Source of the DNA: an uncultured Erysipelotrichaceae bacterium
GTDB taxonomy: Bacteria > Bacillota_I > Bacilli_A > Erysipelotrichales > Erysipelotrichaceae
Length of the DNA: 38,517 bases
Reading direction: 5' to 3'
NCBI GenBank assembly: GCA_949289855.1
Contig: CASEPS010000029.1
Coordinates: forward strand, 1-38,517
The notes under the pieces were generated by a model that was given only the letters and a program-made list of their open reading frames with translations, was not told the origin of the DNA and did not search any database. Below are positions 1 to 38,517 of this stretch, one piece after another (position 1 is the stretch's first letter; the number at the start of each line of letters is the position of its first letter). The position numbers were made by a program, and so were the translations under genes.

Positions 1-1
1 T

Positions 2-82
2 TCTTATTGTTTTCCAATAACTAGTATGTGGGATGATCCTCGAACACGCAAGTTAATGGAGGGCTTTTACATATTGTCTTAA
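2..82 (+). CDS. 3' end of an unidentified plus-strand reading frame
   Basis: A frame open from the window edge ends at a TAA at 80-82. It encodes 26 residues ending in WDDPRTRKLMEGFYILS. The stop is followed at once by two tandem hairpins (85-129), as expected of a gene end. I do not recognise the family. The convergent acetyltransferase gene loses its expected C-terminus at the same place, so this may be the edge of an inserted element, but that is inference. The fragment is short and could be a chance frame. Confidence 0.2.
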   Translation, partial: SYCFPITSMWDDPRTRKLMEGFYILS

Positions 83-477
83 AGGGAAGCCAAAAGCTTC
101 CTGGAAGCTCCGACTTCTATAAGTCGGAGTAGTTCACAAATCGAATACATTAATTTTGTGCCAATACCCTTATTGCGACATGAAGGATCAAACACAACGA
201 TATTATTGATTCTGAAACGGTTATTCCATGTTTCAGGACTGCCCTCCACGATTCCAATGAGTTTATTGTCTTCAAAAGCACCGAATGCTACCGGATCATC
301 CAGCCACTCAGAAAACAATGTATCACTGTAATGTTTCTCTTCAGGCATATCCCGTTTCTTCAATGTTAATTTGAAACCATCCCGATTTTGCAAGACATCA
401 TAATAGCTGTCAGTACAATATGAAACCACAATTTCAACACCTTGATATTTGTTTTTGTCTAATGGCAGTACATGCAT
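79..477 (-). CDS. C-terminally truncated GNAT N-acetyltransferase (streptothricin-acetyltransferase-like)
   Basis: This is a 132-residue protein of the acetyl-CoA-dependent GNAT fold. The stretch WNNRFRINNIVVFDPSCRNKG (about 84-104) leads into the acetyl-CoA pyrophosphate loop RNKGIG and resembles the Sat4-type streptothricin acetyltransferase core. Homology appears to stop near residue 117. The last 15 or so residues are encoded by the palindromic DNA at 85-129, and the C-terminal strands and helix (the family's LETQ...N..A..FY segment) are missing. Full-length relatives have roughly 150-180 residues. The start has a GGAAGGTGAGG ribosome site upstream, and it follows the chromate transporter genes by 27 bp on the same strand. 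It may be a non-functional remnant. Confidence 0.6.
   Translation of the reverse strand: MHVLPLDKNKYQGVEIVVSYCTDSYYDVLQNRDGFKLTLKKRDMPEEKHYSDTLFSEWLDDPVAFGAFEDNKLIGIVEGSPETWNNRFRINNIVVFDPSCRNKGIGTKLMYSICELLRLIEVGASRKLLASL
85..129. repeat. Two tandem palindromes at a gene junction
   Basis: The first hairpin has arms GGAAGC (85-90) and GCTTCC (96-101) around CAAAA. The second has perfect 9-bp arms CTCCGACTT (108-116) and AAGTCGGAG (121-129) around CTAT. They lie just after the plus-strand stop at 82 and encode the last residues of the minus-strand GNAT frame. They could be a transcription terminator, a REP-like repeat or the end of a mobile element. No second copy was noticed in this window. 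Confidence 0.6.
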
Positions 478-504
478 ATCCTCACCTTCCTGGTTTTCAT
501 TCCA

Positions 505-1068
505 TCATATTCCTGCCATTCCTGCAACAAGATTCAATACTCCTGCCAGCACCATGACCACAATTGGATTCATGCGCACTTTGGCAAGCAATACATAACA
601 AATGATGAATATGGAAACCATCAGCCAGCTGATATTGGATAGTGTTACAGCCCCTTCCCCAAAGAAAGCAGCAACAAGGATGGAAACACCAGCCGAAGCA
701 ATCATCGCAATGACTGCCGGGCGGAGTCTTTTCAGCACCTTCTGTAATACATCGAGGTTTCTGTATTTGAGATACAGCTTTGCAAGGATCATAACGATGA
801 TGCAGGATGGAAGAACACAACCTGCTGTTGCGATAAGCGCACCGGGAATACCCGCAATTTTGATGCCGACAAATGTTGCGGAATTTATAGCAATAGGACC
901 AGGTGTCATCTGGGAGATGGTGATGAGATCGGTAAATTCAGACATTGAAAGCCATTCATGCAAAGTTACTATCTGGTTCTGGATAAGTGGCATTGCCGCA
1001 TAACCTCCACCAAAGCTGAACAGACCAACCTGGAAGAAACTGGCCAGTAATTCCAATAAGATCGTCAT
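505..1068 (-). CDS. Chromate transporter family protein, second half-size subunit
   Basis: This 187-residue integral membrane protein belongs to the CHR (ChrA) family, whose short forms work as pairs of homologous half-size proteins. The family landmarks are visible: FSFGGGYAAMPLIQ near the N-terminus and SQMTPGPIAINSATFVG around residues 53-69, then about five or six hydrophobic segments. The start chosen is the ATG at 1068, which shares one base with the stop of the upstream partner (TGATG); a GTG one codon earlier is possible. The overlap implies translational coupling. Substrate is not certain: many CHR proteins outside known chromate-resistance loci have untested function. A divergent LysR gene is a likely regulator. 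Confidence 0.85.
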   Translation of the reverse strand: MTILLELLASFFQVGLFSFGGGYAAMPLIQNQIVTLHEWLSMSEFTDLITISQMTPGPIAINSATFVGIKIAGIPGALIATAGCVLPSCIIVMILAKLYLKYRNLDVLQKVLKRLRPAVIAMIASAGVSILVAAFFGEGAVTLSNISWLMVSIFIICYVLLAKVRMNPIVVMVLAGVLNLVAGMAGI

Positions 1069-1634
1069 CACGCATTCCCTCTCTTTCTGCAGATTAAAGT
1101 TTCAAGGATTCCAATGGCTATACAGATAAGTACGACATAGATTACATTGACATTGAAAAAACAAGTCGCGATAAATGCCACAATCATGATGGAAATAGAA
1201 AACCAGTTTTTTTCTTTAACTACCGGAATTGCCATCTCAAAAGTCACTGCAGCAATCACCGCACCAACACCTGCCTGCATGCCTTCCAGCATCAAAGCAA
1301 CAATCGTATTTGTCTTGAACAATTCATAGAAAACCGAAATCAAAGAGATGATGACAAATGGTGGAATGATGGTCGCAATGATGGCAACGATTGCCCCGAT
1401 CACACCAGCCAGCTTATAACCAACAACAATCGCACCATTGACCGCAATAGCACCAGGTGATGACTGGGCTATTGCAACAAGATCAAGCATTTCATCTTCT
1501 TCAATCCAATGGTATTCATCCACGAATTTCTTCTTCATCAGCGTCACGATGACATAGCCACCCCCGAAAGTAAATGCGCTGAGATAAAGAGTAGAAATAA
1601 ATATTTTCCAAAGTACTTTTTTTCTGTTTTCCAT
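1068..1634 (-). CDS. Chromate transporter family protein, first half-size subunit
   Basis: This 188-residue membrane protein is homologous to its downstream partner. It has FTFGGGYVIVTLMKKKF near the N-terminus and AQSSPGAIAVNGAIVVGYK, the CHR-family signature. The start at 1634 is preferred over an upstream in-frame ATG because GGAGGGTGAAT lies directly before it. With the next gene it forms a paired CHR transporter, thought in studied cases to export anions such as chromate; the true substrate here is unknown. The pair is divergent from a LysR gene, the usual arrangement for a regulated transporter. Confidence 0.87.
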   Translation of the reverse strand: MENRKKVLWKIFISTLYLSAFTFGGGYVIVTLMKKKFVDEYHWIEEDEMLDLVAIAQSSPGAIAVNGAIVVGYKLAGVIGAIVAIIATIIPPFVIISLISVFYELFKTNTIVALMLEGMQAGVGAVIAAVTFEMAIPVVKEKNWFSISIMIVAFIATCFFNVNVIYVVLICIAIGILETLICRKRGNA

Positions 1635-1689
1635 ATTCACCCTCCGACAACAAGTATATGCAGTAATCATTTATAAGAAAAATAGTATT

Positions 1690-1713
1690 ATTTTATGTTT
1701 TCTATAATAAAAT
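1690..1713. promoter_or_regulatory. Divergent promoter region with inverted repeat and -10 box
   Basis: Between the divergent LysR and CHR genes, perfect arms ATTTTAT (1690-1696) and ATAAAAT (1707-1713) flank 10 bp. A consensus TATAAT (1703-1708) overlaps the right arm and is correctly placed for the LysR gene, whose AGGAGG site is at 1722-1727. An AT-rich dyad with a short spacer over the promoter of its own gene suits an autoregulating LysR protein. No convincing -35 box was found. Confidence 0.4.
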
Positions 1714-1732
1714 GGTTATATAGGAGGTTTCT

Positions 1733-2617
1733 ATGACCTTACGACATCTCAATATTTTTGTAACCGTCATGCGACTGCAGAGTATTACTAAGGCTGCCGT
1801 TGAATTACATATTGCCCAGCCTTCAGTATCTCTTGCCATTTCCCAGCTTGAAGACCACTATGGACAGCATCTGTTTGACCGCATAGGCAGAAGAATCTAT
1901 CCAACAGAAGCTGGCAGGGAGTTATATCGCTATGCATTGCGTATCGTATCGTTGTGTGAAGACATGGAAAAAAGAATGGAAAATACCGATGCCCAGGGAA
2001 CCATACGCATAGGCGCAAGTATTACAATCGGCACCTGTCTTCTCCCCCATCTTTCCAATCTGTACAAGGCGCAATACCCAGGTCAGAATATACTTTGTTC
2101 TGTCGCAAGATCTCTAGATATTGAAGCAGAAATTCTGGCCAATACAATTGATATCGGTCTGATTGAAACAAGACCGGAATATGATGAAATTGAATGCATT
2201 CCCTTTATGAAAGACAGGATGAGCGTCATCGTTTCAAAAGATCACCCTCTCGCCGCAAAGTCCTTCACCACTCTGAAAGAACTTGCACAATATCCATTTC
2301 TCATGCGGGAAAAAGGCAGTGCCGGAAGAGAATTGCTTGATGGAGCATATTCCCTTTTACAGGCACAATTAAACATTGTATGGGAAAGTGTGAGTACAGA
2401 AGCAATCATTGAGGCAGTACATGAAAATATAGGTGTAGCAGTACTTCCAGAGCTGCTCATCAGGGAAGCTGTATTACACAAAAAAGTAGTCATGCTGGAG
2501 TTACAGAAGCCCATTGAGCGCAATCTGTATATCATTCATCATCATTCGAAAAACATTTCCTTAAGCATGAAGCGGTTTATGCATATCTGTACTTCCACTG
2601 ATCTGTCACAGTGGTAA
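1733..2617 (+). CDS. LysR-family transcriptional regulator
   Basis: This 294-residue protein has the LysR layout. An N-terminal winged helix-turn-helix (about 1-60) includes ITKAAVELHIAQPSVSLAIS and the LFDRIGRR wing. A two-lobed substrate-binding-like effector domain starts at about residue 90 (IRIGASITIGTCLLPHL). AGGAGG lies 5 bases before the ATG. It is transcribed away from the CHR transporter pair with about 98 bp between starts, so those genes are its likeliest target. The closest described subgroup appears to be CysL/CbbR-like, but the inducer cannot be read from sequence. Confidence 0.9.
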   Translation: MTLRHLNIFVTVMRLQSITKAAVELHIAQPSVSLAISQLEDHYGQHLFDRIGRRIYPTEAGRELYRYALRIVSLCEDMEKRMENTDAQGTIRIGASITIGTCLLPHLSNLYKAQYPGQNILCSVARSLDIEAEILANTIDIGLIETRPEYDEIECIPFMKDRMSVIVSKDHPLAAKSFTTLKELAQYPFLMREKGSAGRELLDGAYSLLQAQLNIVWESVSTEAIIEAVHENIGVAVLPELLIREAVLHKKVVMLELQKPIERNLYIIHHHSKNISLSMKRFMHICTSTDLSQW

Positions 2618-2644
2618 AATTGGTTTCTGGAAAAGAGGCGTCGT

Positions 2645-3889
2645 ATGGATAGTTTCAAAGAAAGTATAGAAATGATTGTATCTTTTATTAAGTGGCTGCT
2701 TATTGCCATTGTTACTGGTATATTCCTTGGATTGATTGGTACACTATTTCATGAACTACTCGAATATGCAAATACTGCCAGAAGTGCACATCAATGGTTC
2801 TTGTTTCTGCTGCCGCTTGCTGGCATTGTCATCGTTTTTCTGTATCATCTTGCCGGTATTAAAGAGCCAAAAGGCACAAACCTGCTACTTGATACAATAC
2901 ACGAAAAAGGAAGCTTGCCATGGGTTATGGCACCCTTGATTTTCATATCAACTATTCTCACCCACCTTTTTGGCGGATCTGCAGGCCGGGAAGGTGCCGT
3001 CTTGCAGTTAGGTGGAAGCCTTGCCTCTCAAATTGGCAAATTCCTGCACCTGGACAAAGATGACATGCATATGATCACCATGTGTGGTATGAGTGCAGCC
3101 TTTGCGGCATTGTTTGGCACACCGATAGCTGCAGCCATCTTCTCTCTGGAAGTGATCAGTGTAGGCAGTATGTATTATTCTGCTCTTGTACCTTGTGCTG
3201 TTTCTTCCATCACCGCATCCTGGATTTCTACCCTGCTTGGTACGCCTTCTTCTTCCTACGACATTGCAGGTATTCCTACCATGGATATTTCTTCCTTCTT
3301 TGCGGTCGCAATACTCTCTTCTCTTGTTGCCTTTCTCAGCGTATTCTTCTGTTTTCTATTGCACAAGTCTTCACATCTCTTCAAGAAATACTTTGAAAAC
3401 GGCTATATCCGCATCATCGCCGGAGCACTTTTCATCATAGCCTTAACATTCATGCTGCAAGGCTGGGACTATCTTGGCGCAGGCGGAAACATCATCATTC
3501 ATGCAACACAGGGAAAGGCCGAGCCGCTTGCTTTTCTTTTGAAAATGGTATTTACTGCCATCACCCTTGGCTGTGGATTCAAAGGCGGTGAGATTGTTCC
3601 TTCCTTCTTTGTTGGTGCAACATTTGGCTGTGTGGTCGGACCACTATTGAACCTCGATCCTTCCTTTTCTGCCGCAATCGGTATGACAGCCATGTTTGCT
3701 GGTGTGACAAACTGTCCCCTTGCAACACTGGTCATCAGTATTGAGATGTTTGGAATGGAAGGCGCATTGTTCTACCTTCTCACCTCTGCCATCAGCTACA
3801 TGCTCTCAGGCTACCATGGTCTATACACTTCCCAGAAAATCATCTATTCCAAAACAAGGACTAAGTTCATCGATCGTCAGACTGACTAG
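2645..3889 (+). CDS. CLC-family anion channel or antiporter
   Basis: This 414-residue protein belongs to the ClC family and has no C-terminal CBS domains. GSAGREGA (111-118) carries the gating glutamate E116, followed by the conserved GMSAAFAALFGTPIAA and by GGEIVPSFFVGA, the GxFxP-like element. The usual first anion-site motif GSGIP is replaced by GTNLLLD (77-83). This resembles the GNNL-type motif of bacterial fluoride/proton antiporters of the CLC-F branch, so fluoride export is possible but not shown. It starts 27 bp after the LysR stop on the same strand, with AGAGG before the ATG, and is followed by a strong terminator. Confidence 0.88.
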   Translation: MDSFKESIEMIVSFIKWLLIAIVTGIFLGLIGTLFHELLEYANTARSAHQWFLFLLPLAGIVIVFLYHLAGIKEPKGTNLLLDTIHEKGSLPWVMAPLIFISTILTHLFGGSAGREGAVLQLGGSLASQIGKFLHLDKDDMHMITMCGMSAAFAALFGTPIAAAIFSLEVISVGSMYYSALVPCAVSSITASWISTLLGTPSSSYDIAGIPTMDISSFFAVAILSSLVAFLSVFFCFLLHKSSHLFKKYFENGYIRIIAGALFIIALTFMLQGWDYLGAGGNIIIHATQGKAEPLAFLLKMVFTAITLGCGFKGGEIVPSFFVGATFGCVVGPLLNLDPSFSAAIGMTAMFAGVTNCPLATLVISIEMFGMEGALFYLLTSAISYMLSGYHGLYTSQKIIYSKTRTKFIDRQTD

Positions 3890-3902
3890 ATAACACCTAT
3901 AC

Positions 3903-3930
3903 ATACCGCTAATAAAGCGGTATTTTCTTA
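3903..3930 (+). terminator. Rho-independent terminator after the CLC gene
   Basis: Perfect 8-bp stem ATACCGCT/AGCGGTAT around AATAA (3903-3923), followed by TTTTCTTATTTT. Confidence 0.85.
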
Positions 3931-3975
3931 TTTTCATCTATACTGGTACAATCCTTCCTGCAACGGAGGATTCTT

Positions 3976-5148
3976 ATGAAAGAGACGCAAAACGGTATAA
4001 CAATCTCAAAGGCATTGATGCTAATGTTCATCCTCATGAACTTTGTCCTTGCCATGTCTTCATCCATATTCAATGGCATTCTCGACCAGGTAGCACAAGA
4101 ATTCAGCTTTACCATTTCCCAAACCGGGTATCTGAACTCCTTTTATCTCTATGGTGCAGGTATTGGTGTACCCATCTTTCTCATCCTGTTTCGCAAATAT
4201 GACCGCATCACCCTTCTCAAGGTCATGCTTGCATTGAATATCATTGCGACTATCGCCCTTCTTTTCATACGTCAATTCATCCCGATGGTCTCCATCCGCT
4301 TTCTCATGGGACTTGCCGGTAACTGTTACAGTGTTCTTGCGACCGCAACTATAGCAGCACTTACCCCAAAGGAAAAACTTGGCAGTGCTCTTTCGATTCT
4401 TATTGCCGGCTCAGCTGCCGCAAATATCATCGGTGTACCGATGGTACGCGCCTTCTCCCATATCCTCTCCTGGCAACAGAACTACATGATTCTTATTGCC
4501 ATCATGGTCATCTCCCTGCTCTACTTCCTGTTAAAGCTTCCTGCCCTGCATGAAGATAGAGTTGGCTTCAATCTCAAAGAAGAATTCGCATGGCTCAAAA
4601 ACAAACAGGTGCTCATTGCTTTGCTTGCGTCTCTCATCACATTCTTTGGCTATGGACTGCAGACATATCTCACTCCATATGTCATTGCACTCTTTCCAGA
4701 AATGGAAGAGCACATGTCCTTCATCCTTGTGCTCATCGGTATCTTCTCTTTTGTGGGCAACTACATTGGTGGTGTATTATGCACAAGGTATGGGTATTAC
4801 AAGTCTATGCTCTTTGGTACAGCACTACAGGCAATCACAGCAGCTTTGATGTTAATGACTAGACACATGGCTTATGCCAATATCATCCTGATACTCATCT
4901 GGATGATGAATGCATGGCTGATAGGTCTTGAAATCAATACGAGCATCAATATTGTTACAGACAGGAAATCCAGTTTCATGGTTTCTTTGAACAGTTCCGG
5001 CATACAGCTTGGTACTGCCATCGGCACAAGCATTGCGGCAGGTATCATATCGAACATCGGTATCCAATGGATTCCCGTAACCTCACTCATCACTGCCCTC
5101 CTTGTCATCGTACTTATGCTTACCAATCTCAAACACGCCTCAAGATAA
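3976..5148 (+). CDS. MFS transporter (DHA1/AraJ-like)
   Basis: This 390-residue protein has about 12 hydrophobic segments and the Major Facilitator layout. A charged loop after the second segment (LFRKYDRITLLK, about residues 73-84) matches the MFS motif A region. RFLMGLAGNCYSVLATATIAA follows, as in the AraJ/Bcr-type drug or sugar efflux group. A central cytoplasmic loop (about 190-212) separates the two six-helix halves. It forms its own unit between two terminators; GGAGG lies before the ATG. Substrate cannot be inferred, and no regulator gene adjoins it. Confidence 0.85.
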   Translation: MKETQNGITISKALMLMFILMNFVLAMSSSIFNGILDQVAQEFSFTISQTGYLNSFYLYGAGIGVPIFLILFRKYDRITLLKVMLALNIIATIALLFIRQFIPMVSIRFLMGLAGNCYSVLATATIAALTPKEKLGSALSILIAGSAAANIIGVPMVRAFSHILSWQQNYMILIAIMVISLLYFLLKLPALHEDRVGFNLKEEFAWLKNKQVLIALLASLITFFGYGLQTYLTPYVIALFPEMEEHMSFILVLIGIFSFVGNYIGGVLCTRYGYYKSMLFGTALQAITAALMLMTRHMAYANIILILIWMMNAWLIGLEINTSINIVTDRKSSFMVSLNSSGIQLGTAIGTSIAAGIISNIGIQWIPVTSLITALLVIVLMLTNLKHASR

Positions 5149-5175
5149 TGCCGGTCTCCGGCATTTTTCTTTTTG
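5147..5175 (+). terminator. Rho-independent terminator after the MFS gene
   Basis: 8-bp stem AATGCCGG/CCGGCATT with loop TCT, overlapping the TAA stop and followed by TTTTCTTTTT. Confidence 0.85.
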
Positions 5176-5187
5176 TCGCATTATGGG

Positions 5188-5218
5188 TTGACTCTATAAT
5201 AGTTACAGACTTTATAAC
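5188..5218 (+). promoter_or_regulatory. MerR-type promoter and operator of the MATE-MerR operon
   Basis: The -35 box TTGACT (5188-5193) and -10 box TATAAC (5213-5218) are separated by 19 bp instead of the standard 17. The spacer is filled by an imperfect dyad, CTCTATAA (5192-5199) and TTACAGAC (5203-5210), around TAG. An overlong spacer carrying a dyad is the hallmark of promoters activated by MerR proteins, which twist the DNA to realign the boxes. A MerR gene is the second gene of this operon, so autoregulation with the efflux pump is likely. Confidence 0.75.
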
Positions 5219-5247
5219 AGAAGAGTCAGATGACAAAGGAGTTATAT

Positions 5248-6585
5248 ATGCAAAGAAATCTCACAACCGGCAGTGTTCTCAAAAATGTCTTGTTGTTCTC
5301 ACTGCCTTACCTGCTTTCCTACTTCCTGCAGACACTCTATGGTATGGCTGACCTGTTTATCATTGGTCAGTTTGAAGGTGTTGCAAGTACAACCGCTGTA
5401 TCCATCGGTTCACAGGTCATGCACATGATCACCGTCATCCTTGTAGGTCTTGCCATGGGCACAACTGTCAGTATCGCCCAGGCTGTTGGTGCCGATAACA
5501 ACAAAGAATCCGCAAAGTCTGTTGGCAATACCGTGACTCTGTTTATGATTGTATCAATTGGTTTAATGGCTGTATTACTGTTGTTTGTCAATCCAATCGT
5601 TTCCATCATCTCCACCCCTGAAGAAGCAGTACAGGGCACTATATCCTATCTTACAATCTGTTTCATTGGTATCCCATTCATTACCGCCTATAACATCATC
5701 AGTTCAATCTTCCGCGGTATGGGTGACAGTAAGAGCCCGATGTTCTTTATTGCCATCGCCTGTGTAACAAACATCGTCCTCGATTATGTGTTTATGGGCT
5801 ACTTCCATCTTGGTCCAAGTGGTGCAGCCCTTGGCACAACCATTTCTCAGGCTGTCAGCGTCATCATTTCTCTGATTGTCATCATCCGCCAGAAGAGCAT
5901 TTCTCTCAGTAAATCCGATTTCAAACCAGATGGGAAAGTGATGGGAAAACTGCTTACAATCGGTATTCCGGTTGCCATGCAGGATGGACTTATCCAGGTG
6001 GCATTCATCATCATTACAATCATTGCCAACCAGAGAGGTCTCAATGATGCGGCTGCTGTAGGCATAGTCGAAAAGATCATCAGTTTCCTGTTCCTTGTTC
6101 CTTCATCCATGCTTTCTACCGTATCTGCCTTAGGCGCGCAGAATATCGGAGCACATAAACCGGAACGTGCGATCAAGACCATGCAATATGCCATCGCCAT
6201 TGCGGTATCTTTTGGACTAATTGTCTCGATCATCATCCAGTTTGCAGCAGAACCAGTCGTTTCATTATTTACAGACAGTGCAGAAGTGATAACACCTGGT
6301 GCCCAATACATCAGAGGTTATATCTTTGACTGCATCTTTGCCGGCATACATTTCTGTTTCAGCGGTTATTTCTGTGCGATTGAAAAATCTGGTCTCTCCT
6401 TTTTGCATAACATCATGGCAATTACTCTTGTACGAGTACCAGGTGTATATCTCACTTCCACCCTGTTTCCTGATACCCTTCTTCCGATGGGACTTGCTAC
6501 GGCTGCTGGTTCACTGTTATCAGTTTGCATCTGCGTGATTGCCTTTATCGTATTGCGCAGGAAGGAAAGGTTACTGCAGGCATGA
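5248..6585 (+). CDS. MATE-family multidrug/cation efflux transporter
   Basis: This 445-residue protein has 12 predicted membrane segments in two similar halves, of the MATE/NorM (DinF-like) family, which exports cationic drugs using a Na+ or H+ gradient. LPYLLSYFLQTLYGMADLFIIG near the N-terminus is typical. The start at 5248 is preferred over an in-frame ATG at 5230 because AAAGGAG (5235-5241) is correctly placed for it. The stop overlaps the start of the MerR gene by 4 bp (ATGA), so pump and regulator are co-translated. Expression probably responds to a ligand of that regulator. Confidence 0.92.
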   Translation: MQRNLTTGSVLKNVLLFSLPYLLSYFLQTLYGMADLFIIGQFEGVASTTAVSIGSQVMHMITVILVGLAMGTTVSIAQAVGADNNKESAKSVGNTVTLFMIVSIGLMAVLLLFVNPIVSIISTPEEAVQGTISYLTICFIGIPFITAYNIISSIFRGMGDSKSPMFFIAIACVTNIVLDYVFMGYFHLGPSGAALGTTISQAVSVIISLIVIIRQKSISLSKSDFKPDGKVMGKLLTIGIPVAMQDGLIQVAFIIITIIANQRGLNDAAAVGIVEKIISFLFLVPSSMLSTVSALGAQNIGAHKPERAIKTMQYAIAIAVSFGLIVSIIIQFAAEPVVSLFTDSAEVITPGAQYIRGYIFDCIFAGIHFCFSGYFCAIEKSGLSFLHNIMAITLVRVPGVYLTSTLFPDTLLPMGLATAAGSLLSVCICVIAFIVLRRKERLLQA

Positions 6586-7409
6586 GCAGAAATGATCTAT
6601 TTGCGATAGGAGAAGTCGCAAAACTCTTCCATATCAGTGTCAGCACACTACACCATTACGAAAGAATCGGACTTTTGAAACCAGCATATGTATCCAGTGA
6701 CTCCCACTACCGCTACTATCGCGCAGAGCAATTTGAAATACTGAATACCATCCGTTATCTAAGAGCACTGGATATGCCACTAACCAAAATCAAAGACTAT
6801 CTTGAAAACAAGGATATTGAAAGCATACGGCAAAAGCTTGAAGAACAAAAGCAGGCAGTATTGCAAAAGCAGCAGGACCTGAAGCGCATCGAACAGAAAA
6901 TCAATAACCGCCTGAACTGGCTGAATGATGCAGAGAATACACCATTGGATGTCATCAGCCATGTATCGCTTCCCTCTGTGCGCATAGCATGGATGGATAA
7001 TACATTGCAAATTGAGGGATATTCTGATATGGAAGAACCAATCCGCAAACTAGATATGTCCGATGCGGAAGCTGTTGTGTTTCCTGGCAAAGTAGGACTT
7101 GGCATATCGAAAGAACATCTGGAAAATGGAGAAATCAATCAATATGATGGCATCTTCCTTCTGTTAGACAATGAAGATATCTATACCGGACAGACAATAA
7201 CCATCACCGAATCAGAAGGATTGCGGCTGCGATTCCATGGCATGCACAAAGATGCTACCACCCAATATGAGAAACTGCTGGACTATATCCATACACATCA
7301 ATTGATAATTACCGGTTTCTCCCGTGAAATCACCCTCATCGACTATGGTGTCACCAATGATACAAATGCATTTGTGACAGAAATCTGCATCCCTGTAACA
7401 AAACAATAA
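6582..7409 (+). CDS. MerR-family regulator with GyrI-like effector-binding domain
   Basis: This 275-residue protein has three parts. A MerR winged helix-turn-helix (about 3-72) includes FAIGEVAKLFHISVSTLHHY and GLLKP. A long dimerisation coiled coil (about 80-115) is rich in Q, K and E. A C-terminal domain (about 125-275) resembles the GyrI/BmrR-C drug-binding fold. BmrR-type proteins bind cationic compounds and activate efflux genes. The chosen start gives ATGA overlap with the MATE gene and has GGAAAGG upstream. The promoter at 5188-5218 is its expected binding site. The ligand is unknown. Confidence 0.9.
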   Translation: MSRNDLFAIGEVAKLFHISVSTLHHYERIGLLKPAYVSSDSHYRYYRAEQFEILNTIRYLRALDMPLTKIKDYLENKDIESIRQKLEEQKQAVLQKQQDLKRIEQKINNRLNWLNDAENTPLDVISHVSLPSVRIAWMDNTLQIEGYSDMEEPIRKLDMSDAEAVVFPGKVGLGISKEHLENGEINQYDGIFLLLDNEDIYTGQTITITESEGLRLRFHGMHKDATTQYEKLLDYIHTHQLIITGFSREITLIDYGVTNDTNAFVTEICIPVTKQ

Positions 7410-7421
7410 CACCTATACTAA

Positions 7422-7441
7422 AGGTCACCAGATGGTGACCT
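7422..7441. terminator. Hairpin between convergent MerR and Rpn genes
   Basis: Perfect 8-bp stem AGGTCACC/GGTGACCT with loop AGAT between two convergent genes. U-tracts are weak on both sides, so it may be a modest bidirectional terminator. Confidence 0.55.
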
Positions 7442-7446
7442 CTTCA

Positions 7447-8538
7447 TTATGCCCTGTGCTGCGAAAGGATATCCTTTACTTCCTTTGCATCAATCCCCAG
7501 CATCTCAGCTATCTTATAGGCAGAAAATCCATTTGAATGCATGTAGAGGACAGCTCTCTTCCGTTCCTCATTGATGCCTTCTGCTCTTCCTTTTACTATC
7601 CCTCTTGCTTCTCCTTTTGCTTCTCCTTTTGACATTGCTTCTTTTTCCCATTCATTCATTGCCAGACACATATTTACACTCTCCTTTATCTCATCTTTTC
7701 TATCCTCGTATTTTTCTTCCATCCAGTCTATCTTTGCAACAACACCTGTGATGTAAGCTGCCTGGGGACTGACATAGAACTGACTGAAGTACTTTTGCGA
7801 TATTTCCTTCATCTTCTTTTTATCTTTACTGTATTTTACCATACTCATGAAAAACTTCATATCATTACTGTCCATGTCCATGATCTCCTCATCAGACATA
7901 TGATGGGGATCAATGAGGCACAGTGGCCACGAAGGAATCCATTTCATGAAATTGTCTGGTATGGTAAACATCTCATTGAGATTGGTTGCGCAGTCCCATG
8001 TGTCTCCTGTAAACAATATTGCAGTGAAAACAGGATACATGGTTTCCATCTTCCTGAATTTGGACAGTATTTCCCCAGCAGTGAGTTCTTCAGGATAATG
8101 AATATGTTCACCATCACTCCATTCCCATTCGTTTCTTGCCTGTATGGCGGCAACCTGTCTTTCGTAGTTGATGGCTTCATAGTTCAGTATTCTGATTGCC
8201 ATAGTTGGATCTGCCTTGGATTCATTTTCCGCACCCAGGCATACCGGTATTCTTCCCTTCCAGATTTTGAGGTTATCCCGGTAGAGTGTCTGTCCTTTCT
8301 TTTTTATTTCCGCATAATCCTTGAAGCGCAAAACAGAAAGACGCGAATCCATTTCCGCAAGGTCTTCAGGAAGAATCTTATCCTGAAAGATGTGAAGTGA
8401 ATTGAACAGTGCCGCAAAGTTGCGGGGATTGGAAAGCAGTATTGCCATACAGTTATCAATCTCATTTGAAGTTCCGGGTGGGTTTCCTAACACTTTGTCG
8501 ATCGATTTTCCAGGCAAATGTTTTTGATTCTTCATCAT
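7447..8538 (-). CDS. Rpn/PD-(D/E)XK nuclease-family protein ('putative transposase' type)
   Basis: This 363-residue protein resembles the Rpn (recombination-promoting nuclease) and PD-(D/E)XK 'putative transposase' family, common in multiple copies in gut Firmicutes. LGAENESKAD (101-110) corresponds to the family's GIENQSK active-site segment (E104, K108). The family's central ALLFTGDTWD-like block and a YSKDKKKMKE segment follow. The C-terminus has a charged glycine repeat (KGEAKGEARG) and a small helical tail (AYKIAEMLGIDAKEVKDIL) resembling a helix-turn-helix. AAAGGAG precedes the ATG pair at 8538/8535. It is a lone gene without visible terminal inverted repeats, so it is not annotated as a complete insertion sequence. 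Confidence 0.75.
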   Translation of the reverse strand: MMKNQKHLPGKSIDKVLGNPPGTSNEIDNCMAILLSNPRNFAALFNSLHIFQDKILPEDLAEMDSRLSVLRFKDYAEIKKKGQTLYRDNLKIWKGRIPVCLGAENESKADPTMAIRILNYEAINYERQVAAIQARNEWEWSDGEHIHYPEELTAGEILSKFRKMETMYPVFTAILFTGDTWDCATNLNEMFTIPDNFMKWIPSWPLCLIDPHHMSDEEIMDMDSNDMKFFMSMVKYSKDKKKMKEISQKYFSQFYVSPQAAYITGVVAKIDWMEEKYEDRKDEIKESVNMCLAMNEWEKEAMSKGEAKGEARGIVKGRAEGINEERKRAVLYMHSNGFSAYKIAEMLGIDAKEVKDILSQHRA

Positions 8539-8614
8539 TCAATTCTCCTTTACCTGTTATGTAGGCAGGAAAACCAGAAACACCTCACCATGAACAAAGG
8601 ATTTGTCAAAACAT

Positions 8615-8641
8615 ACAAAAAAGACGATGCATTGCATCGCC
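8615..8641 (-). terminator. Rho-independent terminator after pyk
   Basis: On the minus strand an 8-bp stem GGCGATGC/GCATCGTC (one G-U pair) with loop AAT is followed by TTTTTT. Confidence 0.85.
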
Positions 8642-8652
8642 TTCAAATGGTC

Positions 8653-10089
8653 TTACTTGACTTCGATGATCTTCATCATATTTGCAGAACCTTCACCTGT
8701 CGGGTAACCTGCAGAGATGATGATAAGCTGACCCTTCTTGACACCATATTCCTTGGCAAACAATGAAGCAAGTTCGTCATCGTTTGTCATCTGGTTCTGT
8801 ACATCAGAGAACAGCGGTACTACGCCCCAGTAGGACAGAAGCTTATGCTGTGTATCCTTTGTGAATGTAACCGCAAGAATTGGTACATTTGGTCTGAACT
8901 TGGAAATACGGCGTGCTGTTGTTCCACCCTGTGTGAAGACAACAATTGCACCAATGTTATCCAGTGTCAGTGTTGCATCAGAGATAGCGATGGAAACGGC
9001 ATCCTGAACAGTCTTGTTGGAAGATGTCTTGAGCCATTCGAGTCTTTCACGGTAGTTGATGATCTTTTCTGCTTCTTCAACAATTTCAGACATTGTCTCA
9101 CATGCCTCAACTGGATAATCACCAGCTGCGGATTCAGCACTGAGCATAACACCATCAGAACCATCGAGGACTGCATTGCATACGTCACTTGCTTCTGCAC
9201 GTGTGCATCTTGGGTTGTGAGTCATGGAATCGAGCATGTGTGTAGCAGTGAATGCCGGCTTACCGATGATGTTCGCCTGACGGATGATGTGCTTCTGGTA
9301 AACAGGCACAAGCATTGTCGGGATTTCTACACCGAGGTCACCACGGGCAACCATGACACCGTCAGCTGCTTCAAGAATGCTGTCGACATTGTCATAACCT
9401 TCCTGGTTTTCGATCTTAGCAATGATGTTGATACGTGGCTTGCCCATTTCAATACAGATCTTACGGATTGCATTGACATCGCTTGCTCTTCTGACGAAGG
9501 AAGCAAAGATGAAGTCAACATCATTTTCACATCCGAAACGGATATCTGCCTTATCCTTTTCAGAAAGGAATGGCATAGAGAGCTTGACACCTGGAACGTT
9601 GCACCCCTTGTGGGAGCTGATCGGACCAGCTACTTCAACACGGCACTTGAGTTCCTGTCCATCATTTTCAAGGACAGTGAGTCTCATCTTGCCATCATTG
9701 ATCAGAATATAATTGCCAGACTTGAGGTCATCAAACAATTCAGGGCACTGAATGTGGAAACGTTCATGTGTTCCTTCACATTCTGCCTTTTCGAGATAAA
9801 CGATTTCACCAATTTCATAATTCTCTGTGTCATTGATGAAGTTGCCGAGTCTGATTTCCGGACCCTTTGTATCAAGAGCTACAGCGAGGTTGATACCAGT
9901 CACATCAGAAACATGTCTGACAAGTTCAATTCTTGCCTTATGTTCCTCATGTGAGCCGTGGCTGAAATTCAGGCGGGCAATATTCATACCTGCTTTTGCG
10001 AGCTCTGTGAGAGTTTCTGCATTTTCGGATGCAGGACCAATCGTACAAATGACTTTGGTCTTCTTCAGCGTGTGGTTGTAATTTTCCAT
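8653..10089 (-). CDS. pyk: Pyruvate kinase
   Basis: Pyruvate kinase converts phosphoenolpyruvate and ADP to pyruvate and ATP, the last step of glycolysis. The 478-residue length suits the tetrameric enzyme without the extra PEP-utiliser domain found in Bacillus. Visible landmarks are TKVICTIGPAS near the N-terminus, ALDTKGPEIR (71-80), the active-site signature IIAKIENQEG with K225 and E227, and MVARGDLGVEIP (246-257) for metal and phosphate binding. AGGAAGG precedes the ATG. It lies 60 bp behind pfkA, so the two irreversible lower-glycolysis steps are co-transcribed, as in many Firmicutes, and the unit ends at a strong terminator. Confidence 0.97.
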   Translation of the reverse strand: MENYNHTLKKTKVICTIGPASENAETLTELAKAGMNIARLNFSHGSHEEHKARIELVRHVSDVTGINLAVALDTKGPEIRLGNFINDTENYEIGEIVYLEKAECEGTHERFHIQCPELFDDLKSGNYILINDGKMRLTVLENDGQELKCRVEVAGPISSHKGCNVPGVKLSMPFLSEKDKADIRFGCENDVDFIFASFVRRASDVNAIRKICIEMGKPRINIIAKIENQEGYDNVDSILEAADGVMVARGDLGVEIPTMLVPVYQKHIIRQANIIGKPAFTATHMLDSMTHNPRCTRAEASDVCNAVLDGSDGVMLSAESAAGDYPVEACETMSEIVEEAEKIINYRERLEWLKTSSNKTVQDAVSIAISDATLTLDNIGAIVVFTQGGTTARRISKFRPNVPILAVTFTKDTQHKLLSYWGVVPLFSDVQNQMTNDDELASLFAKEYGVKKGQLIIISAGYPTGEGSANMMKIIEVK

Positions 10090-10149
10090 TTTTTTTCATC
10101 CTTCCTATATTATCAATCCGGCAGATTGCCAGATAGATAAGCACTTTGG

Positions 10150-11112
10150 TTATACGAGTCTGTCAAACAGGCGATACAATGCCTTTCTGCTCTTACGAGG
10201 ACGCTCAAGAGCTTCCTGGATCGGAACAGAAGCGATCTCATTGTCGATAATACCTACGCAATGACCGCCAATACCTTCCATGAGAAGGTCAACAGCTTTT
10301 TCGCCCATTCTGCTTGCACGCATACGGTCCATCGGAGTCGGAGAACCGCCTCTCTGGATATGACCAAGAACCGTAGCACGACCCGAGAAATCGGTCATGG
10401 ATGTGACTTTCTTTGCCAGTGCATCCACATCGCAGATCTTTTCAGAGATCAGCACAATCGCATGGTTTTTATGCACAGCTTCACCAAGATATCTCAGCTT
10501 TTCAATGACTTCAAGTTCATCATAGCCTGTCTCTGGTGTAATCACCATCTCAGCACCGCAGGAAATGGCTGTATACAATGCAAGATCGCCGCAATGGTTG
10601 CCCATTACTTCAACAATCGAGCAGCGGTGATGAGAAGAAGATGTATCACGTAGTTTATCGACGTTCTCCACACAAGTCTGCAGAGCCGTATCAAAACCAA
10701 TGGTAAAGTCCGTACCAGGAATATCATTATCAATTGTTCCAGGCAGACCAATACAGTTGATTCCCTTTCTTGTTAATGAAAGTCCACCACGGTAGGAACC
10801 ATCTCCACCGATAACGACAAGTGCTTCAATTCCTGCACGTTTCAGGTTTTTGATGCACTGGTTCTGCACTTCATCTTCACGGAATTCCGGCAGTCTTGCC
10901 GAACCAAGTACTGTACCACCGCGATCCATAATGTCACTGACACTGGCGCGGGTTAATGGTTCAAAATTCTCATCGAGAAGACCTTTGTAGCCATTGTGAA
11001 CACCAACAACTTCAATACCATTGTTCAGGGCAATGCGTGTAACTGATCGTATTGCCGCATTCATTCCAGGGGCATCGCCGCCTGAAGTAAGGACACCAAT
11101 TTTTCTGACCAT
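10150..11112 (-). CDS. pfkA: ATP-dependent 6-phosphofructokinase
   Basis: This enzyme phosphorylates fructose 6-phosphate to fructose 1,6-bisphosphate in glycolysis. At 320 residues it matches the bacterial ATP-dependent type. Landmarks are TSGGDAPGMNAAIR (9-22), GGDGS (102-106) for ATP, and PGTIDNDI (124-131) with the catalytic aspartate D128. The glycine of GGDG at the position that discriminates ATP from pyrophosphate users supports ATP use. It is first in the pfkA-pyk pair, with a strong promoter directly upstream and GGAGG before the start. Confidence 0.97.
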   Translation of the reverse strand: MVRKIGVLTSGGDAPGMNAAIRSVTRIALNNGIEVVGVHNGYKGLLDENFEPLTRASVSDIMDRGGTVLGSARLPEFREDEVQNQCIKNLKRAGIEALVVIGGDGSYRGGLSLTRKGINCIGLPGTIDNDIPGTDFTIGFDTALQTCVENVDKLRDTSSSHHRCSIVEVMGNHCGDLALYTAISCGAEMVITPETGYDELEVIEKLRYLGEAVHKNHAIVLISEKICDVDALAKKVTSMTDFSGRATVLGHIQRGGSPTPMDRMRASRMGEKAVDLLMEGIGGHCVGIIDNEIASVPIQEALERPRKSRKALYRLFDRLV

Positions 11113-11139
11113 TTCCTGTTAGCCTCCGATTTCGTATTC

Positions 11140-11168
11140 ATTTTAGGCACTGTTTTTCAAGCAGTCAA
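11140..11168 (-). promoter_or_regulatory. Promoter of pfkA-pyk
   Basis: On the minus strand TTGACT (11168-11163) and TAAAAT (11145-11140) are separated by exactly 17 bp, a good vegetative sigma-A promoter. It lies just past the end of dnaI, so glycolytic genes can be expressed independently of the replication genes upstream. Confidence 0.7.
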
Positions 11169-11174
11169 CAAGTT

Positions 11175-12074
11175 TCAGCGCCTATATTTGCCAGTAAGCG
11201 CTTCCGGTGAAGATAAAGCTTTAATCCTGTCCAAAATGCGCTCAGCCTTTACATCCGCCTGATCTCCTTTTGATGAAAATCTGAAATGATCAAGCAGAGA
11301 ATCCAGATCTTCATTTGATGTAAACCATGTTGTAAGACCCGCTTCATACCGTGCATTCAGCACTGGTAATAACAACTGATCACGGTTCCATTCCGTAACC
11401 GATTCAGCACCAATATCATCAATGACCGCAAACTTTGCATACTTGAGTCTTTCCATCTCAGTACGATATTCCCCACTGATCACCATGGATGCCATACGCT
11501 GCACAAAGTCAGGCCAATAGACAAAGGCTACCTTCATACCCTTTCTTGCACGCTCATTTGCAGCACAAGCCGCAAGATATGTCTTGCCCATACCCATCGG
11601 TCCATAAAGATAAAGTCCCTTGTTATTCTGCGAAGCAAGCAGTGCAGCACCAGCTGTTTTGAGATACTCTTGCTTTTCCTGATCTGTCTCTATATTCTTG
11701 AACGTCACTGTTTCCATCTGATGAGGCAGGTCATTGATAATATAGTTTGAAAGATGTTTCCGCTTTGTGAGCTCCTCCTGCTTATAACGGCATGGTGTCT
11801 GTACAATCTTGAGAATGCCATCATAGATGGGCATATTCTGATAGCCCTCTATGCGGGCTGTACAACAGGCAAGTCCCTTACATGACTCACATGGCTTTGT
11901 TGTCTTTCTCCATTCATCGATTGACCAGGGATGGCTTTTGATGACAGAAAGCGGAATGTTATGCTTTGTGGCATAATTCATCACCATCTTATCCGCAAGC
12001 AGATTCTCAACCAGTGCATCTGTATCCTGTTTTTCTTTTTCACTGATCTCTATCGTAAAGTCCATCTTCTGCAT
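11175..12074 (-). CDS. dnaI: Primosomal helicase loader DnaI
   Basis: DnaI is the AAA+ loader that places the replicative helicase on DNA in Firmicutes. The 299-residue protein has an N-terminal helicase-interaction domain with cysteines C62, C65, C70, C71 and C95, consistent with the zinc-binding N-domain. The ATPase domain has Walker A GPMGMGKT (158-165), Walker B AVIDD (216-220) and sensor-like TSNED (252-256). It follows the dnaB-type gene by 4 bp, with GAGGAGTG inside that gene's end, the classical dnaB-dnaI arrangement. Confidence is high. Confidence 0.94.
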   Translation of the reverse strand: MQKMDFTIEISEKEKQDTDALVENLLADKMVMNYATKHNIPLSVIKSHPWSIDEWRKTTKPCESCKGLACCTARIEGYQNMPIYDGILKIVQTPCRYKQEELTKRKHLSNYIINDLPHQMETVTFKNIETDQEKQEYLKTAGAALLASQNNKGLYLYGPMGMGKTYLAACAANERARKGMKVAFVYWPDFVQRMASMVISGEYRTEMERLKYAKFAVIDDIGAESVTEWNRDQLLLPVLNARYEAGLTTWFTSNEDLDSLLDHFRFSSKGDQADVKAERILDRIKALSSPEALTGKYRR

Positions 12075-12078
12075 GCCA

Positions 12079-13281
12079 TCACTCCTCTTCCAGTTTTTCC
12101 TGGTGTTGTTTCAAAAGCTCTTCAAACGCTGCCACATCTTCATGTGTTGCGTCTGTCAACGGTTTGTTCTCATCCTTCTTATAGGCAGGTAATGCCTGTA
12201 CCCTTCCAGCATTTGTAAACCGTGGCTTTGTATAAGAAGGGCGTTTCTTTGTTTCATGCAATGCCTGTTCCTTTGTCTCAACACCATCTCTTGCCCATTC
12301 GGCAGCGACTGATTCCACAAACTTCCTGTTCAAACGGTTGTCTGATGTTTTGAGAATATAGTCGAGCATAACATTGACAACAGGGTTGGGAAACTTCATT
12401 GTGACCGAAAGATATTCAAGAATATCCAGTTCCCCTCTTGCCAGCTGTCTGCCCATCTGCTTTGACTGCAGATAGGAAACAGGAGGCAGATCATATGGAT
12501 CATTTGCGGCTGTGACATCTGGCTTTGTCTTTTTACAAAGATAGCGGAACCTTTCCGTATTGAACGTCTCTCCATCAATGGTACTACATGCCCCGACAAT
12601 TTCCACCATATGCGAAGGACTGATACCATATACCGTTGCCATTCTGCCAATGAGGTTCATATTTTCATCCGTTCTGAGTTGGATCGGAAACACCAGAGCA
12701 GAACATGAAGCGATGAACTTTTCATAATCAAACTCGATGGCCTCATCTTCCCGGTTGAACACATACCGCGGTTTTACATTCTGATATACCGGTTCTTCCA
12801 CATTGTGCTTCACGGTTGTATTGATATATGGCTTTGTCACATTGCGGTAACCTTCTATAGAAATACCGACATTGCCAAGCCGTGCGGCAACTTCATCGCT
12901 GTCCTTTTTGCCAACCACACTGATATAGGTATTCATATAACTCCGCGTATGCAGGAAATCCAGGGTAGGCAATGGTGAGCGCAGCTTATAAATATAGCTT
13001 GTATAACGTTCATGACTTCTGCTGAATGTCTGCATGAGATTGTATTGTTCAAGCCTGAATCGTGCTCTTTCCAATACATCCAGGGGAATATCCATAATCC
13101 TGGAAAGATGGCGGTGGGTTGTCTGGGTGCGCTGGTGGCGTGCCTCCGCATGCAATGTGAGATAGAGAAGAACACCATCTCCTTTGATTAGTGGCTGATA
13201 GAGATTCAGCAGGGAAACAATACTGTCTTCTGAAATTGCCGTAGCACATTCCACCCTGTATGTATCTTCATTCTTTAACAT
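12079..13281 (-). CDS. dnaB: Replication initiation and membrane attachment protein DnaB (Firmicutes type)
   Basis: This is the Firmicutes helicase co-loader and primosome protein, not the helicase named DnaB in Proteobacteria. The 400-residue protein has an N-terminal winged-helix-like region (about 20-110) with SLLNLYQPLIKGDGVLLYLT, and a C-terminal DnaB/DnaD-type helical domain (about 290-345) with LDILEYLSVTMKFPNPVVNVMLDYI-type spacing that ends in an aromatic/basic DNA-contact segment. The tail is charged and probably disordered. It begins one base after the coaE stop and is coupled to dnaI downstream. Together with polA, mutM and coaE it forms a conserved replication and repair cluster. 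Confidence 0.9.
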   Translation of the reverse strand: MLKNEDTYRVECATAISEDSIVSLLNLYQPLIKGDGVLLYLTLHAEARHQRTQTTHRHLSRIMDIPLDVLERARFRLEQYNLMQTFSRSHERYTSYIYKLRSPLPTLDFLHTRSYMNTYISVVGKKDSDEVAARLGNVGISIEGYRNVTKPYINTTVKHNVEEPVYQNVKPRYVFNREDEAIEFDYEKFIASCSALVFPIQLRTDENMNLIGRMATVYGISPSHMVEIVGACSTIDGETFNTERFRYLCKKTKPDVTAANDPYDLPPVSYLQSKQMGRQLARGELDILEYLSVTMKFPNPVVNVMLDYILKTSDNRLNRKFVESVAAEWARDGVETKEQALHETKKRPSYTKPRFTNAGRVQALPAYKKDENKPLTDATHEDVAAFEELLKQHQEKLEEE

Positions 13282-13282
13282 A

Positions 13283-13879
13283 TCAGCTCCTTCTGCCCCT
13301 CAATCTGCGCAAGAGAAGGTTCACCTCATGATCGAGATCTTTCATGGTTCCATCATTATGTATGACAATGTCCGCAAGTTCCATCTGCTTTTGTGCATCA
13401 ATCTGTGATGCATAGCGGGCATTTGCCTCCTCTTCACTATAGTCCCTGTCTTCCATCATCCGTTTGACAGCCGTTTCCTTTGTACAGGTCACTACTATCA
13501 CTTCATCAAATTTGTCTTCCAGTCCTGCTTCAAACAATAACGGCACTTCCGCAAAGGCAAAGGGAAGATTTGCATGGGTAGAAAAGAAATGGTCCATACC
13601 ACCAATGACATATGGATGGGTGATGTCATTGAGCTGTTTCCTCTTTTCTTCATTATGGAAAACAACTTCAGCCAGCTTCTTTCTGTCCACATCTCCATGT
13701 TTGTCGAGCACATCACTTCCAAATGCAGCAACAATCTTTTCTGCTGCCGGATGACCTGCATGAAGGCACATCGCAGCATAGCGGTCACTGTTAAAGACAG
13801 GAAAACCTCTTCTTTTAAGCAATATACAAAATGTCGTTTTTCCGGACGCAATTGTTCCGGCAATACCGATTTTCTTCAT
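13283..13879 (-). CDS. coaE: Dephospho-CoA kinase
   Basis: CoaE phosphorylates the 3'-hydroxyl of dephospho-CoA, the final step of coenzyme A synthesis. The 198-residue protein has P-loop GTIASGKTT (8-16), the substrate motif VPLLFEAGLEDKFDEVIVV, and RYASQIDAQKQMELADIVIHNDG near the C-terminus, all typical. It sits 9 bp after mutM and one base before dnaB, the gene order common in Bacillota. Confidence 0.96.
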   Translation of the reverse strand: MKKIGIAGTIASGKTTFCILLKRRGFPVFNSDRYAAMCLHAGHPAAEKIVAAFGSDVLDKHGDVDRKKLAEVVFHNEEKRKQLNDITHPYVIGGMDHFFSTHANLPFAFAEVPLLFEAGLEDKFDEVIVVTCTKETAVKRMMEDRDYSEEEANARYASQIDAQKQMELADIVIHNDGTMKDLDHEVNLLLRRLRGRRS

Positions 13880-13888
13880 ACAACTTCC

Positions 13889-14695
13889 TTATTTCTGACA
13901 ATGCGGACAATAGTAACTGCTGCGTCCGCCAATCGTTTTCACTTTGATAGCACTGCCACAGATGGCACATGTCTTCTTTGTATGCACTGCACAATTCAAT
14001 TGAAACCTGCCTGTTACACCAAGGGACGATGTATAGGAACGGATGGTCGTACCCCCTGCTGCAATTGCTGCAGATAGAATCATCTTTGTGTTATTGACAA
14101 TATTCTCTTCATCTTTGCGGGTGATACGTGCACAGCTTCTGCCGGGTCTCAGATGACTTGCGGCTAATATTTCATCTGCATAGATGTTTCCAATACCTGC
14201 CGTAAACTCTTGTTCAAGTAATAGTGTCTTGAGTGGCACTTTCCGGTTTTTGATGTACTGGTGCATATAGTCCGCATTGAATGCATCACTCAATGGTTCC
14301 GGACCAAGGTTTTTATAATGGGTAAAATCATATTCCAGAGGCAGAATGCACATCCTGCCAAACTTGCGGGTGTCATGATATCGCAATTGCTTATGGTTAT
14401 GTAACTGGAAGATGACATGCATATGTCTGTTCAATGGTTCTGCATCATCCATGATGTAGAACTTCCCTTCCATACGCAGATGTGCAACAAGTGTGACATG
14501 ATCCATGCGGAAGATGAGATATTTCCCACGTCTTTCAAATGTGCGGAAATGTTCATGGACAAGAGCTTCAGCAAATTCCTCTGCATCGCCTTCAATCATC
14601 TTTGCATAGCGCACATCAACCCCGAGAATTTCTTCATCCCGTATCTGTTTTTCCAGTGTTCTCACCACAGTTTCTACTTCCGGTAATTCAGGCAT
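13889..14695 (-). CDS. mutM: Formamidopyrimidine-DNA glycosylase
   Basis: MutM (Fpg) excises 8-oxoguanine and ring-opened purines and cleaves the abasic site. The 268-residue protein begins MPELPEVETV, supplying the catalytic proline and glutamate after Met removal. It contains RRGKYLIF with the conserved lysine near residue 58 and ends in a C-terminal zinc finger, CAICGS...YYCPHC. It lies 14 bp downstream of polA in the same direction, a widespread pairing of repair genes. Confidence 0.97.
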   Translation of the reverse strand: MPELPEVETVVRTLEKQIRDEEILGVDVRYAKMIEGDAEEFAEALVHEHFRTFERRGKYLIFRMDHVTLVAHLRMEGKFYIMDDAEPLNRHMHVIFQLHNHKQLRYHDTRKFGRMCILPLEYDFTHYKNLGPEPLSDAFNADYMHQYIKNRKVPLKTLLLEQEFTAGIGNIYADEILAASHLRPGRSCARITRKDEENIVNNTKMILSAAIAAGGTTIRSYTSSLGVTGRFQLNCAVHTKKTCAICGSAIKVKTIGGRSSYYCPHCQK

Positions 14696-14709
14696 AGCAC
14701 CACATTCCT

Positions 14710-17307
14710 TTATTTGGCTTCATACCAGTTGCTGCCAATGGAACATTCAGCAGTCAGCGGCACCTTCAGCTGCATAGCATTGACCATACCATCATTGATG
14801 AGTGCCTTCATCATTTCCACTTCATCCTCTGGTACGGTAAAGATGAGTTCATCGTGTACCTGCAGAATCATTTTGGACTTCACATTTTTCTCGCGCATGG
14901 CTTTATCAATATCAATCATGGCAAGCTTGATGAGATCTGCTGCACTGCCCTGGATAGGTGCGTTCATGGCAGCCCGTTTGCCAAACTCACGAATCATGCG
15001 GTTCTTGTCATGAATCTCGGGAATCTCTCGCCTTCTGCCAAGCAATGTGGTCACATAGCCATTCTTCTCACAGTCTTCGACAATACTGTTCATATAGGTG
15101 CGTATCTTTGGATACTTCTCATAATACGTATCAATGAACTGCTTTGCTTCCGCAACAGATGTACCAAGCTGCTCAGAAAGACCATAGTCAGAAATGCCAT
15201 ACACAATACCGAAGTTGACTGTCTTGGCCTGTCTTCTCATCAGTGGTGTCACTTCATCCTTTGTAACCCCAAACACATCCATGGCTGTTTTGGTATGAAT
15301 ATCGATACCTTCATTGAATGCTTCAATCAAAGCTGTTTCATCTGCCATATGGGCAAGCATGCGCAATTCAATCTGGTGGTAGTCACAGGAAATGAGCACA
15401 CTGTTTTCTTCAGGCAGAAATGCCTTGCGGATTTCCTTTCCCTGTTCATCCCGCACAGAGATGTTCTGCAGATTTGGTTCAGAAGAAGAAAGTCTTCCAG
15501 TCTGGGTGGCAGCCTGGTTATAAATCGTATGAATGCGTCCATCCTGACGGATATATTTCTTGAGACCTTCCGCATATGTACTGTAGATCTTGCTGAGGCG
15601 GCGGTATTCGAGAATTCTTTCAATAATCGGATGTGCACCCCGCAGTTTTTCCAGATTTTCTGCTGATGTGCTGCGCTTTTTACCCGTATAGAGTCCGATA
15701 TCATCAAACAATACCGCTGCAAGCTGCTTTGGAGAATTGATATTGAATTCCTTTCCGGCATCCGCATAGATTTCCATCTGTAACCGGTCAATTTCTCCCT
15801 TGGTTCTATCAGCGATTTCATTGAGGACATTGATATCACAACGGATACCTTCATTTTCCATGTTATAGAGAATGACCGTCAATGGCATCTCCACATTCCG
15901 GTAAAGATTCATTTCACCATCTGTGGTCAATTGCTTATCTGCATTTTCATAAATGGAAAGGATGGCATCTGCCCTTTCACAGCCATAGGCTGCCTGCTGC
16001 TTTTCTTCAACAACAAGCAGTGGTTTTCCTGCTTTGCCATATACATCTTCATATGCCAAGGCAAAGGAAATACCATAGTGGTCAAGAATCTTCTGCAAAC
16101 TTGTCAAAGAAGAATCCGCAAGAGATGCCATAATCATGACATCATCCTGCATCTTTACAGCAATACCTTCATTGGACAAGACATGCATCATCCGTTTGAC
16201 ATCATAGCCAATTGCTTTGCCACTGCATAACTTCTCACATAACAATGTATCATGCTTCACATCATCACAATGGATGTAGTAATGTTCCCTGCCATTAGAC
16301 AAGGCAAGACCATGCAGTGAGGCAGACATAAACTCCGCCTGGTCATCATCCGCAAAGATGGCAAATGGATGTTCATAGAAGGAAGCAGGAATCTCTGTGA
16401 CAATTTCTGCTTCCACCTGTTTCTGTTCAACAGAAACATCATCCTGAGACATATTGCGGTAACGTTCCGCAAGTGTCTTCATGTCCAGTGTTTCAAAGAA
16501 ACGGATCAATGCATCATAGGTTGGATGGAATGCACATTCTGCAATGTCTACATCAATATCGACATCACGGCGTATGGTGGCAAGTGTTTTGGATAACATG
16601 GCACTTTCATGTCCTGCCATGATCTTTTTCTGCAATGCCCCTTTTAACTCACCTTCATGGGCAAGGACATTTTCGACCGTTCCATATTGTTGCAGCAATT
16701 TGACAGCTGTCTTTTCACCAATGCCTTTGATACCCGGAATATTGTCACTGCTGTCTCCCATGAGGGCTTTCATATCGATGATCTGCAGTGGTTCAATACC
16801 CATGTCCTCTTTCATCTTTTCCGGGGTCATGACATCCATATCCGTCATCCCCTTCTTCATTAACAATACACTTGTTGTATCATCCACAAGCTGTAACAGG
16901 TCATGGTCACTGCTGAAGATGACGGTATTGTAATCAGGGTATTTCTTTGACATTGTACCGATGAGGTCATCTGCTTCAATATCCTGCATTTCCACCCAGC
17001 GGATGCCAAACGCATCGAGGTAGTCGCGTACAAGCTGAAACTGTGGCACAAGATCATCCGGCGCTGGTTTTCTTCCGCCTTTGTAGTCCGCATACAGCTC
17101 ATGGCGGAATGTATGCTTGCCTGCATCGAAGGCAACAAGTACAGCATCTGGTTTTTCCGTTTCGAGGGCTTTCTGCAGCATCATGGCAAAGCCATATACC
17201 GCATTGGTTGGGACTCCTTTTGAGGAAGTCATGGTATGTCCATATGCTGTAGCATAATACGCGCGGAACAGCATGGAATTTCCATCCGTCAGCATCAGTT
17301 TCTTCAT
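14710..17307 (-). CDS. polA: DNA polymerase I
   Basis: The 865-residue enzyme fills gaps and removes RNA primers. The N-terminal 5'-3' exonuclease (about 1-290) has IEADDLIG and GDSSDNIPGIKGIGEKTA. The middle 3'-5' exonuclease fold is present but lacks the acidic catalytic set (FAIFADDD where proofreaders have FAFDTE-like motifs), as in Bacillus, so it should not proofread. The polymerase domain has motif A SCDYHQIELRMLAH, motif B RRQAKTVNFGIVYG and motif C LQVHDELIF. The ATG at 17307 (MKKLMLTDGNS) is the conserved start; the open frame extends 31 codons further but without homology. A short hairpin (17321-17335) lies upstream and the ribosome site is weak. Confidence 0.97.
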   Translation of the reverse strand: MKKLMLTDGNSMLFRAYYATAYGHTMTSSKGVPTNAVYGFAMMLQKALETEKPDAVLVAFDAGKHTFRHELYADYKGGRKPAPDDLVPQFQLVRDYLDAFGIRWVEMQDIEADDLIGTMSKKYPDYNTVIFSSDHDLLQLVDDTTSVLLMKKGMTDMDVMTPEKMKEDMGIEPLQIIDMKALMGDSSDNIPGIKGIGEKTAVKLLQQYGTVENVLAHEGELKGALQKKIMAGHESAMLSKTLATIRRDVDIDVDIAECAFHPTYDALIRFFETLDMKTLAERYRNMSQDDVSVEQKQVEAEIVTEIPASFYEHPFAIFADDDQAEFMSASLHGLALSNGREHYYIHCDDVKHDTLLCEKLCSGKAIGYDVKRMMHVLSNEGIAVKMQDDVMIMASLADSSLTSLQKILDHYGISFALAYEDVYGKAGKPLLVVEEKQQAAYGCERADAILSIYENADKQLTTDGEMNLYRNVEMPLTVILYNMENEGIRCDINVLNEIADRTKGEIDRLQMEIYADAGKEFNINSPKQLAAVLFDDIGLYTGKKRSTSAENLEKLRGAHPIIERILEYRRLSKIYSTYAEGLKKYIRQDGRIHTIYNQAATQTGRLSSSEPNLQNISVRDEQGKEIRKAFLPEENSVLISCDYHQIELRMLAHMADETALIEAFNEGIDIHTKTAMDVFGVTKDEVTPLMRRQAKTVNFGIVYGISDYGLSEQLGTSVAEAKQFIDTYYEKYPKIRTYMNSIVEDCEKNGYVTTLLGRRREIPEIHDKNRMIREFGKRAAMNAPIQGSAADLIKLAMIDIDKAMREKNVKSKMILQVHDELIFTVPEDEVEMMKALINDGMVNAMQLKVPLTAECSIGSNWYEAK

Positions 17308-17347
17308 ATTCTCTATACTTTGTCGCAAAGCGACAGACTCCTTTCTT

Positions 17348-18322
17348 TTATTGACCTTCCATTTCCTGCACAACACTCTGCAATGTGCTGAGATTTTCAT
17401 ACATCACCGAAAGATAATCCTTTCCCGATGATGCCTGTTCTTCACTCAGCATGGAAAGATTTGACAATTCTATACGTGTAAGCCCAAGATCTTCCTGCAC
17501 CCGTTCATACAGGGCGATCATGTCTTCAGGCATATCCGGTTCATAGACGATGTAACGTACATCATCTTCACGTATTCTTTTTTCTATACAGGACAGCTGT
17601 GTTTCATCTGGCAATACACCATAGCGTGACAATACTACCGGATAAATGCCGAAGCCATATGTATTCTGCCATATGCCAAAGGATGCACTCATGGTCACAA
17701 ATTGCAATTTCTGCCCGCTTTGTTTCAGTTGGGATGCCAGCACTTCAAATTGCGCATCGAGATTGACAAGGTCCAGCTTTAATGATGCAAGATTATCATC
17801 ATACATCGCTTTGTTTTCCGGATATGTCTTGACAAGCCAGCTATGGATATCACCTGCAAGTGATACCATGGATATCGGATCCATCCAGAGATTCATCTCA
17901 TAATTCCAAGTATCTACCATCTGTAAGCACTCATCTTCATAATATGCCACTTCATTTCCATCATCTGTGTATCTTCCAAATGGATAAATGGCATTGACTG
18001 CAGAAAGATCAAGAATCTGCGTACCAGAAGCACGGATTTCATCATCATAGGCAGAAAGATACGGTTCAAGATCACCAATGTGCATAAAGACTTCACTGTT
18101 ATCCAGAATCTCTTTGTAATCTTCTTTGAGCTGTGATTTCTGGGCAATGGTATTGGTCTCTACAGAAACAGCTGTCACAGTAGAACCGGCAATTCTTTCG
18201 ATCAGATATGCAATCGGATATACACTGTAAGCTATCTGCTCAGAAGCAGCTGCACAGCCACCTGCACCCAAAAGCACCATACACAATACCAGAATCAATA
18301 GAGTCTGGAAACGTTTCTGCAT
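17348..18322 (-). CDS. Metal ABC transporter substrate-binding-like lipoprotein lacking the usual ligands
   Basis: This 324-residue protein has a signal sequence and a probable lipidated cysteine C23 (LLGAGGC, with an unusual alanine at -3). The fold order matches cluster A-I zinc/manganese-binding proteins (ZnuA/LraI): VFMHIGDLEPYL, NLWMDPISM, FVTMSASFGIWQNTYG. The three histidines that normally bind metal are not at their places: no HxxEPTP segment occurs early, the WLDP histidine is N144, and the HDAFGY histidine is S212. It starts at 18322 with GAGGTG upstream. No ABC permease or ATPase adjoins it; its neighbours are radC and polA. Its ligand may not be a metal. Confidence 0.75.
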   Translation of the reverse strand: MQKRFQTLLILVLCMVLLGAGGCAAASEQIAYSVYPIAYLIERIAGSTVTAVSVETNTIAQKSQLKEDYKEILDNSEVFMHIGDLEPYLSAYDDEIRASGTQILDLSAVNAIYPFGRYTDDGNEVAYYEDECLQMVDTWNYEMNLWMDPISMVSLAGDIHSWLVKTYPENKAMYDDNLASLKLDLVNLDAQFEVLASQLKQSGQKLQFVTMSASFGIWQNTYGFGIYPVVLSRYGVLPDETQLSCIEKRIREDDVRYIVYEPDMPEDMIALYERVQEDLGLTRIELSNLSMLSEEQASSGKDYLSVMYENLSTLQSVVQEMEGQ

Positions 18323-18364
18323 CTTTACACCTCTTTCAAAACAAATCATTCTGCTGGTTGTATT

Positions 18365-19078
18365 TTAACATTGATTATCTTTGTCTGTCATACAATCTCC
18401 AAGAATTCCTTGTCTTGAAAAGCTGAAGTAAGCATTACCGCTGACAATGATGTGATCAAGCACTTTGACACCCATGAGATCTGCCACTTTGACAAGCCGT
18501 GCCGTCAAAGCAATATCCGCGTCACTTGGCACTATGTCACCGCCTGGATGGTTATGGGCAAACATCAGCGATGTGCTGTTCAATAGCAGTGCTTCCTTGA
18601 AGATTTCCCTTGGATAGACAGCAGCTTCATTGATCGTTCCCTGAAAGAGAATACGGTGTGTGATAATGCGCAATTGCTGGTTGAGATAAATGACAAGAAA
18701 CATTTCCTGCTGCTGTGTCCCAATTTCACTTTTCAGCCAGTGCACAAGCGACTCTGGTGATTTGATCTGTTCACCTTTGATGTCATCATATGCCATACGT
18801 CTTGCAAGCTCAAACGAAGCTAGTAGCACAAGTGCTTTGGCCTGACCAATGCCAGCAATTTCCATAATCTCTTCCAGGCTCATCGAAGCAAGTCCTGATA
18901 CGTTCTTTGCCTTTCGCAAGAGAGCTTGTGCCGTATCGATAACGGACTGTCCTTTGATTCCTGTTCTTAACAAAATGGCTAGCAGTTCTGCTGTGCTGAG
19001 GGTGCGGATACCAAAGCGGCACGCCTTTTCACGGGGCCTCTCTTCATCCAGCATGTCTTTAATCATCAATCCACTCAT
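18365..19078 (-). CDS. radC: RadC-family JAB/MPN domain protein
   Basis: This 237-residue protein carries an N-terminal helix-hairpin-helix region (about 60-80, with IMEIAGIGQAKA) and a C-terminal JAMM metalloprotease-like domain with HNHPGGDIVPSDAD (175-188). The family is linked by name to repair, but its biochemical role is unsettled. AGGAGGT precedes the start. It is the first gene of the minus-strand block running through polA. Confidence 0.95.
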   Translation of the reverse strand: MSGLMIKDMLDEERPREKACRFGIRTLSTAELLAILLRTGIKGQSVIDTAQALLRKAKNVSGLASMSLEEIMEIAGIGQAKALVLLASFELARRMAYDDIKGEQIKSPESLVHWLKSEIGTQQQEMFLVIYLNQQLRIITHRILFQGTINEAAVYPREIFKEALLLNSTSLMFAHNHPGGDIVPSDADIALTARLVKVADLMGVKVLDHIIVSGNAYFSFSRQGILGDCMTDKDNQC

Positions 19079-19125
19079 GATTGTACCTCCTGCCTATCTT
19101 GTACACAGCAAAAGTGGTAAACCCT

Positions 19126-19153
19126 CAAAAAAAATCCGGAAATTATCCGGATT
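19126..19153 (-). terminator. Rho-independent terminator after the PTS operon
   Basis: On the minus strand a perfect 8-bp stem AATCCGGA/TCCGGATT with a 5-nt loop is followed by a long T-run. It separates the PTS genes from radC. Confidence 0.92.
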
Positions 19154-19156
19154 CTC

Positions 19157-19954
19157 TCAAAGCAAAGCACCAATGATAAATCCAATGACCATCAACAGCA
19201 GTGCACACCTGAACAATGACCAGTTTTTCTTCACCAATAGATGGTAAACAAGCAATACAGCCACAACGCCAATCAATCCCGGGAATGCCCCATCAAGATA
19301 AGCATGGGCAGTAAACGAGGAAGACAGCCCTGAAGGCATAATGCTTGTACATACCACAATTGCACCGATCATGAAAATGCCGGCAATACGGGAAGCATGT
19401 TTTAAAGCATCTTCCTTAGCCATAAGTTTTTCCACTGCTGCAGAACCTTTGGCATAGCCATAAGAAACAAGTGAAAAACGCAGGATGACACAAAGCAGGA
19501 AAACAATCACGGCATAGACAGCTGCCATGACAACTGTTCCGGAAAGAGCTGATACAAGCAGTGAGAACAGTCCTGGTAACAGCAGTATATTGAACAATGC
19601 ATTTTCCAAAGACATTGCGGCAAGTGCAGCAGATGTGCGCACAGCACGGATAATGGCAGGATCTGCCTTTTGGGCTTCAAGGGCTAGGCTGACACCCATC
19701 ACAAAGGTTGGAAACAAAGTACCTGGATCATTGTATTCAAGATTCTGTCCCAATGCTGTCGCATAGTCCTGTTCATTGGTATGAATCTTTTTAAGACCTG
19801 GAGCAATTGCCCATGTCCAGCCTGTGGAACTGTCTGTTTCACTATTGCGTCCTGCCTGCATGAAAAAGGAACGCAAAGCAATGAATCGCAATGTCTTTTT
19901 ATCAAGAGGATATGCCTCTTTTCTATCCTGATACGGTGTTGTGCCTACCACCAT
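19157..19954 (-). CDS. PTS mannose/fructose/sorbose-family IID component
   Basis: This 265-residue EIID subunit is part of the membrane channel of mannose-family phosphotransferase systems. The N-terminal cytoplasmic part has LRSFFMQAGRNSE and GWTWAIAPGLKKIH, both typical; C-terminal hydrophobic segments follow. Its start lies inside the end of the EIIC gene (10-bp overlap), with GGAGGTG in that gene, so C and D are made together. Neighbouring nagA suggests an N-acetylated amino sugar as substrate, by inference only. Confidence 0.93.
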   Translation of the reverse strand: MVVGTTPYQDRKEAYPLDKKTLRFIALRSFFMQAGRNSETDSSTGWTWAIAPGLKKIHTNEQDYATALGQNLEYNDPGTLFPTFVMGVSLALEAQKADPAIIRAVRTSAALAAMSLENALFNILLLPGLFSLLVSALSGTVVMAAVYAVIVFLLCVILRFSLVSYGYAKGSAAVEKLMAKEDALKHASRIAGIFMIGAIVVCTSIMPSGLSSSFTAHAYLDGAFPGLIGVVAVLLVYHLLVKKNWSLFRCALLLMVIGFIIGALL

Positions 19955-20694
19955 TTCTCTGCACCTCCTTTGACTGCTGTAGAACTGTCATTGTTCTTTG
20001 TACGGTTATGGTAATCATATGCACCAATCGCAAATGCTAACAGTGCACAGGCAAATAATGCATATGGTGCATCAGCACTGACAAACAGCATCGCTGTAGC
20101 AATACCGGCAGCAAAGGCACCTGGCATGTCTTTCAAAGAAAGATTGCGCAGGACGATGGCAAGACCAAGAAACCGCAGCATAAAGGACATACCGATGAAG
20201 CCATTTGCAACCCAGAGAAAGTTTGTTTCAACAAAGGTAACAAGTTCAGCAGCACTGCCAGCAAATACAAAGGCCGCAATTGCTACAATAACACAACGCA
20301 CAACAAGTCCTGCAAAATTCAAAAGACCAATCTTCTTATCATCCCCTTTTGCAGCACTGTTGCGTGCCATTGGAAGAAATGCGGTCATGATCAGACGGAT
20401 CACATATTCCACCGCAATGGCAAGTATGACAGCGCCAACTGACATTGCCATTGAGGAAGAAGCATCTTCCCCGGCAAGAACAACAAGCGCACTGAAGAAA
20501 CCAGCTTCAAATCCCGTATCCCTCAGCATCATATTGACAACCTGTGCCGAAGCACCTGCTGCTATTGCACTTTCTACGTTACCTGTCACAAGTCCCATCA
20601 ATGCACAGGCAACAATTGGCATCTGTAATACATGAATGCCAATCACCCCGTCTATTGCAACAAGCAATAGAACGAGCAATATACCGAAATCCAT
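19945..20694 (-). CDS. PTS mannose/fructose/sorbose-family IIC component
   Basis: This 249-residue, strongly hydrophobic protein is the sugar-translocating EIIC subunit. Family features are the conserved early segment AIDGVIGIHVLQMPIVACALMG-like and GLVTGNVESAIAAGASAQVVN. It is the second gene of the EIIA-EIIC-EIID unit; GGAGGT precedes the start. The soluble EIIB subunit that would pass phosphate from EIIA to the sugar is not encoded here. Confidence 0.92.
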   Translation of the reverse strand: MDFGILLVLLLVAIDGVIGIHVLQMPIVACALMGLVTGNVESAIAAGASAQVVNMMLRDTGFEAGFFSALVVLAGEDASSSMAMSVGAVILAIAVEYVIRLIMTAFLPMARNSAAKGDDKKIGLLNFAGLVVRCVIVAIAAFVFAGSAAELVTFVETNFLWVANGFIGMSFMLRFLGLAIVLRNLSLKDMPGAFAAGIATAMLFVSADAPYALFACALLAFAIGAYDYHNRTKNNDSSTAVKGGAEKWW

Positions 20695-20715
20695 TTCTAT
20701 ACCTCCGATTTTCTA

Positions 20716-21126
20716 TCATTCTTCATGGACACCAGGCTGTATCTGTTTACGGCCTTCTTCCATTGCCATATCAAGGAACGCATCAATATCCTTGAGATAA
20801 CTTCTTGAAATGTTAGTCTCCATGACCATACCAAGGTTTACGCCACCGATCACTTCAATACGCTTTTCACCTTTGTAATCTTCCGCAAGTTCCATTGCTT
20901 CACGGAATGGTGCACCACTGGCAATGTCCGCAAAGATGACAATACCATCTATGCAATCTTTGAGAAGTTCAACCTTTTCTTTCAATTTGTCAGAAAGATC
21001 ATCTGTTGTATCTTCCTGCACATAATCCACCACTTCAAAATGTTCCGGTTTTCCGGCAAGCAGTTTCACTGCACTGTATAAGCCACTGGCAAATGTACCA
21101 TGACCTGTAACAATCAATCCAATCAT
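20716..21126 (-). CDS. PTS mannose-family IIA component
   Basis: This 136-residue cytoplasmic EIIA subunit accepts phosphate from HPr. It begins MIGLIVTGHGTFASG, with the phosphorylated histidine at H8 in the family's TGHG motif. The start at 21126 has AGGAGGG directly upstream, so the longer open frame is not used. It is the first gene of the operon, with a strong promoter upstream, and diverges from nagA. Confidence 0.93.
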   Translation of the reverse strand: MIGLIVTGHGTFASGLYSAVKLLAGKPEHFEVVDYVQEDTTDDLSDKLKEKVELLKDCIDGIVIFADIASGAPFREAMELAEDYKGEKRIEVIGGVNLGMVMETNISRSYLKDIDAFLDMAMEEGRKQIQPGVHEE

Positions 21127-21150
21127 TGTATAACCCTCCTGGTTTTCACT

Positions 21151-21180
21151 ATTATACCAACTGCAACAGGTTACAGGCAA
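21151..21180 (-). promoter_or_regulatory. Promoter of the PTS operon
   Basis: On the minus strand TTGCCT (21180-21175), an 18-bp spacer and TATAAT (21156-21151) preceded by TG (extended -10) lie just upstream of the AGGAGGG site of the EIIA gene. Confidence 0.7.
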
Positions 21181-21226
21181 TTCACATATTTTTGACGGTG
21201 TTTTGTCTTTTCGATCAAAGAAATCG

Positions 21227-21240
21227 TTTCGTTCACGAAA
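21227..21240. promoter_or_regulatory. Candidate operator between PTS operon and nagA
   Basis: Perfect arms TTTCG (21227-21231) and CGAAA (21236-21240) flank TTCA. Just to the left, GAAA-TCG-TTTC forms a second small dyad that overlaps it. Their place in the 160-bp divergent region suggests a shared operator. Neither fits the catabolite-responsive cre consensus properly, and no regulator gene is adjacent. Confidence 0.3.
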
Positions 21241-21287
21241 TCCCTTTCAAAAGTGATAAAGTATACATAAAGGAGTTACACAACGAT

Positions 21288-22427
21288 ATGAAAATCAAAT
21301 CCAAACGTGTTTATGTAGCAGGAGATTTTATGCCTGCAGTCATTTCTTTCCATGGCACAACAATAGATGCTATCGAACCATATGGCAATGAAGCAGATGA
21401 AGACTTTGGAGACCTCATGATTCTGCCTGGCTTCATTGACATCCATTGTCATGGAGCATATGGCTTTGATACAAACTATGCTGAACCAGAAGGACTTCGC
21501 AACTGGGCAAAGAACATCGTCCAGGAGGGTGTAACAGGCTTCCTTGCTACAACTATCACCGAACACAAAGATGTACTTCTCAAGGCCGTCAAAAATGTCG
21601 CAGATGTTGTTAATGGTACACCATATGATGGTGCAAGAATCCTCGGCATTCACTTTGAAGGTCCATACCTCGACATGAAATACAAAGGAGCACAGCCACC
21701 AGAGGCCATCGTTTCCCCTTCTGTTGAAGAATTCAAAGAATACCAGGAAGCTGCAAAGGGATTGATCAAAGTCATCACCCTTGCCCCAGAACATGACACT
21801 GACTTTGCATTAACAAAGTATTGTGCAGCAAACAATGTTGTCGTCTCCATGGGGCATAGCAATGCGACATATGAAGAGGCTTTGCTTGCAGTCGCAAATG
21901 GTGCGAAGTCCATCACCCATACATACAATGCCATGTCACCATTCAGCCACAGAGAAAACGGTCTTGTTGGCGCATCACTCAGACTCCATGACCTCTATAG
22001 TGAAGTCATCTGTGACTGCAACCACTCCACACCAGAAGCACTCAACATCTTCTTTACATCCAAAGACAGCACAAGAGCAGTCATGATATCTGATGGTCTG
22101 ATGTGCAAAGGTTATCCGGTTGGTACAAAGTTCATGTTCGGTGGTCATGAAATTGAAATCTATCCGGATGGTTCTGCTCACCTTGTTAAAGAAAAGAACC
22201 TTGCCGGTTCAACCATGAAGATCAATGATGGTATCCGTAACCTTGTCAAAAAGGCATGTGTACCATTCAAAGACGCTCTCAACAGTTGTACGCTCAACCC
22301 TGCTTCCCTTCTCAAGATGGCTGACCATCTTGGCAGAATCAGCAGTGGCTGTGATGCTTCACTTGCCATTCTCGATGATGACTTCAATGTCAAATCCGTC
22401 TTTGTACAAGGCACAAAACAATTCTGA
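21288..22427 (+). CDS. nagA: N-acetylglucosamine-6-phosphate deacetylase
   Basis: NagA removes acetate from N-acetylglucosamine 6-phosphate. The 379-residue amidohydrolase has the metal motif IDIHCHGAYGFD (H53, H55), GIHFEGPYL with the metal-binding glutamate, SMGHSNATYEEA, ITHTYNAMSPF, and ISDGL with the catalytic aspartate. The start at 21288 (AAAGGAG at 21269-21275, 12 bases away) is preferred over an upstream extension without homology. It diverges from a mannose-family PTS, which may deliver the phosphorylated substrate. A GalNAc-6-phosphate deacetylase role cannot be excluded. nagB is not in this window. Confidence 0.94.
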   Translation: MKIKSKRVYVAGDFMPAVISFHGTTIDAIEPYGNEADEDFGDLMILPGFIDIHCHGAYGFDTNYAEPEGLRNWAKNIVQEGVTGFLATTITEHKDVLLKAVKNVADVVNGTPYDGARILGIHFEGPYLDMKYKGAQPPEAIVSPSVEEFKEYQEAAKGLIKVITLAPEHDTDFALTKYCAANNVVVSMGHSNATYEEALLAVANGAKSITHTYNAMSPFSHRENGLVGASLRLHDLYSEVICDCNHSTPEALNIFFTSKDSTRAVMISDGLMCKGYPVGTKFMFGGHEIEIYPDGSAHLVKEKNLAGSTMKINDGIRNLVKKACVPFKDALNSCTLNPASLLKMADHLGRISSGCDASLAILDDDFNVKSVFVQGTKQF

Positions 22428-22432
22428 TCAAC

Positions 22433-22457
22433 AGGCAGTCAATACGACTGCCTTTTT
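22433..22457 (+). terminator. Rho-independent terminator after nagA
   Basis: 8-bp stem AGGCAGTC/GACTGCCT with loop AATAC, followed by a T-run. Confidence 0.9.
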
Positions 22458-22463
22458 CATATC

Positions 22464-22493
22464 AAAAAAGGCTCCCATATTGCCCTGGGAACC
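22464..22493 (-). terminator. Rho-independent terminator after the HPr-like gene
   Basis: On the minus strand an 8-bp stem GGTTCCCA/TGGGAGCC (one G-U pair) with an 8-nt loop is followed by TTTTTT. It sits back to back with the nagA terminator. Confidence 0.85.
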
Positions 22494-22519
22494 ATGTAGA
22501 AAGGGAATCGCGAATTGAA

Positions 22520-22759
22520 TTACGCAAGAAGCATTTCTCTTGTGTAGGCACGAAGATCACTCTTGTTATCGAGAACAACAATGATGTTTCTCATGCCTCT
22601 TTTCAGCATTTCAGCAACCTTGCTTTCAGCACCTGCTTCTTTCATATTGACAGCTTCATTTCTGTTGAATCTGTTGAATTCTACTTCAACATTGCCCTTG
22701 CATTCAGCAGCGAGCTTAGCGAGCTTCTTTGGATCATTTACGTTGTAAAGTCTGAACAT
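22520..22759 (-). CDS. Small protein with HPr-like fold order but no active histidine
   Basis: This 79-residue protein has no family I can name with certainty. Its predicted order (strand 1-7, helix 10-21, strand 23-30, strand 34-38, helix 43-54, strand 56-63, helix 66-78) is the beta-alpha-beta-beta-alpha-beta-alpha order of the phosphocarrier HPr, and its length is right. The HPr phosphorylation site (GIHARP) is absent, with NDPKKL at that place, and the Ser46 region is not recognisable. AAGGAGG precedes the ATG; TATAAT lies at 22805-22800 on the minus strand, with a small GAGAC/GTCTC hairpin between. It stands alone between terminators, close to PTS genes. An HPr-like role is inference. 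Confidence 0.55.
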   Translation of the reverse strand: MFRLYNVNDPKKLAKLAAECKGNVEVEFNRFNRNEAVNMKEAGAESKVAEMLKRGMRNIIVVLDNKSDLRAYTREMLLA

Positions 22760-22799
22760 ATCTTGTCCTCCTTGAGACCTTTGTCTCTTTACAACTATG

Positions 22800-22805
22800 A
22801 TTATA
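22800..22805 (-). promoter_or_regulatory. -10 box of the HPr-like gene
   Basis: A consensus TATAAT on the minus strand lies 41 bases before the start codon. No clear -35 box is present, which would fit dependence on an activator at the palindrome just upstream. Confidence 0.4.
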
Positions 22806-22835
22806 TTGACGACAGAGTGGATCTGTTAGGACACA

Positions 22836-22876
22836 ATTTCCAATGAAATAGTACAATATTGTCATGAATTGGAAAT
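22836..22876. repeat. Nested palindrome upstream of the HPr-like gene
   Basis: Outer perfect 9-bp arms ATTTCCAAT (22836-22844) and ATTGGAAAT (22868-22876) enclose a second perfect 10-bp palindrome ACAATATTGT (22853-22862). It lies about 30 bp beyond the -10 box, where an activator or repressor could bind. The remaining stretch to 22996 holds one further hairpin (GCTCAA 22912-22917, TTGAGC 22925-22930) and no gene that I can see. Confidence 0.5.
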
Positions 22877-22996
22877 GTTGTTAAATCTGTGTGAAGACAA
22901 TCAGATCACTTGCTCAATGCATCGGTTGAGCATCGCATGATGATAATTTTCTCTTAAGCCACCGGATGTTAAAAAGCAAAAAACATATTGCCTGCA

Positions 22997-23938
22997 TCAA
23001 TAACCTAAATCTTTGACTTGTTTCTTGAAAGATCTTAGCCTTGAATACTCTTTCAAGTATATGTTCAGAAATTCCATTGGCATATAGAATTTTCCAAGGG
23101 TAACACCAGCTTCTGCTATGGAAGCAAGAAGAAGTGCAGCATGTTCATACCTATAGGTCATTCTTGCATCAAGAATCTTTCGTGCCTGTCTATCCACATA
23201 GGGTAGTAATTCATCAAAGATATACTGTTTTTCCAATTTATTAGACGGATGAAACTTTTTCCAATTGGAGATACAATCGCGAATATCAAAATGATTAATA
23301 TCTTGTAAATAGTTTCTCAGCTTTTTATATAACTGATCTATCACTGTTTGATTGTTTAATTCATCCAAAAGATTCAATACAAGTAAAATTAATACCAGTT
23401 CATCTTCCTCATACAATTGGTTGTTCTGTATAGCATCAAGTACAGGTTTAGCATTTCCTAATAAAAGTGATACATACTTATCTGTTTCTATTCCCTTCTG
23501 CCACATAAAATCTGACATCGTTCCGTACTTTGACTGATATCTCTCTGCCCTTTTCATAATAGGCTTTATATCCTGTTCTGATAAATTAAATCTTGTCAGT
23601 AATGCTATTGCGGGTTGCACATCATATTCTTCAATGAAGCATTCTTCTAATGCTTCCCTTTCCTCTTCCGATTTTGAGAGATAAAAAGCAGATTCAGCTA
23701 TCAATTTTGCATAATGTAAGCGTTCATCTTCTCCTTCTTTTATCAATGGAAAATTCAATTGTGCAATTTCCAAAACCTTATCATATTGTTTATGATTGAT
23801 CATGCTTTCCATATCTTCATCAAAAATACCCGGGTAAATAGCAATCACATCCTGCGAAGCTTCCATTATCTTATTTTTTCCATAGCGTAACAAAAGAACC
23901 ATTCGAAGCAGCTTTTCACTATTAGGATACAGGCTCAT
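22997..23938 (-). CDS. Unknown alpha-helical (solenoid-like) protein, downstream partner
   Basis: This 313-residue protein is rich in Leu, Glu, Lys, Tyr and Ile, and looks all-helical, with no signal peptide or membrane segment. Repeated short helical pairs such as YDKVLEIAQLNFPLIKEG and EERLHYAKLIAESAFYLS-like spacing suggest a TPR-type solenoid, perhaps a binding scaffold. No catalytic motif was found. Its start overlaps the upstream gene by 17 bp in another frame and has no ribosome site, so it is either translated by coupling or is the second half of a gene split by a frameshift. The sequence is noticeably more AT-rich than the flanks. Confidence 0.7.
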   Translation of the reverse strand: MSLYPNSEKLLRMVLLLRYGKNKIMEASQDVIAIYPGIFDEDMESMINHKQYDKVLEIAQLNFPLIKEGEDERLHYAKLIAESAFYLSKSEEEREALEECFIEEYDVQPAIALLTRFNLSEQDIKPIMKRAERYQSKYGTMSDFMWQKGIETDKYVSLLLGNAKPVLDAIQNNQLYEEDELVLILLVLNLLDELNNQTVIDQLYKKLRNYLQDINHFDIRDCISNWKKFHPSNKLEKQYIFDELLPYVDRQARKILDARMTYRYEHAALLLASIAEAGVTLGKFYMPMEFLNIYLKEYSRLRSFKKQVKDLGY

Positions 23939-24629
23939 GACATAGATACACTTTCATATCATCAAGAAAAGCGTTCTTTTCATCACGACCAATATTCACC
24001 ACATCAAATAAATCATTCAATAACTTAGGTTTATATTTATTTTTGAGCATGCAGTCAACTATTCTTTCAGCTCTCTGTTCTATGCTATTCAACTGATAAA
24101 TTACATATAAAGTCAAAGAACAGAATTCTTCATATGGTATAGAGCACAAATCTTCAAGACATAAATCATAAAGAGATAAATCAGGATACTCAATATAATC
24201 ATAAGAATCATCGTCATCATCATCTGAAACATCAACACTAATCTGATTTAACCCCTGCAATATCTTATGTGCAATATCCAGTTCCCCTTCATCTACTTTT
24301 TCTTCCGCAATCCTGTAATATTCTTCCAATCTTGAACCAATAGCGAACACATCAATATACGTATAATCGTTATCATACCAGGAATGATATGCCTCAAAAT
24401 CAACTTTCATATAATACGTATCATCTTCAATATCACGTATGAATGCATTGAAATCCTCTAGTACCGCCGCATCGTCCTGTTCCTGATAGACAAGTTTCTC
24501 CAGAAACCATTTGCTATTATCGAGGGAAACCTCACGTGCATATTGCAAAATCCACTTTTCAAGATTACCTTCTTTCTGCAATGTATCGATTCTCTTTTTG
24601 ACTTCATTGATATACTCTGCATATTGCAT
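23922..24629 (-). CDS. Unknown acidic alpha-helical protein, upstream partner
   Basis: This 235-residue acidic protein starts MQYAEYINEVKKRIDTLQKEG and contains a run of six aspartates (SVDVSDDDDDDSYDYIEYPD, about 134-153). It appears helical and cytoplasmic. GAGGAGG lies 8 bases before the start. The last 17 bp overlap the next gene. The pair resembles, in general composition, the helical extension found with SWIM-type zinc-finger proteins, but the SWIM motif (CxCx..CxH) is absent, so I assign no function. AT-rich composition suggests acquired DNA. Confidence 0.7.
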   Translation of the reverse strand: MQYAEYINEVKKRIDTLQKEGNLEKWILQYAREVSLDNSKWFLEKLVYQEQDDAAVLEDFNAFIRDIEDDTYYMKVDFEAYHSWYDNDYTYIDVFAIGSRLEEYYRIAEEKVDEGELDIAHKILQGLNQISVDVSDDDDDDSYDYIEYPDLSLYDLCLEDLCSIPYEEFCSLTLYVIYQLNSIEQRAERIVDCMLKNKYKPKLLNDLFDVVNIGRDEKNAFLDDMKVYLCHEPVS

Positions 24630-24670
24630 ATTGAATTCCTCCTCAGTTATGATGCTATAGTGAAACCACT

Positions 24671-24696
24671 TTAGTGTACATACCTGTGTACACTAA
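24671..24696. promoter_or_regulatory. Perfect 10-bp inverted repeat (candidate operator or terminator)
   Basis: Arms TTAGTGTACA (24671-24680) and TGTACACTAA (24687-24696) flank TACCTG. It covers the stop codon of the LysR pseudogene and lies about 40-65 bp before the start of the unknown pair, where a promoter would be expected. Lack of a following T-run argues for an operator more than a terminator. Confidence 0.5.
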
Positions 24697-25570
24697 TTCT
24701 CTTTCTGATGAATATTGAGATATTGCATCAATGTCTGCATATCATCAGATACTTGTTCTGCCGTCAGAATGCCACCAGGAAGTGCATATGGTTCATCCAA
24801 TGGTATGGAAACAAGTCCGGGGTGGACAAGGTCCCAACAGGAAAGGCTTAATAAGAGACAATGCTGTTCAGCACAATTATTAAATGTCTGCATATCATAA
24901 TGTGGATCTATATCGATAATTGCCACACGAGAACATTCTTCCTGTATTTTCTGACGAACAATGTCATTGATAGCACTTGTGCCTTCTTTCATAATCATGA
25001 TCATATTGCCATCAAGATCAGAGAAATGCAGCACTTTCTTATCATGCAATGGATGATCAAATGGCATAGCTATAGAAAATGAATAGGAACCAATCGGATA
25101 AAATGGATATGGCATATTCAGATTATATGGTCCAACAAGAATATCAAACTGACTGCCAAGTCCTGCATATCGCTTGGCATCAGAAGGAATCTGTACAATC
25201 TTGAGATCAAACAGGGATGATAATTCCTGAAAAGAATGCCACAAATCCAGAAACATACCTGCAGGATAGAATAGAGATACACCAACACGAATAATGGCTT
25301 TCTTATGCTTCTCTGCCCTGACTGTCTCTTTTACCACTTCATCACATACAGAAAGAAGTTTTGTGGTCTTTTCATAAAAAACCTTCCCTGCTTCTGTCAG
25401 ACTCACACCATGAGAAGTGCGATTAAACAAACTTACACCAAGATCATCCTCCAGACGGTTAATCTGTTTGATCAATGCGGTATGTGAAATATACAAATCC
25501 TCTGCAGCACGGGTAAACTTCCATATTCACATGATTTTCTGAATGCATCTATTGCTTTGTCATACAACAT
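24693..25570 (-). pseudogene. LysR-family regulator broken by a one-base deletion
   Basis: The frame from 25496 to 24693 encodes a LysR protein lacking the first part of its DNA-binding domain: it begins YISHTALIKQINRLEDDLG. The missing part is present upstream in another frame. The ATG at 25570 gives MLYDKAIDAFRKSCEYGS, and the downstream frame continues FTRAAEDLYISH. Joining them needs one extra T in the AGTTTACC stretch near 25515-25517 (AGT TTT ACC). The effector domain appears complete to the C-terminus. It diverges from an aldo/keto reductase gene that an intact form would have been expected to control. A sequencing error is possible. Confidence 0.85.
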
Positions 25571-25595
25571 AGTAGAAACCTTTGGTTTCTACTAT
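25569..25595. promoter_or_regulatory. Perfect 27-bp palindrome between lysR remnant and aldo/keto reductase
   Basis: Arms ATAGTAGAAACC (25569-25580) and GGTTTCTACTAT (25584-25595) match at all 12 positions around TTT. It covers the LysR start codon, and the only ribosome-site-like AAAGG lies at the hairpin tip on the minus strand. Its place, 70 bp before the divergent reductase gene, suits an operator for the LysR protein; a translation-blocking mRNA hairpin is an alternative. Confidence 0.6.
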
Positions 25596-25664
25596 TTTAC
25601 CATAAGTATTCTTCCCTCAACATACAGTATTAGCTATTCTTTAAGTGCAAGGAGGCAACAAACA

Positions 25665-26672
25665 ATGAAAACAAGAACAATCAAAAGCTTAACCGTTTCC
25701 CCTATTGGCATGGGCTGCATGGGCTTCTCCCATGGCTATGGAAAAGTACCTGAAGAAAGCTATGCGATAGACGCTATCCGCAAGGCACATGACTTTGGCT
25801 GCAACTTCTTTGACACAGCAGAAACCTATGGAAGAGAACAATTCTATCCAGGACATAATGAACAGCTCGTTGGCAAAGCAGTAGAACCATTCCGCAAGGA
25901 CATCATTCTCGCAACAAAACTGCACATCGCTACTGAAGAAACAGAAAACAAAAATCTCTATGATGTCATCAGAGCACACCTGGAAAAGTCAATGCAGAAC
26001 CTGAGAACAGATTATGTTGACCTGTATTACCTGCACCGTATCAATGAAGACCTTTCCTTACAGGAAATTGCAGCAGCTATGGGCAGACTCAGACAGGAAG
26101 GATTAATCAGAGAATGGGGTCTTTCCCAGGTCAATGCAAAACAGATCAAAGAAGCAGATGATGTCACACCAGTTGGTGCAGTACAAAACCTCTATTCCAT
26201 GGTCGAAAGAGATTGTGAAATCGATGTCTTCCCATATTGCTTAGAGCACAACATTGCTGTTGTACCATTCTCACCTGTTGCCAGTGGTTTCCTTTCTGGA
26301 AAAGTTACAACAGAAACAAAATTTGAAGGTGATGATGTCAGAAAGTTTGTTCCACAGCTTTCCAAAGAAAACATCAATGCCAACCAGCCAGTACTCGATC
26401 TTCTCAAGACATATGCAACAGAAAAGAATGCAACAAATGCACAGATTTCTCTTGCATGGATGTTAAAGAAGTATGATAACTGCATTCCGATTCCAGGTTC
26501 CAAATCCATTGATCACATCCTCGAAAACCTTGGTTCATGGAATGTAGAACTCACAGATGAAGAATTCACAAAACTCGATACTGCCCTCAATTCCATTGAA
26601 ATACATGGTCATAGAGGTATTGCGGAAACACAACAGCACACCTTCAGTAACAACTGGAGAAACAAACAATAA
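25665..26672 (+). CDS. Aldo/keto reductase
   Basis: This 335-residue NAD(P)H-dependent oxidoreductase reduces aldehydes or ketones. The catalytic tetrad is visible: D50 and Y55 in FFDTAETYG, K85 in LATKLHIA, and H124 in YYLHRI. GMGCMGFSHGYG at the N-terminus and IPIPGSKSIDHILENL (cofactor site) place it with the YhdN/Gsy-like group of bacterial AKRs. AAGGAGG lies 9 bases before the ATG at 25665; the open frame continues upstream without homology. The divergent LysR gene is broken, so its regulation may be altered. Confidence 0.95.
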   Translation: MKTRTIKSLTVSPIGMGCMGFSHGYGKVPEESYAIDAIRKAHDFGCNFFDTAETYGREQFYPGHNEQLVGKAVEPFRKDIILATKLHIATEETENKNLYDVIRAHLEKSMQNLRTDYVDLYYLHRINEDLSLQEIAAAMGRLRQEGLIREWGLSQVNAKQIKEADDVTPVGAVQNLYSMVERDCEIDVFPYCLEHNIAVVPFSPVASGFLSGKVTTETKFEGDDVRKFVPQLSKENINANQPVLDLLKTYATEKNATNAQISLAWMLKKYDNCIPIPGSKSIDHILENLGSWNVELTDEEFTKLDTALNSIEIHGHRGIAETQQHTFSNNWRNKQ

Positions 26673-26694
26673 GGAAAAGACAACAGATAAAATG

Positions 26695-26728
26695 AAACCA
26701 GCAGGTCAATTAAGATCTGCTGGTTTTT
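26695..26728. terminator. Bidirectional terminator between reductase and PASTA genes
   Basis: Stem AACCAGCAGGTC/GATCTGCTGGTT (one G-U pair) with a 6-nt loop, followed by TTTTT on the plus strand. On the minus strand it is followed by TCATTTTA, so it can serve both convergent genes. Confidence 0.85.
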
Positions 26729-26734
26729 CACTTA

Positions 26735-27817
26735 TTAATATTTCTGAATGTAGAAGTTAATGGTATTTCCATTATTTGATAAATCATAGGACCATGATCC
26801 ATCGAAACTATATTGACCCTCATTATATGTTGCAGAACAGCCTGCCATTGAGCTTACAATTGCACCAAATTTAGACTGTGCTTCAGATGCGGACTCAATA
26901 GTTTCTTCAGGCGGATACCAGAATGCCTGACAAGCATTTGTAACAGTAGATCCACTTCCGTTGTTAGAAGAATCATTATTGGAGCCTCCGTTATTAGACG
27001 ATGCTCCACTTCCGCTACCTGCATTTGCATTTGAGTTTGTATCAGTCTGCTGCTGTGTTGTAGTCTGCTGTTGAGCTTCTTCAGATACGGGTCTGTCCAC
27101 ATGCTTAGCAATCTTGACAACGATTGTGTCACCACGTTTGACAATTGCACCATTAGCTACAGATACAGAAGCGATAGCACCATCCTGAAGCATTTCACTT
27201 TCCTCTTCTTCAAAGGAAATTGTTACACCCCATTTATCACCCCATGCCTGGATGTCTTCTCTGCTCATTGTTGCAAGGTCTGGAACAGTGATTTCATCTG
27301 TGACAAGCTTGACTTCAATAGCATCTGTACGCAGTACTTCATTTCCAGCTTCTGGAGTCATACTGATGAATGTGTCCTTCTCAATAGAAGCATCTTCAAC
27401 AGCTTCATATACATATGTTACGGCTGTGAAGTGATACTTGTTGAACCATTCTTCAATCTCGGCCTTCTTCTTACCAGTGAAGTCTGGTAATTCAAAGAGT
27501 GCCTTTTCATCTGGTCCAAGAGACAGTGTAAGCTGCAGTGTATCATCCGCTTCAAGAACAGCTCCCTCTTCAAGGGACTGTTCCATAACGATGTCAACTT
27601 CTACATCTTCGCTATAGTCATAGACAAGCTGAACCTGTTCTTCTGTATCATACTTTTCAATCCAGTTTTCTACAGTTGCTTTATCAGATCCAACAAAGTC
27701 CGGAACAGCAATTCCATTAGAGGAACCGTTGTTGTAATAGGCATATACTGCAGTACCAGTACCTGCAGTCAATACTGCTGCAGCAATAGCACTGATTATA
27801 AATTTAGCTTTAAACAT
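26735..27817 (-). CDS. Membrane-anchored protein with three PASTA-like repeats
   Basis: This 360-residue protein has an N-terminal membrane anchor or signal (about 5-27). Three PASTA-like repeats follow (about 36-105, 106-175, 176-240), each starting with a xxPD[FL] element and ending ...V.RGDTIVVKIAK-like. Then comes a long Gln/Ser/Asn/Gly-rich spacer (about 245-295) and a 65-residue C-terminal domain with two cysteines. PASTA domains bind peptidoglycan and usually belong to Ser/Thr kinases or penicillin-binding proteins; neither is fused here. The start at 27817 fits the GGAGG site best. It follows the glucosaminidase gene by 11 bp, so the two are probably co-expressed at the cell wall. Confidence 0.8.
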   Translation of the reverse strand: MFKAKFIISAIAAAVLTAGTGTAVYAYYNNGSSNGIAVPDFVGSDKATVENWIEKYDTEEQVQLVYDYSEDVEVDIVMEQSLEEGAVLEADDTLQLTLSLGPDEKALFELPDFTGKKKAEIEEWFNKYHFTAVTYVYEAVEDASIEKDTFISMTPEAGNEVLRTDAIEVKLVTDEITVPDLATMSREDIQAWGDKWGVTISFEEEESEMLQDGAIASVSVANGAIVKRGDTIVVKIAKHVDRPVSEEAQQQTTTQQQTDTNSNANAGSGSGASSNNGGSNNDSSNNGSGSTVTNACQAFWYPPEETIESASEAQSKFGAIVSSMAGCSATYNEGQYSFDGSWSYDLSNNGNTINFYIQKY

Positions 27818-27828
27818 CATAACCTCCA

Positions 27829-30450
27829 TCAGCCAATTTCTTCTACGGTCAATTCATATCTGTAACGAGTATTTGAACGAACAAGTTCAAAGGTCTTTGT
27901 ATCTGTTGATCCAGAATAATTCGTTCTGTCCAGACTATATGTCTCAAAAACGTCTCTGTATTCATCTGTAGTAATACTCGTCCATAGACGATAGTGTCCC
28001 GGAGCAAGATTTGTTAAATCAGCATCCAGATCATATGAAGCAAATGACAGATCTTTGTCAGACGAAGTAATCGTAGCAAAATCTCTTGTACTATCTTTCA
28101 AAGTAGCAGTAAACGATGTCAGATTTCCATTGTCATCTTCAAGATAGAATGTCAATATAGGATTCAAATCTGCTTTCTGATCTGCATCGATCATATAAAC
28201 ATAACCATCAGAAACAGTCAGGTGACCATTTTCTACTGAAATACCAGCTGTACCTAACACAGTTTTTCTCCAGGAAGGTCTGGTTACTTCATCAAGTTTC
28301 AGATCTGCACTTTCAATCTCTTTAGAAATTGAAAGTCTGTTTCTAAACAGGGAATCACTGAAGACCCTTGTCGTATATCCATCATCACCAGAATACTTAT
28401 AATTCTTCTTATCAATGTTGAATTGGAGATCCTTTGTAATATCATACTCACCATTTACAACTCTGAGATTGATCGTGTAGTTACCTGGCTGCAGATCCTT
28501 AATTGAGAATACTGCTTCATAGTTTACGTACTTGTAATGTTTCCAGAACTTTGTAGACATTTCTTCATTCAAGACACTCTTTGCCTCGAATTCAGTCTTT
28601 TCGCCAGTCTCTGTATTTTCTAATACAACATAATGCTTAACTGAATTTTCATCATCTGCTTTTGCACCAGAAATGTATCCAAGTCCCTTAATAGTTACTG
28701 TATCATTTTCAACAGAAACATCAGTCACACCACGTTCGAGATCAAATGTAGAAATTGCCTCAATGACACTATCTGGATATCCGCCAGTATTATCATCAGT
28801 CTCAGGTACATCCACACTGCCTGCAGGTGTTCCATTTGTAAGAACTGTGACATAGTCTTTGTTAATCCATGCTACATAGGCATCCCAGTTGTAGGCCTTA
28901 CCATTGGAGTATTCTCTGCCATTGTAAGCAGAAGCTCTTGTCAGGTTGCCATTGATGAGATGGTCAGAAGACTGAATCTTGTACTTGCCATTAGCTTCAC
29001 CAAGAATAGTGACGGTATATGCCTTTTCATAGTATGTACCACCCGGGTTCTTGATATTGAAGAAATGGGAGTTGTCTGTAGAACTTCTGTTGAACCATAC
29101 ATCAGTACTGCTGCTTACAACACCAACAGTAGTTGTGTATCTGTCTTTGAAACCTGTGTACTTATCAATCTCATAGGCATAGTGAGCAATGTTAATACCC
29201 CAGTAAGCATCAGAAGCATATTTGACATTGAAACCATTACCCTTGTTACCAATCTGCATACCAAAATGACGGCTGTCATCCACATCGAGATAACCATTGA
29301 GGTTTGTATGCATATGTTCATTGATCGCCTGTCCTACAGAACCAAAGTAAGAAGCATTGTTTGGATTGGAGTCTACCGCATTCCAGCCAAAGAGGTTGTT
29401 TCTGTTCAATGCATAGTTACTTGTTCCAAAACCAGATTCCTGGATAGCAAGTGCATAGACAAGCAGTGCATTGACACCATATGTGTTCTGGGCACTGACA
29501 AAGGTATCACCTGTGCCATACATAGCAGAACGTCCAGCTGTATAGCCCTTACCCATCAGGTAGTTGTTGAAATCAGCACCAGTGATATTGGACTTTGTTC
29601 TTGCCGGAAGGAACTGATAGTAATCATAGTAAGTTCCAGCTTTGTTATTCATTGCCATATCGGTATAGAAGTCATAACCGTTATAGCTGTAATATGTAGT
29701 ACCTGGCTGCATCCAATCAGCAGCAGAAAGGGAAACACCCTGTCTGTTCGGTGTAGCATTTGTACTGGAAGGAACCTGTACGCTGTTACTCCAGCCCCAA
29801 TAGGAATAAAAGTAGAGTTCCTTGTTACCAGCATTGTCTGTACCACAGACATACTTATTCATTTCCGGATAAATGGTATATTCCGGATCTTCATTGTTAT
29901 TTCCACCAAGAATAATAGGCAGATGGTTTGTGAAGTACTTGATTGGTACGAGGTCACAGTTTTCCATTCTGATGTAACCTTCAAAACCATTCATCGTCAA
30001 TGCAACAGAACCAGAACCATTCCCGGAATTGTAAGAAGCAGTTCCATTGTACTTACCCTGCATATACTGCTGGGAATATGTTGTGGAACCAGTGAAGTCT
30101 CCTCTTTCATAATAGTAAGAAAGACTATCTCCTGTTCTGTATGGATTGGAGATGACAATACCGTTTGTCATGGCAACAATCTTTGTCGGGGATTTGCTGG
30201 CGTTGTTTCTTACAACCGCATCCTGGCCAAGACTCTGCATTGCCTTCTTTGCTTCATCAAAATTGTTATAACATCCTTTATGGTCAAAACCACCCTGATC
30301 ATTTACGACATCAACATCGAATACACATCCCTGGTGAATCGCATAGTCACCAGTGTTGATTGCATTTACTTCTGTCACATTTGCCTGTACAACCGGTACG
30401 AAAAGGCAGAGCGTCGCAATTGTCAGAAAAGCTCTTTTTATCATTTTCAT
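27829..30450 (-). CDS. Secreted endo-beta-N-acetylglucosaminidase-type peptidoglycan hydrolase
   Basis: This 873-residue secreted protein has a signal peptide (about 1-23, ending VVQA). The N-terminal region of about 250 residues includes a small repeat-like domain (40-100, with DEAKKAMQ) and unknown sequence. The glucosaminidase domain (about 285-440) has the GH73-type LVYALAIQESGFGTS (330-344) with probable catalytic E338, then NRNNLFGWNA. A region like SH3 (about 470-540, KAYTVTILGEANGKYKIQSSDH) may bind the wall. The C-terminal 300 residues form beta-rich repeats of unknown role. The enzyme would cut the glycan chain of peptidoglycan. GAGG lies before the start. A very long leader precedes it and a PASTA protein gene follows. 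Confidence 0.85.
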   Translation of the reverse strand: MKMIKRAFLTIATLCLFVPVVQANVTEVNAINTGDYAIHQGCVFDVDVVNDQGGFDHKGCYNNFDEAKKAMQSLGQDAVVRNNASKSPTKIVAMTNGIVISNPYRTGDSLSYYYERGDFTGSTTYSQQYMQGKYNGTASYNSGNGSGSVALTMNGFEGYIRMENCDLVPIKYFTNHLPIILGGNNNEDPEYTIYPEMNKYVCGTDNAGNKELYFYSYWGWSNSVQVPSSTNATPNRQGVSLSAADWMQPGTTYYSYNGYDFYTDMAMNNKAGTYYDYYQFLPARTKSNITGADFNNYLMGKGYTAGRSAMYGTGDTFVSAQNTYGVNALLVYALAIQESGFGTSNYALNRNNLFGWNAVDSNPNNASYFGSVGQAINEHMHTNLNGYLDVDDSRHFGMQIGNKGNGFNVKYASDAYWGINIAHYAYEIDKYTGFKDRYTTTVGVVSSSTDVWFNRSSTDNSHFFNIKNPGGTYYEKAYTVTILGEANGKYKIQSSDHLINGNLTRASAYNGREYSNGKAYNWDAYVAWINKDYVTVLTNGTPAGSVDVPETDDNTGGYPDSVIEAISTFDLERGVTDVSVENDTVTIKGLGYISGAKADDENSVKHYVVLENTETGEKTEFEAKSVLNEEMSTKFWKHYKYVNYEAVFSIKDLQPGNYTINLRVVNGEYDITKDLQFNIDKKNYKYSGDDGYTTRVFSDSLFRNRLSISKEIESADLKLDEVTRPSWRKTVLGTAGISVENGHLTVSDGYVYMIDADQKADLNPILTFYLEDDNGNLTSFTATLKDSTRDFATITSSDKDLSFASYDLDADLTNLAPGHYRLWTSITTDEYRDVFETYSLDRTNYSGSTDTKTFELVRSNTRYRYELTVEEIG

Positions 30451-30937
30451 TATCGTTAATCCTCGTTTCGAAGTCCTTCAAGGGTACAAAAAACCCGTTG
30501 AAAAGCAGATCATGCAATTTCACATAATACAGGTGTGAAATTACGACACAAGACCGATCAATACTCGTCAGTTCATACAGCAGGAGCCTCATGGGGCACA
30601 AATGAAATGCTTGAAGACTGCTTTTATGTATCACGCATAAAACTGTTGGGTATGCGTTAACCCTGTCTTCTTCCTGAGGCAGACTGACATTTGCCTTGAT
30701 GAAGAAGCTTCGTTCCTGTTACGTACATCTATCTGAGTTCGAGACGTCAGTTTGCATCAGCTGGTTCAGATCAGTGAGTGCCCCTGACAAACAGATAAAG
30801 CCTTGCAGGAATATAACATGTGAAACATATCAGATGAAGATAGCCTCACAGCTGACGAACATTGTCTGCATGCACAGCTGAATGAGAGCTGTTGATCCGC
30901 GCTTCGAGTAACGGGGAAAGCAGGACAAAATTCTTCA
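30451..30937 (-). other. Long, probably structured 5' leader of the glucosaminidase mRNA
   Basis: About 490 bases without a credible gene lie between an extended -10 promoter (30943-30948) and the glucosaminidase start. Read on the minus strand it contains several hairpins: ACAGCT/AGCTGT near 30880, ACGCATA/TATGCGT around 30633-30657, TTTCACA/TGTGAAA around 30518-30540, and GGGT/ACCC near 30480-30495. The last lies about 30 bases before the start and includes a T-run, so it could be an attenuator. I could not match it to any riboswitch or housekeeping RNA that I know (ydaO, T-box, GEMM, M-box, 6S, tmRNA and RNase P were considered). A short 30-codon frame at its 5' end lacks a ribosome site. 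Confidence 0.5.
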
Positions 30938-30942
30938 TGGTT

Positions 30943-30948
30943 ATTATA
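30943..30948 (-). promoter_or_regulatory. Extended -10 promoter of the glucosaminidase transcript
   Basis: TGTTATAAT on the minus strand is an exact extended -10 element, directly after the rseP terminator hairpin. No good -35 box is present, as is common for extended -10 promoters. Confidence 0.5.
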
Positions 30949-30980
30949 ACAAAAGCATGACAGTTCGCCATGCTTTTGTT
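30948..30980 (-). terminator. Terminator after rseP
   Basis: Perfect 12-bp stem AACAAAAGCATG/CATGCTTTTGTT with a 9-nt loop, ten bases after the rseP stop. The T-rich end is partly inside the stem. Confidence 0.75.
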
Positions 30981-30989
30981 AATATTTGT

Positions 30990-32045
30990 TCAAAATAACC
31001 GGATTATGTCATTCCATGTCACATAAACCATCAGACCAATCAATAACGCCCAACACGTTAACATCAATCCAACACGGATTTTTTCATTCAATCTTCGATG
31101 GGCGACTGCTTCTGCGACCGTAATGACAAACTGTCCACCATCAAGAACCGGTAGTGGCAAAGCGTTGAAAATGCCAAGGTTCAATGACAATTGTGCTATC
31201 AACAGAAGATAGCTTTCAAACCCCATCTTCACATATGTGTCTGTTGCCTGATAGATACCAACAGGACCTGACAAATTGGAAAGTCCTGCACCCTGGAAGA
31301 TATTGACAATTGCCTGGAACATAAGACGCGTCAGCATGATCATCTCATAACCGCCATAATACCAGCAGTTGGCAAGATTCACATCAACCGCTTTGCTTTT
31401 TGCTGCATTGACACCAATCATGTAACGCTCTTCATTCTCGTCATATATCGGAGTGACGCTCATCACTTCTTCAGTACCATCACGCTCTACAGTAATGGTC
31501 AAAGTGCTGTCATCGGTGACAAATGTCTGCATATCAATAAACTCAGCAGGTTTGATGGATGAACCATCTTCCTTCACAATTTTGACAATCTTGTCCCCTT
31601 CTTCAAAGCCTGCTGTTTCAGCAGGACTGCCAGCAATAATGGAATCGACAACAGGTTCTGGTGATGTAGAAATTCTGCCTGCCGCAAGGACAACCATACA
31701 GAAGATGAAATAGGCAAGAAGAATATTGTTGAAGATACCCGCCAGCTGGATGATGGCTCTCTTCCACCAGACAAGGTCGGTAATCCTTCTGCCTTCAGGA
31801 ACTTTGACATCCGGATAAACTTCTTCATCACTATCCTCCCCTGCCATGGCTACATAACCACCAATAGGAAGGGCACGGATGGAGTATTGTGTTTCCTTGA
31901 ACTTCTTCGAGAAAAGAAGTGGACCCATACCAAAAGAAAATTCATAGCAGTATACGCCAAATTTCTTGGCAGCAAGAAGGTGTCCTGCTTCATGAATCAT
32001 AATGATGACCGTGAACAGCAGGATAAATAATATAAATGTCAGCAT
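30990..32045 (-). CDS. rseP: Site-2 intramembrane metalloprotease RseP
   Basis: The 351-residue S2P-family protease cleaves membrane proteins within the bilayer. HEAGH (about 18-22) is the zinc-binding HExxH motif in the first membrane helix. A PDZ domain (about 125-200) includes GSPAETAGFEEGDKIV. FNALPLPVLDGG near residue 300 supplies the third metal ligand in the NxxPxPxLDG motif. It is the last gene of uppS-cdsA-dxr-rseP, overlapping dxr by 7 bp. In Bacillota its targets are typically anti-sigma factors and signal-peptide remnants; the target here is unknown. Confidence 0.96.
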   Translation of the reverse strand: MLTFILFILLFTVIIMIHEAGHLLAAKKFGVYCYEFSFGMGPLLFSKKFKETQYSIRALPIGGYVAMAGEDSDEEVYPDVKVPEGRRITDLVWWKRAIIQLAGIFNNILLAYFIFCMVVLAAGRISTSPEPVVDSIIAGSPAETAGFEEGDKIVKIVKEDGSSIKPAEFIDMQTFVTDDSTLTITVERDGTEEVMSVTPIYDENEERYMIGVNAAKSKAVDVNLANCWYYGGYEMIMLTRLMFQAIVNIFQGAGLSNLSGPVGIYQATDTYVKMGFESYLLLIAQLSLNLGIFNALPLPVLDGGQFVITVAEAVAHRRLNEKIRVGLMLTCWALLIGLMVYVTWNDIIRLF

Positions 32046-33202
32046 TCTTTACGATACTCCTCTATTTTCTTTGCAGCAAATGTTCTGCCATACTGATCGG
32101 CTTCTATGACATCTTCCACCGTTTCCAGTTCCTTGAACTCAGCTGTATGCACTGCACCAGTAACAATTTCCTCAATCATCAGGAAAGGAATTTCACGGTT
32201 GCGGAAGGCAAGATTAGCAACTTCATTCGCTCCATTCATAACCGCATCGAGATTACCGCCCTTTTTACCTGCTTCATAAGCAAGCTTCAAAAGTGGAAAG
32301 CGGTCTGTGTCCGGTTTTTCAAAATGAAGATCCGCAGCAACAGATAGATCCAGTGGATGTTCTTCATGGAAGTCATAACGGTCAGGCCATGTCAATGAAT
32401 ACTGGATGGGCAGACGCATATCCGGTGCACCAAGCTGGGCAATGATGGAATGATCGACATATTCCACCATGGAATGCACAATGGATTGCGGATGCATCAA
32501 TACATCAATATGGTCATAATCAATATCAAATAACCAGTGAGCTTCTGTTACTTCAAATCCCTTGTTCATGAGATTTGCACAATCTACTGTAATCTTTGGT
32601 CCCATGGACCAGTTCGGATGAGCCAAAGCATCATCGACCGTAACGGAAGACAGTTCTTCCCTTGACTTATTGCGGAAAGCACCACCTGAACATGTAATGA
32701 TGAGACGTTTGACATCACTTCTGCGGTTACCCTGCAGGCACTGGAAGATGGCACTATGCTCTGAATCAATCGGATACAGAGAAACATTGTATTTCTCCAA
32801 CGCCTTTTTGATCAAAGCTCCCCCACAGACAAGTGTCTCTTTGTTGGCAAGGGCAATATTGTGCCCTGCCTCAATGGCTTTCATGGTTGGTGCAAAGCCC
32901 GCAAAACCAACAAGTGCATTGACCAGCACATCATAGTCTTCTAATCCTGCAAGCTGCAGAAGTCCTTCCTCACCATAGCAGAATGACTTCTCAGGATATT
33001 TTTGTGCAAGCATTTCTGCATCTTCTTTATTGGCAACGGAAACAAGATCCACATCCACTTTTGCAAGGATTTCTTCCAGAACTTTGATATTTCTGCCAAC
33101 ACCAAGTGCACGCACAGAAAACATATCCGGATGCTGAAGCACGATATCGATTGTCTGGGTGCCAATAGACCCACTGGCACCAAGAATGACAAGTTTTTTC
33201 AT
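32039..33202 (-). CDS. dxr: 1-deoxy-D-xylulose-5-phosphate reductoisomerase
   Basis: Dxr makes 2-C-methyl-D-erythritol 4-phosphate in the non-mevalonate isoprenoid pathway. The 387-residue protein has the NADPH-binding start MKKLVILGASGSIGTQTIDI, the substrate segments LANKETLVCGG and PIDSEHSAIFQCL with conserved acidic metal ligands, TCSGGAFRN, and the later MNKGFEVTEAHWLF. The start at 33202 overlaps the cdsA stop by 4 bp (ATGA) and has GGGGG before it. Isoprenoids from this route feed UppS, encoded in the same operon. Confidence 0.97.
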   Translation of the reverse strand: MKKLVILGASGSIGTQTIDIVLQHPDMFSVRALGVGRNIKVLEEILAKVDVDLVSVANKEDAEMLAQKYPEKSFCYGEEGLLQLAGLEDYDVLVNALVGFAGFAPTMKAIEAGHNIALANKETLVCGGALIKKALEKYNVSLYPIDSEHSAIFQCLQGNRRSDVKRLIITCSGGAFRNKSREELSSVTVDDALAHPNWSMGPKITVDCANLMNKGFEVTEAHWLFDIDYDHIDVLMHPQSIVHSMVEYVDHSIIAQLGAPDMRLPIQYSLTWPDRYDFHEEHPLDLSVAADLHFEKPDTDRFPLLKLAYEAGKKGGNLDAVMNGANEVANLAFRNREIPFLMIEEIVTGAVHTAEFKELETVEDVIEADQYGRTFAAKKIEEYRKEC

Positions 33203-33990
33203 AAAATCCCCCATAAAATCATGAGTGCATGGAACCACATCAGACAGAAAATCAGACTGTCTACCCTGTCAAGAACCCCACCGTGTCCTGGCAGAAATGA
33301 ACCAAAGTCCTTAATGCCAAAATGACGTTTGATACTGGAAAAACCAAGATCACCTACCTGGGCAATCAAAGGCAGAGTCAAAGCACCGGTGAGTATTAAT
33401 GAAGCATCCAGTCCATCTAACACAAGAAGACCAAACAAACCCGAAGTGATCGCACCGGTAATATAACCACCAATACTGCCTTCCCATGTCTTGTTTGGAG
33501 AAACACGTGGTATAAGTTTGTGCTTGCCAAAGAAGACGCCAAAGAAATAGGCTCCTGTATCACAAAGGAATGTTGCAATGGCAACATAGATCATCAAAAG
33601 AAACCCATCATCGTCAAATGAGTAGAACTTCATCACACAGCGAAGTGCCATGCCAATCATGCACACAAGTACAAACGAATATGCCGCAAATTCGGCAGTT
33701 GTCTTTTCATCAATCAATACAGAAATAAACAATATCGTGACATAGATGGCCATGATTGCCATAAAATATTCAATGTCACAAATACACATTGCCATCATTG
33801 CCACAAAGTTGATCATCGTTGTCAGCCACTTTGCCTGTTCAGCCTGGATATTGGCAATCTCATATGCCGCAAGCGCAACAACAACAGTCACAAGAACCTT
33901 TAAAGGTATTCCACCCATGATCAATGGTGGAAGCGCAATGGCAATCAGTACAAATGCTGTCGCAATCTTGATCATCATCTTCTTGTTCAT
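33199..33990 (-). CDS. cdsA: Phosphatidate cytidylyltransferase
   Basis: CdsA makes CDP-diacylglycerol from CTP and phosphatidic acid, the branch point for membrane phospholipids. The 263-residue protein has about seven or eight membrane segments. It carries the family signature near the C-terminus, SFLPGHGGVLDRVDSL, and VSPNKTWEGSIGG earlier. It overlaps uppS and dxr by 4 bp each, so translation of the three is coupled. Confidence 0.96.
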   Translation of the reverse strand: MNKKMMIKIATAFVLIAIALPPLIMGGIPLKVLVTVVVALAAYEIANIQAEQAKWLTTMINFVAMMAMCICDIEYFMAIMAIYVTILFISVLIDEKTTAEFAAYSFVLVCMIGMALRCVMKFYSFDDDGFLLMIYVAIATFLCDTGAYFFGVFFGKHKLIPRVSPNKTWEGSIGGYITGAITSGLFGLLVLDGLDASLILTGALTLPLIAQVGDLGFSSIKRHFGIKDFGSFLPGHGGVLDRVDSLIFCLMWFHALMILWGIL

Positions 33991-34688
33991 GGTTTGACAC
34001 CTCCAAACCGTCTGTCACGATGACTATATTCTTCAAGACATCTCTCTAATACAGCAGGTGTGAATTCAGGCCAGGATTCCGGGATAAATTCAAGCTCAGC
34101 ATACGCAATCTGCCATAACAGATAGTTGGAAATACGCTGTTCCCCACTTGTGCGGATCAAAAGATCTACAGGTGGGAAGTCGCGTGTATCAAGATATGTA
34201 TCAAACTGTTCTTCTGTCAAAGAAAGATCAGCCTTGCCATCCACCACATCTTTGGCATATGCTCTTGCTGCACGGACAATCTCATCTCTTGAACCATAGT
34301 TGATGGCAATAATCAAAGAAAGTCCGGTATTATTCTCTGATTCCTTTGCGGCTTCCAGAAGCACATCGCGGGTAGCTTCCGGAAGAGGTGCAAGATCACC
34401 GATCAGACGGATTCTGAACCCTCTTTCGAGAAACTCCTTCATATACATCTTGAAAAGATACGCCGGAAGCTTCATCAGATAACCAACCTCATCCTGTGAA
34501 CGTTTCCAGTTCTCTGTAGAAAATGCATATAAAGTCAGATATTTCACACCCAGCTTGTCTGCCGCAATGGCAATCGTACGAACATTATCTGCCCCCACTT
34601 TATGACCAGCAGTTCTGGGCAACCCTTTTGCCTTTGCCCATCTTCCATTACCATCCATGATGATGGCAAGATGTCTGCACTCTTTCAT
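33987..34688 (-). CDS. uppS: Undecaprenyl diphosphate synthase
   Basis: UppS condenses isopentenyl diphosphate units with farnesyl diphosphate to make the C55 lipid carrier for cell-wall synthesis. The 233-residue protein carries IIMDGNGRWAK (catalytic D12), HKVGADNVR, YAFSTENWKRS, and the C-terminal DLLIRTSGEQRISNYLLWQ with the substrate-binding RTSGE..R.SN motif. GAGGT lies 7 bases before the start. It opens the uppS-cdsA-dxr-rseP operon, which has its own promoter. Confidence 0.97.
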   Translation of the reverse strand: MKECRHLAIIMDGNGRWAKAKGLPRTAGHKVGADNVRTIAIAADKLGVKYLTLYAFSTENWKRSQDEVGYLMKLPAYLFKMYMKEFLERGFRIRLIGDLAPLPEATRDVLLEAAKESENNTGLSLIIAINYGSRDEIVRAARAYAKDVVDGKADLSLTEEQFDTYLDTRDFPPVDLLIRTSGEQRISNYLLWQIAYAELEFIPESWPEFTPAVLERCLEEYSHRDRRFGGVKP

Positions 34689-34714
34689 ACTCTATACCTC
34701 ACAACGATTTAATA

Positions 34715-34720
34715 ATTATA
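34715..34720 (-). promoter_or_regulatory. -10 box of the uppS operon
   Basis: TATAAT on the minus strand is placed 27 bases before uppS, behind the rubredoxin terminator. The -35 region is weak (TTTCAT at 17 bp). Confidence 0.45.
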
Positions 34721-34740
34721 ACTGAAAAAATGACACAATG

Positions 34741-34761
34741 AAAAGGCTTATTCAAGCCTTT
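34741..34761 (-). terminator. Terminator after the rubredoxin gene
   Basis: On the minus strand an 8-bp stem AAAGGCTT/AAGCCTTT with loop GAAT is followed by TTCATTG and, a little later, TTTTTT. Confidence 0.6.
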
Positions 34762-34766
34762 CCATC

Positions 34767-34928
34767 TTACTCTTCGATTTTTGTGAACTCGCTTTTTGGT
34801 AAAGCGCACTCCGGACAGAACCAGTCTTCCGGAAGATCCTCAAATGCTGTTCCAGGTGCGATATTCTGTGAAGGATCACCGAGCATCGGATCATACACAT
34901 ATCCACATGGGCAGATATACTTATCCAT
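34767..34928 (-). CDS. Rubredoxin with a shortened first cysteine knuckle
   Basis: This 53-residue iron-sulfur electron carrier fits the rubredoxin family throughout ([25 protein letters not shown]). The four iron-binding cysteines are C6, C8, C38 and C41. The first pair is spaced CPCG (CxC) instead of the usual CxxCG, and the second knuckle has Ala in place of the conserved Gly (CPECA). GGAGG lies 10 bases before the ATG. Rubredoxins serve anaerobes as donors to oxygen and peroxide reductases, but no partner gene is adjacent; it lies between an ABC ATPase and uppS. Confidence 0.9.
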
Positions 34929-34983
34929 TTCCAAAAACCTCCGTACCCTTATTGTATGACATAGTACAGCAGGAAAACAGCAC

Positions 34984-36003
34984 TTACAGGAAAATCTTTT
35001 CCCTTACACGTTTGCCATTTTGATCAAACAGCAGTACTTTCTCTTCCAAAACACCCACAAACAGGGCACTGCCCTTTGGTCTTTCATCTAGCAGAAGACT
35101 GACTCTTTCTCCTTCGCAGCTGCCAGTTACAAGATATCGGTCTTCATAACGGGAAAGTGAATCAATCAATACAGGTATCGTCCCTTTTGAAACAAAGGAA
35201 GATGGTCTCACCAATACCGTATATGTGCCATCCGGTATGTCACAATGATAATCCAGAGATAATAGTGTAAACCTGCCATTTTTCACATGTATCTGATACT
35301 CATCTGGTATCAGGCTGCCAAAGAATGAAGCTGAAAATAACAATTCCGGATCATCAAACAATTTCCCCGGTGCTCCACTTTCTACAATCTCTCCATCATG
35401 TAACAAAAACACTGTATCTGCCATACGCATGGCATCACTCTGGTCATGTGTCACCATCACAAGCGTCATACCGTACTCTTCTTTGATGCGCATGATCTCT
35501 TCCAGCAGTGTATTGCGCAATGCAGGATCAAGGCTTGCGAATGGTTCATCCATCAATAAGATATCCGGCTTGCGCACGATGGCACGGGCAATGTCTACCC
35601 TCTGTTTTTCACCACCGGAAAGTGTGGAAGGATAACGGTTTAACAGATGCGAAATATGCAGTTTTTCTGCTGTATGTTTCACCATCTCGGCAATCTCATC
35701 TTTCTTGTACCCTGCATTATAAAGACCATAGGCTATGTTATCTTTGACCCGGGTATGCGGAAAGAGAGCTGCCCCCTGAAAGATCATGGCAATCGTTTTC
35801 CCATCCGCAATATGCATATTTCCAGATTGAGGATGCAACAGTCCGGCAATAACACGCAAAAGAGTTGTCTTACCTGAACCACTTGGTCCGGCAATTGCAC
35901 AGCAGCTCTTCTCTTTGACAGTTAAAGAAATATTGTGTAATGCTGCAAGATTTCCATACTTTAGTGTAACTTGCTGTAATTCAATGACGTCCATGCCTGC
36001 CAT
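34984..36003 (-). CDS. Orphan ABC transporter ATP-binding protein with C-terminal TOBE-like region
   Basis: The 339-residue ATPase has Walker [10 protein letters not shown] (about 39-47), Q-loop [14 protein letters not shown], signature LSGGEKQR, Walker [15 protein letters not shown] and switch histidine VTHD. Residues from about 240 form a TOBE/MOP-like extension, so it belongs with MalK/PotA/FbpC-type importers of sugars, polyamines or ferric ions. No permease or binding protein is nearby, so it must act with subunits encoded elsewhere. The first ATG (36003) has no ribosome site; a second at 35994 sits about where transcription from the -10 box at 36002-36007 would begin. Confidence 0.88.
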
Positions 36004-36007
36004 TATA
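36002..36007 (-). promoter_or_regulatory. Extended -10 box overlapping the ABC ATPase start
   Basis: TGGTATAAT on the minus strand is an exact extended -10 element. It includes the first ATG, and the predicted transcription start falls near the second ATG at 35994, which would make a leaderless mRNA. Confidence 0.4.
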
Positions 36008-36011
36008 CCAT

Positions 36012-36042
36012 CAGAGCCAAAAAGAAAAACCGGTAACCGGTT
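36012..36042 (-). terminator. Rho-independent terminator after frr
   Basis: On the minus strand a 6-bp GC-rich stem AACCGG/CCGGTT with loop TTA is followed by TTTCTTTTT. Confidence 0.85.
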
Positions 36043-36050
36043 CTTCTCAC

Positions 36051-36599
36051 TTATACTTTGAGGACTTCAGCAGACTTCTTGTCCGCAATTTCATCAATCT
36101 TCTTTGTATACTTGTCAGTCAGCTTCTGGATTTCTTCCTTGGCATCCTTCTGTGTATCTTCATCCATTGTCTTATCCTTCTTGACTGCATCATTTGCATC
36201 ACGGCGGATATTACGGATCTGCACCTTGCATTCCTCAGCAATCTTGGAAACCTTCTTTGTCATTTCCTTACGTGTTTCACCAGTCAGTTCCGGAACGGTA
36301 AGACGGATGACAGAGCCATCATTAAGAGGTGCAATACCAAGATCAGCCTGGTTGCATGCTTTTTCAATATCCTTGAGGGAAGATGGATCATATGGTTTGA
36401 TGACAAGTGTTCTGCCTTCCTGGACAGAAATACCAGCAATCTGGTTGATTGGTGTCATGGAACCATAGTAGTCAACTTCAACTCTGTCGAGCATCTTGGC
36501 ATTTGCCATGCCTGTGCGGATCGTATTCAGTTCAGATGTCAGATGTTCGATCACCTTATCCATTCTGACAGTGCTGTTTTCAACAATTGGGTAAGCCAT
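36051..36599 (-). CDS. frr: Ribosome recycling factor
   Basis: Frr works with EF-G to split the ribosome after termination. The 182-residue protein has the standard length and features: the N-terminal helix with ELNTIRTGMANAKML, the domain II segment YYGSMTPINQIAGI, and ETRKEMTKKVSKIAEECKVQIRNIRRDAND in the long helices. AAAGGAG lies in the end of pyrH, which stops 2 bases before; the pyrH-frr pair is conserved across bacteria. Confidence 0.97.
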   Translation of the reverse strand: MAYPIVENSTVRMDKVIEHLTSELNTIRTGMANAKMLDRVEVDYYGSMTPINQIAGISVQEGRTLVIKPYDPSSLKDIEKACNQADLGIAPLNDGSVIRLTVPELTGETRKEMTKKVSKIAEECKVQIRNIRRDANDAVKKDKTMDEDTQKDAKEEIQKLTDKYTKKIDEIADKKSAEVLKV

Positions 36600-36601
36600 A
36601 T

Positions 36602-37344
<743 letters not shown>

Positions 37345-37400
37345 CATGAATGTTCTTCTCTTTTACCATGAAATTGTTTCATTGCACAAGCAAATCAGAA

Positions 37401-37406
37401 TATAAT
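37401..37406 (+). promoter_or_regulatory. -10 box of the ppx gene
   Basis: Consensus TATAAT is followed by GGAGG and the ATG at 37426; TTCATT lies 17 bp upstream as a weak -35. Confidence 0.45.
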
Positions 37407-37425
37407 GAACCTGGAGGAATTTTAT

Positions 37426-38298
37426 ATGACAAAGACTACCAGCATCATTGATATCGGTTCAAACACCATCGTCCTTGCGATTTATTCCATAGAGAACAAC
37501 ACATTGAAACTGATGGAAAGCATATCACAGGCAAAACATCTGGTTGGTTATATAGAAAATGGCAGAATGAGACAGGAAGGCATAGAAACTGCCTATGAAA
37601 CCGTCAGGGAATATATGGAACTTCTTTCCTTGCGCAACATAGAAGAAGTACATGCGGATATCACTGAATGTGGCAGAAACATCTCGAACCAGCAGGAACT
37701 CATCCATGCTGTACAGAAAGCTGGATGCAAGGATGTAAGAATTCTTACAGGACATGAAGAAGCCATGTCTGACTATTATGGGGCAGCCATCTCTTCCTCC
37801 CTGGATAGTGGTTTGCTCATCGATATTGGTGGAGGCTCTACCGAATTTGTATCCTTTGAAAATAAGAAAGCAACCGCAGCATATTCCATTCCCCTTGGTT
37901 GCGTAAGATTGAAAACGATGCCATATACCCCGGATACATCAAGACCATCGATTGAAGACATGCGCAGACGATATCCGGCAATGAAAAACTGTGCACATGC
38001 GATTGGCATTGGTGGAACGATCCGCTATACAACCTATGCCATGCAGAAACTATATGGTATTGGTGAAAGCTTCACCATCGAACAGGCAAAGGATTTTTAC
38101 AAACGCCTACAAAATGAAGAAACTGAAGCACGCACAGTACTCTACAGTATTGCGGACGAAGACAGAGCTTCTGTCATACTGCCAGGTATGGGCATGTTGA
38201 TAGCTGCCATGGAAAGCTTTGACATCGAAGTCATACACAAAAGCGAAAATGGGGTAAGAGAAGGATACCTTGCTCATTACATTCATCACCTTGTCTGA
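37426..38298 (+). CDS. Ppx/GppA-family phosphatase (exopolyphosphatase-like)
   Basis: This 290-residue protein has the ASKHA ATPase fold of exopolyphosphatase and (p)ppGpp phosphohydrolase. IIDIGSNTIVLAIY at the N-terminus and LLIDIGGGSTEFVSF near residue 137 are the two phosphate-binding motifs. It has only the two N-terminal domains, without the C-terminal HD-like domains of E. coli Ppx, as is common in small Firmicutes versions. It would act on polyphosphate ends or guanosine pentaphosphate; which one cannot be told. GGAGG precedes the start. It is divergent from pyrH. Confidence 0.9.
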   Translation: MTKTTSIIDIGSNTIVLAIYSIENNTLKLMESISQAKHLVGYIENGRMRQEGIETAYETVREYMELLSLRNIEEVHADITECGRNISNQQELIHAVQKAGCKDVRILTGHEEAMSDYYGAAISSSLDSGLLIDIGGGSTEFVSFENKKATAAYSIPLGCVRLKTMPYTPDTSRPSIEDMRRRYPAMKNCAHAIGIGGTIRYTTYAMQKLYGIGESFTIEQAKDFYKRLQNEETEARTVLYSIADEDRASVILPGMGMLIAAMESFDIEVIHKSENGVREGYLAHYIHHLV

Positions 38299-38327
38299 CA
38301 TATCATTACTACAATCAAATTACGAAT

Positions 38328-38366
38328 AACAGGAAGTACAGAATCACCTGTCCTTCCTGTTCTTTT
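38328..38366 (+). terminator. Terminator after the ppx gene
   Basis: 9-bp stem AACAGGAAG/CTTCCTGTT around a 16-nt loop that can form an inner ACAG/CTGT pairing, followed by CTTTT. It overlaps the end of the convergent Rpn-like remnant. Confidence 0.75.
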
Positions 38367-38517
38367 CAGATTCAATCATTTCCTTATGGATTACTGCAAG
38401 TTCTTCCGCTGTAACATCCACCACTTCCAATATCTCTTCATCCGTCGCCTCTAGATCAATCATCCTGCGGGCTATTCTCAACGCCGCTTCCTTTAGTCAT
38501 TGTGCAAAACCTTCTTT
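38344..38517 (-). pseudogene. 3' end of a second Rpn-like gene with an in-frame UGA
   Basis: Read from the window edge on the minus strand, the frame gives KEGFAQ, then TGA (38499-38497), then LKEAALRIARRMIDLEATDE and on to a TGA at 38346-38344. The charged helical tail ending in a short helix-turn-helix-like segment (EEILEVVDVTAEELAVI) resembles the C-terminus of the Rpn/PD-(D/E)XK protein at 7447-8538. UGA is a true stop in this genome, so the copy is probably broken. Only the last part is in the window. Confidence 0.6.

Follow-up and report, generated by a model that had tools for sequence, protein, structure and literature searches.

A Probable Structured Leader RNA in Front of a Secreted Glucosaminidase Gene in One Lineage of Erysipelotrichaceae

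Introduction

The expression of peptidoglycan hydrolase genes must be tightly controlled. In the window, that is, the whole stretch of 38,517 nucleotides from an uncultured gut bacterium of the Erysipelotrichaceae that was analysed here, the gene for one such enzyme, a secreted glucosaminidase, is preceded by a long gap, and the question raised by this locus is whether the gap gives rise to an RNA and whether that RNA acts on the gene behind it. Large leader RNAs that are structured but have no known function are seldom met with, and it is usually their wide spread that leads to their discovery; the leader described below is absent from Rfam, stands before a peptidoglycan hydrolase gene and appears to be confined to one lineage. 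The gap probably makes a functional RNA, which may control the glucosaminidase.

Locus and Promoter

The genes concerned lie on the minus strand, in the order rseP (32045-30990), a hairpin with a -10 element, a gap of ~490 nt, the glucosaminidase gene and a gene for a PASTA protein. The upstream gene (30990-32045) encodes an rseP-type site-2 protease (Pfam PF02163), the glucosaminidase gene (27829-30450) a secreted protein of 873 aa (Pfam PF01832, 44.8 bits against a cut-off of 30.2), and the third gene (26735-27829), the start of which overlaps the glucosaminidase stop, a PASTA-domain protein (Pfam PF03793). The exact extended -10 element reported in an initial annotation of this DNA, TGTTATAAT (TGnTATAAT), was recovered by direct reading on the minus strand (30943-30951) and is presumed to be the leader promoter. 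A good -35 element was not found for it and a consensus promoter scan omits it; the TTATAAT of the -10 is kept in alignment with the corresponding region of Lactimicrobium massiliense Marseille-P4301 (G033). A terminator-like hairpin of rseP, AACAAAAGCATG-gcgaactgt-CATGCTTTTGTT (30950-30982, minus strand; -18.7 kcal/mol, z -7.6), overlaps this promoter, its 3′ arm running into the extended -10 (30982-30950). The -10 of the next transcript is hence overlapped by the terminator-like hairpin of the preceding gene (30943-30982), and the arrangement in L. massiliense is similar, with an equivalent hairpin and T-run in the corresponding position.

In many relatives rseP and the glucosaminidase gene are joined by other genes, the common arrangement being, whole or in part, rseP-galE-331-aa gene-glucosaminidase. 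In most of them the gene directly upstream of the glucosaminidase encodes a protein of 310-345 aa, hydrophobic at its N-terminus and without a Pfam family (L008-L031, ~1000 to 10 nt upstream of the glucosaminidase gene). This arrangement would suit a functionless spacer remaining where galE and/or the 331-aa gene had been lost, as would the fact that the 331-aa gene was not detected in any of the five long-gap genomes (the window, L. massiliense, G052, G047, and G051). However, neither galE nor the 331-aa protein is traceable in the window leader, since profiles of both gave no match in six frames, and a pseudogene of either was rejected on these grounds. Nor, whichever frame was taken, did the L. 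massiliense leader contain a counterpart to any ORF segment of the window leader, in agreement with the earlier description of these ~490 bases as free of a credible gene. The conservation described below, kept over ~0.9 changes per RseP site, also argues against a relic, as a decaying spacer would lose its structure and loop words, and we regard this explanation as improbable.

Predicted Fold of the Window Leader

The leader as a whole (30451-30940, minus strand), the syntenic homologue of which lies in the L. massiliense locus (L004:4154-4710, minus strand), has a minimum free energy of -149.4 kcal/mol compared with -128.8 (sd 5.6) for shuffled sequences (z -3.67), and none of 100 shuffles was as good. 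The several hairpins noted earlier proved to be part of a larger architecture (all positions on the minus strand). At the 5′ end is one arm of a closing helix, P1 (30893-30917; TCC, CGTT, TCGAAG, and GCGGATCA), which in the fold is paired with a 3′ arm, CTTCGAAACGAGGA (30460-30473; pair probabilities 0.8-1.0), that includes the likely Shine-Dalgarno GAGG. Hairpin Ha (ACAGCT/AGCTGT; 30874-30892; helix probability 0.98) is followed by the invariant word CATGCAGA, and the two together constitute the most conserved block, which was used in a covariance model of the 5′ domain (R2). The long-range helix P2 is formed by CAATGTTCGTCAG (30852-30864; probability 0.97) and CTGACGAGTATTG (30559-30571), the latter containing the word CTGACGA found in both leaders. 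P2 encloses hairpin Hb (30819-30850), the long hairpin Hc (30713-30811) with CTGAAC in its terminal loop, Hd (30667-30707; stems CTTCTTC/GAAGAAG and AGGCA/TGCCT) with GTCAG in its loop, He (30633-30657; ACGCATA/TATGCGT) and Hf (30574-30628), which from the fold and a hand alignment carries GCATnnCATTnGTGC at its apex. Beyond P2 follow Hg (30514-30544; loop CCTGTAT), with a probability of 0.98 in the window, and Hh (30475-30504; -9.4 kcal/mol), which was not seen in L. massiliense.

The initial annotation had placed a T-run beside a hairpin near the start codon and had considered an attenuator. The T-run (TTTTTT) is present ~40 nt before the ATG, but lies inside the loop of Hh, AACGGGTTTTTTGTACCCTT; with the T-run in a hairpin loop rather than behind a stem, this is not a canonical terminator. 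A terminator scan on the strand of the gene found none between the promoter and the glucosaminidase start, either in the window or in L. massiliense, and the proposal of an intrinsic attenuator was not upheld.

The reverse complement of the leader also folds better than its shuffles (z -2.3 and -2.8), as would be expected if the functional RNA were instead an antisense RNA from the plus strand. This is the least probable of the readings considered, as the promoter and the gene context are on the minus strand in both species, the z-score of the window is stronger for the minus strand (-3.67 vs -2.33), and G-U pairs in Hb would become A-C on the other strand.

Comparison with the Lactimicrobium massiliense Leader

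In L. massiliense, 557 nt separate rseP from the glucosaminidase gene. The glucosaminidases of the two genomes are ~50% identical and the RseP proteins ~62-64%, the block from pyk to a rubredoxin-like gene is largely syntenic, and the RseP tree places the two in one supported group with G056, ~0.9 changes per site apart. When the whole leaders are aligned as DNA most letters differ, and what is shared is a series of short identical words, kept in order and situated mainly in hairpin loops. In nhmmer searches against 60 kb of G033 the leader was alone among 14 intergenic regions of the window in giving a significant match, which fell in the syntenic place (E 3.5e-5), although the value of this comparison as a control is limited by the shortness of most of the others.

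The separately computed minimum free energy folds agree in Ha, CATGCAGA and a P2 helix enclosing Hb, Hc, Hd, He, and Hf. The P2 counterpart in L. massiliense is GATTCG/CGAATC in the same place (probability 0.52), and the same long hairpin Hc with the same loop word is present. The stems of Hd correspond to CTGCAG/CTGCAG and GCGGA/TCCGC and that of He to CGTGC/GCACG; for Hg, the same loop word could be enclosed by a stem TTTCTG/CAGAAA, which is absent from the minimum free energy fold. In a hand alignment of Hd to Hf, 17 of 32 comparable pairs were changed on both sides and the other 15 were unchanged, with none changed on one side and none broken; this count leans towards structure, as the alignment was fitted to it, and the covariation is pairwise, from two sequences. 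The structural alignment was not recovered by MAFFT, and a covariance model built from one sequence for the 3′ domain (Hd-Hf) proved too weak to recognize the L. massiliense leader.

As a less biased test, a purpose-written program that folds and aligns simultaneously was applied to the two leaders, and gave z-scores of 5.2 and 6.9 over dinucleotide shuffles in two settings. When sequence was given no weight, the structure-only score was 210 compared with 141 (sd 17.6, maximum 179) for shuffles of about equal stability (z 3.95); for comparison, the scores were 127-128 with an unrelated long leader and 163 with the L. massiliense leader reversed. As far as two sequences allow, there is good support for conservation of the leader structure between the window and L. 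massiliense. The compensatory changes in corresponding helices answer in part the covariation check proposed with the initial annotation, which had envisaged homologous leaders from related genomes. Taken with the searches of Rfam below, the shared shape and sequence of two syntenic leaders support the earlier suggestion of an undescribed structured RNA, most likely acting in cis, and the leader is probably real and lineage-specific. L. massiliense is a named isolate, in which transcripts could be mapped and structures probed.

Relationship to Known RNAs

Searches of Rfam 15 with the window leader gave nothing at the gathering score and one chance hit to a eukaryotic snoRNA (E 3.7). With the threshold relaxed to E 5, chance matches to eukaryotic snoRNAs were all that the leaders of the window and L. 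massiliense returned; Rfam searches of related leaders gave nothing useful. The previous failure to recognize a known riboswitch core in the region is in line with this result. Conserved loop contacts are a feature of the large RNAs ROOL, GOLLD, and OLE. The existence of such RNAs (PMC12286853), and the control of cell-wall peptidase genes elsewhere by c-di-AMP riboswitches, one of which is known in front of such a gene (PMC9960051), would allow the leader to belong to a known riboswitch or large RNA family from which it has diverged beyond the reach of Rfam. The window leader resembles the c-di-AMP (ydaO/yuaA) riboswitch (RF00379) in being a likely cis-acting leader of a cell-wall hydrolase gene, but its length exceeds that of the 134-position model three- to fourfold; a model search for RF00379 found no match in the window or in the whole genome (95.7% complete), and the link to c-di-AMP that had been raised for this locus is not borne out. 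With ROOL, GOLLD, and OLE it shares a length of several hundred nt and a multi-branched shape, whereas it has no Rfam match, stands directly before one gene with no terminator between them, and is known from two species only. Given that either leader yields chance snoRNA matches alone, descent from a known family is very unlikely.

Proposed Mechanism

It is proposed that the region forms the 5′ leader of a glucosaminidase-PASTA transcript, which, judging from the -10 element, would start just behind the rseP terminator and carry a structured RNA of ~430-490 nt. In this RNA, P2 would close a multi-branched domain whose hairpin loops carry the conserved words and which is flanked by Ha and Hg. 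Since no terminator was found between RNA and gene, read-through into the glucosaminidase is expected and control in cis is favoured. Such control would be exerted on translation, with P1 holding the GAGG against the leader 5′ end (UCCCCGUU/AACGAGGA), and the opening and closing of P1 would be set by folding of the large domain or by something that the domain binds.

In the window the Shine-Dalgarno core is predicted to pair with the leader 5′ end with probabilities of 0.94-1.0, the A at -13 being unpaired. At the L. massiliense ribosome site AGGAATCAC pairs with GTGATTTCT, a sequence next to Hg (probability ~0.6), so that the anti-Shine-Dalgarno partner is not the same in the two leaders. The mean unpaired probability from -16 to -5 is 0.47 in the window versus 0.39 in shuffles and 0.25 versus 0.33 in L. 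massiliense, so that in neither species does the site stand out clearly from shuffled leaders as occluded. Translational control through P1 is our best guess, made from these predicted pairings with occlusion averages that are not clearly beyond those of shuffles. As a whole, a conserved structured cis-acting leader, with P1-based translational control as the preferred mode, is the explanation to which we give somewhat better than even chances. The bolder proposal, of a new family of structured RNA of ~450 nt that arose in the Lactimicrobium lineage and controls the secreted glucosaminidase in response to a signal, cell-wall-related or other, sensed by its conserved hairpin loops, is put forward only tentatively.

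A promoter of its own behind a terminator in both species, together with the compact multi-branched fold of ~430 nt and its conserved loop words, could also belong to a free-standing large non-coding RNA, acting in trans or as a scaffold, that lies upstream of the gene by chance or is cut from the glucosaminidase mRNA. In the window, CCCCGTT might pair with AACGGG just before TTTTTT, which would provide a terminator-like end. The scan, however, finds no terminator separating the RNA from the gene, a T-run is missing from the 3′ end of the RNA in L. massiliense, and the RNA is found solely in front of the glucosaminidase gene; we consider a free-standing RNA doubtful, albeit less so than a relic.

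Distribution and Other Long Leaders

The genome of the window belongs to a broad Erysipelotrichaceae genus, covered here by 70 species, and the wider search covered 272 genomes of the family. Among the rseP ends of 30 genomes and the upstream sides of the glucosaminidase gene at ~30 loci, the order rseP-long gap-glucosaminidase was found elsewhere only in L. massiliense. A DNA search of 60 genomes of the genus with the leader recovered only itself. The Ha pattern with three mismatches and the R2 model, each searched against the 272 genomes, found L. massiliense besides the window and no third member, the remaining R2 matches, with E 0.04-0.5 calculated per genome, being at chance level for 272 genomes. 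Conservation among relatives, the lack of which the initial annotation had named as a refutation, thus extends to one relative, and the search detected no such RNA in the other 270 genomes. Against plasmids and phages blastn gave chance matches only, and the Ha pattern was found in none of the viral contigs.

Three further genomes, G052 and G047 (L005 and L006) and G051 (L085), have a promoter followed by ~320-670 nt before a homologous glucosaminidase, and the five long-leader genomes are not grouped together on the RseP tree. Neither L005 (z 0.3) nor L006 (z 1.5) resembled the window leader significantly in structure, and structural kinship with these two was rejected on this basis; the comparison of L004 with L006 gave z 2.7, and the L007/L085 leader was compared by score alone, without shuffles. 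The L005 and L006 leaders share a different element of 66 nt (L005:1336-1440, with its homologue at the 3′ end of the L006 leader), which is 83% identical between G052 and G047 and has a T-run at its end. In L005 it can fold as a stem ending GUCC-UUUUUU. A GGACCC further downstream offers an alternative partner for GGGUCC, and its GGACC could in turn be paired, in L005, with GGUCC-UUUUUU; the element is a possible attenuator before these related glucosaminidases.

Two further long intergenic gaps in the window flank nagA (22428-22996, 569 nt; 20695-21125, 431 nt), the first of which has a weak nhmmer match of 147 nt to G033 (E 0.003) in a non-syntenic place. In L. massiliense, the stretch between the nagA and PASTA genes (L004:1-385, minus strand) gives a match to the Rfam cspA thermoregulator, which is cut off by the end of the locus and falls below the gathering score (58.7 vs 78 bits, E 1e-12).
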